Assembly: GCA_028819845.1 (NCBI GenBank)
Contig: JAPPKS010000031.1
Span: 1 to 64,000, forward strand
Length of the DNA: 64,000 bases
Source of the DNA: Candidatus Poribacteria bacterium
Lineage (GTDB): Bacteria > Poribacteria > WGA-4E > PCPOR2b
Reading direction: 5' to 3'
In this document: piece after piece, positions 1-64,000 of the stretch
Position numbering within the stretch: position 1 is the first letter of the stretch
How the letters are laid out: every line of letters starts with the position of its first letter
Notes under the pieces: model-generated
Database searches by the model: none
The model's input: the letters and a program-made list of their open reading frames with translations, nothing else
Told to the model about the DNA's origin: nothing
Position numbers and translations under genes: made by a program

Positions 1-180
1 TACTTGACTACTATTTTAGAAACTCTATTCTGAATAATCAGGTGCGTTTGCCCTGAGGGGCCAATTCGCCGACTAAATGGGACCGAAAGTCAGTGGCAAC
101 AGACGATTGGGGATTCAAAATAGGCGGCGATCCGCCGCATTCTACCGCTGGCGGTTCAGCGAGAGCTGAATGACTGTATT

Positions 181-210
181 TTGTTGTTGCGTCTGCACGC
201 CGTTTATGAT
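181..210 (+). promoter_or_regulatory. Possible sigma70-type promoter upstream of the propeller cluster
   Basis: TTGTTG at 181-186 and TATGAT at 205-210 are separated by 18 bases. This is a weak match, placed about 190 bases before the first propeller gene. The rest of 1-396 holds no convincing gene; a GGCGG-CGAT-CCGCC hairpin lies at 123-136. Confidence 0.25.
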
Positions 211-396
211 ATATTGTGAATTATCTGCGTTTGTGCCGTGTAGCATTGCCGGTTAGAATTTTGAAAAAAGATTCGTCACTGAAGTAAATGAGAGGCAAAC
301 GATTTAATTGATTTTATTCACGATGCAGGAACTACGTAGTGGTTCGCAAAAAAGGGCAAGACATTAAGGAAGTTGAAATCCGAAAGGAGTTTCGCG

Positions 397-1413
397 ATGC
401 GGATGAAATACACAACGGCCCTGTACATGGTAACGCTCATCTCTGCAGCGTTATTTAACGGAATGATGCTAAGCGAAGTGCTTGCAGAGGCGCCCAAGGA
501 TGAACTGATTGCTTTCTCGACAAATCCGGTTCAGGAGAGTGGAATCTGGTTGATGGATCCTGATGGTAAGAACCAACGCGCACTTCTAGTAATAGAGGGG
601 AAGCCAGTGCCGCTCGGGTTGGTTTGGTCACTAGACGGAACCCGAATTGCATTTCACACCGAAATAAATGAAAACATCGATGTTTATGTAGTTGATGCTA
701 ATGGTCAAAATCTTTTGCAGCTCACCAACCATGAGGCGGAAGATAGCTGGCCCACATGGCATCCGGGCGGTCAGAAACTCGCCTTTTGCACCAACCGCGA
801 TGGTAATTATGAAATTTATGCGGTCACATTGGCTGGACAAGGATTGGTCAACCTCACCAACGACCCCGTTAGGGACAGAGAGCCGGCATGGTCCCCGGAT
901 GGCCGAAAGATTGCCTTCGCTTCCAAGCGAGGCAAGAGCCTAGGAGATATCTGGGTGATGGACAATCATGGCGGCAACCTTCAAAATCTTACAAATGTCC
1001 GTGGTCAAGACTTACAACCTAGATGGTCGACAGACGGTGAGAAGGTTGGGTGGACCTCGCGTCGTGACGGCTCGGAGGAGATTTGGGCAATGGACGCAGA
1101 CGGCGCCAACGAGTTGAAAGTCAGCAGCAAGCAAGACCCAAATCCCGGCGGCAGTTTCGACTGTTCAGAGCCAAGTTGGAAACCCAACGGTAAAGAGATT
1201 GCGTCAACCGCGCTAGGCGGGGGTAGTGCAACTATCCGCATTCACGCTGCGAACGGTAGTCTACAGCGGTTAGACCTTACACGCCAGGGCAGGCAAAACC
1301 GTTCTCCCGCGTGGTTTGACCCAGACTTCGCTATAGTGGAATTTTCAGTATCTCCAGCCGAGAAACAGGTTTTAACCTGGGGTTGGCTCAAGCGGATGGG
1401 GCGGGAAAATTGA
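397..1413 (+). CDS. Secreted TolB-like beta-propeller protein (copy 1 of 3)
   Basis: A 338-residue protein with a signal peptide (about residues 1-30, ending EVLA) followed by about six TolB/PD40-type repeats, each with a W-S-P-D-G-x-x-I-A-F strand and a D-I-W-V-M-D turn. The start at 397 is chosen because GAAAGGAG at 382-389 sits 7 bases upstream; the frame is open back to 373. The fold suggests a periplasmic or surface protein-interaction scaffold; no catalytic residues are evident. It is the first of three tandem paralogues with strongly similar sequence. Its last 23 residues carry a P-x-E-K-x3-T-W-G-x-L-K motif shared with the other copies and with an unrelated protein at 18.8 kb. True TolB belongs to the Tol-Pal system, but no tol or pal gene is nearby, so only the fold assignment is firm. 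Confidence 0.85.
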   Translation: MRMKYTTALYMVTLISAALFNGMMLSEVLAEAPKDELIAFSTNPVQESGIWLMDPDGKNQRALLVIEGKPVPLGLVWSLDGTRIAFHTEINENIDVYVVDANGQNLLQLTNHEAEDSWPTWHPGGQKLAFCTNRDGNYEIYAVTLAGQGLVNLTNDPVRDREPAWSPDGRKIAFASKRGKSLGDIWVMDNHGGNLQNLTNVRGQDLQPRWSTDGEKVGWTSRRDGSEEIWAMDADGANELKVSSKQDPNPGGSFDCSEPSWKPNGKEIASTALGGGSATIRIHAANGSLQRLDLTRQGRQNRSPAWFDPDFAIVEFSVSPAEKQVLTWGWLKRMGREN

Positions 1414-1477
1414 AACGCTCCTATCCACTCAGTTTTCGGCCTCCTCCTTATCGAAACTCGCTTCATGACGCCAAGCA

Positions 1478-2539
1478 ATGAGGCGGTCTATGCGATTTAA
1501 AAACACGTTGTCCATTCACATGACAGTGTTCGCTGTTGTTTTTCTTGCCAGCTTTTTCACGATGGTCGTCGCATTTGCGCAAGCACCCGATAGGGCAACT
1601 ATTGCATTCTCCACCAACGACGAAGCCCAAGGCGGCATCTGGTTGGTAGACATTGATGTGCGCGGTGGACAGGGAAAAGGCGATGTCCATGTCCAAAATC
1701 AGCGCGTTCTTCTGGCAATTGATGGAAACCCCATTCCATTGGGTTTGGTGTGGTCGCCGGAAGGGCGAAGAATTGCCTTCCATACGCAGATTGATGAAAA
1801 TATTGATGTTTATGCGGTCGACAGCGATGGACAAAACCTGCGTCGACTCACCGACCATGAGGCGGAAGATAGTTGGCCGAGTTGGCATCCGGGCGGTGAA
1901 AAAATTGCTTTCTGCACAAACCGAGATGGGAATTTCGAAATCTACGTGATGTCGTCAACTGGGCAGGGGTTATTCAATCTCACCAACGACCCCGCCAAGG
2001 ATAGGGAACCCGACTGGTCGCGAAATGGACGCCTAATTGCATTTGCTTCCAAGCGCGGAAAAAGCTTGGGGGACATATGGGTGATGGATAGCGGCGGTGG
2101 AAACCTGAAAAATATAACGAATGTCCGCGGTGAAGATATGCAGCCTAGGTGGTCGTGGGACGGTCAGAAAATTGCTTGGACATCTCGCCGAAACGGGAAC
2201 GATGAAATTATGACGATGGACGCCGCAGACGGCGGCAATCTACTAAAGATTAGCGATCTCAAGGATGCGAGATCGCAGGGGCGGCCCAATCGGGAACCGA
2301 GCTGGAAACCCGACGGCAGGGCAATCGCCGCGCCTGCCCTTGGCGGCGGCAAGTCGTTCATCATGATTCATCCGGCAGATGGGAGTTTGCAATGGCAGGA
2401 CCTTCCCGCTGTAGGCATTCAAAACCGTTCCCCGACATGGTTCGATCCTGAGTATGTTATAGAAGAATTCTCCGTATCCCCCGCCGAGAAACAAGTCTCA
2501 ACATGGGGTCGGATTAAACAGGCGGTACAAAACAATTAA
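1478..2539 (+). CDS. Secreted TolB-like beta-propeller protein (copy 2 of 3)
   Basis: A 353-residue paralogue of the preceding gene, about 65 bases downstream. A signal peptide (hydrophobic stretch about residues 15-33, cleavage near VAFA-QAP) precedes the same six PD40-like repeats. It differs from copies 1 and 3 by a roughly 10-residue insertion (DVRGGQGKGDVHV region, about residues 63-75) in the first blade loop. No clear Shine-Dalgarno precedes the first ATG, and the in-frame ATG four codons later is an alternative. The C-terminus again ends with P-A-E-K-x3-T-W-G-x-I-K. Probably exported; function unknown beyond a beta-propeller scaffold. Confidence 0.85.
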   Translation: MRRSMRFKNTLSIHMTVFAVVFLASFFTMVVAFAQAPDRATIAFSTNDEAQGGIWLVDIDVRGGQGKGDVHVQNQRVLLAIDGNPIPLGLVWSPEGRRIAFHTQIDENIDVYAVDSDGQNLRRLTDHEAEDSWPSWHPGGEKIAFCTNRDGNFEIYVMSSTGQGLFNLTNDPAKDREPDWSRNGRLIAFASKRGKSLGDIWVMDSGGGNLKNITNVRGEDMQPRWSWDGQKIAWTSRRNGNDEIMTMDAADGGNLLKISDLKDARSQGRPNREPSWKPDGRAIAAPALGGGKSFIMIHPADGSLQWQDLPAVGIQNRSPTWFDPEYVIEEFSVSPAEKQVSTWGRIKQAVQNN

Positions 2540-2619
2540 CGTATCTCTCGTCATGAATGTACCTGAAAACCCTGGTCTCCAATCCGCTTAAAGGCTTGGA
2601 GCTCGAAAGGAGATTAGCT

Positions 2620-3600
2620 ATGCGCCTGGTTACATTTGTCGCTTTCGTGCTCCTTGGCGGCATGTTAGCAAGCGTGGAGTCGGCAGAAGCACCCAAAGAA
2701 GAGACGATGGCGTTTTCCACCAATCACGTTGGGGAAGCCGGCATTTGGTTAATGGATCCTGACGGGGGTAACCAACGCCCGTTTCTGGCAATAGGTGGCA
2801 ACCCAATCCCGCTGGGTTTAGTGTGGTCTTCTGACGGCAGCAAAATTGCCTTCCATACAGAAATTAATAAAAATATAGACATCTATGTGGTTGATGCCGA
2901 CGGGCAAAATCTTCGGCAACTCACCGACCATGAGGCAGAGGATAGTTGGCCAACCTGGCACCCCGCCGGTCAAAAACTTGCCTTTTGCACCAACCGAGAT
3001 GGGAATTTTGAAATCTATTCGGTCACGTTGATCGGGCAGGCATTGAAAAACCTCACCAATGATGCGGTTAAGGACAGGGAACCGGCGTGGTCCCCAGACG
3101 GTCGTCAGATTGCTTTCGCTTCGAAGCGGGGCAAGAGCCTTGGCGATATCTGGGTGATGGATAACAGTGGCGGTAACCTGAAAAACCTTACTGACGTTCG
3201 CGGTCAGGACACTGAACCTAGATGGTCATGGGACGGTCAGAAAATAGGGTGGACCTCCCGCCGAAATGGAAACGACGAAATCTGGATTATGGACAGTGCT
3301 GATGGCGGAAATCTGTTGCAAATTTCGGACGTCAAGAACAATAGCGACCCGAATCGGGAACCGACTTGGAAACCGGATGGCAAAAAAATCGCTTCTCCGG
3401 CGCTGGGAGGTGGATCCGCGACTATTCGCGTACACCCGACAGACGGTAGTCTAAAGTGGAATAACCTGCAACGCGTCGGCACGCAAAATCGTTCCCCAGC
3501 TTGGTTTGACCCGGACTTTGTTGAAGAATTTGCCGTATTCCCCGCCGATAAAAAAGTTTTGACTTGGGGTTGGCTAAAACAGGCGGGAATGGAAAATTGA
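2620..3600 (+). CDS. Secreted TolB-like beta-propeller protein (copy 3 of 3)
   Basis: A 326-residue third tandem paralogue. The start at 2620 is preceded by AAAGGAG at optimal spacing and directly opens a signal peptide (MRLVTFVAF..., cleavage near VESA-EAP); the longer open frame from 2557 has no such signal. Six PD40-type repeats follow, then the conserved P-A-D-K-x3-T-W-G-x-L-K tail. The three copies are equidistant and co-oriented, so they are likely co-transcribed and arose by tandem duplication. Specific ligands cannot be read from the sequence. Confidence 0.85.
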   Translation: MRLVTFVAFVLLGGMLASVESAEAPKEETMAFSTNHVGEAGIWLMDPDGGNQRPFLAIGGNPIPLGLVWSSDGSKIAFHTEINKNIDIYVVDADGQNLRQLTDHEAEDSWPTWHPAGQKLAFCTNRDGNFEIYSVTLIGQALKNLTNDAVKDREPAWSPDGRQIAFASKRGKSLGDIWVMDNSGGNLKNLTDVRGQDTEPRWSWDGQKIGWTSRRNGNDEIWIMDSADGGNLLQISDVKNNSDPNREPTWKPDGKKIASPALGGGSATIRVHPTDGSLKWNNLQRVGTQNRSPAWFDPDFVEEFAVFPADKKVLTWGWLKQAGMEN

Positions 3601-3701
3601 GTCGTATTTCGCAGTGAATTAATCAGACAATGTTTGGTCTGCCGACACCATCGTGCAGCTATGTTTCACCATGCACGCAATCTGTCGTTAATCGGATTGA
3701 C

Positions 3702-3717
3702 AAGCTGTCGGCAGCTT
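3702..3717 (+). repeat. Short perfect hairpin (AAGCTG-TCGG-CAGCTT)
   Basis: A 6 bp stem with a TCGG tetraloop in the 182-base gap between the third propeller gene and the bicupin gene. No T-run follows, so it is not a standard terminator. It lies 66 bases before the bicupin start and may structure its leader. Confidence 0.3.
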
Positions 3718-3782
3718 AACGCTTGTCTTGAACTCGTTTCGAAAACCGTTAACAAGGTCGATTCGACAGAAAGAGGCTGAAC

Positions 3783-4514
3783 GTGCAAATTCTCCATCTT
3801 GAAGCGGGTACTCCGTTCAAAATGGGAAAGGGGCAAAACTGGCGCGTCGTACATCCAGACATGGGTGCAAAGCAACTGACGCTAAATCACGGCGTGCACG
3901 CACCAGGGCAAGAATTTACACAACATTTCCACGACAATTCTGAGGATATGATTGTGGTTCTTGAAGGCGGAAGCAGCGTGCGCCAGGGAGATGTATACAC
4001 ACCCGTTTCGGCGAGAGAAGCTATTTTTGTTCCGGTCGGCGAGGTTCACGGCACAGTCAACGATACGGGCAAAATGGCGCGCCTCATCAGTTTCCAATCT
4101 CCACCCGACATGGCGCTATACCGCGGCGAACGCGATCACGCTCCCAATCAAATCCCTAAACCCAAACACGGCCACCAAAGCGCCGTGCAGGTTGTCGACA
4201 TGGCGCGGAGCGGGCCAGTTTTTGGAAAATCCGGCGACTGGCGTTGTGTAATCTCGCCAGAGCGAGGATCGAAACACATCTCGCTTGAGTATATACGGCT
4301 GTCTTCGGGTGAAGGATTTGAACACGAACAAGGTGCCGCAGAAGCTATTTATGTGCTGGTCGATGGCAAAGCTGAAGTCAAAGCCCGCCGCCAGACATGG
4401 AACTTGGCGGCGAAAGATGTTATGTTTCTCAAACCGGAAGAATCTTGCTCGATTTCACCGGTTATAGGCGGTCAGTTGCTTACATTGTTGCATTGTCGGG
4501 CTGTCGGTGGGTAG
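3783..4514 (+). CDS. Bicupin-domain protein
   Basis: A 243-residue cytoplasmic protein with two cupin halves and no signal peptide. The N-terminal half has a recognisable metal-binding cupin motif, with H-F-H about residues 43-45, a Glu four residues on and a later His in V-P-V-G-E-V-H-G. The C-terminal half (about 140-240) has a degenerate equivalent with E-H-E-Q, so only one metal site may be active. The GTG start at 3783 follows an AGAGG-like ribosome site. Cupins include dioxygenases, isomerases and sugar-binding regulators, so the reaction is unknown. Its neighbours are PhyH oxygenases and a glycosidase-like protein, suggesting small-molecule or sugar oxidation. Confidence 0.75.
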   Translation: MQILHLEAGTPFKMGKGQNWRVVHPDMGAKQLTLNHGVHAPGQEFTQHFHDNSEDMIVVLEGGSSVRQGDVYTPVSAREAIFVPVGEVHGTVNDTGKMARLISFQSPPDMALYRGERDHAPNQIPKPKHGHQSAVQVVDMARSGPVFGKSGDWRCVISPERGSKHISLEYIRLSSGEGFEHEQGAAEAIYVLVDGKAEVKARRQTWNLAAKDVMFLKPEESCSISPVIGGQLLTLLHCRAVGG

Positions 4515-4532
4515 TATTGCGTAGAAAAGCCG

Positions 4533-4551
4533 AAATTTTGTGGCAAAATTT
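4533..4551 (+). repeat. Perfect inverted repeat AAATTTTG-TGG-CAAAATTT
   Basis: An 8 bp AT-rich palindrome in the 121-base gap between the bicupin and PhyH genes. It could be an operator or a weak terminator; there is no following T-tract. A TTGACA hexamer at about 4567-4572 has no good -10 partner. Confidence 0.3.
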
Positions 4552-4635
4552 GCTTACGACCGTGATTTGACATTGCGCCTGAACGAAAACGAGTAGCATT
4601 CAGTGGTGCTGATAACAAAAAAGGAGAAATCCAAA

Positions 4636-5400
4636 ATGCTGACAGAAAAACAGGTGGAGGCTTATAAACGGGATGGCCATGTCAAAGTTGAGGGTGTTTT
4701 TACTCCGGAGGAGATTGAAGAACTCAAGAGCGAGATGATTCGGATTATTGAGGAGTGGGGTGAAGAAACCATCGGATGGCACGGTCCGTGGCGTGACCGC
4801 TATTTGCCCGAAGATGAACGCCAGAACACTAGGGCTGTTCTTCTTCATAGACCCCATAATTATTCATCGGCTTGGGGGCGTGTCCTCTTTCACCAACGTT
4901 TAATTGCCTGCGTGCAAGCATTAATCGGTCCCAATGTCCAGTGGCATCACACATGTCTGCATGCGAAACCGCCGGAGTTGGGTACCCCGTTCCCAATGCA
5001 CCAAGATTACCCCTTTTACCCGCATGACGGTCCAGACTTCGTAGATTGCCTAGTTCACCTTGATGACACACCGCTCGAAAGCGGCTGTCTTCGAGTGGTT
5101 CCAGGCAGTCATAAGCACGGTCCATTGGAACACATCACAGGGTCGCATACCTCACCCCATCTCCCGCCCGAAAAATACCATCCGGACTGGGTAGACTCGG
5201 TCGCTGTTCCCGCAAAGTCCGGTGACGTGATTTTCTTTAGTTACTATACGATTCACTGGTCCGACGTCAATCGGACGCACGAATGGCGAAAGTCGGTGCG
5301 ATTCGGCTATCACGCGCCCGATATGCGCCCGGTCGGTAGTGATCCGAGCCAACCTTACGAGAATATCATCACCGGCGGCTTTAAAGAACATAAAGCGTGA
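4636..5400 (+). CDS. Phytanoyl-CoA dioxygenase (PhyH) family oxygenase
   Basis: A 254-residue Fe(II)/2-oxoglutarate-dependent oxygenase of the PhyH family. Seen in the sequence are the facial-triad motif H122-Q-D124, the distal iron ligand H207 (in Y-T-I-H-W-S) and R218, expected to bind 2-oxoglutarate, plus the family signature P-G-S-H at about 156-159. The ATG at 4636 is chosen because AAGGAG lies 7-8 bases upstream; a GTG at 4603 is less likely. The substrate is unknown: the family hydroxylates acyl-CoAs, amino acids and natural products. It sits between a bicupin gene and a glycosidase-like gene with a second PhyH protein further on. Confidence 0.88.
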   Translation: MLTEKQVEAYKRDGHVKVEGVFTPEEIEELKSEMIRIIEEWGEETIGWHGPWRDRYLPEDERQNTRAVLLHRPHNYSSAWGRVLFHQRLIACVQALIGPNVQWHHTCLHAKPPELGTPFPMHQDYPFYPHDGPDFVDCLVHLDDTPLESGCLRVVPGSHKHGPLEHITGSHTSPHLPPEKYHPDWVDSVAVPAKSGDVIFFSYYTIHWSDVNRTHEWRKSVRFGYHAPDMRPVGSDPSQPYENIITGGFKEHKA

Positions 5401-5556
5401 GTCGAAACGGCGAAAGCCGCTTATTCGCTGCCCACCACCCGCCATCAGTCCATATCAAAGTCACATTTCGTATCTGTTCAATACGCCGCAGCGCTAGTCG
5501 TTAATCGTTCGGTTGAATACAGTTACCCACGGCGTGGAACACTAAGTCGAAAACCT

Positions 5557-7224
5557 ATGAGACAAAACTTATCACAAGCGCACCGTGACGCGGTGAATCG
5601 GAGCCGGCGAGTCATTGTCAACTATGACACCAATTTCGGAGCTCCGTCTGTGATTTGTCCGTTGGCTGGCATGGAAATAGATCGCTTGGTGAAGGGCTAC
5701 TTCAGCATGATCGATGAAGCCGGCGTTCAGGTAGACAGCATCTGGTGGTGTTGGCTGGACGGCAATTTCGCAAATTATCCGAGCCAGATTCTACCCGTTT
5801 GGGAACTGCCCGGATACCAGAAGTGGTGGGATGCCGGAATTGACCCGGTGCAGATTTTCGCCGAGGAGACCAAGAAGCGCGATAAAGAAGTTTTCTTCTC
5901 TTACCGCCTGAATGGGACCGATATGGCGAGTATTGTACCGTTAAGTAAGCCGTTATTGAAAGAAGCTCACCCCGAATGGTTAATCCCTACTTGGGAGGCG
6001 TTTCAAAATCCCGGTTACTGGAACTTCACCGTGCCACAAGTGCGCGATTACAAGGTGAGCATCCTACGCGAGGTGGCGGAAAACTACGATTACGACGGTA
6101 TAGAGATAGACTTTTCTAGGGTACCTGTGACACTGCCGCCTGGACACCAATGGGAGAACCGAGAGTGCTTGACTGAATTCATGCGTGCGGTGCGTACCAT
6201 GACGCTCGAAATCGAAAAGAAACGCGATCACCCGTTTCTGCTGGCTGCTCGAATTCCGGAGAACCTAGAAGGTTGTCATTTTGACGGAATGGATGTCGAA
6301 ACTTGGGCGAGCGAAGGTTTGCTGGATATCTTCGTTTTGGGCAATCGCTCATTCGACGTGGATATCTCCGCTTTTCGTCGAATCACGGCAGGAACTGGGA
6401 TAAAGCTCTATCCGTGCATGGACGATCATCACGCGTCGGACGGTTATCTGCACCCACCAATCTCAGTTTTCCGCGGCGTTTTTGCCAACTGGCGGCATCA
6501 AGGTGCAGATGGCATTCAGACGTTTAACTTTAGCAATTGGACCCCGGTTGGTGCTGCACTTCTCGGTTGGGATGCGATTGACCCCGTGTGGGCGGCGCAC
6601 CTTCAAGTCTACCGAGAGATGGCAGTTCTGGAGTCGCTCGAATACAAGGACAAAACGTTTGTTGCCGAGCGGCGTGGGGGAGGACATGGTCCCACAGTAG
6701 TGCCTAATCCCGAAGATTGGACGACACCGAGGTGGATGTATTTTATCACAAATATGTTCGCTCCGCTGCCAGCCGCTTTGGCGAACGACGGAAAAGCTGA
6801 CACCTTATTAAAACTCTACGTCTCCGATAAACTCGCTGATGAAGCCGAACACATTGAGCGAGTTACCATTCGCGTTTTGCTGTCCGATCCGGGAGCTGAA
6901 CGCCTCCCGTCCAATCAGCGGCTTCAGGTGGTCACCGTTGCAACCAAGGCGCACACTCTCCAAAACATCCCCCCAGCAGTAGGGATTGGCAACCAAATTG
7001 AGTTAAGGCTAAACAACACTCTCCTGCATCCCCCTGTAATTGAAGAAGGCTGGTTAGTCTTTTCAGCACTACCAAATCAATTCGCCGTGGGCAACAACCT
7101 CATTGGATTGCGCGTCACCGACCGGGCGCCAGATGCCCAAGCCGAAATCCTGATTGAGAAGTTGGAAGTCCATGTAAACTACCACAAACCCACTAGCGGC
7201 ACAGAGAGTTTAGGAAAACAATGA
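5557..7224 (+). CDS. Glycosidase-like TIM-barrel protein with C-terminal beta domain
   Basis: A 555-residue protein. Residues about 15-370 look like a glycosyl-hydrolase-type TIM barrel of the uncharacterised GHL10/family-10-like group, with Trp-rich strands and an acidic strand end Y-D-G-I-E183-I-D185-F typical of a catalytic carboxylate position. Residues about 395-555 are predicted beta-sandwich, ending in L-E-V-H-V-N-Y. No signal peptide is visible, so it may act in the cytoplasm on imported sugars. Only 16 bases separate it from the next PhyH-like gene, so the two are probably co-transcribed. No strong Shine-Dalgarno precedes the chosen ATG. Substrate unknown. Confidence 0.7.
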   Translation: MRQNLSQAHRDAVNRSRRVIVNYDTNFGAPSVICPLAGMEIDRLVKGYFSMIDEAGVQVDSIWWCWLDGNFANYPSQILPVWELPGYQKWWDAGIDPVQIFAEETKKRDKEVFFSYRLNGTDMASIVPLSKPLLKEAHPEWLIPTWEAFQNPGYWNFTVPQVRDYKVSILREVAENYDYDGIEIDFSRVPVTLPPGHQWENRECLTEFMRAVRTMTLEIEKKRDHPFLLAARIPENLEGCHFDGMDVETWASEGLLDIFVLGNRSFDVDISAFRRITAGTGIKLYPCMDDHHASDGYLHPPISVFRGVFANWRHQGADGIQTFNFSNWTPVGAALLGWDAIDPVWAAHLQVYREMAVLESLEYKDKTFVAERRGGGHGPTVVPNPEDWTTPRWMYFITNMFAPLPAALANDGKADTLLKLYVSDKLADEAEHIERVTIRVLLSDPGAERLPSNQRLQVVTVATKAHTLQNIPPAVGIGNQIELRLNNTLLHPPVIEEGWLVFSALPNQFAVGNNLIGLRVTDRAPDAQAEILIEKLEVHVNYHKPTSGTESLGKQ

Positions 7225-7240
7225 GATTGGGGTGTAAAAC

Positions 7241-8344
7241 ATGGATCTTACGGATGCGAAACTGCAGTTGGAGGATGAAGGGTATTGCTTACTGGAAAAT
7301 CAACTCGACCCGCGGCAAGCTGAACACCTCGACACCCTCGCACGGACCTTAATGGAACCTCGTGACGGGTATATCAGTATGGAGACCTCTCTGAATCACA
7401 TTCCTGAGTTGGCTCCACTGTGCATTCATTCCACGCTAGTAGAACTTGCCGAAATGATGCTGGGGAAGGACCTTATACTTGCGAACAATGTGGCGATGAA
7501 ATGGTGCAAGCCCGGTGCACCGGAAGGGCCGTTGCATTGGGGCGGACGGTTCAAGGATATTTCCCAATTGACAGAGTTTCAGGTCTTCTGGATGCTCACA
7601 GATTTCACCGCCGAGAATGGCGCTACGCTTGCCGTACCGTTTAGTCATCACACCGGGCGTCCGCCCGCACGCACTTCCTATCCCCAAGAGATTCCGCTCG
7701 TTGGGCCAAAAGGGTCGGTGTTGATCTTTGACGGAAGGATCTGGCATCGTAGTGGCGCCAACACAACGAGCGGCAAACATCGTATGGCTGCCAATATGAT
7801 GTATCTGCCCGGCAGCGTCGATCGCGGCGGAGAGTGGCCGCTGGTGACGCGAGAACGCTACAATGAATTCCCCCCGCAATTGCAAACCATGCTCCTGCAA
7901 TCGGTTGCACCGCCGGATTCGCCGCCACGCGCCGCGCAACACCCAACAATATGGACAATGCTCGATTATCAGGGGGTTAAGCACGCCGCCGTCGGCAAGC
8001 TTGCGGCGAACTTAACCATTGAATCAGGTTCCAAATTCTCGACCGCAGTACGCTTTCCGCAAGCGTCCGCGTTGGAAGTAAAGCAGACTCGCGATTGCTG
8101 TGTGTTTCTAGAGCGAGCCCGGGCAATTGGCGGAAATTCTGAGGTCGAACTTTACGTAAACGATGTAATGGTTTCACATTTCACAGTCGCCGTGGGCGAA
8201 AATGACGCACAAGTTCAGACCTTAACGGAGCAAGTGACCTCACGCATAACCGATACTACGGTAATGTACAATATCACGCTCAAGAACGTAGGCAGTCACA
8301 ACGTGCGTATCCACGAACTTCGCATCCAATGGCTGGCGAGCTAG
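7241..8344 (+). CDS. PhyH-like protein with an HxG metal motif and C-terminal beta domain
   Basis: A 367-residue protein. The N-terminal part (about 1-225) is PhyH-like: P-F-S-H loop near 133-136, distal H169 in I-W-H-R-S-G-A-N and R181 as the likely 2-oxoglutarate ligand. At the position of the usual HxD triad it has H99-W100-G101, so the carboxylate iron ligand is missing. In 2-oxoglutarate halogenases such as SyrB2 this position is Gly or Ala and leaves room for halide; it could equally mark loss of activity. The remainder (about 245-367) is a beta-rich domain resembling a ligand-binding sandwich. It is preceded by a GHL-type gene by 16 bases. Confidence 0.75.
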   Translation: MDLTDAKLQLEDEGYCLLENQLDPRQAEHLDTLARTLMEPRDGYISMETSLNHIPELAPLCIHSTLVELAEMMLGKDLILANNVAMKWCKPGAPEGPLHWGGRFKDISQLTEFQVFWMLTDFTAENGATLAVPFSHHTGRPPARTSYPQEIPLVGPKGSVLIFDGRIWHRSGANTTSGKHRMAANMMYLPGSVDRGGEWPLVTRERYNEFPPQLQTMLLQSVAPPDSPPRAAQHPTIWTMLDYQGVKHAAVGKLAANLTIESGSKFSTAVRFPQASALEVKQTRDCCVFLERARAIGGNSEVELYVNDVMVSHFTVAVGENDAQVQTLTEQVTSRITDTTVMYNITLKNVGSHNVRIHELRIQWLAS

Positions 8345-8360
8345 AGTACCATAAGAACAC

Positions 8361-8654
8361 TAGACATCTTTCCAAAATAATTTTACCGCCCGATAGCCCC
8401 GGAGGGGCGGCAGGTGTAAAACGACTACCCTCACATTGGGTTAATACGTTGTAGGGGCAACCCTTGTGGTTGCCCTTAACACCGCACCGGCAGTCATAAA
8501 CCAAAGCCCCAGGGCGAGTCTTCGTTCGTCAAATCGAAGATAGTTTTTTCAGGCGTGTTCTGAAAACACATTCGACAAATCTTCAAAATTATTCCAGAGT
8601 CGGATGTCGCTCCAGTTTTGTCAACCACATTGAGTCAATTAGGAAAATTGTCTA
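8361..8654. mobile_element. MITE-like element, copy 1
   Basis: A 294-base non-coding element with imperfect terminal inverted repeats: TAGACATCTTTCC at 8361-8373 and GGAAAATTGTCTA at 8642-8654. A second copy with the same ends and recognisably the same interior lies at 31221-31504. The interior holds a GATAGCCCC-GGAGGGGCGGCAGGTGTAAA unit, a GTAGGGGCAACCC...GGTTGCCC palindrome and a right-hand block (about 8533-8640) conserved in both copies. It has no transposase and occupies most of the 507-base gap after the PhyH-like gene. TA at both outer ends would fit a TA-targeting transposase, but this is unproved. Confidence 0.7.
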
Positions 8655-8851
8655 GTTGTATTATTCCACCCGGGGGGTGACCTCCATGTCCGGAAAATCA
8701 GGCCTAGAAATCCTCTGCCACATTGGGCCGTCCCCCTGCGTAATTCAATCTTCATTCCCTTCCTTAACACGGAGGAGGGAGGTTATGGCAGGACGTTCCG
8801 CAATTCGAATTATGGATGGTTGGCGGATAACTTGGACCGGTATCAGTATTC

Positions 8852-9460
8852 TTAATGGGGATTTTGACACATCAAGCTACTGTCTTCCGTTATGATACGG
8901 TGCACCGGCAGGTCCCACGCCTGTGGCAGCGTATCTTCGATAAGCTGTGTCTCGTAGGCGAGACCAATCCGTACTGCCTGCATACACTGGCGAAGAAACC
9001 GGTCGTAATAACCGCCGCCGTATCCGAGGCGGTGACCCTTGCGATCAAAAGCAGCACCCGGGACGATGATTAGATCAATCTCATCCGGCGGAAAGGCCTT
9101 GCAGGAATTCTGGTTTGGCTCGCGCATACCGTAAGGGTGGGAAACGAAATCTGTTTGTGGGTTCGAAATACGGTGCGGAGTTAGATTTCGTCGGTGGGTA
9201 TCCGTCACCGGTGCAAGCGCGGTTTTTTCGTGCGTGACCAGATAATCAAGCAGTCCATCGGTTTCCACTTCACTCCGCATGTTCAAGTAGATATGAACCG
9301 AATTAATTGCATTACCCTCAATCCAATCATTTACGCGGTTGGTAATCCTCTGGCTTAATTCAGCCCTTAACGCCCGGGGAATACTGTCGCGCCTACGAAT
9401 CGCTTCCGCGCGAAGACGTTTTCGCAATCTTCTTTCACCGTAGTCTGGTATTCTCGCCAT
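8852..9460 (-). CDS. 5-formyltetrahydrofolate cyclo-ligase
   Basis: A 202-residue protein of the MTHFS family, which uses ATP to convert 5-formyl-THF to 5,10-methenyl-THF and so returns folate to one-carbon metabolism. The C-terminal signature P-G-x-A-F-D-x-x-G-x-R-L-G-Y-G-G-G-Y-Y-D is present around residues 133-154, and the basic N-terminus (R-L-R-K-R-L-R) contributes to ATP binding in the family. Length is normal. It is the last gene of a minus-strand run after the two-component pair, 44 bases downstream, with no obvious functional link to it. The gap from the MITE (8655-8851) contains no supported gene. Confidence 0.93.
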   Translation of the reverse strand: MARIPDYGERRLRKRLRAEAIRRRDSIPRALRAELSQRITNRVNDWIEGNAINSVHIYLNMRSEVETDGLLDYLVTHEKTALAPVTDTHRRNLTPHRISNPQTDFVSHPYGMREPNQNSCKAFPPDEIDLIIVPGAAFDRKGHRLGYGGGYYDRFLRQCMQAVRIGLAYETQLIEDTLPQAWDLPVHRIITEDSSLMCQNPH

Positions 9461-9504
9461 TGTTTTGAGATTTCAGCCTAACTGTGAACCAAGAATCAAG
9501 CGTC

Positions 9505-10854
9505 TCATTCAATCTGGCCAATGTTCTTGGTGAGTGCGTCGCGGAAGGTTGAGGGTTTCATCTTGAGCAGTTTCGCTGCTTGCGTTTTGTTTCCGTTCGT
9601 TTTTTTCATCGCCCACGCGATGAGTTCGCGCTCGGTAGAACGGATAATTTCATGGAATGAAACCTCGCTCATTGAATCATTCAGATGGATATGGGTTCCG
9701 AGTTTCAAATCTATCGGAATTGCGTCGGCTGTGATTTCCCTTCCGCCGCTAACCGCTACAAGCCGTTCAACCATGTTCTCAAGCTCGCGTACATTGCCGG
9801 GCCACGCATAACCCGCCAACAGTTCAACAGCTTGCTGGGCGATTGGGATAGGTTGATTTGGAGAAAAAAGTTCCACGAAATGATTGATGAGTAGCGCAAT
9901 GTCCTCGACGCGCTCTCGCAGCGGCGGCAGAAAGATTGGGACAACATTAAGGCGATAAAACAGGTCCCTTATATACGTCCCGCATTGGACCTTTTCCCGT
10001 AGATTCACGGTCGTTGCTGCAATAACCCTGACATCAACCTCGATTTGCGCCTCGCCGCCAACACGTTCAAACGCACCTATTTCCAGCGCACGCAAGAGTT
10101 TAATTTGTAAACTCATCGGGAGCGAATCTACATCGTCTAGGAAGAGCGTCCCCTTATGTGCTAATGCAATTCGTCCAACCCTGTGTTCTTCTGTCGGACG
10201 CTCACGGCCGAATATCTCAAGCTCCAACATCTCGTCCGAAACGCCTGCGCAGTTGACAGACACGAAAGCGTGATGTCCGCGCGGACTGTTGAGATGGATG
10301 GATTTTGCCAGAAGTTCTTTCCCTGTGCCGCTTTCACCAGAGACGAGCACATTGCCGTTTGACTCAGAAATCGTCTCAATCAAGGTAAGAATTTCCTGCA
10401 TTGACCGGCTTTTTCCGATGATGTTTTGGTAAAGGCGCCACGGCTCAGGGTGGGACGTTTGAGCGTGGGCTTCAAGCCCGCCTTTGTCTATCCCTTCCCG
10501 AATCTCCTTTAGTTTATCAAGCATGGCAATCAACTCGCCGCTCGAAAACGGCTTCTTGATGTAGTTATATGCCCCCCATTTCATGGCTTCGACTGCGGTT
10601 TCCACGCTGGCATAAGCCGTCATGATTATCACCGTGACGTGAGGGTGGTCCTTTTTGACGCGCTTGAGAAATTCGATGCCGTGCATCTTCGGCATGCGGA
10701 GATCTGTTACGAGAACGTCGAAGTGCTCATTCTGGAATAACTGCAACGCAATCGCCGGGGACTCCACCGCAATTGTGTCGTAGTTCTCCTCACGCAAATC
10801 GTCTCGCAGCGTGATGCGTTTAATTTTTTCGTCGTCAACAACCAGTATTTTCAC
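9505..10854 (-). CDS. NtrC-family response regulator lacking the GAFTGA loop
   Basis: A 449-residue regulator with a receiver domain (1-120, phospho-acceptor D51), an AAA+ domain (Walker A G-E-S-G-T-G-K at 173-179, Walker B G-T-L-F-L-D-D near 235-241, arginine-rich P-L-R-E-R) and a Fis-type HTH (about 405-447). The L1 loop is abnormal: after E-I-F-G-R-E-R (213-219) the sequence runs P-T-E-E-H to R-V-G-R, so the GAFTGA motif that contacts sigma54 is absent and a few residues are deleted. Such proteins (for example Rhodobacter capsulatus NtrC) can act without sigma54. The start overlaps the kinase stop by 4 bases, indicating translational coupling and a cognate pair. Confidence 0.9.
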   Translation of the reverse strand: MKILVVDDEKIKRITLRDDLREENYDTIAVESPAIALQLFQNEHFDVLVTDLRMPKMHGIEFLKRVKKDHPHVTVIIMTAYASVETAVEAMKWGAYNYIKKPFSSGELIAMLDKLKEIREGIDKGGLEAHAQTSHPEPWRLYQNIIGKSRSMQEILTLIETISESNGNVLVSGESGTGKELLAKSIHLNSPRGHHAFVSVNCAGVSDEMLELEIFGRERPTEEHRVGRIALAHKGTLFLDDVDSLPMSLQIKLLRALEIGAFERVGGEAQIEVDVRVIAATTVNLREKVQCGTYIRDLFYRLNVVPIFLPPLRERVEDIALLINHFVELFSPNQPIPIAQQAVELLAGYAWPGNVRELENMVERLVAVSGGREITADAIPIDLKLGTHIHLNDSMSEVSFHEIIRSTERELIAWAMKKTNGNKTQAAKLLKMKPSTFRDALTKNIGQIE

Positions 10855-12581
10855 CCTTCAACCTCAGCCTGCGGTATGGGTAGTTTTATGGTGAACACAG
10901 AACCTTGCCCCTCTTCGCTCTCGAATTCGATGACACCGCCATGCTCCCTAACAATTCGATTGGATACAGAAAGCCCTAGCCCTGTGCCTTTTCCCGTAAT
11001 TTTCGTCGTGTAAAATGGATCCAAAATCCGATCTCGAACCGAACTCGGAATACCTATTCCGGTATCCGTGACTTGAACGTATGCTACTGCTTCGTCTAGC
11101 AACGAATCAAATTCAATAGTACCGGTTTTGAAGGTCAGCACGCCCCCGTTCGGCATTGCTGCAATAGCGTTTAGTCCTAGATTCAGTGCAACCTGCTCCA
11201 GTAAGTGTTTGTCTCCTAGGATGGGCGTAAGACTCTCTTGAAACTGTCTTTCGATTTGAATGAGCTTTTCTTCCGCACTGTATTCTATCAGCCCAATGGC
11301 CTCATTTATCACTTCGTTTAACGACACCGACGTGAGGGTTAGTTCATGTTTTCGTGAAAAGTTCAAAAGTTGCCTAACCGTGGATTCAATTCGCCGTATG
11401 GCTTCTTCCATAAGATCTAGGTATTCTTGAATTTGCGCTTCGTTCTTGGGATTGCGTCGAATTCGAAGCGTACAGTTGAGTAACCCGTCGAGCGGATTAT
11501 TGATTTCATGCGCAACGCCAGCCGCTAATTCTCCGATCGCCGCCATCTTTTCGGATTGGATCATCTGTACCTCCATCCGCTTCCGATCCGTTACGTCTCG
11601 GCAGACTAACACTGTTCCCAAATAGACGCCGTTGTCATCGCGAACTGCAGCGTACGTATTTTCGAAGAATTTATCCCTGATTTGGGCGCTCTGTTGTTCA
11701 ATTACATCGCCTCCTTCAGACAAGTCTTTTGCAATTTGCGGATGAATGCCGTACGTCTCAGGGGACATGCTGTCGTCACCCTCGAGTCCGAATTGCTCTT
11801 TTCTAATCTGCTGTGCTGCCTTGTTGAAAAGCGACACACGGTTTCCGCTATCAACGAAAACCACTCCCTCCTGCATACACTCAATAATAGACTCAAGTTT
11901 ATTCCGTTCAAACAGCACCTCGCGCCGCGCCTCTTCTAGTTCAACCACCTTTTCCTCAAGGCTCTCTTTCAGCTCAAACGTTTCCCCTTCACGCGCCCGT
12001 GCTGTATCCATTATTGAGGTCGCCAAGTAAACGGAAAAAAACAGTGTGCTCGTGAAAACAAAGAACACGCTTGCAATGTAGATTGGATTTCGCCATAGGT
12101 CTTCCGGCAAAAAACCTAAATGGTAATGGTGGATAATACCGTAGTGCTCAAGGAAAATGAGGGAACTCAACAAAAGCGTGTTTAGCGTTGCGAGGATATA
12201 GCTGACTTTCTTAGAAAGGAGAATGCTTGCAATCACCAAGTGAAAGATGAAAAAAAATATGAACGGGTTTTCGATACCGCCGCTGAAATGGATGAGCGCA
12301 GTTAACGATAGCAAGTCCAAAACGATATGCGTGCCGGCGTGCCGTGTGATTGATGAGAGCGGCTTCTCAGCAATATGCCTCGGGTATATTTGCGCCTCAA
12401 GGTTGTAGAGTACCATCAACCCGGCAATGAGGAATAGCGGCAGCGAAGGCGCAATTATATTGAATCCCCAGCTTGCGACGCTGACGGTAAGAAAGACTCC
12501 CGCGATTGCTATCCAACGGAGTTTGACTAACCATCCAATCCGCTGAATTAGTTCAGATTTGAGCGATAATTCCCGAGCCAT
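10851..12581 (-). CDS. Membrane sensor histidine kinase with PAS domain
   Basis: A 576-residue kinase. About six hydrophobic segments fill residues 15-205, followed by a coiled linker (about 210-235), a PAS domain (about 235-340), a HisKA domain with the phospho-accepting His in V-A-H-E-I-N-N-P (about residue 357), and a HATPase domain with an N box, D-T-G-I-G-I-P and G-T-G-L-G-L-S. The NtrB/ZraS-like H-E-I-N-N-P box fits pairing with the NtrC-type regulator whose start overlaps this stop. The membrane part contains no recognisable extracytoplasmic sensor domain, so the signal is probably intramembrane or sensed by PAS. A divergent region separates it from the ClpX-like gene. Confidence 0.92.
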   Translation of the reverse strand: MARELSLKSELIQRIGWLVKLRWIAIAGVFLTVSVASWGFNIIAPSLPLFLIAGLMVLYNLEAQIYPRHIAEKPLSSITRHAGTHIVLDLLSLTALIHFSGGIENPFIFFFIFHLVIASILLSKKVSYILATLNTLLLSSLIFLEHYGIIHHYHLGFLPEDLWRNPIYIASVFFVFTSTLFFSVYLATSIMDTARAREGETFELKESLEEKVVELEEARREVLFERNKLESIIECMQEGVVFVDSGNRVSLFNKAAQQIRKEQFGLEGDDSMSPETYGIHPQIAKDLSEGGDVIEQQSAQIRDKFFENTYAAVRDDNGVYLGTVLVCRDVTDRKRMEVQMIQSEKMAAIGELAAGVAHEINNPLDGLLNCTLRIRRNPKNEAQIQEYLDLMEEAIRRIESTVRQLLNFSRKHELTLTSVSLNEVINEAIGLIEYSAEEKLIQIERQFQESLTPILGDKHLLEQVALNLGLNAIAAMPNGGVLTFKTGTIEFDSLLDEAVAYVQVTDTGIGIPSSVRDRILDPFYTTKITGKGTGLGLSVSNRIVREHGGVIEFESEEGQGSVFTIKLPIPQAEVEG

Positions 12582-12656
12582 AACTGTTCATACCCTAATA
12601 TTTATCGAATTTAGAAAGTGTTCAGATCCTGCCGGCAACGGGCGCCGCGGCAGAGA

Positions 12657-12686
12657 AATAAACTCGCAATCCAAATTGAACGTCAA
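12657..12686 (-). promoter_or_regulatory. Possible promoter for the kinase-regulator operon
   Basis: On the minus strand TTGACG (12686-12681) and TTTATT (12662-12657) are spaced by 18 bases, about 75 bases upstream of the kinase start. The -10 is a weak match (4 of 6). Confidence 0.3.
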
Positions 12687-12779
12687 TTAGTACAATCCCG
12701 CGTATTGTATTATCTTTGTTGTTGGGTATCAATACAAAAACGCATCGGCGTGATTTCTTTGTCCTTGTTGAATTTTGGC

Positions 12780-12809
12780 TTGACATACCTAAAGCTTGTG
12801 TCCTATTAT
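12780..12809 (+). promoter_or_regulatory. Sigma70-type promoter of the ClpX-like gene
   Basis: A perfect TTGACA at 12780-12785 is followed after 18 bases by TATTAT at 12804-12809. Transcription would start near 12816, giving a leader of about 135 bases. It lies in the divergent 371-base gap (12582-12952), which holds no other supported feature apart from the weaker minus-strand promoter. Confidence 0.55.
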
Positions 12810-12952
12810 CACTGTGCCCTAAGGTTTCACGGCTAAATCTGTGATTGTGGTTATCGCTAGTGCTCCGTTGTTTTACGGTGGACACCAGTGATAGCTTCGA
12901 ACCCTTGCGTTTCACCCGCTGCGGGACAATATGCTGTGAATGGAGAATGACT

Positions 12953-14554
12953 ATGTCAAAAGATTCAGAAAACAAAAAAATTCCCACCGCAGAAGAGCTT
13001 CAAAGAGAATTTGAGTCGTTTGTGAAAGACAAATACGGCGGCACAGTCCGATTTGTCACACCAAAAGTAAACCCATCTAAGGACACACCGGCGGATGCTG
13101 AAGCACCGCCGCCGAAAGAGTCGTTCGACCTGAAATTTGATCTCAAACCAAAAGACATCAAGAATTACCTAGATCGTTACATCATCAGGCAAGATGAAGC
13201 CAAGAAAGCCTTGGCAATCGCAGTGTGCGACCACTACAACCATGTGCGTGAATGTCATGAGAATCCCAAAATCGCCGACACCGACTATTCGAAACAGAAT
13301 GTCATCATGCTCGGTCCTACAGGAGTGGGTAAAACCTATCTAATCCGCCATGTCGCCAAACTGATTGGCGTTCCGTTCGTGAAGGCGGACGCGACTCGAT
13401 TCAGCGAGACCGGTTACGTCGGCGCAAATGTCGATGATCTCATCCGAGATCTTCTGACGCAAGCGGAAGGCGACATTGAACTGGCGCAATATGGGATTGT
13501 CTATCTCGACGAAGCGGACAAATTAGCGACGCCGCCAAACCTTATTGGACGCGACGTTAGCGGAAGAGGTGTGCAGATTGGGCTGCTCAAACTGATGGAG
13601 GAGACGGAGGTCGATCTCCGCGCCGGTCACGATGTATCTTCTCAAATTCAAGCCGTCATGGAATTTCAAAACAAGGGTAAAGTTGAAAAGCAATTAATCA
13701 ACACACGTCACATTCTATTTATCGTTAGCGGCGCATTTAACGGACTCGACGACATCATCAAAAAGCGGCTAAATGAAAGAAATATCGGATTTAGCGCAAC
13801 GTTAACCGCGCAAGACGAAATGGACGATTGGCTGGAACACGTTACACCGCAAGATTTCATCGAGTTCGGTCTTGAGCCCGAATTCATTGGGCGATTACCG
13901 GTTCATGTCGTCTGTCAAGATTTATCCGCCGACGATCTCTACCAGATTTTGAAAGGATCGGAGGGATCGATTATCCGTCAGTATGAGGGGGCATTCCGGG
14001 CATATGGGATTGACGTACTGTTCTCTGATGAGGGGCTCCGGAGCATTGCGGAAAAAGCGCACACCCACAAGACTGGAGCGCGCGCCTTGATGACGGTGTG
14101 CGAGAAAATTCTGCGCGACTACAAGTTTGAACTGCCGTCATCTAGCGTTCATGAATTTGTCGTGACCGAAAGAACGGTGGAAGCATCAAAAAGTGAGTTG
14201 ATTAGGCTGATTGAGGATGACAATTACAATCGTCAACATGTAATTCGGGAATGTGTTCGGCGTTACGAGGAAAATTTCCGTCAGAAATACCAAATGTCCA
14301 TTCATTTCGATGATGAAGCGACAAATCTCATCTGCCAAAGAGCCATTGACGAGGGAAGGACGCCGCAAGAGATTTGTGAAGATCTACTTAAGACCTATCA
14401 ACACGGCCTAAATCTCGTGAAACAGAACACTGGTCAATTCGAGTTTAACCTTACCAGAGAGGTTGTGGAGCATCCTGACGCAGCGCTTGAACGTTGGATT
14501 CGCAATTCCTATGCGGGAAAATCGAAGGAGGGTGAAGAAACCGCAGATGGCTAA
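12953..14554 (+). CDS. ClpX-like AAA+ ATPase without zinc domain, with C-terminal extension
   Basis: A 533-residue AAA+ unfoldase-like protein. The start is placed at 12953 because TGGAG lies 7 bases upstream. Walker A G-P-T-G-V-G-K-T is at 121-128, the ClpX-type pore loop G-Y-V-G at 154-157, Walker B V-Y-L-D-E-A-D at 183-189 and the ClpX G-A-F-N-G-L-D segment at 260-266. The tripeptide I278-G-F280, which docks ClpP in true ClpX, is present. The N-terminal Cys4 zinc domain is absent, replaced by a charged/proline-rich 60 residues, and the RKH loop is not recognisable. About 120 residues beyond sensor 2 have no ClpX counterpart. No clpP lies nearby. Probably a ClpX paralogue with altered substrate recognition. 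Confidence 0.8.
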   Translation: MSKDSENKKIPTAEELQREFESFVKDKYGGTVRFVTPKVNPSKDTPADAEAPPPKESFDLKFDLKPKDIKNYLDRYIIRQDEAKKALAIAVCDHYNHVRECHENPKIADTDYSKQNVIMLGPTGVGKTYLIRHVAKLIGVPFVKADATRFSETGYVGANVDDLIRDLLTQAEGDIELAQYGIVYLDEADKLATPPNLIGRDVSGRGVQIGLLKLMEETEVDLRAGHDVSSQIQAVMEFQNKGKVEKQLINTRHILFIVSGAFNGLDDIIKKRLNERNIGFSATLTAQDEMDDWLEHVTPQDFIEFGLEPEFIGRLPVHVVCQDLSADDLYQILKGSEGSIIRQYEGAFRAYGIDVLFSDEGLRSIAEKAHTHKTGARALMTVCEKILRDYKFELPSSSVHEFVVTERTVEASKSELIRLIEDDNYNRQHVIRECVRRYEENFRQKYQMSIHFDDEATNLICQRAIDEGRTPQEICEDLLKTYQHGLNLVKQNTGQFEFNLTREVVEHPDAALERWIRNSYAGKSKEGEETADG

Positions 14555-14590
14555 TTCGGCATCGCACCGCGTAAATCTAATCCCTTGTGC

Positions 14591-17089
14591 TTACCGAAGG
14601 ATTGCCAATCGCCCTAAAGCTTGAGTGTTTTCGCTGTCGGCAACCGCGTAGACTTTGTAAAGATAAACTCCATTGGCAAGCATTGTTCCGTGTTCATCTC
14701 GCCCGTCCCACATTGCCTCATTGTAACCTTCCCGTGCCGAAACTCCCTTTAAAACGCGAACGCGGCGGCCGGCTTTGGAATAGATTGAGATTGACGCTTC
14801 ATCAGCATCTTTTGTCAATTCGTACATCAACGTCGTTTCTTCATCGAACGGGTTAGGGTAATTGCGCAGCGTGTCGATTTTAAGTGCGGACTTTTGCGGA
14901 GAATCGTAAACAGCGTCCCGAATCAGTATTTGCGGGTCAAAATTTGACAACCAGGTAATCTCTTCATTAATCTGCTTGAGCAGAATGGCTTCATTAATTT
15001 GCCGATTGTAGCCGAAGATTGTGACGAAAGTATGGAAGGACTTGACGGCGGAGGTCAACGATTTGGAATATTCTATGGCACTGTGCAGCTTTGTGCGAAT
15101 TAGGTTTTCCTTGCCCTCCTCGTATCCTGCCTGAACCGCTTCCGTTAAACGGAGGCGGCTCTCAAAAAACTGCACCCAAAGGCGCATCAGGCCGACCGCG
15201 TCTTCCAGATGTCGCGCAGCCTCTTCGGAAACAGGTCTTGCAATTCTCAATGCGCTTTCAATTTCATTGGCGGCGCGCTGCTGTTGCGGAAGAAGAGATG
15301 AAAAACGGCCCGCGGCAGACCGGGCAGCCTTTAAATTAGGCATTGACAGCGTATCGGCTACCGCTTCCGGTCCGATTATGTCCCAAAACCGAGTGGCAAG
15401 CCCCGCGGACCCGCGACCGTAGTTCCCAGCAATGGAAAGCGAACCCGCGTAGTCGCTAAAATAGCTCTCCAAAACCCATGTGTTTATCCGCAGCGCGTTA
15501 AGAATGAGCTTAGCGGCGTCAGCACCATACTGATTGACCAGGTAGTTTTCCATGAGCTGGAGGTGATTTGTCTCAACGTCCCAATTTATCCTCGCACTCA
15601 CGAGTCGGTCCAAATGCCCCAAGTTGTTTTGAGTACCTTGGACTGTAAACCCCCCTAAACCAGTCACGGCAGGATTATTCGACAACTCACGGACACCATG
15701 AACGAATAGGTCGCCTTCAACCATCCAAAACGGAACGACCTCTTCGACATCGTGTGAGAGAACAATTAGGCGGTGTCCCAATTCGCCCAGCGTATTAATT
15801 CGATCGATTGAAATCCGCGCATCCGCGGTCGGCTCGCCGTCCGCTCCCCATTTTTGTGAAAAGATTGTGCCTGTTGGCAACTGGCGCGCGTAGTCGCTGT
15901 CGGGATCTTTCAGCCAAAATCTATCGTACCCTGAGATATAGAATTTTAAATCCGGGCGTACCTGCTGCGCAGCCTCAATGATTGTGAACATCACCTGCCA
16001 CAGCAGATCTTGCCCTTTTTCCGATGTGTCGCCGCACTCCGGACAGTGGCAAGCGCGGGTTTCGACGCCCCAAGCCCGCAAGTGGAAACCCGCAAGCGTC
16101 GGATAGGTCTTCACAATCTCTTGAATCAACTCCCGCGCGAAACTGTGAAATTCGGGCTTGGACCAACAAAACGGGCGATAATCAACGCGGTTCCGCGAGC
16201 CGCTGTAGGGCACTCGCGGTCCCAGAACATCTGGACGCCGTTCAATCACCGCTTTTGTCGGCTCGCCCGTAACATACATAAAGAGGTACGAGTCGATTCC
16301 CCGCCGATGCAATGCCTGGAAGCGGTTTCGGAGTTTTTGGATGCGCTGCCGGCGTTGGTTGAGTGGCTCGTCCTGCAGCGATTCAAAGTCCGGTGAATTG
16401 ATGTATTTGACGGCTGTACCTAGTCCATCATCAATACCCGTTCCCGTCCATACGCCTTCGCCGCCGCTCATGTTGAGCCGATGCCGTGCAAACCAATTCA
16501 CATTTTCAACCTCCAATCCCGCCCTGACCGGGTAAAATGGCTGTGACGTTTTTTCCAATAAAGGTAGGTCAAGATTTGGCGAGGGCTGAACTACGAAATC
16601 AAGATCTGCCGGCGAAAGGCCAGTCAGCCGCGTGATGCACGCTTCAATCAGATCGTAAGCGCCGTAGAGTACGCCGCGGGATGCGTTGCCTGCGATTGCA
16701 ATAACCAATTCGTTGTCCAATTCGACTGTTTTTAGCACATATCCCTCGTCGCCGATATCGGGGCTGAGGTGGAGCAGTCCTTCAGCCATCATCAGGCGAA
16801 TAGCGGGATTCGAGTCGGGGGTGCCCAGCGCAATCGCCGTTGGAGTTGTCGTCGTTTGACGATTGGTAAAGATGTCCAGTTCAGCTCCGGTGAATCGCCG
16901 AATAAATGTCTGAATCTCCTCGGCTGCAAATTCCTCCTGCGCAGACGCGGTGGCGCCGATTTGAACTGTCGCCATTGGTCGTCCTGACCGAACGATTGGA
17001 ACTTCTGCCGCATTTGCCCAGCCATGCACGCATACAAGGGTTATGTATAACAGAAGATAAGCAATAACCGAATAAATTGTACGTTCCAT
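14591..17089 (-). CDS. Secreted GH67-like glycosidase-type protein with FlgD/T9SS-like tail
   Basis: About 832 residues from the start at 17089, which opens a clean signal peptide (cleavage near ANA-AEV). The frame extends to an ATG at 17188 that overlaps the upstream stop (ATGA), so coupled initiation there is possible, but it would put 33 residues before the hydrophobic core. Mature residues about 25-150 resemble the alpha/beta N-terminal domain of GH67/GH20 enzymes. A TIM-barrel-like region follows, with a C-H-C-P-E-C-G cluster. The last about 85 residues form an Ig-like module with N-Y-P-N-P-F and W-D-G-R-D-x-x-G, as in FlgD/T9SS sorting domains. Likely acts on surface polysaccharide; it follows an O-antigen ligase gene. 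Confidence 0.72.
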   Translation of the reverse strand: MERTIYSVIAYLLLYITLVCVHGWANAAEVPIVRSGRPMATVQIGATASAQEEFAAEEIQTFIRRFTGAELDIFTNRQTTTTPTAIALGTPDSNPAIRLMMAEGLLHLSPDIGDEGYVLKTVELDNELVIAIAGNASRGVLYGAYDLIEACITRLTGLSPADLDFVVQPSPNLDLPLLEKTSQPFYPVRAGLEVENVNWFARHRLNMSGGEGVWTGTGIDDGLGTAVKYINSPDFESLQDEPLNQRRQRIQKLRNRFQALHRRGIDSYLFMYVTGEPTKAVIERRPDVLGPRVPYSGSRNRVDYRPFCWSKPEFHSFARELIQEIVKTYPTLAGFHLRAWGVETRACHCPECGDTSEKGQDLLWQVMFTIIEAAQQVRPDLKFYISGYDRFWLKDPDSDYARQLPTGTIFSQKWGADGEPTADARISIDRINTLGELGHRLIVLSHDVEEVVPFWMVEGDLFVHGVRELSNNPAVTGLGGFTVQGTQNNLGHLDRLVSARINWDVETNHLQLMENYLVNQYGADAAKLILNALRINTWVLESYFSDYAGSLSIAGNYGRGSAGLATRFWDIIGPEAVADTLSMPNLKAARSAAGRFSSLLPQQQRAANEIESALRIARPVSEEAARHLEDAVGLMRLWVQFFESRLRLTEAVQAGYEEGKENLIRTKLHSAIEYSKSLTSAVKSFHTFVTIFGYNRQINEAILLKQINEEITWLSNFDPQILIRDAVYDSPQKSALKIDTLRNYPNPFDEETTLMYELTKDADEASISIYSKAGRRVRVLKGVSAREGYNEAMWDGRDEHGTMLANGVYLYKVYAVADSENTQALGRLAILR

Positions 17090-17184
17090 GCACTTGCGTT
17101 GCCTAGAAAGCGCACCTCTTTCCAAATGCCGCACCGGATTCCTTATGCACTTTAGTGCATCAACCCAACTGCGATGAATTTGCG

Positions 17185-18600
17185 TCATAGTGCTGTCTCC
17201 CTTTTGGCAATGTTAACTACGGTGGGAAGCAGGCCGTAGATTATCCAGAAGGGTACCCCAATTCTATCTCCGTTCAACAGGTTGTTGACGGTAAAATGTA
17301 CAAGCAGTGATAATTCCGCTGTCATCAGGCCAATGATAACGAATCGATAAAATCCATCGTCAATACCCGATAGTGCACGCAGTCCAAAGCTGAAGAAAGC
17401 GAAAATCACCCACATCCAAACCGCAAATCCCACAATACCCAACTCCGCTAGAACTTGTAGATATTCGCTGTGCGCCCCTAACCGGTATTGCGCCACAAAC
17501 TCTCCGATGAGAGACACGTTGGGTTCATAGATCATGGCAAATGCTCCGTATCCATTCCCAATGATGGGACTCTGCAGAAACATGATGATCGCTTGACCCC
17601 AACGCAGCAGACGCGACTGATTGGAGGCAAACTCTAAACTGAATGCGGTTGAGATTCGATTAAACACCACATTGGAAACTCCGGGCACGGAAAAAATAAA
17701 AAGTAAAATCCCGCCAACCAACACCACAAAAAGAATTCTTTTGTGTTGCTCACCGGTCAACATCAGCAGAAAAGTGACTGCGGCAATCGCGGACAGCCAT
17801 ACACCCCGAGAGAAACACATCATGAGTCCCACACCGAAGACTATAAACATGACGGTCCACAGCACTCGATCGTAGTGGGTGCGATCGAGTAGCAATCGGC
17901 TAAGCACGATTAAAAAGAAGATTGCCGTGAACGATCCGTAAACAGAGTAGTTCGTAAACGGGGATCCTCGATATGCAGAAGTCCACTGCCACTCATCGAT
18001 ATTGTAGATCAAAACCACTGCTGTCCAGATAACTGCAATCAATGCGGATGGGAAGGCGGCAACGAAAAGCCTTCGCAAATCGCGGCGGTTCTTAATCAAC
18101 TCATAAGCTAAGAAACTCGACATTATGTAAACAGCCGCTCGAAATGCACCCTTCGCTGAGACAAAGAGTTGGGGTGCGTTGAATATCGGCAGAAAGTGTA
18201 CGAAAATATAAATGCACACCGGAACGCGGAATGGAAATCGTCCATCTGTCGTATCGTCCCTTTCGCGCACTTTCGCACGCATCACTCGGTCAACAACCTT
18301 TCGAATGAAAAAGGCAAACACAAGCATTCCCAATAGCGGTTCGGTGGGCGTCTGGACTTCGGCTTCAGCTGGCAGGATGTATCTGCGTGAGAAAGGCAAA
18401 CAGAGGAGCAGGGCGTAAAGCGAGAAATCCATCGACAAAAACACCAAAAACCCTACGATTGCTAGACCGAGCAAGATGACAATCGGCGACTCGGCGTAAA
18501 TTGCGAATGCTGCACCCAGCAGAATACACGCGATTCCATAGGCGGCTAGGTAAACATGATGATTCAGATATTTTGAATAATGGGTTAGGTCTGTTTGCAT
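17185..18600 (-). CDS. O-antigen ligase / polymerase-like membrane protein
   Basis: A roughly 471-residue polytopic protein with about 11-12 hydrophobic segments and the Wzy_C/O-antigen-ligase signature: a long loop with R-L-x-x-W-x-x-A and N-G-Y-G-A-F, then G-A-H-S-E-Y-L-Q-V-L-A-E-L-G-I-V-G. The conserved Arg and His are those used in the WaaL family to transfer lipid-linked polysaccharide. The start at 18600 (MQTDLTHY) is preferred to the frame extension to 18645. The stop overlaps an ATG of the next frame by 4 bases, linking it to the secreted GH67-like gene. Expected role: assembly of surface glycans in the inner membrane. Confidence 0.82.
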   Translation of the reverse strand: MQTDLTHYSKYLNHHVYLAAYGIACILLGAAFAIYAESPIVILLGLAIVGFLVFLSMDFSLYALLLCLPFSRRYILPAEAEVQTPTEPLLGMLVFAFFIRKVVDRVMRAKVRERDDTTDGRFPFRVPVCIYIFVHFLPIFNAPQLFVSAKGAFRAAVYIMSSFLAYELIKNRRDLRRLFVAAFPSALIAVIWTAVVLIYNIDEWQWTSAYRGSPFTNYSVYGSFTAIFFLIVLSRLLLDRTHYDRVLWTVMFIVFGVGLMMCFSRGVWLSAIAAVTFLLMLTGEQHKRILFVVLVGGILLFIFSVPGVSNVVFNRISTAFSLEFASNQSRLLRWGQAIIMFLQSPIIGNGYGAFAMIYEPNVSLIGEFVAQYRLGAHSEYLQVLAELGIVGFAVWMWVIFAFFSFGLRALSGIDDGFYRFVIIGLMTAELSLLVHFTVNNLLNGDRIGVPFWIIYGLLPTVVNIAKRETAL

Positions 18601-18794
18601 AAAAAATATGCTGAAGGATGGCAACCCACAACATCGGCAAAGCACACGCCTATGGTCTAGCGAGTCAGCCTGCCGAATCTGTGAGATAATCCTGAAGTGA
18701 TTGGTGGGAACTGGCGTGAAGCCGAGAATGTGAATTGCTAACCGCTTGAGGCGAGATTTTGACCATTAGGTGTTCCGCACAGGACTAGCTATCT

Positions 18795-19523
18795 CTATTC
18801 AATCTTTAGCGCTCCCCATGCCGTCGCCAGATTGTCTTTGGGTTGCACCGCAATTTCAATCTCTTCGGTTGCAACATCGTAGCTGACGAGTTCAAACGTG
18901 ACATCTCTTCTATCAATCGTTTTCACGATACCCACATTGGGAGCCAACCACATCGTCATATCCACTTCGACGTTTCCAATTAATACAACGTTCGTGACTG
19001 TCTGCTCGATTTTAAGCGAATTTGGGAAGCTTCCCGCCGGAACGGTGACATCGTCAATAGCAACGACTTCCGACTCTATGATGCTTTGAATTGTGCCGAG
19101 AAGCGGAACCGAGGCTTCACCCTCAATAGTCCACTTCGTGCCGAGATCCAATGGATTGGGTAAATAATCCTGCGGTGGCGTAATGTCATAAACCACCTCA
19201 CCTATCAGAGGAACCTCCGCTACCAGCCGGTACAATTTAATCCCATCCGTTTCCGTTTTAATATACAGTTTACTCAAATCTTCCGGTGACTGATCCATTA
19301 TTATTCTGAGTTCCTCGCCGTTGACGATTTCGGGACCTTCAATCGTCACGATTTTCTCTTCAACACCGTCGGTGCTGCGTAAACGCCATGTATTTCCAAA
19401 TTCATCCGGATAATAGTTTTGGGCATAGCATTGTGGCGGGAAGTCAAATACACCCGAAATACAGATGGCGCAGACGACTGCGTAAACTAGCCGAAGCAAC
19501 ATTTTATCTATCTTGATATTCAT
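18795..19523 (-). CDS. Secreted protein of unknown function with TWG-type C-terminal motif
   Basis: A 242-residue protein with a signal peptide (hydrophobic 8-28, cleavage near CYA-QNY) and an all-beta mature region. A segment D-V-T-V-P-A-G-S-F and a later W-L-A-P-N-V-G-I-V-K are typical of secreted DUF3108-like envelope proteins. GGAGTG lies 5 bases before the ATG. The C-terminus ends P-K-D-N-L-A-T-A-W-G-A-L-K, matching in spacing the tails of the three propellers at 0.4-3.6 kb although the folds differ. It is followed by a carboxypeptidase-regulatory-like lipoprotein in the opposite gene order on the same strand. Function unknown; probably exported. Confidence 0.75.
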   Translation of the reverse strand: MNIKIDKMLLRLVYAVVCAICISGVFDFPPQCYAQNYYPDEFGNTWRLRSTDGVEEKIVTIEGPEIVNGEELRIIMDQSPEDLSKLYIKTETDGIKLYRLVAEVPLIGEVVYDITPPQDYLPNPLDLGTKWTIEGEASVPLLGTIQSIIESEVVAIDDVTVPAGSFPNSLKIEQTVTNVVLIGNVEVDMTMWLAPNVGIVKTIDRRDVTFELVSYDVATEEIEIAVQPKDNLATAWGALKIE

Positions 19524-19553
19524 AAAATCACTCCTATTCGTTAAAAATTGGAC

Positions 19554-20576
19554 TTACAAATGAACCTCGACATGGTGTAACTGCCAGAAGATGATTCTCC
19601 AATACGAAGACTCCTTGCTAAAATCCATGCGGCAATCAGCAGAGAGACGGCCCATGTCAAGTTGAGGTTCTTTCTGTGAAATAACATCAAGCATAAGCCG
19701 CGTGGATACCTCCCGGGCGTGAGCTGCATTTACATGAATATCGTGGAATTGAAATTCAAGCACGCTATATTTTTGAAACAGTTCGGTTACGAGAGGAATA
19801 ACATGTTCATAATCTGCAGGAATGCTTCCAGACTCCACACCGAAGCGCGTGATAGGATCGTCCGCGGCTCGGTAGGATTCCGAGAATTGGTTCTGGATGA
19901 TTTCAAGATTGTTAACATCCGTTGATGCAATCATCGCTGAAAACCCGTTGAGAAATTCGCCAATCTCCGCTTCGGTGTTGGTCAACGGTCTCAGCGGAAT
20001 CTTTAGCACCATGCGTTCAACGTCTAGGGTGAAAGTGTGCGTACTCCCTTGGTAATCTGCATCGCTGGCAGTCAACATTAAGCCTTCCGAGTACGGAATG
20101 TGAATAAAATTGTACCGCCCATTGCTATCCGTTGTTACCAACTGATCCAATAAACCGACAGTTACACCTGGGACGGGGTTTCCTGTTCTTGTATCAGTAA
20201 CTATGCCGGAAACTGCGCCGAATAACCGCTCTAAAGAAACATCCAGCGTGAGATTTTCGGCATTGAAGGAGAAGCCCCGCACTTCTGTGTCGTAGTGCTT
20301 TGCTTCGACCGTGAGATTTAAGGAGTCTGAATGCTGAATGTGCGTGAACACATACCTTCCGTCACTGTCGGCTTCCACACGCTGGTCCAACAGGGACACC
20401 CTCGCCCCGGGGATAGAATCGCCCGTTGCCGCATCGCTGATGATACCCGACACATTGCCAAATCCCGTGGTTTCTGGCGGCTGAATTTCAGGAACCGGTG
20501 AGTTTTCGCTGCACCCAACGTAAGCAACCGTCAAGCTGAGTATGGTGAGAAGCCGGTAAGTGTTCTTAATTTTCAT
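19554..20576 (-). CDS. Lipoprotein with two carboxypeptidase-regulatory-like domains
   Basis: A 340-residue predicted lipoprotein. The start at 20576 follows GAGGTGAG closely and opens a signal sequence with a lipobox ending V-G-C (Cys about residue 22). Two repeats of a CarboxypepD_reg-like beta-sandwich (about 42-112 and 118-190) share G-x-V-S-G-I-V-x-D and D-S-D/N-G-R-Y-x-F motifs, as in surface proteins that extend domains off the membrane. A C-terminal part (about 200-340) resembles a SnoaL/NTF2-like fold by its alpha then beta pattern, but this is a weak guess. It lies 30 bases upstream of the secreted unknown protein and is likely co-transcribed with it. Confidence 0.75.
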   Translation of the reverse strand: MKIKNTYRLLTILSLTVAYVGCSENSPVPEIQPPETTGFGNVSGIISDAATGDSIPGARVSLLDQRVEADSDGRYVFTHIQHSDSLNLTVEAKHYDTEVRGFSFNAENLTLDVSLERLFGAVSGIVTDTRTGNPVPGVTVGLLDQLVTTDSNGRYNFIHIPYSEGLMLTASDADYQGSTHTFTLDVERMVLKIPLRPLTNTEAEIGEFLNGFSAMIASTDVNNLEIIQNQFSESYRAADDPITRFGVESGSIPADYEHVIPLVTELFQKYSVLEFQFHDIHVNAAHAREVSTRLMLDVISQKEPQLDMGRLSADCRMDFSKESSYWRIIFWQLHHVEVHL

Positions 20577-20641
20577 GCTCACCTCTACATCAGCGGCGGG
20601 AAACCGAATCACTGTCGTCCGGTGAGATTCCATGGTGAATG

Positions 20642-21784
20642 CTATCCTGCAGCGATGCCAACCGACGCAACTTGTGACCCGCGAATGGCTTCGCAGAGGT
20701 AGCTTATGCCTTCCGGAATGTCATCAACATGGCAATAGGCGTAAGCGAGGCGGATACACTTGATGGGAAGGCTTTGATAGTGGAACGCACTGCCGTGCGA
20801 GAAACCGACCTTTTTCTCCGCTGCAAGCATGTCTAGAATGTCCATTTCCGTTGTTTCTGGTAGATGTATCCAGAGAAACAGCCCGCCTCGGGGTTTCGTC
20901 CAAGTACAGATGTCGCTGACATGGCTCGCAAGTGTTTCGATGACGGCGCGGCACTTTGCTCTTACGGCGGCATTGGTAACAGCGAGATGCTCGTCAAGGT
21001 GTTTCTTGAAAAAGCTCGCCACAATTGCGCTCGCCAACGCGCTTGTGCCCGCATCCCAACGGTTCTCATGAATCATACGGTGATACGGCGGCCTGGCAAC
21101 GAAATATCCCTGGCGTACGCCCGCGCCGAGTATTTTTGAAAACGTCCCAACAAAAATGACGCGGTTCGCACGGTCTAGTTTGAATAGCGAATCTGGCGTT
21201 GGGTTCGGCACAAAATCAATGTCGCCGTAACAATCATCCTCAACGATCAGAAGGTCATACTCATCCGCCAACGCTAATAGGTGTTTACGGCGATCCAGCG
21301 AAAGAATTGCGCCCGTTGGGTTTTGATGATTAGGGGTAGTATAGATTACCTTGGGATGGATGTGCTGCCTGCTTAAATCTTTAAGAATTCTCTCAAGCGC
21401 ATCAATGTCCATACCGTCTCTGTAGTCCATCGGTACACCGACAAGATTCGCTTTTAGGTGCCGCAAAAGACCGAGCGTTCCACTGTAAGTTAGCTCTTCC
21501 GTAAGAACGGTGTCCCCATGATTAATGAATGTCCCCAACACAAGATCTAATGCCTGCATGGAACCGGACGTAATCGAGATGTTATCAATAGGCAGCGGTA
21601 TGTCTTCTCGCCTTTCAAAGCGAATTGAAGCTAGCTCACGCATGCCGAGAAACCCATTGTCGCCCGGATAGTTGACAAGACTGCCGCCTAGCTCGCGCAG
21701 CGCTTCCGCACTCGCTTCAATCAATCCATCCGTGGGAAATGTGTACGGGTCGGGGCGCCCCCCAGTGAACGCAAAGTCTTTCAT
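20642..21784 (-). CDS. PLP-dependent aminotransferase (class I, MocR/AAA-transaminase type)
   Basis: A 380-residue fold-type I aminotransferase of the 2-aminoadipate/MocR-catalytic-domain kind. Seen are N-Y-P-G-D-N-G for the substrate end, T-P-N-H-Q-N-P-T-G near 150-158, the PLP-contacting D in V-E-D-D-C-Y-G-D, and the Schiff-base lysine in G-T-F-S-K near 221. There is no N-terminal GntR DNA-binding domain, so it is an enzyme rather than a regulator. GAGGG sits 9 bases before the ATG. Substrate cannot be assigned; related enzymes use 2-aminoadipate, aromatic or branched amino acids. It is followed on the same strand by the lipoprotein gene. Confidence 0.9.
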   Translation of the reverse strand: MKDFAFTGGRPDPYTFPTDGLIEASAEALRELGGSLVNYPGDNGFLGMRELASIRFERREDIPLPIDNISITSGSMQALDLVLGTFINHGDTVLTEELTYSGTLGLLRHLKANLVGVPMDYRDGMDIDALERILKDLSRQHIHPKVIYTTPNHQNPTGAILSLDRRKHLLALADEYDLLIVEDDCYGDIDFVPNPTPDSLFKLDRANRVIFVGTFSKILGAGVRQGYFVARPPYHRMIHENRWDAGTSALASAIVASFFKKHLDEHLAVTNAAVRAKCRAVIETLASHVSDICTWTKPRGGLFLWIHLPETTEMDILDMLAAEKKVGFSHGSAFHYQSLPIKCIRLAYAYCHVDDIPEGISYLCEAIRGSQVASVGIAAG

Positions 21785-21852
21785 ACCAGTTCCCTCCGCT
21801 CAAAAGTCCGCCGTTTAATTGGAGTTCAGCGTTGAATGTTGGCAACATCGCA

Positions 21853-21861
21853 ATTATATCA
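21853..21861 (-). promoter_or_regulatory. Extended -10 promoter element for the aminotransferase
   Basis: On the minus strand TG-A-TATAAT (21861-21853) is a perfect extended -10 about 70 bases upstream of the aminotransferase start. No good -35 is present at standard spacing, which an extended -10 can tolerate. Confidence 0.4.
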
Positions 21862-21977
21862 CATTACCCACCAAAATCCTATATCAAATGATTTAACAGT
21901 TCACCGCCAATAGCTCGATTCATCAAATTAAATCACGGATTTCCGTGACGCGACAAATTTCAGGCGATCTTTATGGA

Positions 21978-22007
21978 TTGCTTTTCTTCAAATATTCATG
22001 TTATAAT
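21978..22007 (+). promoter_or_regulatory. Sigma70-type promoter of the ferredoxin-yicC-gmk run
   Basis: TTGCTT at 21978-21983 and a perfect TATAAT at 22002-22007 with an 18-base spacer, the latter preceded by TGT as an extended -10. It lies about 60 bases before the polyferredoxin start and probably drives the seven plus-strand genes to 26.2 kb. Confidence 0.5.
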
Positions 22008-22068
22008 TTACTTGAACAGTCTTCCACCCCATTGGATTTTCTTGCCCCGATTATAAAGGAGCTTTTGA

Positions 22069-22527
22069 ATGGCATACTATATTACAGACGAATGTATTGG
22101 GTGTATGGCGTGTCTGACGAATTGTCCTGTTGATGCAATTACCGGCGAACGCAATAAATTGCATGACATAGATGCGGATATCTGCATTGACTGCAGCGCC
22201 TGCGGAATGGTTTGCCCTGTTGAAGCAATTCGAGATCAATACGGAAATGTCTGCAAATTCATTAGACGCCCAACCAATCGACCAATCGCTGTAATTTATG
22301 AAGAACTCTGCTCCGGTTGTGATTTCTGCGTGCACATTTGTCCGTGGGAATGTCTTGAACTCCTCGATCCGGCAACAGGGGAACATGCTGAAAGTTTCTT
22401 TGGCATTTGCGAACTTGTCAAACCCAAGGATTGCACCGGTTGTAAGCTGTGTGAAGAAGTGTGCATTAAGGATGCAATCCGCGTTGAGTCGCCGGTTTTG
22501 ACTCAATTGGAGGAAGCGGCGGATTGA
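22069..22527 (+). CDS. Four-cluster 4Fe-4S polyferredoxin
   Basis: A 152-residue cytoplasmic ferredoxin with four C-x2-C-x2-C-x3-C motifs: C-I-G-C-M-A-C, C-I-D-C-S-A-C, C-S-G-C-D-F-C and C-T-G-C-K-L-C, each followed by C-P or C-I. The expected four [4Fe-4S] clusters arrange as two 2[4Fe-4S] ferredoxin modules (about residues 1-57 and 75-140). GGAG lies 9 bases before the ATG. Partner enzymes are not encoded next to it; 4 bases downstream begins yicC. The redox theme continues in the same run with the DsbA-like/VKOR pair. Confidence 0.9.
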   Translation: MAYYITDECIGCMACLTNCPVDAITGERNKLHDIDADICIDCSACGMVCPVEAIRDQYGNVCKFIRRPTNRPIAVIYEELCSGCDFCVHICPWECLELLDPATGEHAESFFGICELVKPKDCTGCKLCEEVCIKDAIRVESPVLTQLEEAAD

Positions 22528-22530
22528 TCG

Positions 22531-23415
22531 ATGATAAAAAGCATGACGGGTTACAGCCGATTTTCATCTGAAACCCGGTTCGGTGCACTGACAATTGAAC
22601 TGAAAGCTTGGAACCATCGATACTGCAACGTTACCGTTCGCTCACCCAACTCCCTCTCCCAATTTGAACATCGCATACAAAATCTGATAAAGCGCCGAGT
22701 CACCAGAGGACAAATCCAAGTTTCAATCGAGTTGCTTGAGATTGGCTCATCTTCGGCTGGCAGTCTCGTTCTTGATTTGGCGTTAGCAAAGCAGTATCAC
22801 CAGAAACTTGTGCAGCTGCAAAATGAAGTAGATTTAAGTAGTGATGTTTCGGTTAATCTCTTGGCGGGTCTCCCCGGTGTCTTTGACCTTCAGAAACCAG
22901 CCGTAGCAGAAGAAGAAACATGGGCTGAACTACAATCCACACTAGAAACCGCTTTGGATCAACTGAATGTAGCGAGGCAAACCGAAGGCAATGCGATGTG
23001 CGAAGCCTTAAGCCAACATCTCGGTGCGGTGCGTTCATTAGCAGAGGAAGTCCAATCCTGCAGTGAGGGGATAATGCAGGGGGTTCAGGAAAAACTGGAA
23101 ATTCGCCTGAAGGAACTGCTGTCGAACCGCATTGAGATTGATCCGGATCGGTTGGTGATGGAAGCCGGTCTAATTGCTTCCCGATCAGACATCTCCGAAG
23201 AGCTAGTCAGACTTGACAGCCATTGCAAGCAATTTGAACAAACTCTACAGGTGAGCGAACCAGTTGGTCGGCGCCTAGATTTTATAAGCCAAGAGATGAA
23301 TCGTGAGGTGAATACCATCGCCTCTAAAGCCTCATCGCGGGCTGCGTCATCCCTCTGTGTCTCGCTCAAGGCCGAGATCGAAAAAATTCGGGAGTTGGTT
23401 CAGAATGTGGAGTGA
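22531..23415 (+). CDS. yicC: YicC/YloC family endoribonuclease
   Basis: A 294-residue YicC protein. The family N-terminus I-K-S-M-T-G-Y-S/G is present, followed by the YicC_N domain (about 1-155) and the DUF1732 C-terminal domain (about 210-294) with E-V-N-T-I-x-S-K-A and the terminal I-R-E-x-V-Q-N-V-E. Known members are hexameric endoribonucleases involved in sRNA and mRNA turnover. It lies 3 bases after the polyferredoxin and overlaps gmk by 11 bases, the widespread yicC-gmk order. Confidence 0.95.
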   Translation: MIKSMTGYSRFSSETRFGALTIELKAWNHRYCNVTVRSPNSLSQFEHRIQNLIKRRVTRGQIQVSIELLEIGSSSAGSLVLDLALAKQYHQKLVQLQNEVDLSSDVSVNLLAGLPGVFDLQKPAVAEEETWAELQSTLETALDQLNVARQTEGNAMCEALSQHLGAVRSLAEEVQSCSEGIMQGVQEKLEIRLKELLSNRIEIDPDRLVMEAGLIASRSDISEELVRLDSHCKQFEQTLQVSEPVGRRLDFISQEMNREVNTIASKASSRAASSLCVSLKAEIEKIRELVQNVE

Positions 23416-24049
23416 ACAAATCTCCCGCCAGGGCTTACTCATCGTAATATCGGGACCTTCTGGATCCGGCAAAACTAGCGTTGTCAAAGCGCTCTGTCAA
23501 GCCGATCCGGCGTTGACACACTCCATCTCCGCAACAACTCGCCCACGTCGGCCTGACGAAGTCAACGGGGTCAATTATCATTTTTTGTCATCCTCCGAAT
23601 TCGATGAGTTAGTCATGCAGGATGGCTTTCTTGAATCAGCAAAATATGGCGAACATTACTATGGCACCTTAAGATCAGAAGTTGAACCCAAGATTAGCGA
23701 AGGCAAAAACGTCGTCGTAGAAATTGATGTTCATGGAGGCATGCAGGTCAAGGAGCTTCCTTTAAAGCATGTGTGCATCTTTATTCTGCCGCCATCATTT
23801 ACTGTGTTGGAAAAGCGGCTTCGCGGTCGGAAAACCGAATCCGGTCCGGAACTACAGCAACGTTTACAGCGAGCACAATCAGAGATTGTGTACATGAAAT
23901 ACTACGATTTTTACGTCGTCAACTTTGAAGACTGCATAGACCAAGCCGTCCAAAAAATCCGCGCCATTATCACAGCCGAACACAGCCGAATTGACGATCA
24001 GCTTTTCAATGCAATTTCTCAAGAGTTTTCCCCATCTCGTGTTTCGTAA
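23405..24049 (+). CDS. gmk: Guanylate kinase
   Basis: A 214-residue guanylate kinase (GMP + ATP to GDP + ADP). The start at 23405 opens M-W-S-E-Q-I-S-R-Q-G just before the P-loop G-P-S-G-S-G-K-T; the frame upstream overlaps yicC further and is not needed. The GMP-binding region T-T-R-x-x-R-x-x-E-x-x-G-x-x-Y-x-F is present, followed by Y-G-x-x-Y-G-T and the E-I-D-V-x-G strand. The 11-base overlap with yicC indicates translational coupling. In many bacteria rpoZ follows gmk; here it does not, and a 63-base gap leads to the DsbA-like gene instead. Confidence 0.95.
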   Translation: MWSEQISRQGLLIVISGPSGSGKTSVVKALCQADPALTHSISATTRPRRPDEVNGVNYHFLSSSEFDELVMQDGFLESAKYGEHYYGTLRSEVEPKISEGKNVVVEIDVHGGMQVKELPLKHVCIFILPPSFTVLEKRLRGRKTESGPELQQRLQRAQSEIVYMKYYDFYVVNFEDCIDQAVQKIRAIITAEHSRIDDQLFNAISQEFSPSRVS

Positions 24050-24112
24050 TCTATTTTTGAAAGTCAACGGGATGTCGCGCATCAAGAGGAATTCCATTCA
24101 CAACGAAATCAG

Positions 24113-24919
24113 ATGAACACTTCACCGAAGCCAAATCCCCGCTCCGGCGATACTGAGTCTCAACAGTTGGCGCAGCGGACTGGAAAACAGCGTGGTCTGT
24201 TGCAGACGGAGGAAGAACTACATAGTAACAATCTCGCCGAGTTTGGGGACATTGGGAGAAAGCGTACGATAAAACGTGTAACGGCTTGGGCTGGCTTGAT
24301 TCTCGGGCTAGTTTTTTTGGTATTCGGCCTGATTTTTGTCACAGACAACCCTGAACTGGAAACATCGCCGCAGGGACTTCATGTAGTGCCGGTTTCCGAA
24401 TGGGTCCTAGGCAATCTCGACGCCGCTATTACTTTAGTGAAATATAGCGATTATCAGTGCGCTCGGTGCGCATACTATCACTTGATTGTGACAAAGCTCG
24501 TGGATGAGTTGGGCGGGCAGTTTCGGTTCAATTTTCGCCACTTTCCGCTGAGAAACCATCTCAATGCCAAAGCGGCGGCGACAGCGGCGGAAGCCGCAGG
24601 CCGCCAAGGCAAATTCTGGGAGATGCATGATTTATTGCTTGCCCAACAGGAGCATTGGGCGAGGAAAGCGCAGTCCGAAGCGTACGAGATTTTTCTGCAA
24701 TTTGCGGCTTCGCTTGATTTAGATATGAACCAATTTCAAGAAGATTTTACATCGACGGAAATTTCGGACAAGATCGACAATGACTATTTGGATGGCCGCC
24801 GCGCAGGTGTGCGGTCAACGCCAACCTTTTTCTTGAATGGCGAGAAAATCATGAATAAACCGCCCACATATGAGGGATTTAAAGCGCTTATTCTCGAATC
24901 TAAATCTAAACTCAATTGA
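24113..24919 (+). CDS. Membrane-anchored DsbA-like thiol-disulfide oxidoreductase
   Basis: A 268-residue protein with a cytoplasmic N-tail of about 55 residues, one transmembrane segment (about 56-77) and an extracytoplasmic thioredoxin-fold domain. The active site is C116-A-R-C119 and the cis-Pro region R-S-T-P-T-F-F-L-N-G lies near 235. The helical insertion between them is of the DsbA/BdbD type. It probably oxidises exported proteins. The downstream VKOR gene starts inside its 3' end, which strongly links the pair: VKOR would reoxidise this protein with quinone. Confidence 0.88.
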   Translation: MNTSPKPNPRSGDTESQQLAQRTGKQRGLLQTEEELHSNNLAEFGDIGRKRTIKRVTAWAGLILGLVFLVFGLIFVTDNPELETSPQGLHVVPVSEWVLGNLDAAITLVKYSDYQCARCAYYHLIVTKLVDELGGQFRFNFRHFPLRNHLNAKAAATAAEAAGRQGKFWEMHDLLLAQQEHWARKAQSEAYEIFLQFAASLDLDMNQFQEDFTSTEISDKIDNDYLDGRRAGVRSTPTFFLNGEKIMNKPPTYEGFKALILESKSKLN

Positions 24920-25346
24920 ATGGATTACGGTGGGCTGGTTGACCGTTGGTCTGATTGGCTTTGTAGACGCCACATATCTCACCATTCAACATTATCGCGG
25001 CGCGTCGCTGGACTGCTACCTTCTGAGTGGATGCGAGGAGGTTACCACTAGCCGATATGCTAAAATTGGCTCTATTTCGATTGCCTTACTGGGTGCACTA
25101 TACTACTTGTCAGTCATTTTGTTATCCGGGGCGTATCTAGATACCAAACGCAACTGGTTGTTAACAATCATCTCCTCCTTAACAACTGTCGGCTTTTTGG
25201 TGTCGATTTTCCTAGTTTACCTGCAAATCTTTGTCATCCGCGCCCTCTGCTCGTATTGCCTACTCTCAGCGTTTGTAGCCTCTGTACTTTTTGTATTGGC
25301 TGTGATTCTCGCAAGAATCTCTAGAAAACCGACAGTTAGTTCGTAA
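24870..25346 (+). CDS. Vitamin K epoxide reductase (VKOR) family protein
   Basis: A 158-residue integral membrane protein with four to five hydrophobic helices. The four catalytic cysteines of VKOR are present: loop pair C49 and C55, and the redox centre C127-S-Y-C130. The family serine between the pairs is likely S70 or a neighbour. It replaces DsbB by passing electrons from a DsbA-like partner to quinone. The ATG at 24870 lies 50 bases inside the 3' end of the DsbA-like gene in another frame, so the two are translationally linked. Confidence 0.9.
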   Translation: MRDLKRLFSNLNLNSIEWITVGWLTVGLIGFVDATYLTIQHYRGASLDCYLLSGCEEVTTSRYAKIGSISIALLGALYYLSVILLSGAYLDTKRNWLLTIISSLTTVGFLVSIFLVYLQIFVIRALCSYCLLSAFVASVLFVLAVILARISRKPTVSS

Positions 25347-25434
25347 ATATGTTGCGTCAAATGAAAAAGGAAAAGATGTAAATGGCATCAATTAAAAACC
25401 GATGCGCAAGGCAAATCCCCTTGGAGTAATTGAC

Positions 25435-25905
25435 GTGTTAGAGTTGCACCGTGAAACACTAAATCAGATCCACGACCACGCCAAAAGGGAATTCCCCTAC
25501 GAATGCTGCGGTATCATCTTGAGCGGCGCAAATCAGGAGTTTGTGAGAGTGTGCAGGAATATTCAAAACCAGCGCCATGCCGAAGATCCGGAAACATATA
25601 CACGCGATGCGCGTAAAGCATATCTGATGGATCCAAACGATCAGATGAGTGTCTATAAAGAGTCCGAAACCGAAAACCGTCCCATCAAGGCATTCTATCA
25701 CTCTCACCCAGATCACGATGCGTACTTTTCTGACAAAGATATAGAAGACGCGACAGCGTGGGGCGAACCGACTTATCCCAATGCGGCTTACATCGTAATA
25801 TCCGTCTACAATCGGGTGATTAAGGCCACGCGAGCTTACGCATGGTGTGATGCAGAGACGGAATTCGTCGAGGCGCCGATTATCGTGAAGCATCGGTTGG
25901 AATAG
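25435..25905 (+). CDS. JAMM/MPN metallopeptidase (M67 family)
   Basis: A 156-residue JAMM protease. The complete metal motif is visible: an upstream catalytic Glu in E-F-P-Y-E-C-C-G, then H-S-H-P-x6-S-D-K-D. Prokaryotic members cleave ubiquitin-like sulfur carriers from cysteine or other products in sulfur assimilation. I place the start at the GTG at 25435 because TTGGAG lies 8 bases upstream; an in-frame ATG at 25402 lacks a ribosome site. A 15-codon ORF (25382-25429) with a good AAAGGA site ends just before it and may couple to it. The following NIL-domain gene also points to sulfur metabolism. Confidence 0.85.
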   Translation: MLELHRETLNQIHDHAKREFPYECCGIILSGANQEFVRVCRNIQNQRHAEDPETYTRDARKAYLMDPNDQMSVYKESETENRPIKAFYHSHPDHDAYFSDKDIEDATAWGEPTYPNAAYIVISVYNRVIKATRAYAWCDAETEFVEAPIIVKHRLE

Positions 25906-25945
25906 CGTTGAATTTAACTCATCATTTTTGGCAGGGACTGTACAT

Positions 25946-26185
25946 ATGGCAAATCTAAGAGTGCGCTTGACTTTTCCGCCGGAGCGCGTCACCGAGCCTG
26001 TTGTCTACAACATCGGGCATCAATACAATGTTGTCACCAACATCCGGCGTGCTAACGTCACGGCTGACGAAGGGTGGATTATTTTGGAATTGATCGGCGA
26101 CACGGACGAACTCGAACGGGTAGTCGATCATCTCAAAAACATTAGAGTACAAGTCGAACCGGTGGAAGGTGATGTAGTCCAATAA
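25946..26185 (+). CDS. NIL-domain protein
   Basis: A 79-residue protein made of one NIL domain: V-R-L-T-F-P-x-x-x-V-T-E-P-V-V-Y at the start, central N-I-R-R-A-N-V and G-W-I-I-L-E-L, and the terminal V-E-x-V-x-G-D. NIL domains occur at the C-terminus of MetN transporters and in small proteins of sulfur and homocysteine metabolism, where they probably bind methionine-like ligands. AGGGA precedes the chosen ATG at 25946 (the frame opens at 25928). It is the last gene of the plus-strand run and follows the JAMM protease by 40 bases. Confidence 0.8.
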   Translation: MANLRVRLTFPPERVTEPVVYNIGHQYNVVTNIRRANVTADEGWIILELIGDTDELERVVDHLKNIRVQVEPVEGDVVQ

Positions 26186-26226
26186 AAGCCTGGCAATTGG
26201 CGCATTAACCCGGCCTTGCCGCATTG

Positions 26227-28122
26227 CTACAACTTATTCAAGGTTATCTCTAGCACAAAGTCCGGAACGAGGTCGAAAAATAGTACCAAGTGGTACTCGC
26301 TGTCCGTATTCTTTGCAATGATGAACTCTTTGGCGTTGGTTTCGACCCTGAACAGATCAAGGTGACTCGCAAATTCGTCTGGCAACTCCCATAGCGCAAT
26401 CGCATAATCTGGAAATTCCGATTCGGTGAGCATTCTCAACTCTATCCGATACCCCTCCTCGACCGGAATCCATTTTGGTTTTGAACGAAGCGTAGGAATC
26501 CTTGCCGGATCGACGCCCGAATAGACGGGCCACCTCCGGTTTGCCTGGAAGAAACCCACATCAGGAGTCTCCACGTGTGAAATCGAACTCCCCTCAGGTC
26601 CAAGCGTTGCTTCCTGGTTCGTGTAGTCGAACCACCAGATGGGGTTGAGACATTCCCGCTCGAACCGGATAGAGCGCCGTTGGTCCTCGACGACGATATA
26701 CTCGTAAGACCACGGGTCTTTGCCGCCGTAGCGCGTATTCTTCCTCAAATCCATGATTGGCGGGATGCGTGTATTCCATGGGAGCCGCTCGCGTGTCAAC
26801 AATATATGCGCCCCAGCCCACCCGTTAATCCAGTTCATATCGTAGAAGATGTGATCCGTCTTGCTGACGAATACAGTGCGCGGCGTAACTGTATAGTGGC
26901 GGCGATAGTAGTCGGCAACATCAAGAGATCTCGCGTAAACAAGCTTGAACGCTTTGGGTATTTCGAAAGCCATGTAACGCTGGAATCGTTCTACAAACTG
27001 AAATACCGGGTACAAATTGTGTTCAGTACCCCAGTCGCCGTCGTCAAGCGGACAGCGTAGAGATCCATCGCGCAGTTGGCACGTGAAAGCAGCGTCGTAA
27101 AGCGGGAACAAAAACGCCGGGTGCTCGCTCATCTCCACAAGGATCTTTGCCTCATTCACACCCTGGCGAAAACACCTCTCAGCCTCGTCCCAATGGTTTT
27201 CTGACGTGTCAAACTGGTTGTGCCAAGTCACAGGTCCCAAGAAATGCCATCCGGTACAGAAATCCCACTGATTCGCCACGACCGAACCGCCTTTATCCTG
27301 ATTGGTCTTGCGGAAATCCAACGGCGAGGCGAAGTAGGGAAATTCCGGCATTCCAAGCCACGAACCACCGTTCGCCATCTGTAGTCCGAAGTGGCTGTTG
27401 ATACCGAGTTCCGTGAACGTTGCCGCATAACCGGGGTCGTTTGAATGCCACATTTCAACCCGTCCCGCACGGGCGTCGTTTGTATCGGGTAAAAGTTGCT
27501 TGACTCGGTCGAGCGCTTCACCGTACACTCTCACGCGCTCTTCTTGGCTGAGCCTTGGCGTGTCCGGATATTGCGGAACGACTGCATCGCCGTAATATCG
27601 GTGAAACTCCAGAAATTTTTGGCACAGCGGATCGCCCGGATCGTAACTCACGGTATAGTCGATTTTCGCAATTTTCTCGTAATATCTCTCTACCGGGAGA
27701 GGGTAGTCGATTGGAATGCCGGTGGCGTGCAAAGTCGGTCGCTGCAGGGCGGGATAACCGCTGAAGCGTATTACAATCCAATCATCTTCGATCGCCGCGA
27801 AATAACGGTAGAACACCTCGTCGCCAGCACACCACCGCGCGATGTAGTTGCCGGGAGCCGGTGGCTGATAGCTGAAAAACGCACGCCCATTGTCGAATCT
27901 CAATTCAAACCGTTTTGACTCGAGTGTGTCCAACCATCCCAAATCTCCGCCCGCAGTAAAGGCATCCCCCGGTTCCGCGAGTTCGAGATATCGCGGGAAT
28001 ATGGTTAGCGGCTCGGCTTCGATTCCATCCGGGAGGTAAAAGGTGAATTCTACGCTTTCCCCCATCTGCAAAAGCCTGGCGCCCGTAATCCATTGCGGTT
28101 TTTTCAAAAGATTCTCATTCAT
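26227..28122 (-). CDS. Large protein of unknown function
   Basis: A 631-residue protein that I do not recognise. It has no signal peptide or membrane segment. Residues about 1-140 are beta-rich (S-V-E-F-T-F-Y-L-P-D-G, Y-I-A-R-W), like an N-terminal ligand-binding domain. Residues about 160-520 are rich in Trp, Tyr, His and Asp, with W-H-S-N-D-P-G-Y, W-D-F-C-T-G-W-H-F and D-G-D-W-G-T-E-H, a pattern seen in glycoside hydrolase or lyase barrels. A beta-rich tail follows (about 560-631). I infer a carbohydrate-active protein only weakly. It converges on the NIL gene and is followed by no gene on its strand; upstream lies a DUF309 gene 48 bases away. Confidence 0.65.
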   Translation of the reverse strand: MNENLLKKPQWITGARLLQMGESVEFTFYLPDGIEAEPLTIFPRYLELAEPGDAFTAGGDLGWLDTLESKRFELRFDNGRAFFSYQPPAPGNYIARWCAGDEVFYRYFAAIEDDWIVIRFSGYPALQRPTLHATGIPIDYPLPVERYYEKIAKIDYTVSYDPGDPLCQKFLEFHRYYGDAVVPQYPDTPRLSQEERVRVYGEALDRVKQLLPDTNDARAGRVEMWHSNDPGYAATFTELGINSHFGLQMANGGSWLGMPEFPYFASPLDFRKTNQDKGGSVVANQWDFCTGWHFLGPVTWHNQFDTSENHWDEAERCFRQGVNEAKILVEMSEHPAFLFPLYDAAFTCQLRDGSLRCPLDDGDWGTEHNLYPVFQFVERFQRYMAFEIPKAFKLVYARSLDVADYYRRHYTVTPRTVFVSKTDHIFYDMNWINGWAGAHILLTRERLPWNTRIPPIMDLRKNTRYGGKDPWSYEYIVVEDQRRSIRFERECLNPIWWFDYTNQEATLGPEGSSISHVETPDVGFFQANRRWPVYSGVDPARIPTLRSKPKWIPVEEGYRIELRMLTESEFPDYAIALWELPDEFASHLDLFRVETNAKEFIIAKNTDSEYHLVLFFDLVPDFVLEITLNKL

Positions 28123-28169
28123 CTGATATCGCTCTGGCTGCAGGTAGCCTTCCAGTTGCTTTGACGCAA

Positions 28170-28802
28170 TTAAATCGCTAGACGAATCAAGGGTTTGACA
28201 GTCGGACGTGAATAGGTGCGCTTTGAGACAGTGTCAGCAAAGAACGGCGCAAAAAAGGCATCGTGACAGGTCAGAAATTCATTTAAGTTAATTCCCATAT
28301 ACATGGTTGGGTTGCCAAGGTTCGTCCGCACGCGGCGGACCTTATCGCGTCCGGCTGTTGAAAGGCTTCGCAACGGTCGGAGTTGACGCGAATGGAATTT
28401 GATTAGCGAAGCTGAAATTTGAATCAACCCCTGCAAAAACAGCCGGTATTCATCTTCAGCTATCTGCCACAGTCCCTCCCACGCCTCGTGCGCTTCCCAC
28501 CAGAAAGCAAAGTTGTAGAGGTCTACGCCGTAGAGGTAATCCTCATTCTCGCGCCACGCCTCCGCCGGCGGGATATGCTCGTGGGCTTCTTCGTTCAATC
28601 CGTAACTATGACCATGAACGTCGTTGATTGGGTGAGGCGTGGTGCCCGGCACATGGCGATACGATGGAAAGGGTCGTTGCGGACAGTAACGTATCCAGTC
28701 AGGATCAAACGGCACAGGTTGCGGGATACGCGAATCTCTTTCCTCGGTGCGTCGAACAACGCGCTTTCGGCGCCTGAGAAATCCTAGTCCCGTGATTTTC
28801 AT
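28170..28802 (-). CDS. DUF309 family protein
   Basis: A 210-residue protein whose central part carries the DUF309 signature: N-F-A-F-W-W-E-A-H-E-A-W-E-G-L-W, then F-L-Q-G-L-I-Q-I-S-A-S (about 98-135). The family is a small helical fold of unknown function with conserved His and Glu suggestive of metal or nucleic-acid binding. The N-terminal 90 residues are basic and proline-rich and are longer than usual. The start at 28802 is preceded by GAGGTGG. Confidence 0.8.
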   Translation of the reverse strand: MKITGLGFLRRRKRVVRRTEERDSRIPQPVPFDPDWIRYCPQRPFPSYRHVPGTTPHPINDVHGHSYGLNEEAHEHIPPAEAWRENEDYLYGVDLYNFAFWWEAHEAWEGLWQIAEDEYRLFLQGLIQISASLIKFHSRQLRPLRSLSTAGRDKVRRVRTNLGNPTMYMGINLNEFLTCHDAFFAPFFADTVSKRTYSRPTVKPLIRLAI

Positions 28803-28861
28803 GAAGCTAACCACCTCAAGATTGAATCGGGGAGTGCTGGCGGGATTGGTGCGGGAAGTTC

Positions 28862-29176
28862 CTATGCAGTATCATCGCGTTTTTTATCTAGATCAAAGCC
28901 GTCCTTTATCCAATACACAAACTTGCATATACCTTTTGGTAAGAAGTACAATGTGGCGCCGCCAGTTAAGGTGAAAAACAAGCAAATTGATGCGTCACTA
29001 CGACTGTGATGCATAAGACTGTAGACTAAGCATAAACACCCGAAAGCCGCCCATAAACCACTTAATCCAACCGAACAAGCGGCAACAATTCTTCTAACGC
29101 CCTCGGATCGAGGTTGCTTGCTCTTCAATCTAGGCCTCCGGTTGTCACCATTCTCGATCGACCCCGTAAGCGTCAT
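28862..29176 (-). CDS. Small membrane protein downstream of the PIN toxin
   Basis: A 104-residue protein with a basic N-terminus and two hydrophobic segments (about 29-53 and 63-82), ending in a charged tail K-K-R-D-D-T. Its ATG lies 32 bases inside the 3' end of the PIN-domain gene in another frame. No homologue is recognised and the ribosome site (ACGGGAT) is weak. Being last in the AbiU2-PIN run, it could be a membrane-active accessory, but that is speculation. Confidence 0.5.
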   Translation of the reverse strand: MTLTGSIENGDNRRPRLKSKQPRSEGVRRIVAACSVGLSGLWAAFGCLCLVYSLMHHSRSDASICLFFTLTGGATLYFLPKGICKFVYWIKDGFDLDKKRDDTA

Positions 29177-29531
29177 ATCCCGTGTCTACGCTAATTATTG
29201 GAAATCCTTCAACCAGTCCTTGAGCGATTATCATGCGGTCAAATGGATCTCGGTGATGATATGGTAAATTGGTTAGCTTGATGAGGCTATCAACCGTAAT
29301 ATCCAATATCTCAATTTGATTCAGATGTAGTTCATCTGGAAACATCTGGTCAAACGGTCTGTCTAACTCAAGTTTCCCTAAACCCGTTTTAACTGCAATC
29401 TCCCATAGACTCGCAACACTGAATACACTTTCGTGGCTGGAATTCTCGATTAACTGTCGTGCTCTGCGGCTCAGTTTTTTGTCGTCAGCAAGAAACCAAA
29501 GCAGCGTATGTGTATCAAGCAGATACTTCAT
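29145..29531 (-). CDS. PIN-domain toxin (VapC-like)
   Basis: A 128-residue PIN-domain protein of the COG3744 type. The acidic centre is visible: D6 in L-L-D-T-H, E in L-W-E-I-A-V-K (about 44), D in R-D-P-F-D-R (about 95 and 99) and a late D in S-V-D-T. VapC-type proteins are RNases and usually follow a Phd/AbrB-like antitoxin. Here no such gene exists: the ATG overlaps by 4 bases (ATGA) the stop of a 272-residue AbiU2-like gene, which is therefore the likely partner. Confidence 0.88.
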   Translation of the reverse strand: MKYLLDTHTLLWFLADDKKLSRRARQLIENSSHESVFSVASLWEIAVKTGLGKLELDRPFDQMFPDELHLNQIEILDITVDSLIKLTNLPYHHRDPFDRMIIAQGLVEGFPIISVDTGYDAYGVDREW

Positions 29532-30346
29532 TCCATATACTCTTTGAAATCCGGTAGTTCATCGTCAAAATCTTCGCGAATGTGAATAAGTCCTTTTGCG
29601 CTGCCAGCTACAGCCTTTAACCACGGTTCCAGAAAGACGGTCTTCCACTTAAATTGGTAGGTTGGCATCGTCGTGTTTATTGACTCAGCATAAAACAGGA
29701 AGTGATACTTTACATAAGTCTGGTCCAGCAATTTCATGCAATCATCCAGTTCCCCAAATGTCGGAACATCTTCCGAATCGTCCATGTCCCAATGTGCAAT
29801 ACGTTTATCAGCGATCGCTTCATGAATTTCTACGGCGGATTTGAGCCGTTTCAAATCGGCTTCTACCATCGTGGGGCACACATGCTTTCCGCTGGCATCT
29901 GTGTATCGCGCAAAGTCATTCATCTTAATCAAATCTTTCGGTTTGGAGGTACCGGTAATCCCGACTTCTTCAAATTCGTTCCTTCCCTCTGTTTCTATTT
30001 GACTGATGTCAGGTCCATAAGGATAAGCACAGAGGGAACGAAAGTAGTCGCGGGATAACTCTTCAGGGTTTTTCAAAATATCACCAAGCAATCCCACAAA
30101 GGATATACTGTCCTTTTGAGGTTTAATTTGTCGGAGCAGCCCAGCTAGTGCATGAGAAAGATAAGTCCGCCCAAGATAGCGGTAGAAGGCACTCGGTTTT
30201 TGGATACGCGGATTCGCGCGGATAATGTCTTGAACTTCCCAGAAAATATTCGCATCCACAACAAGACCCTGAATTTCGTCGCGAATCGCCTGCATCCATG
30301 TAAGCCACTTCTTGAGTTTCGGACTCGCCTTAAATTTCTGATTCAT
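29528..30346 (-). CDS. AbiU2-like (HEPN-type) protein, copy 1
   Basis: A 272-residue mostly helical protein. Conserved features shared with its paralogue at 32 kb are P-R-I-Q-K-P-x-x-F-Y-R-Y-L near 50-62, H-A-x-x-G-L-x-R-Q-I-K, D-S-I-S, A-D-K-R-I-A-H-x-D near 180, T-x-x-E/D-L near 194, and a terminal W-K-x-x-F-x-E-P-W. This is the pattern of the HEPN_AbiU2 family, linked to abortive infection. The ATG at 30346 follows GAGGAAGG; the frame opens at a TTG at 30364. It overlaps the PIN toxin start by 4 bases. Whether it restrains or assists the PIN protein is unknown. Confidence 0.68.
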   Translation of the reverse strand: MNQKFKASPKLKKWLTWMQAIRDEIQGLVVDANIFWEVQDIIRANPRIQKPSAFYRYLGRTYLSHALAGLLRQIKPQKDSISFVGLLGDILKNPEELSRDYFRSLCAYPYGPDISQIETEGRNEFEEVGITGTSKPKDLIKMNDFARYTDASGKHVCPTMVEADLKRLKSAVEIHEAIADKRIAHWDMDDSEDVPTFGELDDCMKLLDQTYVKYHFLFYAESINTTMPTYQFKWKTVFLEPWLKAVAGSAKGLIHIREDFDDELPDFKEYME

Positions 30347-30450
30347 GGTATAAGCCTTCCTCAAACGGAAAAGTTCAGTTTTTCGATTATATGATGAGTG
30401 TCGCGCGGTTGAAGGTTACAGTTTTCCTCTGTCGGCGCAACGTATTGAGA

Positions 30451-30711
30451 TTATGAGGGCTGCAACGGCTTGTCAGACTGAAATGCACTGTACGCATACA
30501 CGGGTGTCTCGATGACGCGAACAGGGCGGTGCTGTCCCCATGCAGCTTGCTGTAAAAGTTCGACGGTTTCTGGGGAGAAGTATCTTTCTCCTGTTTCGGC
30601 ATTTACTCGGGCGGGCACATCTTCAACAATAACGAACCGCCCATTGACTTCAACACTATACGTTACCCTTTTCTCAACTAAAGTCTCATTCCACACATTA
30701 TCGTCGACCAT
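30451..30711 (-). CDS. YgiT/MqsA-like antitoxin-type protein without cysteines
   Basis: An 86-residue protein with the YgiT-type pattern L-V-E-K-R-V-T-Y-S followed by V-E-D-V-P-A-R-V-x-x-x-T-G-E-R-Y-F-S-P-E-T-V. The zinc-binding cysteines of that family are all missing (no Cys in the protein), with N-A-E-T-G-E in the usual C-x-x-C/T-G-E position. The start at 30711 has AGAGG upstream; the frame opens at 30738. YgiT-type genes normally follow a DUF4258 or MqsR toxin, but none is adjacent. It appears to be an orphan antitoxin-type gene within the decayed island. Confidence 0.55.
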   Translation of the reverse strand: MVDDNVWNETLVEKRVTYSVEVNGRFVIVEDVPARVNAETGERYFSPETVELLQQAAWGQHRPVRVIETPVYAYSAFQSDKPLQPS

Positions 30712-30767
30712 GCTGCCTCTTCTCCGTCTTGAAGTCAATCCATCGTATTATTCGGATTGATTGGATT

Positions 30768-30888
30768 TCAAAGTTGATTGAGCAATCCATCATATTCGGC
30801 GTGAGAGCCTATCCAAAACCGATAAATCCTATCATCTTCCCGCAAGCCCAAAGCACGCAAGAAAATCCTCTGCCAGATATGAGTTCAC
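30768..30888 (-). pseudogene. Collapsed ParE/RelE-like toxin gene
   Basis: A GTG at 30888 overlaps the antitoxin stop (GTGA) and encodes N-S-Y-L-A-E-D-F-L-A-C-F before stopping. In another frame the same stretch encodes L-R-A-L-G-L-R-E-D-D-R-I-Y, then R-F-W-I-G-S-H-A-E-Y-D, and ends at 30768. These match the start and end of a small ParE/RelE-type toxin family whose members run to about 90 residues. I infer an internal deletion of roughly 45 codons with a frame change, leaving an inactive toxin. Confidence 0.65.
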
Positions 30889-31103
30889 AACTCATCAATT
30901 CCCATCTTTTTGATGCGGCCTGCCTTAATGTCAGTTCGGACTTTGAGGGCGAGTTTGGCAAGTTTATCATGTGATTCGGAAAAAGCCGCATCCCATCGTC
31001 CTTCATCGTCGAGTTCTTCAAGGATCAACGCCGCAATGGTGTCTTGTTTTTCAGGTGGAAGTTTATAAACCTCAATGAGTGCTTTTTCAAGAAGTTGTGT
31101 CAT
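30885..31103 (-). CDS. Antitoxin of a ParE/RelE-type pair
   Basis: A 72-residue helical protein (L-P-P-E-K-Q-D-T-I-A-A-L-I-L-E-E-L-D-D-E-x-R-W) of a small antitoxin family usually encoded before a toxin ending in F-W-I-G-S-H-A-E-Y-D. GGAAGG lies upstream of the ATG at 31103; the frame opens at 31145. Its toxin remnant follows with a 4-base overlap, so the antitoxin outlived the toxin. It lies 118 bases beyond a MITE copy. Confidence 0.7.
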   Translation of the reverse strand: MTQLLEKALIEVYKLPPEKQDTIAALILEELDDEGRWDAAFSESHDKLAKLALKVRTDIKAGRIKKMGIDEL

Positions 31104-31220
31104 AATTGCCGTTCCTTCCTCTACTGGATGTAGCGCGTTTAGCATTCGTTACGGGAAGTATCAAAATATGTCCCGGCGCGTTTGGCACCGTACAAACATT
31201 GTGCTGTCTTGGTTTAACAG

Positions 31221-31504
31221 CAGACATCTTTCCAGAATAATTCCACCCCCCGATAGCCCCAGAGGGGCGACAGGTATATAGAAATCACTGTTACACATCA
31301 ACATCTAGCCCCAGCGGGGCGACAGGTGTAAAGAATTCATAGTAACAGAACAACATCTATCCCACAGGGGTCTTCTCTCATTAAATCGAAGATAGATTCT
31401 GCAGATGTATGGAAAACGCATTTGGAATCTATCCAAAAAAATTCCAGCGTCCGATGTCGCTTCAGTTGTGTCAACCACATTGAGTTAATTAGGAAAGATG
31501 TCTA
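31221..31504. mobile_element. MITE-like element, copy 2
   Basis: A 284-base non-coding element with terminal inverted repeats CAGACATCTTTCC (31221-31233) and GGAAAGATGTCTA (31492-31504), homologous to the element at 8361-8654. The interior carries two and a half units of TAGCCCCAG-(A/C)GGGGCGACAGGT spaced by about 52 bases, then the block shared with copy 1 (AAATCGAAGATAG ... TCAACCACATTGAGT-AATTAGGAAA). Its right end provides the last codons and stop of a small antitoxin-like ORF. Confidence 0.7.
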
Positions 31505-31592
31505 ATAAATCTCTCCGTTCCTGTAACAATTCGGCGATTGCCTGTTTGAACACTTCCTTCAGTTGATTCCTATCATCAATTATCTCGTGCAT
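31485..31592 (-). pseudogene. Antitoxin-like ORF truncated by the MITE
   Basis: An ATG at 31592 with GGAG 6 bases upstream starts a 35-codon frame, M-H-E-I-I-D-D-R-N-Q-L-K-E followed by a charged helix with L-L-Q-E-R-R-D-L-L. The last six codons and the stop lie inside the MITE right end (31485-31504). The helix resembles the N-terminus of longer small antitoxin-like proteins, so I read it as a gene cut by the insertion. The flank beyond the other MITE end does not continue the frame. It could also be a functional micro-protein. Confidence 0.45.
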
Positions 31593-31625
31593 ATCAAGCT
31601 CCAAATTTACTTTTATTCAAGCGGT

Positions 31626-31907
31626 TTAAACTTCGTCAGGCGAAAGTATCTTCGCCTGTACAGATTCCATTATGGAATCTCGAATGAAAACACTCGCATT
31701 TAGAATTTCGATACCGATGAGTTCTCCGGCGTCATTTAATTCTACCGTAATATTGGGATTCAGTTCAATACTTCCTTTCTCTGGTTCATCAGAAATCTCC
31801 AAATGCAATATGTCCTCTTGATCAAAATATGCCATCTTAGTCTTATTCAAGCGTATACCTCCCGGTCTGAATTCTGTCCATTCGACTCTCATAGAATCTA
31901 TAATCAT
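31626..31907 (-). CDS. DUF2283-like small protein
   Basis: A 93-residue protein. From residue 25 (M-A-Y-F-D-Q-E-D-I-L-H-L-E-I-S) it matches the DUF2283 pattern: short beta strands, a central N-I-T-V-E-L-N-D-A-G-E-L-I-G-I-E-I-L-N-A-S. Such proteins often sit next to DUF4258-type toxins as putative antitoxins. The 24-residue N-terminal extension is unusual, and residue 25 is an alternative start. The ATG at 31907 lies 3 bases after the ancestral stop of the AbiU2-like gene upstream, pointing to an old coupled operon. Confidence 0.65.
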   Translation of the reverse strand: MIIDSMRVEWTEFRPGGIRLNKTKMAYFDQEDILHLEISDEPEKGSIELNPNITVELNDAGELIGIEILNASVFIRDSIMESVQAKILSPDEV

Positions 31908-31982
31908 TTTTCATACTCTACAATCCATATACTCTTTGAAATCTTGGGGCTTGGCATTAAAATCATCAGACAGGTGATTGAG

Positions 31983-32678
31983 TCAATTCGCACTTCCGGA
32001 GGAATCCCTCAGCCATGGCTCACTGAAAATTGCCTTCCAGTCGCCTTGATAGGTTGGTTTCACCGTGATTGATCGTACATGAAACAATAAGTAGTATTTC
32101 TCAAACGTCTGCCGCAGCACTTCCAAACTCTTATTGAGTTCCTCTTCTAGGTCCTCGTAAGTCTTAACAAGTTTCGGTTCGCGCTTGTCTCGATGAGCTA
32201 TACGTTTGTCAGCATATTCCTCACATGCTATTGTCGTTTTCCTGAGTTTGTCCAAATCATCTTTTACAATACGAGGGCATACATGTGTTCCGCTGGCATC
32301 TGCGTGTTGCTTAAAATCATGCTTTATGATAGCCAATTCTGGCGGAGATAGAGGTCGAGTCAGAAGAGAGCAATAGTAATTGAAAGACAGTTCCTTGGGG
32401 TCATTAGCAATTTCCTCAAGTAACCTGGCTATTGATATGCTATCTTTATCCAATTTAATTTGCCGGCGCAACCCTATTATGGCATGGGAAATGTAGGAAT
32501 CGAATAGGTATCGGTAAAAGCGGTGAGGCTTTTGGATACGAGGATTTGCATTTACTATTTCTCGCACTCTGCGGAATGCTTCCACATCCCCAAGAAGGTG
32601 CGAAATTTCATTTTCAATGTCCTTTATCCAACGCAACCACTTTTCGAGTTTCGGGCTTTTATTGAATTGCTGATTCAT
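31983..32678 (-). CDS. AbiU2-like (HEPN-type) protein, copy 2, with premature stop
   Basis: A 231-residue paralogue of the 29.5-30.3 kb gene. It keeps P-R-I-Q-K-P-H-R-F-Y-R-Y-L, A-D-K-R-I-A-H-R-D and W-K-A-I-F-S-E-P-W. The start at 32678 follows GAAGAGG, as in copy 1. The frame ends at a TGA (31985-31983), but beyond it the same frame reads 23 more codons to 31911, including L-S-D-D-F-N and D-F-K-E-Y-M-D, clearly homologous to the C-terminus of copy 1. So a single nonsense change removes about 24 residues, unless the TGA-C context allows read-through. It follows the HNH gene by about 50 bases and precedes the DUF2283-like gene. Confidence 0.68.
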   Translation of the reverse strand: MNQQFNKSPKLEKWLRWIKDIENEISHLLGDVEAFRRVREIVNANPRIQKPHRFYRYLFDSYISHAIIGLRRQIKLDKDSISIARLLEEIANDPKELSFNYYCSLLTRPLSPPELAIIKHDFKQHADASGTHVCPRIVKDDLDKLRKTTIACEEYADKRIAHRDKREPKLVKTYEDLEEELNKSLEVLRQTFEKYYLLFHVRSITVKPTYQGDWKAIFSEPWLRDSSGSAN

Positions 32679-32726
32679 CTTGGAATACCTCTTCAATTGT
32701 TTAACTTGCTGTACATCGACATTTGA

Positions 32727-33689
32727 TTAACAGCCGCCCGCCAACGCCACGAGAAAACATAGTCCTACAAAACATACCCAGGACGTTATTATTAGGTTGA
32801 CGATTGAATTTGGTTTTTCCTCTGTCCTTTGATCATTTTGATTTTTCCAATATGTTTCATTTCCCCCAAGAGACCTATCTTTTCCGATTATCTCCTGTTC
32901 ACACCTTCGCTTCGCTTCCCTTGGCTCCGATTCTCTTTTTTCGGCTTCCCGTCTCAGTTGAGCTTGATGTTCAATACGCTTATTTTCTACGCGCTGTTCG
33001 TACCTGCTTATTGCCTGTACTGCCGCTGAATTTGGTCTGCGTATGGATGAAGGTCCTCTTTCTACTTTGTATTTAAAACTGGTACCACAATACGCGCATG
33101 TTAGTGTAGCCCCTGCCTTATGCACCGGGATTTTGAAATCCCTTGGGCAACTCTCATTAGGGCACTCTTTTACCTGAATCTCCTCAGTTGCTTGTTTCAA
33201 CCACTCAATTGCGCGATTTTTAGTATCGCTCTTATCCACCCAGTTGTCGCTATCAACGACGGATATTAGATGTGGTACTACTTCACCAAGGGAACTCGAA
33301 TCAAAATCAAGGTGAAAAAATAGTGTCGATACTCCCTCATCTCTAACACGTCGACTTCTCGCGTTTAACTTCTTATCAATATAGTTTGTGATATTTCCAT
33401 CAATCAGATTCAACTGCCGATTGATTTTGGCGTCACCCGGCATAAAGCCCCGCATAAACGCATGAAGATCTGGTGATTCTTCTTTACCCGTCAATAAACG
33501 GTGCCAAGTTTTGTGACATCCTGCACATAGCGTTAGTCCATTTTCCACTACGAGGGCAAACTCTGGATATATTGCGCGAGGTTTTATGTGATGGGCGTGT
33601 AAAGCATATCCGACGCCAACATCACATCTTCGACAAGCGTGTTTGTCCCGCTCTTTTACCTCTTTGCTCCATTTTTGGCTTCCGCGCAA
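32727..33689 (-). CDS. HNH endonuclease with zinc ribbon, charged linker and C-terminal membrane segment
   Basis: A 320-residue protein from a TTG start at 33689 (AAGGAG 9 bases upstream; the frame opens at 33707). Residues about 1-70 form an HNH nuclease domain: C-R-R-C zinc knuckle, H-A-H-H-I-K-P, E-N-G-L-T-L-C and C-x2-C-H. Residues about 178-210 are a zinc ribbon (C-x4-C ... C-A-Y-C). A strongly charged, coiled-coil-like stretch follows (about 225-285, R-R-E-A-E-K-R-E). A single hydrophobic segment (about 296-318, V-N-L-I-I-T-S-W-V-C-F-V-G-L) ends the protein. A membrane-tethered nuclease beside an AbiU2-like gene suggests a defence role, which is inference. Confidence 0.78.
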   Translation of the reverse strand: MRGSQKWSKEVKERDKHACRRCDVGVGYALHAHHIKPRAIYPEFALVVENGLTLCAGCHKTWHRLLTGKEESPDLHAFMRGFMPGDAKINRQLNLIDGNITNYIDKKLNARSRRVRDEGVSTLFFHLDFDSSSLGEVVPHLISVVDSDNWVDKSDTKNRAIEWLKQATEEIQVKECPNESCPRDFKIPVHKAGATLTCAYCGTSFKYKVERGPSSIRRPNSAAVQAISRYEQRVENKRIEHQAQLRREAEKRESEPREAKRRCEQEIIGKDRSLGGNETYWKNQNDQRTEEKPNSIVNLIITSWVCFVGLCFLVALAGGC

Positions 33690-33751
33690 TCCCCGTCTCT
33701 CCTTCAAAATTCAAATTCCTATCAATGACCACATACCCACCCCATAAAAGA

Positions 33752-33788
33752 AAAGCGTGACAAACCCCGTTTCCGTTCATCACGCTTT
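33752..33788 (-). terminator. Rho-independent terminator of the sulfite reductase gene
   Basis: A 9 bp perfect stem AAAGCGTGA / TCACGCTTT with an 18-base loop, followed on the minus strand by TCTTTTATG, 29 bases beyond the sulfite reductase stop. It separates that gene from the HNH operon. Confidence 0.7.
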
Positions 33789-33816
33789 AATTTGACGACG
33801 CTAGACACTTGTTGAT

Positions 33817-36255
33817 TTATTCGCCCTTACGAATCATGAGGCGATAGTGACTACCTATCTTTTTAGTGTCGGTAATCTCGTGCCCGTCATTCGTCAGGCT
33901 CTTGGGGACGTTTTCAATCGGCTCGCCATCGTCAATCGTGATTTCGAGGAGCTGGCCGGCATCCATCGTCTCCAAACGGATTTTGGCTTGCACGTAGTTG
34001 AACGGACACGCCACGCCCTTGAGGTCGAGGCTATCGACAATTTCCTCGACCGGCTCAGTCTTGGGCTCTGCTTTCGGGATCCGGGCGGGACGGGCTTCCC
34101 GTTTCTTGCTCCCGGCTTCTTCCTCTTGACGAATCCGCATCCGTCCGTAGACGTTGTGCGCCTCTTCAACAAAGAGCGTCGCCTCCTCGACGCGCCGGTG
34201 GGTTAGCTCCCTATCAAAAGCGCTGGTATCTTCTTCTACCGCCTTAAACAGGTGCGCGCCGAAACCGGGGAAGACGATTCCCGGCTCAAAGAACCGTACT
34301 CGGAATTCCTTGACCGTCGTCTCATCGTCAATGTGCTGCAGCCCTTCTGTCGTTAGCAACGCGTCCGCAGCCTTTATCATAGCCTCAAAGGCGTGTTGGG
34401 CGGAATCCACATATTGATCTCGTTCGAGATCCACGCCCGCCTCATAAATCAGCCGGTCGGCTTCCTCAAGTATGAACGAGACTAATTCGACCAACTGCCC
34501 TGCGCACTCGCCAACGCCTTTCTTGAGCTGGAACTCCTTTGTGTCGCCGGTGTCGATGTAATAGCTGGGGTCTTCTTCAAACGTGGGAATTTGGTCGTAT
34601 TGCCGGAGTATCGATTTAACTTCGGCTTTGCCCAAATTTTCGATATAGTCCGTGAACGATTCATCGTCGGCGCGTTCATCAATGTACTTGCCAGTCAGGT
34701 GCTCAATAAATTGCGGTATGTTCTTACCGTGGATCTTTCCAGCGGCAAGTCCATAAGCGCCTGCGTTATCGGTGGCATGGCCGCCCAACATCACCTGATA
34801 GTATGGGGCGATATGTTCACCCATCCGCCGAGAGGAACCGAAGAATCCAATGTTCGCAATGTGGTGCTGGCCGCACGAGTTGGGGCAGCCGCTAATCTTG
34901 ATTCGCAGGTCTTGAATCTCGTCTTTCACGCCGGTATCGAGGAGATAATTTCTCAGATGCGCAGCCAACCCGCGCGACGACGAGATGCCAAGTTTGCAAG
35001 AATCTGTACCCGGGCACGCCGTAATGTCAACCAAAGTCTCCGCACCCGAAGCCGCTAATCCTATCGCATCGAGTTCTCGGTATAGGGCCGGCAAATCGCT
35101 CAAGCTGACCCATCGCAGCACGAGATTTTGCTCAACCGTGGTACGAATCGTATCTTTGACGTACTTACGGGAGATTCCCGCCAACGCCCGCGCCTGGTCC
35201 GCCGTAATGTCTCCAAGCGGCAGCGTGATGTTGACTACCGTGTATCCCGGTTGGCGCTGGGTACGCACATTGGAAGCGTGCCACTCTTTGAATCCTTCAG
35301 GTATTGACGCGCCATTAAGTTGTGAGGGCGGTTTCAACGGCGTTTCGTCATACGCATCCAGATTGCCGAGATGTGCAGTCCACGCGGGATCATGCCGCAA
35401 CTGTTCGCGCTCCTCCAATACAAGGCGGCGAAACTCGTCAACGCCGAGTTTTGCCACGACGAACTTCATCCGCGCCTTGTTCCGATTTTTACGTTCGCCC
35501 AACCGTGTGAACACCTTCGCAATCGCTTGCGAAATTGGCAATAACTCGTCTTCCGGCACAAATTCATCAAAGACTTTTGCCTGATGCGGCACTGCGCCAA
35601 GCCCGCCGCCAACAAGCAATTTAAACCCGCGCTTCAGCTTCCCGTCAACCTCTTTTAACACCGCAACCGCGCCGATATCGTGCATGTACCCCAATCCGCA
35701 GGCGTGTTCATGGCACCCGGAAAATGCAATCTTGAACTTGCGTCCAAAATCCTGCGCATCTTGATGTCCCAACAAAAATGCGGAGAGTGCCTTCGAATGC
35801 GGTGTGACATCAAACGGCTCGTCGTTGCAGACGCCCGAAAGCGGGCAAGCCGTAACATTGCGGACGACATTGCCGCACGCCTCCTTGGTAGTAATGCCGA
35901 CGGACGCCAACCGCCGCATTAACTCAGGTGTGTTGTTTATATCGACGTAGTGGTACTGCACATCCTGCCGCGTCGTGATGTGGATGATATTGTCAGAAAA
36001 TTCTTCAGCAATGTCGGCGAGCATTTCCAATTGAGAAGCGTCTAATCCGCCGAAAGGAATCTTCACGCGAATCATCTGAGAGCCGTCGTCGCGCTGTCCA
36101 TAGACGCCGTGGCGCAGCCTGAATTCGAGGAAAATCTCTTCCGGCATTTGCCCCGCCTGTACACGGCCTAGTTGCATCTCATAAATCTCAATCGCGCGGT
36201 CGTCATCTGGCGCAATTGTACCGGGGTCATATGGGGCTAAACTATCTATCGTCAT
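33817..36255 (-). CDS. Ferredoxin-type sulfite/nitrite reductase fused to a TusA-like domain
   Basis: An 812-residue protein. Residues about 25-540 are a sulfite/nitrite reductase haemoprotein with both repeats; the siroheme-4Fe-4S cysteines appear as C-P-G-T-D-S-C (C-x5-C) and C-P-N-S-C (C-x3-C). Residues about 575-720 are helical, with a HEPN-like H-A-F-E-A-M-I-K-A-A-D-A-L-L region. A charged linker then leads to a TusA/SirA-like domain (about 740-812) with L-D-L-K-G-V-A-C-P-F, retaining the sulfur-carrying Cys. The fusion suggests that reduced sulfur is handed directly to a persulfide carrier. AGGAGA precedes the ATG; it has its own promoter and terminator. Confidence 0.9.
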   Translation of the reverse strand: MTIDSLAPYDPGTIAPDDDRAIEIYEMQLGRVQAGQMPEEIFLEFRLRHGVYGQRDDGSQMIRVKIPFGGLDASQLEMLADIAEEFSDNIIHITTRQDVQYHYVDINNTPELMRRLASVGITTKEACGNVVRNVTACPLSGVCNDEPFDVTPHSKALSAFLLGHQDAQDFGRKFKIAFSGCHEHACGLGYMHDIGAVAVLKEVDGKLKRGFKLLVGGGLGAVPHQAKVFDEFVPEDELLPISQAIAKVFTRLGERKNRNKARMKFVVAKLGVDEFRRLVLEEREQLRHDPAWTAHLGNLDAYDETPLKPPSQLNGASIPEGFKEWHASNVRTQRQPGYTVVNITLPLGDITADQARALAGISRKYVKDTIRTTVEQNLVLRWVSLSDLPALYRELDAIGLAASGAETLVDITACPGTDSCKLGISSSRGLAAHLRNYLLDTGVKDEIQDLRIKISGCPNSCGQHHIANIGFFGSSRRMGEHIAPYYQVMLGGHATDNAGAYGLAAGKIHGKNIPQFIEHLTGKYIDERADDESFTDYIENLGKAEVKSILRQYDQIPTFEEDPSYYIDTGDTKEFQLKKGVGECAGQLVELVSFILEEADRLIYEAGVDLERDQYVDSAQHAFEAMIKAADALLTTEGLQHIDDETTVKEFRVRFFEPGIVFPGFGAHLFKAVEEDTSAFDRELTHRRVEEATLFVEEAHNVYGRMRIRQEEEAGSKKREARPARIPKAEPKTEPVEEIVDSLDLKGVACPFNYVQAKIRLETMDAGQLLEITIDDGEPIENVPKSLTNDGHEITDTKKIGSHYRLMIRKGE

Positions 36256-36360
36256 TATTTCTCTCCTTTGAACTATTCAACTTATGAAGAGTCCAATGCC
36301 TTACGAATGTCATGTTTAGAATGGGGGATATTGCACGCTGCTTAGATCTATCTAACTATA

Positions 36361-36389
36361 ACTATAACGCGAATGCCCGGAGAAGTCAA
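36361..36389 (-). promoter_or_regulatory. Sigma70-type promoter of the sulfite reductase gene
   Basis: On the minus strand TTGACT (36389-36384), a 17-base spacer and TATAGT (36366-36361). Predicted leader is about 100 bases; I see no known riboswitch in it. Confidence 0.6.
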
Positions 36390-36451
36390 GTCAAATTGTC
36401 TGTATATGGCATTTTGCACGTGCCCGCCGGTGTTGTTCCAACGAAAATGGC

Positions 36452-36480
36452 TTGACGGAAAATTTCCTGCGCATTAAACT
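36452..36480 (+). promoter_or_regulatory. Possible promoter of the glutaredoxin-like gene
   Basis: TTGACG at 36452-36457, a 17-base spacer and TAAACT at 36475-36480, in the 356-base divergent gap. An overlapping TGTTATCAT (about 36480-36488) could serve as an alternative extended -10. Confidence 0.4.
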
Positions 36481-36611
36481 GTTATCATAGTCACGCCATT
36501 ATTGCCCCTAACAGTGATTCGCGCACATTCGAGCTAAGCAGAATCCCATTTGAATTATTCCCATTCTTGCAAATTCGTTTTTTCCAACCATACCAACGCC
36601 TAGGTGCATTT

Positions 36612-36887
36612 ATGGAACCCTTAACGCTTAAACTGTACACAAAACCTGATTGCCCGCTCTGCGATGATGCCAAAGACCTACTCAATGCGGTCGCAGCGGA
36701 CTCACAAATTCAGATCGAGGAGATTGACATCACATCTAACCTTGGGTTGTTCACCAAGTACAAAGACACAATTCCTGTTTTGGAGATGAACGGCAAGCGG
36801 ATGTTTGAACATCGCATTGATGTGCGGGTACTCAAGCGAAAGTTGAAGTGGAGGCGATTGTATCGGAAGTTTGTAGAATCACTTTGA
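36612..36887 (+). CDS. Glutaredoxin-like (DUF836-type) thiol protein
   Basis: A 91-residue thioredoxin-fold protein with the motif C-P-L-C near residues 14-17 (K-P-D-C-P-L-C-D-D-A) and the cis-Pro strand T-I-P-V-L-E-M-N-G near 57-65. The start at 36612 gives the usual family N-terminus; the frame opens at 36567. It ends in a basic helix (R-K-L-K-W-R-R-L-Y-R-K). Likely a small cytoplasmic thiol-disulfide or electron carrier protein. It is divergent from the sulfite reductase and stands alone in its transcription unit. Confidence 0.83.
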   Translation: MEPLTLKLYTKPDCPLCDDAKDLLNAVAADSQIQIEEIDITSNLGLFTKYKDTIPVLEMNGKRMFEHRIDVRVLKRKLKWRRLYRKFVESL

Positions 36888-37010
36888 GCGTTGAGCACAA
36901 TTGCAGTATCCATGATTGAGGTGCAATGTTAGAGTTGAATATCTCGCCGGATTATGCTACATTGACAGTCGAAATATAGAAATCAAGTACATCCCAGACG
37001 TGGACTGCAG

Positions 37011-37038
37011 TTTGCAATGAATGATGAAGGCGTATAAT
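37011..37038 (+). promoter_or_regulatory. Promoter of the aldo/keto reductase gene
   Basis: A perfect TATAAT at 37033-37038 with TTTGCA at 37011-37016 (16-base spacer). The ribosome site GGGAGG at 37048-37053 follows almost at once, so the leader would be only about 16-18 bases. Confidence 0.5.
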
Positions 37039-37060
37039 AAACACAACGGGAGGTCAAACT

Positions 37061-38083
37061 ATGGAATATCGTCCATTTGGGCGGACAGGGCTCCAAGTTT
37101 CTGCGATTGGATTCGGTTGCTGGGAGATGGGGGGCGATTATGGGTCAATTGATGAATCAGAGGCGACGAATGCTGTGCATCGTGCCATTGATTTGGGCAT
37201 AAACTGTTTTGATACTGCTGAAGCTTACGGTATGGGAAAATCAGAGGAGGCTTTGGCTAAAGCGTTGGGGCATCGGCGAAAAGATGTTATTATAGTCACG
37301 AAGTTCGGCGTTGGCTACGAGAACGACCGTCAGAAAGGGAAAGACAGCAGCCGAGAAATGGTGCATGCCGCTATTGATCGTAGCTTGAAAGCGCTAAACA
37401 CCGACTATGTAGATGTTTATTTAGTCCACTGGCCCGATCGCTCGACTCCTTTTGAAGAAACGATGGGTGCGTTTGATGAGATTGTGCAGCAGGGCAAAGT
37501 CCGCTACGTTGGACTTTCGAATTTCACGCTCGGTGAAATCAAGGCGTGCATGGCAATACGGCCGATCCATGTTTTGCAATACGGATGCAATCTGTTTGAT
37601 AGGCGTATGGCAAAATGGATCTTTCCTTACGCACAAGAACAACAAATTGGCGTAATGTCGTACGGGTCGCTTGCCTACGGATTGTTATCCGGGACGTTCA
37701 CGAAGGAGACAACTTTTGGCGACAAGGATTGGCGTAGCAGGGACGAATGGCTGCACTTGTTGAGGTTCTTTACACCAGAGGTGTTCGAGCGTAACGTCGA
37801 GGTCGCCATTGCGATTTCTGACATTGCCGAACGGTTAGGAAAAAAACTGCCGCAGTTCGCCCTCAATTGGGTTTTGTCGCATCAGGCGGTTAGTACCGCG
37901 CTTGTTGGCGCAAGGCGGTCCCTCGAAGTTGAGGAAAACATGGGAGCTATCGGCTGGAGCCTGTCGGATGAAGTGATTGCCGAAATTGATAAAATCTTTG
38001 CGGATCACGGTGTCGATCCCGCCCCGAACACTTGGGTGGAAGAGATCGAGACGCATGATTCGGATGCTTCCGACGCCAACTAA
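37061..38083 (+). CDS. Aldo/keto reductase
   Basis: A 340-residue (alpha/beta)8 NADPH-dependent reductase. The catalytic tetrad is complete: D51, Y56 (F-D-T-A-E-A-Y-G), K81 (V-T-K-F-G) and H123 (L-V-H-W-P-D). NADP-binding features at the end include A-L-V-G-A-R and a conserved E-V-E-E-N. GGGAGG lies 7 bases before the ATG. Its 3' end overlaps the convergent DUF6785-like gene by 4 bases. Substrate unknown. Confidence 0.92.
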   Translation: MEYRPFGRTGLQVSAIGFGCWEMGGDYGSIDESEATNAVHRAIDLGINCFDTAEAYGMGKSEEALAKALGHRRKDVIIVTKFGVGYENDRQKGKDSSREMVHAAIDRSLKALNTDYVDVYLVHWPDRSTPFEETMGAFDEIVQQGKVRYVGLSNFTLGEIKACMAIRPIHVLQYGCNLFDRRMAKWIFPYAQEQQIGVMSYGSLAYGLLSGTFTKETTFGDKDWRSRDEWLHLLRFFTPEVFERNVEVAIAISDIAERLGKKLPQFALNWVLSHQAVSTALVGARRSLEVEENMGAIGWSLSDEVIAEIDKIFADHGVDPAPNTWVEEIETHDSDASDAN

Positions 38084-40014
38084 CTGTCGTGCCACCCCAT
38101 GTTATATGTCGTGACTCTGAACACGGCGCTGATAATGCTCCAGATGCAGCCCATTGAGTAGTCCCCTAGAATCAATCCCGCAAAGAAAGGGATGGCTCTC
38201 CGATATGCTTTCAACCCGCCGTACCGAAGGATCGAAAACTTCAGTGCCCAACTGATAAGGACTGGCACCCAAATATAGACCATCTCGCCCGGACTCATCC
38301 CCAGTACATAACCGACGGGGTGGAGCGGCCACCAGAGAAAACGCATCTTTAAAGCTAATAGTAGCGCGGTGATTCCCGTTCCCAGCCCCATGAATCCCAT
38401 TGTCACGTAATCGTGTCCCTGTGGCAAACTTAACCACAGTTGGAGGCGTTGGGTAAAAGTTTCGTATCCTACTCTCAAGATAAATGAACGCGAATTTGCT
38501 GCGCCGTGTTCATACAACAGATGAAGGTATATCAAAAAAGTCAAAGGTATGCCGACAGCAAGCGTGATGAGCATCGCCCGCAGTAGTTTGCGGTTATTGA
38601 TGCTTGCCTGCTCGCCAATCCGAAATGATTCTAGTTGGTTCGGCATGGGATGGTGGGGTTGGTCCCGACTCAACCAATAGAAGAAGGAGAGTACGGTCAA
38701 GTTGCGAGGTCCATACGTGCGCGTGCCGAGCGACGTCACCATCGTCCGCGCCGGATTCAAGAATAGTATCTCATGCACTGCAACGCCAAGGCCAGCTCTG
38801 ACTTTAGTTACTCCAATGGCGCTGCAACAGTATATGCCAAAGAACAAGATCAAGACCCAAAAGGAAAGCCCAGCTTTATAGGCGAACCAGAGGAGAAACA
38901 GCAGCCCGCCGATGATCCCCAACAGCGCGGTCCGGTATCGCATGGGCTCGTTGACCTCACTCAATTTGCCGCCGCCTGAGAACACTTGTGAGAAAAGTCG
39001 TTTGAAATGATTGCGCCCCACCCATAATGCAAGAAGCCCCAGTCCAATCCACGCCCCTTGTGCCTGCTCATCAAAATAGAGGGTACGCCACCCCATGACG
39101 CCCAAAAACATCCGCATCAATTTCTGTAATAGGAAAAAGAACCACGCGGAAAATGCGAGATCTAGAGGCATAAAAAAGGAGAGTCCAATCACGAATGGCT
39201 GAAAAGAGATGAGCGTCCGGCCGCTATAAACCCATGGCTTCTCCCGCGGGGTAATGTTCTGCCACCCCACCGGTATAGCAGGAATGGCGGGGTATAAGGC
39301 GTGCAAACCGTTCAGCAAACTGATTCCAGCCGCGATACCAAAACCGGCCCACATCAACTTTTTTCTGAAGAATGACGATGGGTCTCTTCCCATTTCCAGA
39401 GGCATCCAAGTAATCGGATAAGTAAGTCTCTCGTGTTCCGTGAATTGCCGTCTGATTAGGGTATTGATACAGATTAGGACAAAATAGATGACGAACGTGA
39501 AGGCGGACCAATAGATCATTGGGCCAATCCAAGCCTTAAAGTGATGTCGCGTGAAAACTGAGGACTCGCCTAGAAAAAAGCCGCGCAGCACGCTCTTGTC
39601 GTTCGTCGTAAACCAAGGCGGGATATACTGCCAGAACAAGTTTCGCCAGTCATTTTCCGCAGTGTCGAACCAGAACGGGTGGGCGAGCGTCCCGACCAGT
39701 TTGTTCATCGTGGTGTGCCCAGACACCGTTGTTACCATTACAGCCATTACATAGATGACTAAAAGGTTTGATGGGCTGAGCGAATGCCTAGGAAGGAATT
39801 TGCGTAGTAACAGGTTGAGTAAAATCAGGACAAACAGGGTGAAAACGGCATTACTGAAGAGCGACATGTAGTTGTGCACCAGACCAATGATGAGGTTGTT
39901 TACCGAAACCCAATAGGTGTTTACGATAACCACCACAAGTCCGATGACGACAACTTTCAGAGGAATGTCAGTAGACTGTTTGTCTTTAATAGGTGGGAAT
40001 TTTTCCACAGGCAC
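38080..40014 (-). CDS. Polytopic membrane protein, DUF6785/DUF6784-like
   Basis: A 644-residue integral membrane protein with about 13-14 hydrophobic segments. It shows the pattern I associate with DUF6785/DUF6784 proteins: L-x-x-L-L-R-K-F-L-P-R near 67-77, V-S-G-H-T-T-M near 97-103, H-P-F-W-F, and H-E-R-L-T-Y-P-I-T-W-M-P-L-E-M near 196-210. These resemble oligopeptide-transporter-type (OPT) proteins, so a transport role is possible. No ATPase or binding protein is nearby. It converges with the aldo/keto reductase gene. Confidence 0.75.
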   Translation of the reverse strand: MPVEKFPPIKDKQSTDIPLKVVVIGLVVVIVNTYWVSVNNLIIGLVHNYMSLFSNAVFTLFVLILLNLLLRKFLPRHSLSPSNLLVIYVMAVMVTTVSGHTTMNKLVGTLAHPFWFDTAENDWRNLFWQYIPPWFTTNDKSVLRGFFLGESSVFTRHHFKAWIGPMIYWSAFTFVIYFVLICINTLIRRQFTEHERLTYPITWMPLEMGRDPSSFFRKKLMWAGFGIAAGISLLNGLHALYPAIPAIPVGWQNITPREKPWVYSGRTLISFQPFVIGLSFFMPLDLAFSAWFFFLLQKLMRMFLGVMGWRTLYFDEQAQGAWIGLGLLALWVGRNHFKRLFSQVFSGGGKLSEVNEPMRYRTALLGIIGGLLFLLWFAYKAGLSFWVLILFFGIYCCSAIGVTKVRAGLGVAVHEILFLNPARTMVTSLGTRTYGPRNLTVLSFFYWLSRDQPHHPMPNQLESFRIGEQASINNRKLLRAMLITLAVGIPLTFLIYLHLLYEHGAANSRSFILRVGYETFTQRLQLWLSLPQGHDYVTMGFMGLGTGITALLLALKMRFLWWPLHPVGYVLGMSPGEMVYIWVPVLISWALKFSILRYGGLKAYRRAIPFFAGLILGDYSMGCIWSIISAVFRVTTYNMGWHDS

Positions 40015-40154
40015 ATTATCAGAATTTTACCAAAATTGGTAGGTGATTGGCTGCCAATTCGTAACGCCAACTTCAATAAGGTCACGTTAGGCTGTTCGGG
40101 AATTGAAGCGTAGTTAGCTGCAATTTTTGGCAATACGCAAGGCGTAATTGTCCC

Positions 40155-41123
40155 CTATGTCGACAGGATGCAATCGAAAAAGTGTTCTATGAATCCCTCG
40201 GCGTTTACGCCTACACATACGCGGGCGTTGGTTTTCAGGGCAGGTCGTCCTTGTCGCAAATCGGCAATCGTCATTCCCTGCGTCAATTGTCCCGATGTTT
40301 CTACTTGCACGAAGGCATCAGCTGTATCAAAAAGGTCCGGCCGGGCTATTAGACCAATAGGAAGTGCATCGTGAATGTAGATACCGTCAAATCCCTCGCG
40401 TTGATGATGATACGCCATACTCACTCGTGTAGCGTCCCGAAGAAACTTTGCCAGCCTATCACTCCGTACACCGCACTCAGCCTTGAGACGTTCGCTCTTA
40501 AGCATGACTCGGTGGGTCACATCCAGTGGCACTAGTGTAATAGGAACTCCAAAATCAAGTACCCTTTGTGCAGCGTGAGGATCGACGAAAATATTGAATT
40601 CAGCCGTTGTCGTGACGTTCCCGTAAGTCTCGAAAGCCCCTCCCATCAATACAATCTCTTTGATATTCCGCATTTGATTAGGATTCTTGTCCATCGCTTT
40701 GGCAATATTTGTAAGAGGGCCAAGGGCAACTAACACAAGGTCATTGGGGTGTTGGCAGGCGAGATCAATAATCAGGTCGACCGCCGAGGCTGCTGCCAAT
40801 CGCAGTTCAGGATCCGGATAGGAACGCGAACCATCAGGTCCATGTAGCTTCGTCACATCCCCTAAGCCATCGGAACCGTGTACGTGCGCCGCCGTCACGA
40901 GCGGTTTGACCAGCGGTTGCCGCTCGCCTTGCGCAATGATTGGATATTCACCCAAATCCATTGCATTTAAGGTCAGCATCACATTGCGCGTACAAAAATC
41001 TACGTAAACGTTGCCGCTGACCGTCGTGATTGCTTCAACCTTCATCTCCGGTGTATTTAGTGCTAATATAATTGCTAAGGCATCGTCCACGCCGGTGTCA
41101 GTGTCTAATAGAATGCGTTGCAT
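40155..41123 (-). CDS. Inosine-uridine-preferring nucleoside hydrolase
   Basis: A 322-residue nucleoside hydrolase that splits N-ribosides to base and ribose. The calcium-binding N-terminal motif D-T-D-T-G-V-D-D-A is present (about residues 7-15), along with E-F-N-I-F-V-D-P-H-A near 168-177 and H-D-A-L-P near 240. The start at 41123 is preferred because GGGGA sits 9 bases upstream; an ATG three codons earlier abuts it. It ends the minus-strand run after the FG-GAP protein gene by 74 bases. Role: nucleoside salvage. Confidence 0.92.
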   Translation of the reverse strand: MQRILLDTDTGVDDALAIILALNTPEMKVEAITTVSGNVYVDFCTRNVMLTLNAMDLGEYPIIAQGERQPLVKPLVTAAHVHGSDGLGDVTKLHGPDGSRSYPDPELRLAAASAVDLIIDLACQHPNDLVLVALGPLTNIAKAMDKNPNQMRNIKEIVLMGGAFETYGNVTTTAEFNIFVDPHAAQRVLDFGVPITLVPLDVTHRVMLKSERLKAECGVRSDRLAKFLRDATRVSMAYHHQREGFDGIYIHDALPIGLIARPDLFDTADAFVQVETSGQLTQGMTIADLRQGRPALKTNARVCVGVNAEGFIEHFFDCILST

Positions 41124-41196
41124 TGATGTCATTCCCCGCGAAGGGCAAGCGATAAATCAGACGGTTGCAAACTCGCCCCAAACATTTAAAGCGGTT

Positions 41197-42939
41197 TTAT
41201 TCGGTCGTCAACAGTCCTAGTCCTTCCTGAATTACGAGTATCTGATTAGGAACGATGTTACGAATTGTGTCAACAACACCGCTTGGCCACCGCACTTCGA
41301 TGAAGTCAATCTTTTTTCTTTCCCCCAGCCCAAAGTGCAGGCGGAGATCGTTCTGAGAGAGATAGCCTGAACCACTCCTCACCTCGTCAATCTGCGTTAA
41401 GCCCAATGCGCTTATCTTTACCTTTGCTCCGATGCCCGCCCGATTGCTCTTGGTGCCGATGGTTTTAATCGTAACCCAATTGCACCGGTTCCCCCCATCA
41501 TTTCGGATAAGGTCGGGCGAATCGCTAGCGTTGCTAATCACCAGGTCCAGGTCACCGTCATTATCGTAATCACCAGTTGCAAGCCCGCGGCTTACCTTGA
41601 GCAATCCCAGCGCACTCTGCGATTCGGTCATACCGTTGACAAACACGCCTTTTCCACTATTTATCAGTAGCTGGTTGAGCTGTGCATAGGTGGTTGTATC
41701 ATCGTATTTCTCGACCTCATCCTGCAAATGCCCGTTTGCGATGAAGAGATCTTTGTCGCCATCGTTATCCACGTCAAAGAAATCCACGCCCCAGCCGACG
41801 TAAGGGAGGCTATACCCCATGCCCGCGATGAACGAAACATCGTTGAAGAAACCGTCGCCATCGTTGAAATAAACCGCGTTCGGTTGTTCTTGGTAGTTTA
41901 GCGCGACGAGATCGAGAAGTTCATCGTTGTCACAATCCCCGAAATCGACCCCCATAGTTCCCTGAACACTGCCATTCTCATCTGCCTCCACGCCGGCCAT
42001 CCAGCCTACGCTTTCAAAAGTGCCGTCTCCCGCATTGCGGTAGAGCAAGTTTTCGCCCGCATCGACGCCGACGTAGCAGTCCGCAAACCCGTCATCGTCA
42101 TAATCACCAAAAACGACCGCCATGCTCCGGCTCTCGGCGTTGTATACCCCAGCTTCTCGCGTCACATCGGTAAAGGTACCATCGCCATTATTACGATATA
42201 GGATGTCCGGTAATCCGGGAAAACTCTCAGGAGGGCAATACGTCGCTACTCCGTTTTGATTGCAGGATTTGTGTTCTTCCAAGCGAAAGTTGATATAGTT
42301 GGTCACGTACAAATCTAAAAAACCGTCGTTATCATAATCTGCAAACGCGCAACCGAGGCTCCAGCGAACGTCTCCGACCCCGGAACGTTGTGTAACATCT
42401 GTGAAGCTCCCATCACCGTTATTGCGATAGAGTACATTTTTGCCAAAATTCGTCACATACAAATCCAAATTGCCGTCGTTATCATAATCGCCGACTGCAC
42501 ATCCGCTGCCGTAACCGGTGTCTCCAACGCCGGCAGATTCGGTTACATCGGTAAACGTGCTGTCTCCATTGCTGCGGTAAAGTTTGTTGGTCGGTGGAGT
42601 CTTTGAAGTGAAACCGGGAAGGTCTGCTCCGTTGACGAAGTAAACGTCCACGAACCCATCCCCGTCGTAGTCGAAAAATGCAACCCCTGATCCGACCGTT
42701 TCCAAGAAATACCGTCTACCCCCTCTACCGTCAATATGCTGAAATTCAATGTTTGCACTCTCCGTAACAGCGGTGAGCCTTACGTTACTCTCGCAGTTTG
42801 TCTCCGCGTTTCCGTCCGTGAAGCCCGCAAATAGGATTAGGAATAAGACAATTTTTGCATTACGCAATATCTGATGCACGGTACGTGAAAGGCATGCCGT
42901 CAAATGCCCGCCTTCCGTCTTTTCTTTCATCCCATCCAC
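41197..42939 (-). CDS. Secreted FG-GAP/VCBS repeat protein with ASPIC/UnbV domain
   Basis: A 580-residue exported protein (signal peptide about residues 25-46). At least eight FG-GAP-type blades carry D-Y-D-N-D-G-x-x-D-L calcium-binding loops, forming an integrin-like propeller (about 60-470). The C-terminal ASPIC/UnbV domain (about 490-570) includes R-S-G-S-G-Y-L-S-Q-N-D and H-F-G-L-G. The frame starts at a GTG overlapping the TPR gene stop (TAGTG); an ATG three codons later (42930) is equally possible. It is translationally linked to the TPR gene. Likely surface binding protein; no enzyme motif. Confidence 0.88.
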   Translation of the reverse strand: MDGMKEKTEGGHLTACLSRTVHQILRNAKIVLFLILFAGFTDGNAETNCESNVRLTAVTESANIEFQHIDGRGGRRYFLETVGSGVAFFDYDGDGFVDVYFVNGADLPGFTSKTPPTNKLYRSNGDSTFTDVTESAGVGDTGYGSGCAVGDYDNDGNLDLYVTNFGKNVLYRNNGDGSFTDVTQRSGVGDVRWSLGCAFADYDNDGFLDLYVTNYINFRLEEHKSCNQNGVATYCPPESFPGLPDILYRNNGDGTFTDVTREAGVYNAESRSMAVVFGDYDDDGFADCYVGVDAGENLLYRNAGDGTFESVGWMAGVEADENGSVQGTMGVDFGDCDNDELLDLVALNYQEQPNAVYFNDGDGFFNDVSFIAGMGYSLPYVGWGVDFFDVDNDGDKDLFIANGHLQDEVEKYDDTTTYAQLNQLLINSGKGVFVNGMTESQSALGLLKVSRGLATGDYDNDGDLDLVISNASDSPDLIRNDGGNRCNWVTIKTIGTKSNRAGIGAKVKISALGLTQIDEVRSGSGYLSQNDLRLHFGLGERKKIDFIEVRWPSGVVDTIRNIVPNQILVIQEGLGLLTTE

Positions 42940-44519
42940 TACTTCTGCGCCGCCTCGTTCGTTTGACTGTTCAATTGGCTGTCAATCCGTGCGAGATGGT
43001 CTAAAATCTGTTGATTGGTCGGATCCAAATCTATCGCTCGCCGAAGTGTTGACTCTGCCTCCGCGTAGTCGCCCATTACGTAGTAAATGGATGCCAATGC
43101 GTCTAGATTATCCGCAGTAGTCTCGGATTCAACAATTTCTTGGGTAAGGTCTCGAGCAATCACTAAATGTTCAGCCGATTTTTCGGATCGGCCTTCGCCG
43201 CGATAGAGAAACCCGAGCATCAAATGTCCTTTGATGTATTTGGCGTCAACCCCAACCGCAGTTTCATACACTGAAATTGCCTGCTGCTTTTTATCGTGAT
43301 GGACATAAATCGTCGCTATTCCGTCGTAAGCTTCTAATAGGTTTGGATCCATCTTAACCGCCATTTTATACTGATCGAATGCTTTTTCCGGGTGGTTATT
43401 ATCAAGGTAAACACGCGCCAACTCCATGTATCCGCGTGGGTCGTTGGGGACTTCTTGGGTTTTTCTTTCCGCAGCATCAATCGCCTCCTCCAGCTGCCGA
43501 AGTTTTCGCGCTATCTCCCGTTCCTTCTTCGCCTCCTCATGTCTACCAAGTCGCATATAACAACGGGAAAGGTTGTGGTGAAGCCGAAGGTTGTCCCCGC
43601 TTTCCGGCAATAATTGTTCGTACTCATTGGCAGCTTCTTGGTATTTTCCCTGTTGTTGATATGTGAATCCAAGTTCCAAGCGGGCAAAACTGTTATCCGG
43701 GGCAATTCGCAATGCTCGCTGAAAATCTTCCATCGCTTCCGTATACCTCCCCTGTTTCGAATAAACTACGCCGCGGTTACAGTGCACTTCAGACAGGTGC
43801 GGCTGTAGAACTAGCGCGCGGTTATAGGCTTCCAGAGCGGATGAAAACTCCACCTGCATCACATAGATATTTCCCAACCCAAAATGCGCCTGGTATAAAC
43901 TCGGATCTAACGCAATCGCCGATTGGTAATGTCGGATTGCCTCCGATTCACGTCGCTGTGTCGTAAGTGCATCTGCTAATTTCGCGTGCAACCAACCTAG
44001 TTTCGGGTCAATTTCAAGCGCAGTTTCATAGTGAGCGATGGCTTCTTTGTGTTCTCGCCGCTCAGCGAGTATATGTCCGATTCCTACGTGAGCCTTCAGT
44101 ATCCTATCATTGAGCGTAAGCGCCTTTCGAAAGGCATTGAGCGCCTGTTCTGGATGTCCGGTTTGCCAATAAACGTAACCGATTCCACCGTACGCTTCCG
44201 CGAACTCTGGGTCTTGGCGAATCACTTTCTGGTATTCAGTCGACGCCGCATCATATTTTCCCTGATTGGCGAGCTGCTCCGCATGTTGGAAATTCCGTTG
44301 TGTAGATTTCGTGGGTTGTGCATAGATTTCCAAACACGGAAAAGCCATGATGAGGATGAAAAGTAAACTGCAAAATACAGGTGGTGCATTGCGGTATGGA
44401 ATCAACTGCTTGAGGCGAGAGATATTCGTCCAACATTCGTAGCAGACCGCTATGGTGGCAATATAAACTCGAGAAAAAATATTGGCATGATAGGTAAAAT
44501 CCGAAAAACTATGCGTCAT
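42939..44519 (-). CDS. Membrane-anchored TPR-repeat protein
   Basis: A 526-residue protein from the ATG at 44519; the frame continues upstream into the FGE-like gene and is not credible there. An N-terminal hydrophobic segment (about 48-67, ending E-I-Y-A-Q) precedes about eleven tetratricopeptide repeats in two blocks (about 75-315 and 330-520), with canonical A-x-x-x-Y/F-x-x-A-L and D-P patterns. TPR arrays mediate protein binding. It lies between FGE-like and FG-GAP genes, overlapping the latter by one base, and the three probably act together at the cell envelope. Confidence 0.82.
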   Translation of the reverse strand: MTHSFSDFTYHANIFSRVYIATIAVCYECWTNISRLKQLIPYRNAPPVFCSLLFILIMAFPCLEIYAQPTKSTQRNFQHAEQLANQGKYDAASTEYQKVIRQDPEFAEAYGGIGYVYWQTGHPEQALNAFRKALTLNDRILKAHVGIGHILAERREHKEAIAHYETALEIDPKLGWLHAKLADALTTQRRESEAIRHYQSAIALDPSLYQAHFGLGNIYVMQVEFSSALEAYNRALVLQPHLSEVHCNRGVVYSKQGRYTEAMEDFQRALRIAPDNSFARLELGFTYQQQGKYQEAANEYEQLLPESGDNLRLHHNLSRCYMRLGRHEEAKKEREIARKLRQLEEAIDAAERKTQEVPNDPRGYMELARVYLDNNHPEKAFDQYKMAVKMDPNLLEAYDGIATIYVHHDKKQQAISVYETAVGVDAKYIKGHLMLGFLYRGEGRSEKSAEHLVIARDLTQEIVESETTADNLDALASIYYVMGDYAEAESTLRRAIDLDPTNQQILDHLARIDSQLNSQTNEAAQK

Positions 44520-44581
44520 AGTTCGGCAGTCCAATGGCACATCTGACAATTTGCACACATTTGAAGGCATTAGTTGGCTAG

Positions 44582-45322
44582 TTATGCCGCCGGCTTCACA
44601 ATCCGGAAACCAACATTGTGCACCGCTTGTATGGGTTCGTAAGCGGCGCGGTTGGCGCACCGTGCTGCAAATTCACCTCGTGCGACCCACGAACCGCCCC
44701 GAATTACTTTGCGTCTGCCGCGTACCGGTCCCCGGGGATTCACCGCCGGTGAATGTTTGTAAGTTTCCGGGTGAAACCAATCGCTGCACCACTCGTAAGC
44801 ATTACCCGCCGCATCATAGCAGCCATAAACACTGGCGCCGTCGGGATAACTACCAACGGGCGTGAGCCGCTTGATACGGCTTTCCGACGTGTTCCCTTTG
44901 GAAGAGTCCCACTCATCACCCCAGGGATATTCGCGCCCATCTGTGCCTCTGGCGGCTTTTTCCCATTCCGCTTCGGTCGGGAGGCGAAAAGATTCACCTG
45001 TGGACTCCTCGATCCACGCCAAAAATGCCTGTGTGTCGTACCAGGTCACCCCAACGACGGGACAGTCGGGTGAGTTGAAGCGTGGATTGGAGTGAAACTG
45101 TGGAAGTTGATGCCGCGTGATTTCGACGAATTGTAAGTATTGGGCATTTGTAACATGGTATTTTCCAATATAGTACGCGTCAAGCGTTACCTTTCGCTGC
45201 GGTTCTTCGTGATCGGTTTTTCTCATTCCTGCGGGATTCGTCCCCATTAGGAATTGACCTTCAGGCACCCTTGCAAGCGGATAGTTAATCTGTTCAATGA
45301 TTAAATCCTGATTCCCTGACAT
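44582..45322 (-). CDS. FGE/sulfatase-modifying-factor-like protein
   Basis: A 246-residue C-type-lectin-like FGE-sulfatase domain protein: F-L-M-G-T, P-V-V-G-V-T-W-Y-D near 90-98, R-L-P-T-E-A-E-W-E-K-A-A-R-G near 117-130, G-N-A-Y-E-W-C-S-D-W and V-I-R-G-G-S-W. Of the two catalytic cysteines of true formylglycine-generating enzyme, only the second is present (A-A-R-C-A-N-R); the first is Glu. So it probably does not make formylglycine. No sulfatase is nearby. It precedes the TPR and FG-GAP genes by 62 bases. Confidence 0.88.
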   Translation of the reverse strand: MSGNQDLIIEQINYPLARVPEGQFLMGTNPAGMRKTDHEEPQRKVTLDAYYIGKYHVTNAQYLQFVEITRHQLPQFHSNPRFNSPDCPVVGVTWYDTQAFLAWIEESTGESFRLPTEAEWEKAARGTDGREYPWGDEWDSSKGNTSESRIKRLTPVGSYPDGASVYGCYDAAGNAYEWCSDWFHPETYKHSPAVNPRGPVRGRRKVIRGGSWVARGEFAARCANRAAYEPIQAVHNVGFRIVKPAA

Positions 45323-45408
45323 TCCTTTATCTCAGTAAACAACCCATGCAGCGTGCATTTCGGCGCGCGGCGTTTTCCTATTGTTAAAGGTTGCCTGTAC
45401 CTTGTCGT

Positions 45409-46122
45409 TCATGCCCTTCCATAAACTGGAATCGCCGCGCCGTTGATGATGGCGGAATCATCGGAGGTGAGGAACAAAATTACTTTGGCGATGTCGCTCG
45501 GTGATACCCAGCGAGAGTGGTCTTCGTCCGGCATAGCCTTGCGATTCGCGGGCGTATCGATGATACTGGGCAGGATTGAATTGACATTGATGCCCGAATC
45601 TTTTACCTCTTCTGCAATTGACTCTGTGAGTACGCGGAGACCGCTTTTCGATGCGCAATATGCTCCTAGTCCAGCGATGCCGCTCAAGCCGGCGCGCGCT
45701 GAGACGTTCACGATTTTGCCATACCTTCGTTCTATCATCTGCGGAATGACGGCTTTGCAGCATAAGAAGGTCGCTTTCAGGTTCAAATCCATCATGAAAT
45801 CCCATTTCTCCAAATCTGTGTCCGCAACCGGAACTCCGCCAAAAAAACCGCCCGCGATATTTGCCAATATGTCAATGTGCCCTAGGTCGTCAATTACAGT
45901 TTGAAAAAAATTCTCAACCTCGGATTCAACCGTCAGGTCTGCACTAACGGTCATCACTCGTGATTTCAGTCTGCCTATCTTTTGCTCAAAATCGGAAATG
46001 TGACGATTGGACGTGACCGGTATAGCGACTTTACAACCTTCCTTAAGCAATGCTTGCGTGACAGCCGCGCCAAGCGCGCCTGTCCCGCCGGTGACCACAG
46101 CAGATCGGCTTGGATTTTCCAT
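45409..46122 (-). CDS. Short-chain dehydrogenase/reductase (SDR)
   Basis: A 237-residue classical SDR. The nucleotide motif T-G-G-T-G-A-L-G is near 11-18, N-I-A-G near 88-91, the catalytic S in V-N-V-S-A-R and Y-C-A-S-K near 153-157. The start at 46122 is set by AAAGGA upstream; an ATG at 46149 is possible. Cofactor preference and substrate are not clear. Confidence 0.9.
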   Translation of the reverse strand: MENPSRSAVVTGGTGALGAAVTQALLKEGCKVAIPVTSNRHISDFEQKIGRLKSRVMTVSADLTVESEVENFFQTVIDDLGHIDILANIAGGFFGGVPVADTDLEKWDFMMDLNLKATFLCCKAVIPQMIERRYGKIVNVSARAGLSGIAGLGAYCASKSGLRVLTESIAEEVKDSGINVNSILPSIIDTPANRKAMPDEDHSRWVSPSDIAKVILFLTSDDSAIINGAAIPVYGRA

Positions 46123-46208
46123 TCTGGATCCTTTCTTGCGGGATGCCATACATCATTCGAGAAAACTAGTAATTTGAACCGTAAAAATCTATCTTGTGCC
46201 GCTCATGA

Positions 46209-47999
46209 CTATCCATTCTGCAATCGTTCTTCCAGAGATTCTAGCTCCTGACTTAACGCTGCTGGAAGCCTGTCGCCGAAACGGCGATAGTGTTCCCGGA
46301 TGCTCTCAACCTCCTGCCGCCACGCTTGAACATTAACCGACAAGAGAAGTTCCATATTTTTCGGCGGGATATCTGATCCGCTGATATCAATCGCATCAGG
46401 GGTTGGCAAGTAACCAATCGGGGTTTCCACTGCCTTTCCGTCTCCAGAGACACGTTCGTAGATCCACTTGAGTACACGGCTATTTTCACCATAACCAGGC
46501 CAAAGCCATGAACCGTCGGCTGATTTTCTGAACCAATTGACGTAGAATATACGTGGCAACTTGTCTGGCTCCGTCTGGCCGCCAATGGTAAGCCAATGCT
46601 GAAAGTAATCCCCCATATTGTAGCCGCAAAAGGGCAGCATCGCCATCGGATCCCGTCTCAATTCCCCCACTTTTCCAGCGGCGGCAGCCGTTTTCTCGGA
46701 AGATGCAATTGATCCTATAAACGTGCCGTGTTGCCAACTAAGCGCTTCGTGAACGAGCGGCACGACAGCGGCTCGCCGCCCGCCGAAAAGGATGGCTGAA
46801 ATTGGTACGCCTTTTGGGTCTTCCCAATCTGCATCAATCGTTGGGCATTGCGCCGCCGGCGTAGTGTAGCGGGCATTTGGGTGTGCTGCCGTCTTTGGAC
46901 TCGCCGGTGTCCACGCCTCGCCGAGCCAGCTCGTAAGTTCTTCAGGTGGTTCCTCCGACATCTCTTCCCACCACACATCGCCGTCTGGTGTCAAAGCAAC
47001 ATTCGTGAAGATCGAATTCGACTCTAGCGTAAACATAGCGTTAGGATTCGATTCCATTGAGGTACCGGGCGCTACCCCAAAAAAGCCGGATTCCGGGTTA
47101 ATCGCATAAAGCCGGCCGTCTGCACCGAACTTCATCCATGCAATGTCATCACCGACTGTCTCAACTTTCCATCCTGGGATTGTCGGCGTCATCATCGCTA
47201 GGTTAGTTTTACCGCAAGCGCTCGGGAAAGCGGCAGCAACGTAAATTTTTTCCCCGTTGGGTGGAGTGATGCCTAAGATGAGCATATGTTCAGCCAACCA
47301 GCCTTGTTGGCGTGCCATGAAAGAAGCGATTCGCAACGAAAAACACTTCTTGCCCAACAAGGCGTTCCCGCCGTAGCCGCTTCCATAAGACCAGATCGAC
47401 GGTTCATCAGGAAAATGTACAATATATTTGTTGTCGGGATCGCATGGCCAAGCCGCGTCCTTTTGCCCTTTGTCAAGCGGTGCACCGATTGAATGAAGGC
47501 ACGGAACGAAATCGCCGTCTTTACCCAAAACCGCCAGCGCAGCAGTTCCAATGCGAGTCATAATGCGCATATTGACCACTACGTACGGAGAGTCGCTAAT
47601 CTGAACGCCAATGCGCGAAATCTCAGATCCGAGAGGTCCCATACTGTACGGTATTACGTACATCGTGCGCCCCTTCATGGAACCGTCAAAAAATTTCGTC
47701 ATGACAGATTTCATTTCGTCGGCGTCTCGCCAATTGTTTGTCGGTCCCACATCATCTTCGTCTTTTGTACAGATAAAGGTTCGATCCTCGACGCGGGCTA
47801 CATCGCCGGGATCGGAGTGGGCTAAGAAGCAGCCGGGACGTTTTGCCGGATTCAATCGAATAAACGTTCCCGCGTCTACCAGCACGTCGCACAAAGCGTC
47901 GTTTTCGGCTTGAGATCCATCGCACCAGTGAATATTATCTGGTTGGCAAAGCGCCGCTGTTTCATTTACCCAATTGCGTAATTTTTCATTGTTTGTCAC
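46209..47999 (-). CDS. pckG: Phosphoenolpyruvate carboxykinase (GTP)
   Basis: A 596-residue GTP-dependent PEPCK that converts oxaloacetate plus GTP to PEP plus CO2. Kinase loop P-S-A-C-G-K-T-N (near 285-292) with the hyper-reactive Cys is present, with F-G-G-R-R and the C-terminal [20 protein letters not shown] nucleotide region. The start is a GTG at 47999 with AGGAGG 9 bases upstream. Its presence supports gluconeogenic or anaplerotic flux. The upstream gap contains direct repeats. Confidence 0.96.
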
Positions 48000-48050
48000 T
48001 GAATATACCTCCTTTTATGCGTTCTTACACGAATATTGGTGGCACTCAGC

Positions 48051-48122
48051 CACCACGTCTTGTAGTCGGGGCATCTTGCCCAGCGTACACCACCGTGCCC
48101 TGTAGTCGGGGCATCTTGCCCC
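48051..48122. repeat. Two direct repeats of a 21-base palindromic unit
   Basis: TGTAGTCGGGGCATCTTGCC occurs at 48061-48080 and 48101-48120 with a 40-base period; a CACCAC/CACCG stretch precedes each. The unit contains a GGGGC-ATCTT-GCCCC hairpin. The remainder of the 318-base gap (48000-48317) shows no gene. Confidence 0.75.
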
Positions 48123-48317
48123 GTCCTATGCCGGAGTACGATATTTGGTAGAATCAAGCGACTGAATGGAATCAACTGAGCGAATAGCGAAGGCCATAGT
48201 AAATCCCGCGCGATAGAAGTTCCACCGGTTATTAAGACTCAAACGCCAAAGATTGGGATTCCCGCCTAATTTTCAAACGGACGCTTAGTCTGACCGCGTC
48301 AATCCGTCTAATTATGA

Positions 48318-50870
48318 CTATTGTGAAATTGACTTACTAAATTGCTTCAGCGTTCCCGTCCATCGCGTGCCGCTCGGCAAAAACGCCAAGATTAACCCGT
48401 CAACCGCGGCGTCTCTGTTGGCGACGACTCCAGTCGAACGCTCCGCAGTCACGCCTTTGGAAAGGAAAAGATGGAACGAGTCTCGCTTTAACCCTTGCGT
48501 AGTATAAAAATTCCCTTGTCCTTTGGAAATGACAACATCTGCATCTAGCAGGGCATTCACAAATTCCGGTGTCGCCTGATTCAGGTCTGTGCCAATCGTC
48601 GCCGATCCGGAAGAGATTAACGACACATCGCCGAATTGAATCTGGTCTCGGAGTTCTTGGAAGCATGGATGCGCAGCTATTTCTCGTAGATCATCAAGTG
48701 TGGCATCGTTTCCTGCCGGGCACCCCTTGCCGGCTACCGTAATCTCATGACCGCATTCGGCGAGCATCTGGATGAACCATAAATCGAAGACCGCTTCACC
48801 ATCATTGTCTGCCAGCCAGATTAACCGCTTTGGTTCGCCCGAGATAACTATCGAGTTGAACTTTTCAAAACAGTCGATTGCAAATGGTACATTCAATGCT
48901 TCTCTTAAGGCGCGGACGAAGTAATCTGGATTTTCTTCTATCTTCTTGACTACCCTAGCACTGTTGTAATCAATGATGTTGGCTGCAGTAATGAGTTTCA
49001 GCCGTTCTAGCCAATTGCATTCCGAAAATTCATCAATGAGGTTTATCGCAGTCTGTCTAGCTCTGTGTTTATCTCTGCGGTAAGGATCGCGGTTACCTGT
49101 GCTGATGGCGGCAATCTCAAAGATGCATCCCCAAAGTTGCTCGGGAGTCAAATCGTCTATAACGTGTGTTCCGTCGGTTTTCTGCATATCCAACAAATCG
49201 TCGACGGCTTGGATAGCCGTTTTGCGCAACGCTGGGTCGCGCGTTGCCCGCGGTATCAATTCACACGCCGAATGTGATTGAACATGCTTGAGGAGGTTGT
49301 CCCAGTCAGGCATCCTGCGCTTTTCGAAAAACGTGAACATGCCCGGTTTGTAGTCCGGCAAAGCCAGTCGGCTAATGGCGTGCAATCCCCTCTTGTCCAG
49401 ATTTGTTTGAATTGCCTTTTGAACCGGCCCGAAGGATGGCAATCCTAATCCAGTATCAACACGTACGCCAAAACGGACATCGTTTGCTGAGATCCCCGAT
49501 GGTATAACCGTTGCATTCGCATGTACGGAATTCAGGTGTACCGAATGGCCGATTTTCACGCGATCTAACTGGCTGTTTTCAATCCGGCTCTGGACGGCTA
49601 ACCCGGCAATGGGTGCAGCAACTTCCGTCGAAATCGAGTTTGATTCAATTGCGGTGTCCCGTGCTTGTACGTCCGTCAATCCGACAAGGTCACCTACGGT
49701 TGTATTTTGCCCCAACACCACATTTTCAAGACGGCAGTAATTTCCAATCCGCACCCCTGCGCCGAGATGAACGCGTCCCAATATATAACAACCGTGCCCA
49801 ATCTCAATTTTTTCGCTTTCCATGAAGATCTGCGCGTTCGGATCGACGCGTATGCCTTTTTGTGCCAGTCGGCGCCGTGAATTCTCAAAAAGGCTGTCCT
49901 CACCGGCGTGGACGTTTGCCCAACGGTTCACTCCGGAAATAATTTCTTCCTCATAGATATAGGCGTTTGTCTTTAGCCCATCGTCGTAGCAATGCCGAAT
50001 CAAATCTACATGATGAAGTTCCGATTTGCTGCCGTGTGGCTGCAATCTATCCATCCTATCAATCGCGGCATCTCGGCGAATCAGCGTGATACCGGTATTC
50101 GTGAAAGCCTCCTCGCGTTCGAAGCGGCGCCGCATTTCACGCTGTTCAGCATTAGTCATGTCGAACCATTCTTTCGTACCCGTAAACTTCCCGTCGATAT
50201 CGAAAAACAATCCCCCTTTGTCGATTACAGTCTCTGGAATTTTTCCGCAAAGGGTGATATCTGCTCCGGCAATAACGTGCGAAATGAGCGTGTTTACGTA
50301 CATGGCACGATTCAAAAAGGGTTCGTCGCCAAACCCAACCCCGACTAATTCAGCGTCAGAATCGGAAATTGCGCCCATCGCAGCGTGCAAGGCTGCTCCT
50401 GTTCCATAGGGTTGTTCGGGCTGGATGCATAATATTGCGTTGGGGCCAAACAGTCGATGAACTGCTTCTTGATTGAGTGCGGATACCGGTACGACGCCAT
50501 CGGCGGGAATATCTGTTGATATCACTCGCGACGCCATTTTGGCGTTTATGACGATGATGTGTGGCCGACTGCCCGGCAGGCATCTCCGCGACAGTTGCAG
50601 CGTATTCTGTTCACCAAACCACACATCCAAGTTTTTGTTCAGGTTGCCCAACGGATCAATACGCGAACCCGTACCCGCAGCTAATACCACCCATTGCGGA
50701 TCAATCCATCGCGCGAGATTTTCCCCATACTTACGATCGGCAACAACGTGAAGGAATTGTTCAATTCGATCTTCACCTTTCGCCGCATCGGGGATGCCGA
50801 CTGTGTTTGTGAGATTACATCGAAGAATAGTCTCAATTGTTTCACGCAGGTTTTCGTGAACTTTTGCCAT
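48318..50870 (-). CDS. Fusion of sugar nucleotidyltransferase, LbH and DUF89 phosphatase domains
   Basis: An 850-residue three-part protein. Residues about 55-330 are a GlmU-like nucleotidyltransferase: V-L-A-A-G-T-G-S-R near 62-70, P-E-Q-P-Y-G-T-G near 151-158 and G-D-E-P near 181-184. Residues about 352-470 are a left-handed beta-helix (hexapeptide) of imperfect repeats. Residues about 545-835 are a DUF89 subfamily I (AF1104-like) metal-dependent phosphatase: A-D-N-D-G-E-A-V-F-D (687-696), C-P-A-G-N-D-A-T near 717-724 and S-K-G-Q-G-N-F (782-788). DUF89 enzymes remove damaged sugar phosphates, so the fusion may both activate a sugar and clear by-products. It stands alone on the minus strand. 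Confidence 0.88.
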   Translation of the reverse strand: MAKVHENLRETIETILRCNLTNTVGIPDAAKGEDRIEQFLHVVADRKYGENLARWIDPQWVVLAAGTGSRIDPLGNLNKNLDVWFGEQNTLQLSRRCLPGSRPHIIVINAKMASRVISTDIPADGVVPVSALNQEAVHRLFGPNAILCIQPEQPYGTGAALHAAMGAISDSDAELVGVGFGDEPFLNRAMYVNTLISHVIAGADITLCGKIPETVIDKGGLFFDIDGKFTGTKEWFDMTNAEQREMRRRFEREEAFTNTGITLIRRDAAIDRMDRLQPHGSKSELHHVDLIRHCYDDGLKTNAYIYEEEIISGVNRWANVHAGEDSLFENSRRRLAQKGIRVDPNAQIFMESEKIEIGHGCYILGRVHLGAGVRIGNYCRLENVVLGQNTTVGDLVGLTDVQARDTAIESNSISTEVAAPIAGLAVQSRIENSQLDRVKIGHSVHLNSVHANATVIPSGISANDVRFGVRVDTGLGLPSFGPVQKAIQTNLDKRGLHAISRLALPDYKPGMFTFFEKRRMPDWDNLLKHVQSHSACELIPRATRDPALRKTAIQAVDDLLDMQKTDGTHVIDDLTPEQLWGCIFEIAAISTGNRDPYRRDKHRARQTAINLIDEFSECNWLERLKLITAANIIDYNSARVVKKIEENPDYFVRALREALNVPFAIDCFEKFNSIVISGEPKRLIWLADNDGEAVFDLWFIQMLAECGHEITVAGKGCPAGNDATLDDLREIAAHPCFQELRDQIQFGDVSLISSGSATIGTDLNQATPEFVNALLDADVVISKGQGNFYTTQGLKRDSFHLFLSKGVTAERSTGVVANRDAAVDGLILAFLPSGTRWTGTLKQFSKSISQ

Positions 50871-51041
50871 CTCTTACTTTGGCCTATCCCATAATATTGT
50901 ACATCATCCCAAAATAAATCCCTAACCCGATATCGCTTAAGTATTGGCTGCAATCAGTCTGTATGCCTACAGTCAACATCATAGTTTATCTGGTACACGC
51001 CGTGAAGTCAAGAGTAACCTACAAAATGCGTGCCAAAACAC

Positions 51042-51070
51042 TTGACATCAAGTTGGGCAAAGGTTATGCT
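51042..51070 (+). promoter_or_regulatory. Sigma70-type promoter of the FAD oxidoreductase gene
   Basis: A perfect TTGACA at 51042-51047, a 17-base spacer and TATGCT at 51065-51070, about 90 bases before the start. It lies in a 291-base divergent gap that shows nothing else. Confidence 0.5.
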
Positions 51071-51161
51071 TTCGTCAGGTTAAAATAGAACCCTTGTTCT
51101 GCGGTGTTTAAGCCCTTATCATACCTGCAAATCGTCGGTCTAAACTACTCGGGAGAATTGA

Positions 51162-52331
51162 ATGGTTGTAAACGGACAACATCATTCTCATACCCGCAAA
51201 TTAAAGGTCGTAGTAATCGGCGCGGGAATAATTGGGGCGTCAATTGCCTACCGCCTTTCACGCCGCAATCATATCTCCGTGAACGTCTTAGAGAGCGGTA
51301 AGCCAGGTAGCGGTGCTTCCGGCCATAGCTTCGCCTGGCTAAATTCTTTCCGCAAAGAACCCGAGGCCTATCACCATTTTAATCGGTTGTCAATGGACGT
51401 TTGGCACCGCTATGCTGAAGAACTCGGCACGGATGCCGGACTGCACTGCCGCGGAATGTTGCGTTGGGAAAACACGGACGAGGGGGCGAAGTTACTTAGC
51501 CAGCGCGTCAAGCAGTTACAGGAGCGAGGTTATCCTTGCCGGCTGATTTCGGTCGAAGAAATGCGTCAACTTGAACCGGGAATTTCCCCGGGGTCGGTGA
51601 GTGCCGTTTCCTTATCGGAGATTGATGGAATTGTGGAACCGCTCAAAGTTATCGGTGCCTGCTTGCAACGGGCGCGCGAGCGAGGGGCTGAATTGCGTAC
51701 CCAGAGCCCGGTCACCGGGCTGCGCTTAGGAAAAAACGGCAGCAAGTCTCAATGTGTGGAGGCCGTTAACACGCCGGACGGAGAGATTCAATGTGATATA
51801 CTGGTGGTTGCAAGCGGTATTGCTACCACGGTGCATGCGGCCATGGCGGGCGTGCATGTTCCGCAGGAATATAGCCCCGGTGTGGTGATAAGGACGGATC
51901 CACGTCCGCAGTTGCTGCAAAACGTTTCCGTGTTACACACGCCCGCTTCAGAAAAAGAAGAATCGGAGATTCATCTGCGGCAAGCCGCCGATGGAACGGT
52001 CATCATGGGCGAAGGTTCGCAGGAGAGTGTGCACCGAGACGACTCGCAAGAACATGCCAATGCGCTATTACAGCGTGCAATAAATTGCCTGCCAGCACTC
52101 GCAGGCGCGCGGGCTATTCCGGTGCCTCTGGGTCATCGACCGATGCCAATAGACGGTTTGCCAATCCTAGGATTCGCGCCGGCAGTGCCAAATCTGTATA
52201 TCGCCGTGATGCACAGCGGGGTGACGTTAGCCCCGCTTGTGAGCGAGCTAGCGGCGTTGGAAATTGTTGACGGCGCGCGTGTTGAAACGCTCGCTCCCTA
52301 CCGTCCGGAGCGATTCCGCCCGCAAAAATGA
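51162..52331 (+). CDS. FAD-dependent oxidoreductase (DAO family)
   Basis: A 389-residue glycine/D-amino-acid-oxidase-like flavoenzyme. The dinucleotide motif V-V-V-I-G-A-G-I-I-G-A-S is near 16-27, followed by E in L-E-S-G and the FAD-contact G-S-G-A-S-G-H-S. C-terminal H-R-P-M-P-I-D-G-L-P-I-L-G and H-S-G-V-T-L-A-P-L match the DAO fold. GGGAG precedes the ATG. Substrates of such enzymes include sarcosine, glycine and D-amino acids; none can be chosen here. Monocistronic by position. Confidence 0.92.
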   Translation: MVVNGQHHSHTRKLKVVVIGAGIIGASIAYRLSRRNHISVNVLESGKPGSGASGHSFAWLNSFRKEPEAYHHFNRLSMDVWHRYAEELGTDAGLHCRGMLRWENTDEGAKLLSQRVKQLQERGYPCRLISVEEMRQLEPGISPGSVSAVSLSEIDGIVEPLKVIGACLQRARERGAELRTQSPVTGLRLGKNGSKSQCVEAVNTPDGEIQCDILVVASGIATTVHAAMAGVHVPQEYSPGVVIRTDPRPQLLQNVSVLHTPASEKEESEIHLRQAADGTVIMGEGSQESVHRDDSQEHANALLQRAINCLPALAGARAIPVPLGHRPMPIDGLPILGFAPAVPNLYIAVMHSGVTLAPLVSELAALEIVDGARVETLAPYRPERFRPQK

Positions 52332-52400
52332 CCATCTTTTGAAGGTTGAGCAGAGCGATTGACCGACCGAATTAGAACAGTGATATTCTTCACGAACGTC

Positions 52401-52627
52401 TCTGTAGGATCGGCTTTCCAGCCGCGATAATAAACGTCAATCGTCCGTGTATGAGCGGATCAAGCGACCGAATAACGAGCGCGATAGCATCAAATTCCGC
52501 TACCGTAAGAATAATCGCGGCTAGGGAGCCGCTTCTACAGGGTTAGTCAATAGTAAATGGTCGAGGCTAGGAAGCCTCTCCTACGGGGATAATCAAAAGT
52601 CGCGCCTGGGAGGCCGTTTGTTCAGGG
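52401..52627. repeat. Four copies of a short palindromic intergenic repeat
   Basis: A roughly 29-base unit (CGCGGCTAGGGAGCCGCTTCTACAG type) occurs at 52513-52542, 52560-52588 and, more degenerate, 52599-52627, plus an inverted copy at 52401-52430 (CTGTAGGATCGGCTTTCCAGCC). Each folds into a GGCT/AGCC-type hairpin. They fill the 316-base gap before the M42 peptidase gene, and the last copy abuts its ribosome site. Confidence 0.75.
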
Positions 52628-52647
52628 AAGAAGGAGAAAGGGAATCA

Positions 52648-53715
52648 ATGAGCCATAAATCGATTGAACTGCTTGCGGAGCTGACTCAAGCCGACGCCAT
52701 CCCGGGCCATGAGGAGGAGGTCAGGCGAATATTCCAATCGCGGTTGGAAGCGGTTGGAATAATCCAAAAAGATCGATTAGGGAGTGTTTTCTGCACAAAG
52801 CGCGGCAACGCAGAAGAACCGCGAGTTTTGCTTGATTCGCACATGGACGAAGTTGGATTCATGGTTCAGAGTGTTACTGGGACGGGGTATGTCAAATTTC
52901 TTCCTGTCGGCGGATGGTGGGCGCATACACTGCTTGCGCAGCGGGTCAACATTTTGACGAAAAAGGGCAAGGTCCCCGGTGTGGTTGGGTCTACACCGCC
53001 GCATCTCCTAAGCGGCAATTCGCGAGATGTGGTGATGGATATTAAAGACCTTTACATTGATATAGGCGCGGACAATTCTGATCAGGCGGCGGAAGAATTT
53101 GGCGTGAAGCCCGGTTGCCCAATTGCGCCGTACGGGCCGTTTATGCCGATGAAAAACCCGAAGCTGTTTTCCGCAAAGGCGTTTGATAATCGGGTCGGTG
53201 TGGGATTGGTAATAGAAACGCTTCAACAGCTAAGCGATCACCCAAATACCGTTATCGGCGCTGGGAGCGTTCAGGAAGAGGTCGGGTTGCGCGGCGCACG
53301 GACGGTTGCCGCTGCGGTGCAGCCTGATGTAGCGATTGTGTTGGAGGGGCCGCCCGCAGACGATTTGCCGAATGTTGGCAGCGATACTTTGCAGGGCAAG
53401 CTGGGCGGGGGTGTTCAGATTCGGTTGTATGATCCCGCAATGATTGCCAATCCGCGATTGGCGGAACTTGTGATTGACACTGCGGCCGCACACCAGATAC
53501 CACATCAGATTGCTGTGCGTACTTCTGGAGGCACGGATGGCGGGGCGATCCATCAGGTAGGGCGCGGCGTACCGTCAATTGTACTAGGCGTACCAGCACG
53601 TTATGTCCACAGCCATGTGTCTATCATAAACATAGACGATTACCGAGCGGCATTAGGCTTGCTGTTGTGTCTGTTACCGCAACTCGATACGTCAGTCGTT
53701 GATAGTCTGGTATAG
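52648..53715 (+). CDS. M42 family metallopeptidase (glutamyl aminopeptidase-like)
   Basis: A 355-residue dinuclear-metal aminopeptidase. Metal and catalytic residues are visible: H in D-S-H-M-D-E-V-G near 63-70, D in K-A-F-D-N-R-V-G near 179, catalytic E-E in V-Q-E-E-V-G-L-R-G near 211-212, D/E in V-L-E-G near 233 and the late H in S-H-V-S near 320. The start at 52648 has AAAGGG/AAGGAG upstream. M42 enzymes degrade peptides as tetrahedral oligomers in the cytoplasm; some members are annotated as cellulases in error. Confidence 0.92.
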   Translation: MSHKSIELLAELTQADAIPGHEEEVRRIFQSRLEAVGIIQKDRLGSVFCTKRGNAEEPRVLLDSHMDEVGFMVQSVTGTGYVKFLPVGGWWAHTLLAQRVNILTKKGKVPGVVGSTPPHLLSGNSRDVVMDIKDLYIDIGADNSDQAAEEFGVKPGCPIAPYGPFMPMKNPKLFSAKAFDNRVGVGLVIETLQQLSDHPNTVIGAGSVQEEVGLRGARTVAAAVQPDVAIVLEGPPADDLPNVGSDTLQGKLGGGVQIRLYDPAMIANPRLAELVIDTAAAHQIPHQIAVRTSGGTDGGAIHQVGRGVPSIVLGVPARYVHSHVSIINIDDYRAALGLLLCLLPQLDTSVVDSLV

Positions 53716-53743
53716 AAATTTGAGGCAGCAAGTAACGAGTTCT

Positions 53744-54004
53744 TGTAGGTTGGGTTGAGAGGAGATTATAAAAGGGCACAGTATTTTGTAAGCGATTTGT
53801 ATGTTCTAATTGTTTAATTTAGCGAATGATGTAGCGTAACCCAACGCTTTTCGTAAATCCAAACCGACTCGGTTTACGATACCTGTCGCAATTACCAAAA
53901 ATCGTTTGGTTTTCTTGACGCAATTTGCAAAATGAGGTGTTCAATGCGCCGTACAAATCTAACCTAGAATTGGTAATCGAATTGCTCGCTGCCGCCAACC
54001 TACA
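53744..54004. mobile_element. TIR-bearing non-coding element, unit 1
   Basis: A 261-base element bounded by TGTAGGTTGG (53744-53753) and its exact reverse complement CCAACCTACA (53995-54004). An internal GTAACCCAACGC mirrors the left end. A second unit begins 320 bases later. The spacer after it carries TTACGCATTACTCATTAC-type short repeats. No coding capacity is credible. Confidence 0.65.
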
Positions 54005-54063
54005 AAAGCCCATATGCTTACGCATCACTCATTACGCATTACTCATTACTCATTATTATTTTC

Positions 54064-54326
54064 TGTAGGTTGGGTTGAGCTGACACTGTGAAAAGCGCGC
54101 AGTATTTTTAAAGAGATTCGTATGTTCAGATGGTTTGATTAATTGAATGATGTAGCGTAACCCAACGCTTTTCGTAAATCCGAACCGACTCGGTTTACGA
54201 TACCTGTCGCAATTACCAAAAATCGTTTGGTTTTTCTTGACGCAATTTGCAAAATGAGGTGTTCAATGCGCCGTACAAATCTAACCTAGAATTGGTAATC
54301 GAATTGCTCGCTGCCGCCAACCTACA
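54064..54326. mobile_element. TIR-bearing non-coding element, unit 2
   Basis: A 263-base second unit with the same 10-base perfect terminal inverted repeats. From about 54150 to 54370 it is nearly identical to unit 1 (and shares the trailing ACGCATCACTCATTACG repeats), while its first 80-odd bases differ clearly from unit 1. The two units fill most of the 742-base gap between the M42 peptidase and the HAF-like gene. Confidence 0.65.
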
Positions 54327-54457
54327 AAAGCCCATATGCTTACGCATCACTCATTACGCATTACTCATTACGCATTACTCTTTGCCACAAGGCGCATGAC
54401 CGCATGTGGATTTGAGACGATTTAGCAGAATTCAGCGGAGATTTAGTTTTCTTGACA

Positions 54458-56287
54458 CTATTTCGCAATCACCATCCGCTTCATCTGATGAAGAGATGGC
54501 GTAGAAAGTCGGTAATAATACACACCGCTTGCCGCCCGTTCGCCCAAATCGTCGCGTCCGTCCCAATAGGCGGCGCGTGACCGGTTTTGATAGAAGCCTG
54601 CAGATTGGAATCCCAACGAAAGCGTCCGAATTTCCCCGCCGTTTGCGTCATAAATTGACACGGTTACCGGTGCAGTTTCGGATAGGTGGTACGGAATCCA
54701 TGTTTCCGGGTTGAACGGATTGGGATAGTTCTGCAGCAGAAGCGTTCGTTCGGGCGTTCCAACGCCGTCAAGCCTAACTGGCAAAACCGCGTTTATAAGT
54801 GCGTCGGGTGTTACTGTGAAATCGAACTTTTCTGAAGCAATCGCCCCGGTTGTGTCGGTCACGGTAATTCTTAACATGTCACCAACTTGTGCAATGTTGC
54901 GGCGCGAAATATTGGCGGTCGCTGCGGCGAAGTACCCATTTCGCACATCGCCTGTCGTAGTAACACCGGTGTCCAAGTTTTGCACTGTGACGACGTAGCC
55001 ATCGTGGTTTAGCTCGCTCTCTAAGTGTCCGCTGATAACAAAAGCCCAAACACCTGAAATCGTTTCGGCGCTAGGCGCCGCAACAATTGGCGGTTGATTC
55101 TTCCACGCGGCGCCAACAAATGAGACCTCCCGCGGCTGCAAAAGGTTGACGATGTAACCCTTCCCGCCTTCAATTGAAAATCCGTCGTCCGGTGCGTCAG
55201 GCGTCCACCCGATAAATCTCTGATTCTCCTCATCAAGGTCAACTACTATCGTCGCACCGACCATCTGCGCTAAGGAACGAGCAGTCATCGGCGTCGTTGG
55301 GTTAAGGGGAACTGAGAGCATGTTCAAGCCTTGAGCCAGAGATACAAGAAAAACGTTACTATACGCTTCGGCAGTCTCACCCGTAAAGGGGTTGGCAATA
55401 AATCCGTACCTGCGTCCATCTTGAGCGTCGTAGTAGCCAACTACCCGACCATCCTTGTCAATATCCCGCCCCACCGTGGTCACGCTGCCTGGGAATTTCA
55501 ACTCATTCATCGTGCCATTCGGGTGGCGGATGTAAGTGCGTTCGGGGCTATTCAACGCTTTCGCTCTGAACACGATGATACCGGCATCGTTTATTGCATT
55601 CACGAAAAGGTACTCTAAATTTGACAACATGCCCGGAAAATTAAAAGTGATATAGCTGCCATCGGCCTGGCGTGCATACCCGTGATATACCCCATCGGCG
55701 TCGACGTAACTCCCAACTAGGATTCCGTCGGCGTTCATGTCGTCGGCATAAGTTGTCATTGCTCCCGGTACGTCGAACAGTTCATTCCCCACAAAGCCGT
55801 GAATTACCCCATCAGAATCAAAAATATCGCCTATAAGCAAGCCTGATTCACTAACGCCAAAAATTTCCGTTTCGGCTGCACCCGGAAAATCGAATTCTTC
55901 CAATTCACCGTGCTGAATGATTACACCGTGCGAGACCTCGTCTGCATCTTGATAGAATCCGACAGCCAGGCCCGCATTGTTGAGTCCGTAAATGCCAAAA
56001 GTGCGGGAATTGGGCACGTTATAAGCGGCATAAACTCCGTCAATCAGCGTAAAGCCGACCATTTTCTCGCTGTCAAGGCCTCGGGCGTTGCCAGCGAAAT
56101 GTCCGAGGTCATTGGTTGAAGTCAACTCCAGAAATTCGACGCCGGGCACCTTAATTGTCTCAAAAACATAGTCTACAGCAGTTTCAGTTGGCTCAGACTG
56201 CACCCAGAGTTGTGCGTTCCCATTCATTGATAAAAGAGTGAGCCAGACGATCGTGAGAAACGCGAAACGAAAAGCCAGGGTTTTCAT
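54458..56287 (-). CDS. Secreted HAF-like repeat protein with FlgD/T9SS-like C-terminal domain
   Basis: A 609-residue protein with a signal peptide (residues 1-25, ending G-N-A-Q) and GGAG upstream. Residues about 40-320 contain about seven repeats like the extracellular HAF family (G-x-x-N-D/E-x-G-x-x-V-G-x-Y/F ... D-G-x-x-H-G-F). A middle region (about 325-400) resembles a P-L-N-P domain that presents W-x-P. An Ig-like segment follows, and the C-terminal about 90 residues (N-Y-P-N-P-F-N-P-E-T, W-D-G-R-D-D-L-G, G-V-Y-Y-Y-R-L) match the FlgD-Ig/T9SS sorting type. Probably surface exposed; no enzyme residues seen. Confidence 0.82.
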   Translation of the reverse strand: MKTLAFRFAFLTIVWLTLLSMNGNAQLWVQSEPTETAVDYVFETIKVPGVEFLELTSTNDLGHFAGNARGLDSEKMVGFTLIDGVYAAYNVPNSRTFGIYGLNNAGLAVGFYQDADEVSHGVIIQHGELEEFDFPGAAETEIFGVSESGLLIGDIFDSDGVIHGFVGNELFDVPGAMTTYADDMNADGILVGSYVDADGVYHGYARQADGSYITFNFPGMLSNLEYLFVNAINDAGIIVFRAKALNSPERTYIRHPNGTMNELKFPGSVTTVGRDIDKDGRVVGYYDAQDGRRYGFIANPFTGETAEAYSNVFLVSLAQGLNMLSVPLNPTTPMTARSLAQMVGATIVVDLDEENQRFIGWTPDAPDDGFSIEGGKGYIVNLLQPREVSFVGAAWKNQPPIVAAPSAETISGVWAFVISGHLESELNHDGYVVTVQNLDTGVTTTGDVRNGYFAAATANISRRNIAQVGDMLRITVTDTTGAIASEKFDFTVTPDALINAVLPVRLDGVGTPERTLLLQNYPNPFNPETWIPYHLSETAPVTVSIYDANGGEIRTLSLGFQSAGFYQNRSRAAYWDGRDDLGERAASGVYYYRLSTPSLHQMKRMVIAK

Positions 56288-56696
56288 TCGTGTGGGTCTC
56301 CTTGGTTGAGTGGATTAGCGCCGGTTTGCGCTAGAAATTGATGATCAATTAATTGACTGTTATGTGATTATTTTGAAGGACAAGCCGCTTCAAAACGGCA
56401 CATTTAACAATAAGCTTTGGATTCGCCTTACCGAGGCCTTAAAATGCTGAAACCGAATGTTTTGGAGGCGACATTCGTTCCAACCGTCGTCAAAGCCATG
56501 CCACTGTTTTAATCATCCATTTAACGGGTGGAATAGAAATGGGGCGTACCGAGAATACCGCTGTTATTTCACGGAAGGGTAAAATTGCCTTGGTGTTACT
56601 TCCATTTACGGATTGCACGTGTTTGCGGACGAGAGTCGAATTAACTGACGTGTGAGAAGGTATGCGGTGCATCAATACAAAATACGGCCCTGCGAT

Positions 56697-58115
56697 TCAT
56701 TCCCCAACTAAGCGTTGCATCAACACTTTGCGTGTTATGGGTTGAGTGAAATCCATGAGGTAAATTTGGAAGACATCGCTTCGGTCCGAAACAAATGCAA
56801 GTTTTGTACCGTCGGGCGAGAGTGCGGGTTGCATGGAGACACCGATACCGTTTGTAATACGCCGCTCGTTAGTTCCATCGGCATCCATCATGTAAATCTC
56901 CATATCTCCGTCCCGGGCCGACACAAAGACAATCGTTCTCCCGTCTGCCGACACGACAGGGCTATAACAGTCGTAAGGATTTGGGTTAAGACGCATTTCG
57001 CCGCTTCCATCTAGGTGTATTGTGTAAATCTGGTGCACTCTTTCGCGCCAGTGACCTCGTGAAGATACAAATGCAATCCGTTCCCCGTCGGGAAAGAAAC
57101 TCGGGCTGCCGTCGTCCACTTCGTTATGCGTAACGGGACTTGATTCAATCTCGTCTGAATCAATGGTTTCAAGGTCTATACCCCTAAGGTCTAGTAAATA
57201 CAGTTCCAGATTGCCCTCGCGGTTGGATTCGTAAACCACTCGCCGACGGTCGGCCGATACACATGGCGCGCGAACACCGAAGCCCACAGGTAGCAGTTCC
57301 CGTGTCACTTTGCTGAAAATGTGAGTCACAGAAAAACCGGCATACGTCTTCGTTGAACCGCTGCTTTGGAGCAAGAGTTTTACTTCTCGAGTGGTTCTCG
57401 GTTCACGGCTGTAAAGAAGATAATGTGGATTACTAAGGAACACCGGAGAGCTCTCATTAAAGTCAGCGGTGTAAGTGACCCGCTGGAGGATACGTCCATT
57501 AAGGTTCATTAGATAGATGTCGCCGCTATCTGCTCGATACGAAGCAAAAGCGATTTGCGAACCATCCGGTGAAAATGCTGGCGAATAGCTGTCTTTTTCT
57601 CCATTTGTGAGTTGTGTTACGCTGTAGGAATCCCCCACCAACCGACCGACTTCTTGTAATATCAAGTTGTCTGATGTAGATTTCACAATTGCCCGCAATT
57701 CATTAAATTCCGATCGTCGATCGCCCAATTTGAGGTAGGTTTTTGCCAATCGTAGACGGGCTTGCACTCGCAGTTCCGGTTGCGCCGAATATAGATTAAC
57801 CGCTATTTTCCAGTGTGCAATTGCTTCATCGTACCGTCCTAACCCTTCATGAGCCGTTCCGAGCAGGTCGTGCACCCTAGGATTTCGCCTATCCCCGTCC
57901 AGAGTAACTTCCAATAGTTCGATTGCCTCTTGGTACTTGCCTGAACGAATGTGTTCTTCAATATGTTGAAGAGATTTATCCGCTCCAGCGCAGCCTATGG
58001 CGAAGACAACAAACATCAATGCAATCTGTAGTGTGTTACTTCTTATGTGTGAAACGTAATGCGTAGTACCTAATGCGTAATACGTAAATCGTAATTTTTG
58101 CTGTAAATTGTACAT
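56697..58115 (-). CDS. Lipoprotein with TPR repeats and TolB-like propeller
   Basis: A 472-residue protein from the ATG at 58115. A hydrophobic stretch ends at the lipobox A-I-G-C (Cys near residue 42), preceded by an unusually long, aromatic n-region encoded by TACGTATTACGCATTAGG-type repeat DNA. Two to three TPR motifs follow (about 45-150), then a TolB/PD40 propeller (about 170-465) with repeated F-S-P-D-G-S-Q-I-A-F-A-S and I-Y-L-M blades. It lacks the TWG tail found on the other propellers of this window. The frame extends to 58184, but that start is not favoured. The 409-base gap (56288-56696) downstream shows no gene. Confidence 0.8.
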   Translation of the reverse strand: MYNLQQKLRFTYYALGTTHYVSHIRSNTLQIALMFVVFAIGCAGADKSLQHIEEHIRSGKYQEAIELLEVTLDGDRRNPRVHDLLGTAHEGLGRYDEAIAHWKIAVNLYSAQPELRVQARLRLAKTYLKLGDRRSEFNELRAIVKSTSDNLILQEVGRLVGDSYSVTQLTNGEKDSYSPAFSPDGSQIAFASYRADSGDIYLMNLNGRILQRVTYTADFNESSPVFLSNPHYLLYSREPRTTREVKLLLQSSGSTKTYAGFSVTHIFSKVTRELLPVGFGVRAPCVSADRRRVVYESNREGNLELYLLDLRGIDLETIDSDEIESSPVTHNEVDDGSPSFFPDGERIAFVSSRGHWRERVHQIYTIHLDGSGEMRLNPNPYDCYSPVVSADGRTIVFVSARDGDMEIYMMDADGTNERRITNGIGVSMQPALSPDGTKLAFVSDRSDVFQIYLMDFTQPITRKVLMQRLVGE

Positions 58116-58313
58116 ATGGGGAAATAGGCGACTTTCAACGCGTCGCAATTGGGCATCTCGAATGCTAAATCTAATGTGACGCATTGGTGTTGTTGCTGCG
58201 TGAAAGCAGTTCGCGATTACTGATGTTCACCCTATGGGTTCAAGCGCGGTGATTAACGAAAACACCGCTCAATCAATTCGTCCATATCGGGGTAGATGTA
58301 GCGCATATCTTGG

Positions 58314-59417
58314 TCACTTAATCCATCCGCCGCCGATTACGATGTCTCCGTCGTAGAACACCGCAGCTTGCCCCGGCGTAACAGCGCGGCGCGGCTGATC
58401 AAACTTGACCTCAGCTTCTGTTTCGCTCAGCGGAGTAATTTTCGCCGGCGCCCCTTCATCCTTGGAACGGATTTTTACCAGAGCATTGATCGGCGCTGTA
58501 AGGGTTTCCACTCCAACGAGATTCATCCGCTCAACCCGCAGGCTATCCCGCAATAGCGACGCTGCCTCACCGACAATAATAGTGTTGTCGGTAACGTTTA
58601 CCTCGGTGACATATAGCGGGGTCCCGGTTGCTATACCTAATCCCCGGCGTTGCCCAACTGTGTAGAAAGGCAACCCGTGATGTTTGCCGAGCACTATGCC
58701 GTCTTCATCAACAATGTCTCCATCCGGTATATTATCAGTGGCACAATCCTTTAAGAAACGTCTATAGTTCCCATCTTCGATGAAGCACAACTCCTGACTC
58801 TCCATTTTTTCCGCACTTCGCAGTTTGTATTTTCGCGCAATTTCCCTCACCTGGTTTTTCGTGTACCCACCGAGCGGCATGCGTGACTGGCTCAACTGTT
58901 TCTGCGTTAAGGCAAACAAAAAATATGATTGATCTTTCCGGGAATCCACTCCCTTTTTGAGGATGTAGCGTCCGGTGTCGCGGTTCTGTTCAATTTTGGC
59001 ATAATGCCCGGTGGCAATGTAATCCGCCTCCAGATTCGCCGCAAGACTGAGGAGTTTCCCGAACTTCACCTCACGATTACAAACCACGCATGGATTCGGC
59101 GTCCGTCCGGAAAGGTATTCCTTGACGAAGTAATCAATGACGTTTTGGCGAAACTGCTCCTCATAATTCACCGCGTAGAAAGGTATACCTAACTTCATGG
59201 CAACGCGTCGTGCATCGTCTATTACATCGGGAGAAATGCAATTTGGTTTATCGGTCTCCACGTCCATCTTATCTAGGGAGCCGAGTCGCATTGTTACTCC
59301 GATAACGTCGAATCCAGCTTCAACCAACAATGCTGTGCTGACGGAACTGTCAACACCCCCGCTCATTGCGGCGACAATTCTCACTTTATCGGCAGAATCA
59401 GATTTGGATTTGGACAT
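58314..59417 (-). CDS. mnmA: tRNA-specific 2-thiouridylase
   Basis: A 367-residue MnmA that thiolates U34 of tRNA-Lys, -Glu and -Gln. ATP-PP motif A-M-S-G-G-V-D-S-S is near 17-25, the first catalytic Cys in T-P-N-P-C-V-V-C-N near 108, the second Cys in S-Q-E-L-C-F near 207, and the C-terminal P-G-Q-A-A-V-F-Y. It needs a sulfur donor; a TusA-like domain occurs in this window fused to sulfite reductase. The N-terminus is preceded by 12 extra Ser/Lys-rich residues. Confidence 0.95.
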   Translation of the reverse strand: MSKSKSDSADKVRIVAAMSGGVDSSVSTALLVEAGFDVIGVTMRLGSLDKMDVETDKPNCISPDVIDDARRVAMKLGIPFYAVNYEEQFRQNVIDYFVKEYLSGRTPNPCVVCNREVKFGKLLSLAANLEADYIATGHYAKIEQNRDTGRYILKKGVDSRKDQSYFLFALTQKQLSQSRMPLGGYTKNQVREIARKYKLRSAEKMESQELCFIEDGNYRRFLKDCATDNIPDGDIVDEDGIVLGKHHGLPFYTVGQRRGLGIATGTPLYVTEVNVTDNTIIVGEAASLLRDSLRVERMNLVGVETLTAPINALVKIRSKDEGAPAKITPLSETEAEVKFDQPRRAVTPGQAAVFYDGDIVIGGGWIK

Positions 59418-59504
59418 AACAAACGCAATGGTACCCAGGGATTTTTGGGAGAGGAAATTAATAACTTAGCGATTCGATTGATGACGGTGAGTTAACTGCA
59501 ATGT

Positions 59505-61235
59505 TCAACACGCCCCACATTTTTTGCACACGACTGTATCGCACGAACTCGTCATGAATCCCTTCTGATGCTTGTTGTGTTCCAGTCGCAAGAATTCTGG
59601 CATGACATTTAGGTCCAGGTGACTCCACGGATGGCGCTCGTCGATTAATCGAGGGCGCAGCGCATAGAAGTCAGGGTCCAAACCGTGATTTTTAAAGGCT
59701 TGTTTCCATGCCGTGCCTCTTGAGAGATCTAGTATCACTGGACCAAGCCGTCGATCACCGCGTGCAAAAACCGCCTCCTGATAAGCGAGCCGAGCGCTTG
59801 CTGACGATACCTTCATTCCACCCAAGCGGCCTATCTCGGTTTTCAGAAATGCCAGTTTTCGAGAAATTGTTTTTGAATCCTCCATTGCTACCCACTGGAA
59901 TGGGGTGTGCGGTTTGGGAACCATAGGGGAAATCGTATAGCTAATTCGCGCCATTCGTCCACATCTTTTTGCATGAGGCAGCAGGATGGATCGCATTTCC
60001 GTTGCCATGTCCACAATAGCTTCAACATCACGTAAGGTTTCGTAAGGTACGCCAATGAGGAAATATAGGCGGAGGTTTAGGATGTTTCGCTTTAATGCCT
60101 CTTCAAATACGTGATACAGTCGTTCGCGCGGAATTGCTTTATTTACAACCTTTTGAAGATTATCGGTGGCGACTTCCGGGGCAATAGTGATTGTACCTTG
60201 TTCGCTTTCAGCGAGTGCGTCTAGCAATGGTGCCCGAACGGTTTCCGCGCGGAGCGAAGCGCAAGAGATGCGAAACCCTCGATTTACCAAGCCCGTAGCG
60301 ATTTCATCAATCTGTGGATGATCGGAAATCGAGGCACCAACTAAGCCAATGCGGTTGGTGATGCCGCTTGCCTGCTCCGCAAGTTGCAACGTGTTTTCAA
60401 CAGAGCGGTGTCGAGGCCAACGCCGTGCGTAGTCAGCAACACAGAATCGGCATTGGCGTCCGCAGCCTCGCACAATCTCAATCAGATGGGCATTGGAAAA
60501 CTCTGTTTCAGGGGTGAAAATTTTGGTGCAGGTTTCAGCGTTATCAAGGTTGGAAATGGCGGCGGCCGTTACTTTTTCTGAAGCAGGGGATTTTGAGTGG
60601 ATATTTTCGATTGTGCCGTCACTCTTGTAGCGGACTTGGTAGAATTGGGGGACATAAATTCCAGGTTCGCTCGCAAGTGTGTGCAATAGGTCTGCTTTGG
60701 ACGCTTTACTTGCTTTCCACTCCACGAATCTATCCATTAGATGCTGGATAGAATTTTCAGCTTCACCGACCACGAAGACATCAATAAAATCTGTAATGGG
60801 TTCGGGATTATAAGCGATATTAATGCCGCCCGCAATTATCAGAGGGTGGGTTTGATCTCTATCAACGGCAAGCGGCGGGATTTTGGCAATCTCTAGGGCG
60901 AGGGGAATATTGACATAATCCGACTCAAATGAAACGGAAAACCCAACCAGATCAAATTCGTTCAATCGAGTCTGGGTTTCAAAAGAAAAGAGAGAAGTCC
61001 CGCTCCGTCTGAGTTCATGGAGGATAGGTGCTTCGGGAATGAATGCCCGCTCACAAGCCGTGTCATCCCGGTGGTTCAATGTGTCGTAAATAACTTGCAC
61101 CCCAAGACTGGACATCCCGAGGTAATACGTGCTGGGATAAACTAAGGCGAATCGCACCGGCTTCCGGTAGTTGAAGCGCGGACGATGCTCTCTATCCAGC
61201 AAATTTCTGTACGTTTGGCGCAAGTCGCGTCGCAT
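59505..61235 (-). CDS. B12-binding radical SAM protein (TIGR03960-like)
   Basis: A 576-residue radical SAM enzyme. An N-terminal B12-binding-like domain (about 25-170, V-Y-P-S-T-Y-Y-L-G-M-S-S-L-G) precedes the radical SAM core with C258-G-R-Q-C262-R-F-C265, the typical C-x3-C-x2-C cluster motif. The last 12 residues contain four cysteines (C-D-T-V-V-C-K-K-C-G-A-C), suggesting a second metal site. Members of this family are widespread but poorly characterised. It lies 31 bases downstream of ftsZ on the same strand. Confidence 0.88.
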   Translation of the reverse strand: MRRDLRQTYRNLLDREHRPRFNYRKPVRFALVYPSTYYLGMSSLGVQVIYDTLNHRDDTACERAFIPEAPILHELRRSGTSLFSFETQTRLNEFDLVGFSVSFESDYVNIPLALEIAKIPPLAVDRDQTHPLIIAGGINIAYNPEPITDFIDVFVVGEAENSIQHLMDRFVEWKASKASKADLLHTLASEPGIYVPQFYQVRYKSDGTIENIHSKSPASEKVTAAAISNLDNAETCTKIFTPETEFSNAHLIEIVRGCGRQCRFCVADYARRWPRHRSVENTLQLAEQASGITNRIGLVGASISDHPQIDEIATGLVNRGFRISCASLRAETVRAPLLDALAESEQGTITIAPEVATDNLQKVVNKAIPRERLYHVFEEALKRNILNLRLYFLIGVPYETLRDVEAIVDMATEMRSILLPHAKRCGRMARISYTISPMVPKPHTPFQWVAMEDSKTISRKLAFLKTEIGRLGGMKVSSASARLAYQEAVFARGDRRLGPVILDLSRGTAWKQAFKNHGLDPDFYALRPRLIDERHPWSHLDLNVMPEFLRLEHNKHQKGFMTSSCDTVVCKKCGAC

Positions 61236-61266
61236 GCTAATCGCATCTACTTAGCGTTAAAATTCC

Positions 61267-62451
61267 TTACTTTTTGTCCTTTGAGCCCCGCAACCGAATG
61301 AATGTCGGTACATCCCACTGATCCTCGGTGTTTTCTGAAGCCTCCGGTTTTACCTGTTTGCCAGTGCCCTGCTGATTCGCACGCTCTTGTTCGGATCGTT
61401 GGTTCTTGCCAACGAGAAACTTCTCAAAATCAATTACGTCGCCATCCCTTGGAACGGTCTGCATCCCGGTTTTTATGTTTGAGTTGAATCCTGTAGCGAT
61501 CACAGTTACCCGGAGTTCATCTTCCAAATCATCGTTGTAAGCAAGCCCAAAAATCAATTGGTCTGTGTCTGACGCATCTCTAATTACATCCATGGCGCCC
61601 TCTAACTCATGCATCATCATATCAGAGGGGCCCGTGATATTCACTATGATTCCCGATGCACCTTCAATGGAACTCTCTTCTAACAGTGGCGAGGAGATGG
61701 CGTGTTGTGCCGCAATCTGCGCACGGTTATCTCCAGATGCAAAACCTATCCCCATTAACGCACCGCCAGAGTCAGACATTATCGTCTTGACATCAGCAAA
61801 ATCAAGATTAATTTCACCCGGTACCATAATAAGATCGGAGATGCTCTGGACTGCATGGAGTAGAATCTGATCGCCCATGCGAAAAGCCAAACGAATAGGT
61901 AGTTTCCGATCCACAACCTCCATCAGGCGTTGGTTGGGTATAACAATTACGGAATCCGCACATTCTTGGATGTTTTTTAGGCCGTCTTCAGCTTGGTTAG
62001 CTCGCTTGCTGCCCTCAAAATCAAATGGTCGCGTCATGACGCCGATAGTCAATGCCCCGCTTTCCTTGGCTAGGCTTGCAATCACGGGGGCTGCACCCGT
62101 TCCAGTTCCGCCTCCCATGCCGGCAGTCACAAAAACCATGTCTGCCCCTTCAACGATGCTTTTCAGTTTATCTTTATCCTCTTCCGCAGCTTTACGTCCT
62201 TTTTCGGGATCAGCGCCTGCGCCAAGTCCGCTCGTCGTGTTAATGCCTACTTGCACCCTTGTTGTGTTATGGCATGTTCGCAGTGCTTGTAAATCTGTAT
62301 TGACCACATAAAACTCTACGCCAGTCAATTCTGCTTCAATCATGCGCTTTACTGCGTTACTTCCTCCACCGCCAACGCCAATAACTTTAATTTTCGCTAA
62401 ATCTTCAAATTCATCCTGTTCAAATTCAATCATGTTAATTTCGATTACCAT
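61267..62451 (-). CDS. ftsZ: Cell division protein FtsZ
   Basis: A 394-residue tubulin-like GTPase forming the division ring. The nucleotide loop G-G-G-T-G-T-G-A near 110-117, the G-V-G-G-G-G-S-N start near 24-31 and the T7 loop N-L-D-F-A-D-V near 216-222 are intact. The C-terminal tail ends with W-D-V-P-T-F-I-R, the conserved peptide for FtsA/ZipA-type partners. The ATG at 62451 is the first after an in-frame stop; AGGAGG lies about 24 bases upstream, unusually far. No ftsA or ftsQ gene is upstream, so it is not in a dcw cluster here. Confidence 0.96.
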   Translation of the reverse strand: MVIEINMIEFEQDEFEDLAKIKVIGVGGGGSNAVKRMIEAELTGVEFYVVNTDLQALRTCHNTTRVQVGINTTSGLGAGADPEKGRKAAEEDKDKLKSIVEGADMVFVTAGMGGGTGTGAAPVIASLAKESGALTIGVMTRPFDFEGSKRANQAEDGLKNIQECADSVIVIPNQRLMEVVDRKLPIRLAFRMGDQILLHAVQSISDLIMVPGEINLDFADVKTIMSDSGGALMGIGFASGDNRAQIAAQHAISSPLLEESSIEGASGIIVNITGPSDMMMHELEGAMDVIRDASDTDQLIFGLAYNDDLEDELRVTVIATGFNSNIKTGMQTVPRDGDVIDFEKFLVGKNQRSEQERANQQGTGKQVKPEASENTEDQWDVPTFIRLRGSKDKK

Positions 62452-62664
62452 TTATCAATTTCAGTAATCTAATTCCTCCTTTGTCTTGCACCGCACGAGA
62501 TTAATAAGACTTGTAAACATGCCGGATAATGTAAATTGGCAAACAATAAGCTGTCGGAGTTTAAGAAATCATGCAGGCTTGAGGTCATTCCAGCCATGAT
62601 TGGGTGAAAATCAGCGACTATCCCACAACTAGACTGCTCCCTATCATACGGGAATACACTAGAG

Positions 62665-62693
62665 ATTATAAATTACTACTCAGTTAAAGTCAA
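62665..62693 (-). promoter_or_regulatory. Sigma70-type promoter of ftsZ
   Basis: On the minus strand TTGACT (62693-62688), exactly 17 bases, and TATAAT (62670-62665). Transcription would start near 62658, giving a leader of about 205 bases before ftsZ. Confidence 0.6.
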
Positions 62694-62713
62694 TGTTTTT
62701 TTTGATAATATGA

Positions 62714-63604
62714 CTAAGTTTTATTTTCCTTAAGGGGATTGGCTAATGTTTGGATTATATCAGTAAGGTCGTAAAAAGAACTTCGACTATCCGCAGCGTG
62801 ATTCGCAGGGAGGTTTTCGTCAACAAAGCGGTATATGTCCGCAGCCCCAGCCAAAATTTTAGGGGTTAAACCGACCTGTGCGAATGTCGCCGAAATTTCC
62901 TCCATCTCAGCAATCCAACGATGAGATTTCGGCGGCATCATCGGTACGTTTCGTTCCATGCGTTCAAAAAGCATAGATTGGCTCATTTTAAGTTCGGTCT
63001 TGAGCGGATCTAAGACGCCCATGGCTTCCGCCGCGGTTAATAGTTCCGTGCAAAGTGCGGTCAACCCCTTGGTCAGTGATGCGTAGCACATCTTGATTGC
63101 CGAGGCTAGCCCGATTTCTTCGCCGAGAAGAATGACATCTAATCCGTACCGATTTAACGATTCAATGATGCGGGCGTCACGTCCTGATGCATAAAAACGT
63201 GTCGCACCAGACGTTCTGGGCGGAGGTCCGATAATTGATGCATCGACAAATCCCCCTCCCGCGTTTGTAATAATGCCCCCAATTCTGTGAACGGTCTCAG
63301 GGGAAACCGCATTGCAGTCGGCATAGACGAGATTCGTGTCGGTTTCGGCAAGTGCATTTGCGACTTTATTTGCAGCATTTACTGCCTGGCCAGGGGGGAG
63401 AATCGACAATATGACATCAGCGCCGCAAATAAGCGCGTGATATGTTGGCACATCAACGATACCCGCGCGCGCAGAAAAGGTTCGCGTGCGTTTTCTCCTG
63501 CCCTGCAAACATGTAATCACATTCAAACCATGTGAACCTAATACACGCCCCACGATATGCCCCATATCGCCAGGACTCAGAATTCCTATGGTTTTCAACA
63601 ACAT
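62714..63604 (-). CDS. NAD(P)-dependent dehydrogenase with DUF1932 domain
   Basis: A 296-residue protein of the beta-hydroxyacid / 6-phosphogluconate dehydrogenase fold: an N-terminal Rossmann start T-I-G-I-L-S-P-G-D-M-G-H near 5-16, D-A-S-I-I-G-P-P-P near 124-132 and the C-terminal DUF1932 helical domain (about 185-255). AGGAGA precedes the ATG. Related proteins reduce or oxidise small hydroxyacids; the substrate is unknown. It is flanked by ftsZ downstream and a carboxypeptidase upstream. Confidence 0.88.
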   Translation of the reverse strand: MLLKTIGILSPGDMGHIVGRVLGSHGLNVITCLQGRRKRTRTFSARAGIVDVPTYHALICGADVILSILPPGQAVNAANKVANALAETDTNLVYADCNAVSPETVHRIGGIITNAGGGFVDASIIGPPPRTSGATRFYASGRDARIIESLNRYGLDVILLGEEIGLASAIKMCYASLTKGLTALCTELLTAAEAMGVLDPLKTELKMSQSMLFERMERNVPMMPPKSHRWIAEMEEISATFAQVGLTPKILAGAADIYRFVDENLPANHAADSRSSFYDLTDIIQTLANPLKENKT

Positions 63605-63665
63605 TAATCAATCTCCTCGTTCAATGTATTTCATTCCGCTGGACAATTTGCCTTCTCGACGTTTT

Positions 63666-64000
63666 CTACAAATTGTATAGCTCTCCGTACTTTGTCCGCA
63701 GATAGCGAATATACGGCGCAATACTCAACGTTCTGCCGGTAACTCGTTCGATAAGTTCAGGTGCGGCGTATTTTCGTCCGTGTTGGTATATGTTATCCCT
63801 AAGCCAACCATACAGGGTGCCAAACTCCGCAGCTTCGATTTGGTTCGTAATTTGCGGATGCGCATTCAAGGCGGTTTCGAAAAACTGCGCACCCAGTATG
63901 TTTCCGAGTGTGTAACCTTGGAAATTACCGCCAATGACATCACAGAACCAATGTACATCTTGCAGCACGCCATCTCGGTCATCGGGTGGAACAATGCCCA
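63666..64000 (-). CDS. M32 family carboxypeptidase (C-terminal part, cut by window edge)
   Basis: The frame is open to position 64000. The visible 111 residues match the C-terminus of carboxypeptidase Taq/M32: D-G-V-L-Q-D-V-H-W, G-Y-T-L-G-N-I-L-G-A-Q-F-F, E-F-G-T-L-Y-G-W-L, and Y-L-R-T-K-Y-G-E-L-Y at the end. The HEXXH zinc site lies outside the window. M32 enzymes remove C-terminal residues from peptides in the cytoplasm. Confidence 0.88.
   Translation of the reverse strand, partial: GIVPPDDRDGVLQDVHWFCDVIGGNFQGYTLGNILGAQFFETALNAHPQITNQIEAAEFGTLYGWLRDNIYQHGRKYAAPELIERVTGRTLSIAPYIRYLRTKYGELYNL

Follow-up and report, generated by a model that had tools for sequence, protein, structure and literature searches.

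A short C-terminal WG tail on exported proteins of Poribacteria, a probable and undescribed label for addressing to the cell envelope or surface

One tail on unrelated proteins of the window

The locus raises the question of why a small exported beta protein should end in the same short peptide as proteins of a quite different fold. The window, the whole stretch of 64,000 nucleotides that was analysed, belongs to a Candidatus Poribacteria genome of 4.61 Mb in 35 contigs, and the protein at issue is a 242-residue open reading frame with a signal peptide and the C-terminus ...EEIEIAVQPKDNLATAWGALKIE. Its ending recurs on three tandem propellers, whose chains finish in SPAEKQVLTWGWLKRMGREN, SPAEKQVSTWGRIKQAVQNN, and FPADKKVLTWGWLKQAGMEN (Table 1). 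When the strict regular expression of the initial annotation was run over all six frames of the window, it matched in exactly these four places, each within six residues of a stop codon. The P-to-W spacing of 8 claimed for the 242-residue protein is indeed that of the three propeller tails, and the GxLK ending is shared by all four, but it is not terminal as had been described, with I-E following GALK in the 242-residue protein and six further residues following in the propellers. The remainder of the protein was correctly judged not to be a propeller, as it matches a DUF3108-like Pfam family, while the other three match PD40. Two further exported proteins of the window carry FlgD_ig/T9SS-like ends, by PF13860 and TIGR04183 matches, and both evident lipoproteins lack the tail, again as annotated.

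Table 1. Positions of the tail-bearing proteins and related features (window coordinates unless a locus is named)
Feature	Position	Strand	Evidence
Exported DUF3108-like (YmcC-like fold) beta protein, tail-bearing	18795..19523	-	Pfam PF21347 E 5.6e-8; Foldseek
WG tail of the 242-residue protein, IAVQPKDNLATAWGALKIE + stop	18795..18854	-	ORF reading, pattern match, AlphaFold
Exported TolB-like PD40 propellers, tandem of three, each tailed	373..3600	+	PD40 E 1e-28 to 4e-35; heuristic signal peptides
WG tail FSVSPAEKQVLTWGWLKRMGREN, PD40 propeller 1 (ORF 373-1413)	1342..1413	+	Pattern match, PD40 match
WG tail FSVSPAEKQVSTWGRIKQAVQNN, PD40 propeller 2 (ORF 1478-2539)	2468..2539	+	Pattern match, PD40 match
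WG tail FAVFPADKKVLTWGWLKQAGMEN, PD40 propeller 3 (ORF 2557-3600)	3529..3600	+	Pattern match, PD40 match
Exported protein, alternative C-terminal FlgD_ig/T9SS-like domain (residues 783-850)	14591..17188	-	PF13860 E 1.3e-12, TIGR04183 weak
Exported protein, T9SS type A-like C-terminal domain (NYPNPFNPETWIPYHL...KRMVIAK)	54458..56287	-	PF13860 E 6.7e-10, TIGR04183 27.5 bits (cut-off 23)
SprA/Sov-like giant T9SS translocon	L075:5439-12005 (G000:C12)	+	TIGR04189
2285-residue scaffold, at least 5 cohesin matches, T9SS C-terminal domain	L152:8578-15435 (G000:C21)	+	

Homologues of the 242-residue protein were found in 83 of 85 Poribacteria genomes. Significant fold similarity to solved structures was limited to its best Foldseek matches, namely exported proteins or lipoproteins of Bacteroides and Parabacteroides together with E. 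coli YmcC. In an AlphaFold model, for which the alignments were built from sequences of the same phylum, confidence is high over the domain (pLDDT ~90) and falls to ~31-37 at residues 221-242. A tailed LamG protein behaves in the same manner, with pLDDT ~40-47 over its last 14-16 residues, and in both models the tail is a low-confidence coil with no predicted strands. Because the tail is disordered beyond a confident domain in two unrelated folds, it is predicted to be a free appendage.

Abundance, anatomy, and bearers of the tail

Within the window's genome, a DNA-level search for the exact form of [TA]WGx[hydrophobic]K gives 52 sites, against 4 for the reversed pattern. Read one by one, the sites number 53, one being a duplicate truncated by the edge of a locus; 49 are no more than 16 residues from a stop codon, and 47 of these are in open reading frames of at least 80 residues. 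A signal peptide was called in 41 of the 47 by a home-made hydrophobicity heuristic rather than by SignalP, and among the six without such a call, several are incomplete or begin at a wrongly assigned start, and the proteins at L031 and L035 show a signal peptide by eye. In a fetched sample of 807 genes, the motif sits at the C-terminus of 110, where 1.3 would be expected from its internal frequency; the proportion of tail genes in this sample is inflated because the stretches were picked around hits, and the unbiased abundance figures are therefore the DNA-pattern count and the site-by-site reading.

Enrichment in exported proteins was assessed on the sampled stretches together with the unbiased DNA-pattern sites. 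In the sample from the window's own genome, 45 of 51 tail proteins were scored as exported, compared with 98 of 340 others (Fisher p = 3e-16), and in three distant genomes of other families and classes the figures were 33 of 35 and 38 of 142 (p = 8e-14), a comparison between tail and non-tail proteins that sampling around hits does not affect. The initial annotation had made its proposal depend on such an enrichment in signal-peptide proteins, and the proposal withstood this test. A few tail proteins resemble lipoproteins by a crude test; these count against an anchoring role for the tail because a second anchor would be needless for them.

The tail is a feature of the whole phylum. Its T-W-G form is present in all 85 Poribacteria genomes and all 22 genera, with 4 to 119 sites per genome (median 73) compared with 0-8 for the control. 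In G009, which has the lowest count, and in its relative G011 the tail takes the W-A form, so the low apparent number of tails in G009 arises because W-A replaces W-G there; when W[GA] is allowed, G009 has 30 sites against 7 controls and G011 has 47 against 3, and 24 of 30 sites read in this check are C-terminal. We had considered G009 as a natural knock-out that had nearly lost its tails, an idea rejected on finding the W-A form in this lineage. A scan of named genomes with a pattern covering one codon arrangement returned a single match, a genuine tail from Poribacteria, and says little about other phyla. No description of the tail came up in searches of open full-text papers for Poribacteria sorting signals, T9SS, and cohesin/dockerin systems.

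Approximately 20 residues long, the tail has the consensus ...V-x-P-x-x-K-L-x-T-T-W-G-x-I-K, or more fully A/S-V-x-P-x-[GDE]-K-L-x-[TS]-T-W-[GA]-x-[ILV]-K followed by 0-9 residues, and W-S variants also exist. Relative to W, the 110 tails of the sample carry A/S at -11, V at -10 (102/110), P at -8 (77/110), K at -5 (91/110), L at -4 (68/110), T at -1 (84/110), G or A at +1 (94 and 16), I/L/V/M at +3, and K at +4 (108/110). The W, G/A, and K/R positions are fixed by construction, because the collecting regular expression required them, and T-1 was limited to six residues; V-10, P-8, K-5, and L-4 were free. Third codon positions hold almost no information beyond what the genetic code itself imposes at W and K, and therefore the conserved object is the peptide and selection acts on the protein; a DNA-level element was rejected on these codon-position statistics.

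The same statistics bear on the suggestion that the tail is an inherited residue or DNA-level repeat left by gene duplication, with no function of its own. The LamG and PD40 genes have expanded, partly in tandem, which fits such a history, but random third codon positions stand beside fixed residues, and the tail is common to unrelated folds and to all deep lineages. This explanation is already contradicted by the codon statistics and the phylum-wide conservation, and we consider it barely credible.

Among 106 tail proteins scanned, Laminin_G_3 (51) and PD40 (25) predominate, with 3-keto-disaccharide hydrolase (6), CBM9 (4), and others making up the remainder. Among the top 25 NCBIfam and Pfam families listed for them, the one with a tail-type name is TIGR04183, which matches three members weakly (best E 0.0044), at positions that may lie within the tail or outside it. 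LamG and PD40 relatives without a strict match mostly have a variant tail, a T9SS-domain end, or no signal peptide. Eight PD40 propeller genes, nearly all tailed and one with the WS variant, are clustered at L047:6700-16291 (plus strand, G000:C12), ~15-30 kb downstream of the SprA-like gene, an arrangement that could reflect linkage or coincidence.

Exchange with dockerins and T9SS domains

Critical to the interpretation of the tail is what replaces it in orthologues. Among homologues of the 242-residue protein with readable ends, those in families f1, f2, f3, and f8 finish in WG or WA tails. A type I dockerin terminates most proteins of family f4 and the one from f6, and in two proteins of f4 a T9SS domain takes this place. 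In the 807 sampled genes, WG tail, dockerin, and T9SS domain were never found two together in one protein. The same domain can thus be followed by any one of three modules, two of which are established devices for addressing or docking, and this is the strongest functional clue that we have. It had been suggested that the distribution of C-terminal ends fits several alternative retention routes, one of them undescribed; the presence of the tail on unrelated folds and its exchange with T9SS domains and dockerins fit the idea of alternative routes, while retention, as opposed to export or docking, is a candidate among the possible functions.

On this evidence, the WG tail is probably a short linear C-terminal sorting or docking signal of Poribacteria. 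In the mechanism we propose, tail proteins would leave the cytoplasm by way of a Sec-type signal peptide and then fold, with the last ~20 residues remaining free on a flexible linker. A conserved envelope receptor would read the tail and bring its bearer to the outer membrane or cell surface or keep it there, so that the tail would do the work of the T9SS C-terminal domain or dockerin of orthologous proteins. From the features of the tail and its bearers we infer the existence of the receptor, the surface location, and binding rather than cleavage as the key step.

Poribacteria appear to possess a core T9SS. The SprA match (TIGR04189) extends across a 2188-residue open reading frame at E 5e-47, with a score of 159.9 bits that lies below the NCBIfam cut-off of 200. 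SprA, the PorV family, and C25 peptidases are all present in the 21 Poribacteria genomes tested, with 14-24 matches to the PorV family in each genome, of which one or more exceed the cut-off, and 1-4 C25 matches; T9SS-domain-like PFNPETW sequences occur in 85 of 85 genomes. These findings bear on a 2014 single-cell study in which the T9SS sorting domain was described in Poribacteria and structural genes were reported to be missing (Kamke et al., 2014; PMC3909097). At L139, L143, and L145, several PorV paralogues directly adjoin proteins of 465 to 2506 residues with T9SS-domain-like ends, which suggests dedicated shuttle-cargo pairs.

This machinery makes it possible, if doubtful, that the tail serves as a T9SS signal of minimal size, read by PorV-family barrels for exit through SprA in parallel to the FlgD-like domains, and reading by one of the many PorV paralogues is the leading specific rival to the proposed mechanism. 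Both the presence of SprA, PorV-family proteins, and C25 peptidases in all genomes tested and the interchange of tail and T9SS domain among orthologues favour it, as do the short T9SS signals on record: surface translocation of P. gingivalis HBP35 required the last 22 residues of its domain (PMC3120885), and P. intermedia has shortened signals of 43-55 residues (PMC11969387). Raw counts of tails and T9SS domains correlate moderately over the 85 genomes (rho 0.40), but the ratio of the two ranges from 0.19 to 7.4, its low extreme owing in part to the WA variant, and the PorV paralogues viewed mostly adjoin large T9SS-domain-like proteins, with one having a tail gene nearby. A comparison of 129 tails with 29 Poribacterial T9SS domains by hhalign gave a probability of 0.1%, the GxY motif is absent from the logo of the 110 tails, and neither TIGR04183 nor PF18962 matches the four window tails. 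The tail is not classed as a T9SS domain because it lacks GxY, predicted strands, and profile similarity, and membership in that family was rejected. In essence, tail and T9SS C-terminal domain (type A, TIGR04183/Por_Secre_tail, and the short P. intermedia variants) are alike in their C-terminal position on exported, unrelated folds, in their use by orthologues of the same protein, and in the presence of the T9SS machinery in these genomes, but the domains are beta modules of 40-80 or more residues with GxY and terminal basic motifs, while the tail is ~20 residues, predicted disordered, and unrelated in profile.

The dockerins invite a second comparison. Cohesins and dockerins are present in all 21 genomes tested, which suggests that cohesin-dockerin assemblies may form in Poribacteria. 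The tail is borne by two single-cohesin proteins of 349 residues encoded in the window's genome, and a T9SS domain forms the end of its multi-cohesin scaffold of 2285 residues. Anchoring cohesins elsewhere have a C-terminal surface-attachment signal, and the tailed ends of the single-cohesin proteins match this arrangement, in favour of the proposed sorting or docking signal. The tail could, by a further account that we regard as unlikely, be a docking helix for a scaffold, perhaps for these very cohesin proteins, and so a minimal dockerin-like peptide. The co-occurrence of cohesins and dockerins and the replacement of dockerins by WG tails in orthologues would fit; that the cohesin proteins are themselves tailed is neutral. 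As a matter of speculation, V-x-P-x-x-K-L-x-x-x-W-G-x-I-K might fold into a short helix when bound, its L, W, and I lined up on the same side as this account would have it, an idea to which the free-chain models lend no support, AlphaFold giving coil for the free tail. The profile comparison with Poribacterial dockerins again gave 0.1% by hhalign. Type I dockerins, although they take the place of the tail in orthologues of the 242-residue protein, are ~60 residues with paired calcium loops, while the tail is shorter and shows no profile similarity; dockerin membership was rejected on the profile result and the shortness of the tails.

Cleavage, turnover, and a separate pathway

Short conserved C-terminal motifs on dozens of exported proteins per genome are also the hallmark of LPXTG (sortase) and PEP-CTERM (exosortase) signals, and the tail is similar in this respect. 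Those signals include a transmembrane helix and a basic cluster, and the tail has neither: with 0-9 residues remaining after the motif, no hydrophobic helix or transmembrane segment follows, and the hydrophobic helix with a basic end of the PEP-CTERM type is absent from the tail sequences. The sortase family (PF04203) was found in 0 of 21 genomes, while 3 positive controls were detected. A sortase or classical CTERM signal was rejected by this architecture and this absence.

It is nonetheless conceivable, at a low probability, that a sortase-like or PorU-like enzyme cleaves the tail at one set bond, such as W-G or T-W, and attaches it to a glycan or lipid of the surface. The strict position near the C-terminus, with 0-9 residues left, and the invariant W-[GA] resemble a cleavage site, and the C25 peptidases that are present belong to the class of PorU. 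Weighing against cleavage are the missing sortase family, the want of a transmembrane segment or basic anchor of the LPXTG and PEP-CTERM kind, and the genomic surroundings, tail genes being linked to no enzyme family. The co-occurring processing enzyme anticipated by the initial annotation failed to appear, as no gene family within two genes of the tail genes is convincingly enriched, one three-member family reaching p = 0.043 before correction. A polytopic membrane protein family (38080-40014 of the window, minus strand, with relatives in ten fetched loci) recurs near several tail genes, an enrichment that is not significant (p = 0.15).

Being C-terminal, short, and unstructured, the tail might instead serve as a periplasmic quality-control, chaperone, or proteolysis tag rather than an address, which we consider very unlikely. 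Periplasmic proteases of the PDZ type do read short unstructured C-terminal peptides, but at the extreme C-terminal residues, and the tail has an end of variable length (0-9 residues) that often carries charge. Such a tag would also leave the exchange with T9SS domains and dockerins unexplained.

Also similar in form are the cargo peptides of encapsulins and microcompartments, in which a short C-terminal tail on a flexible linker is borne by unrelated cytoplasmic cargo. The WG tail resembles these cargo-loading peptides in being short, linker-borne, and attached to unrelated proteins, with the difference that its cargo is exported. C-terminal sorting signals are already known, and the WG tail is a new type among them. 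Whether as a sorting or as a docking signal, it may belong to a separate, undescribed localisation pathway with its own receptor or attachment machinery, independent of the T9SS and serving several dozen exported proteins per genome, and to this we assign slightly less than an even chance.

Poribacteria are dominant uncultured symbionts of sponges whose surface biology is largely obscure. With a tag legible in the sequence itself, several dozen proteins of the envelope or surface would be identified in each genome, and the proteins so listed (LamG lectin-like proteins, propellers, carbohydrate-binding proteins, cohesins) are candidates for contact with host and matrix. The concrete question that this raises is what reads an anchor-free C-terminal signal of 20 residues.

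One LamG gene of the collection (L045:9522-10370, minus strand) departs from the usual ending: its tail reads SGKLATAWG, an in-frame TGA follows, and then ATA AAG AAA CAA GAA TAA, so that the nonsense codon falls at the variable position directly after W-G.
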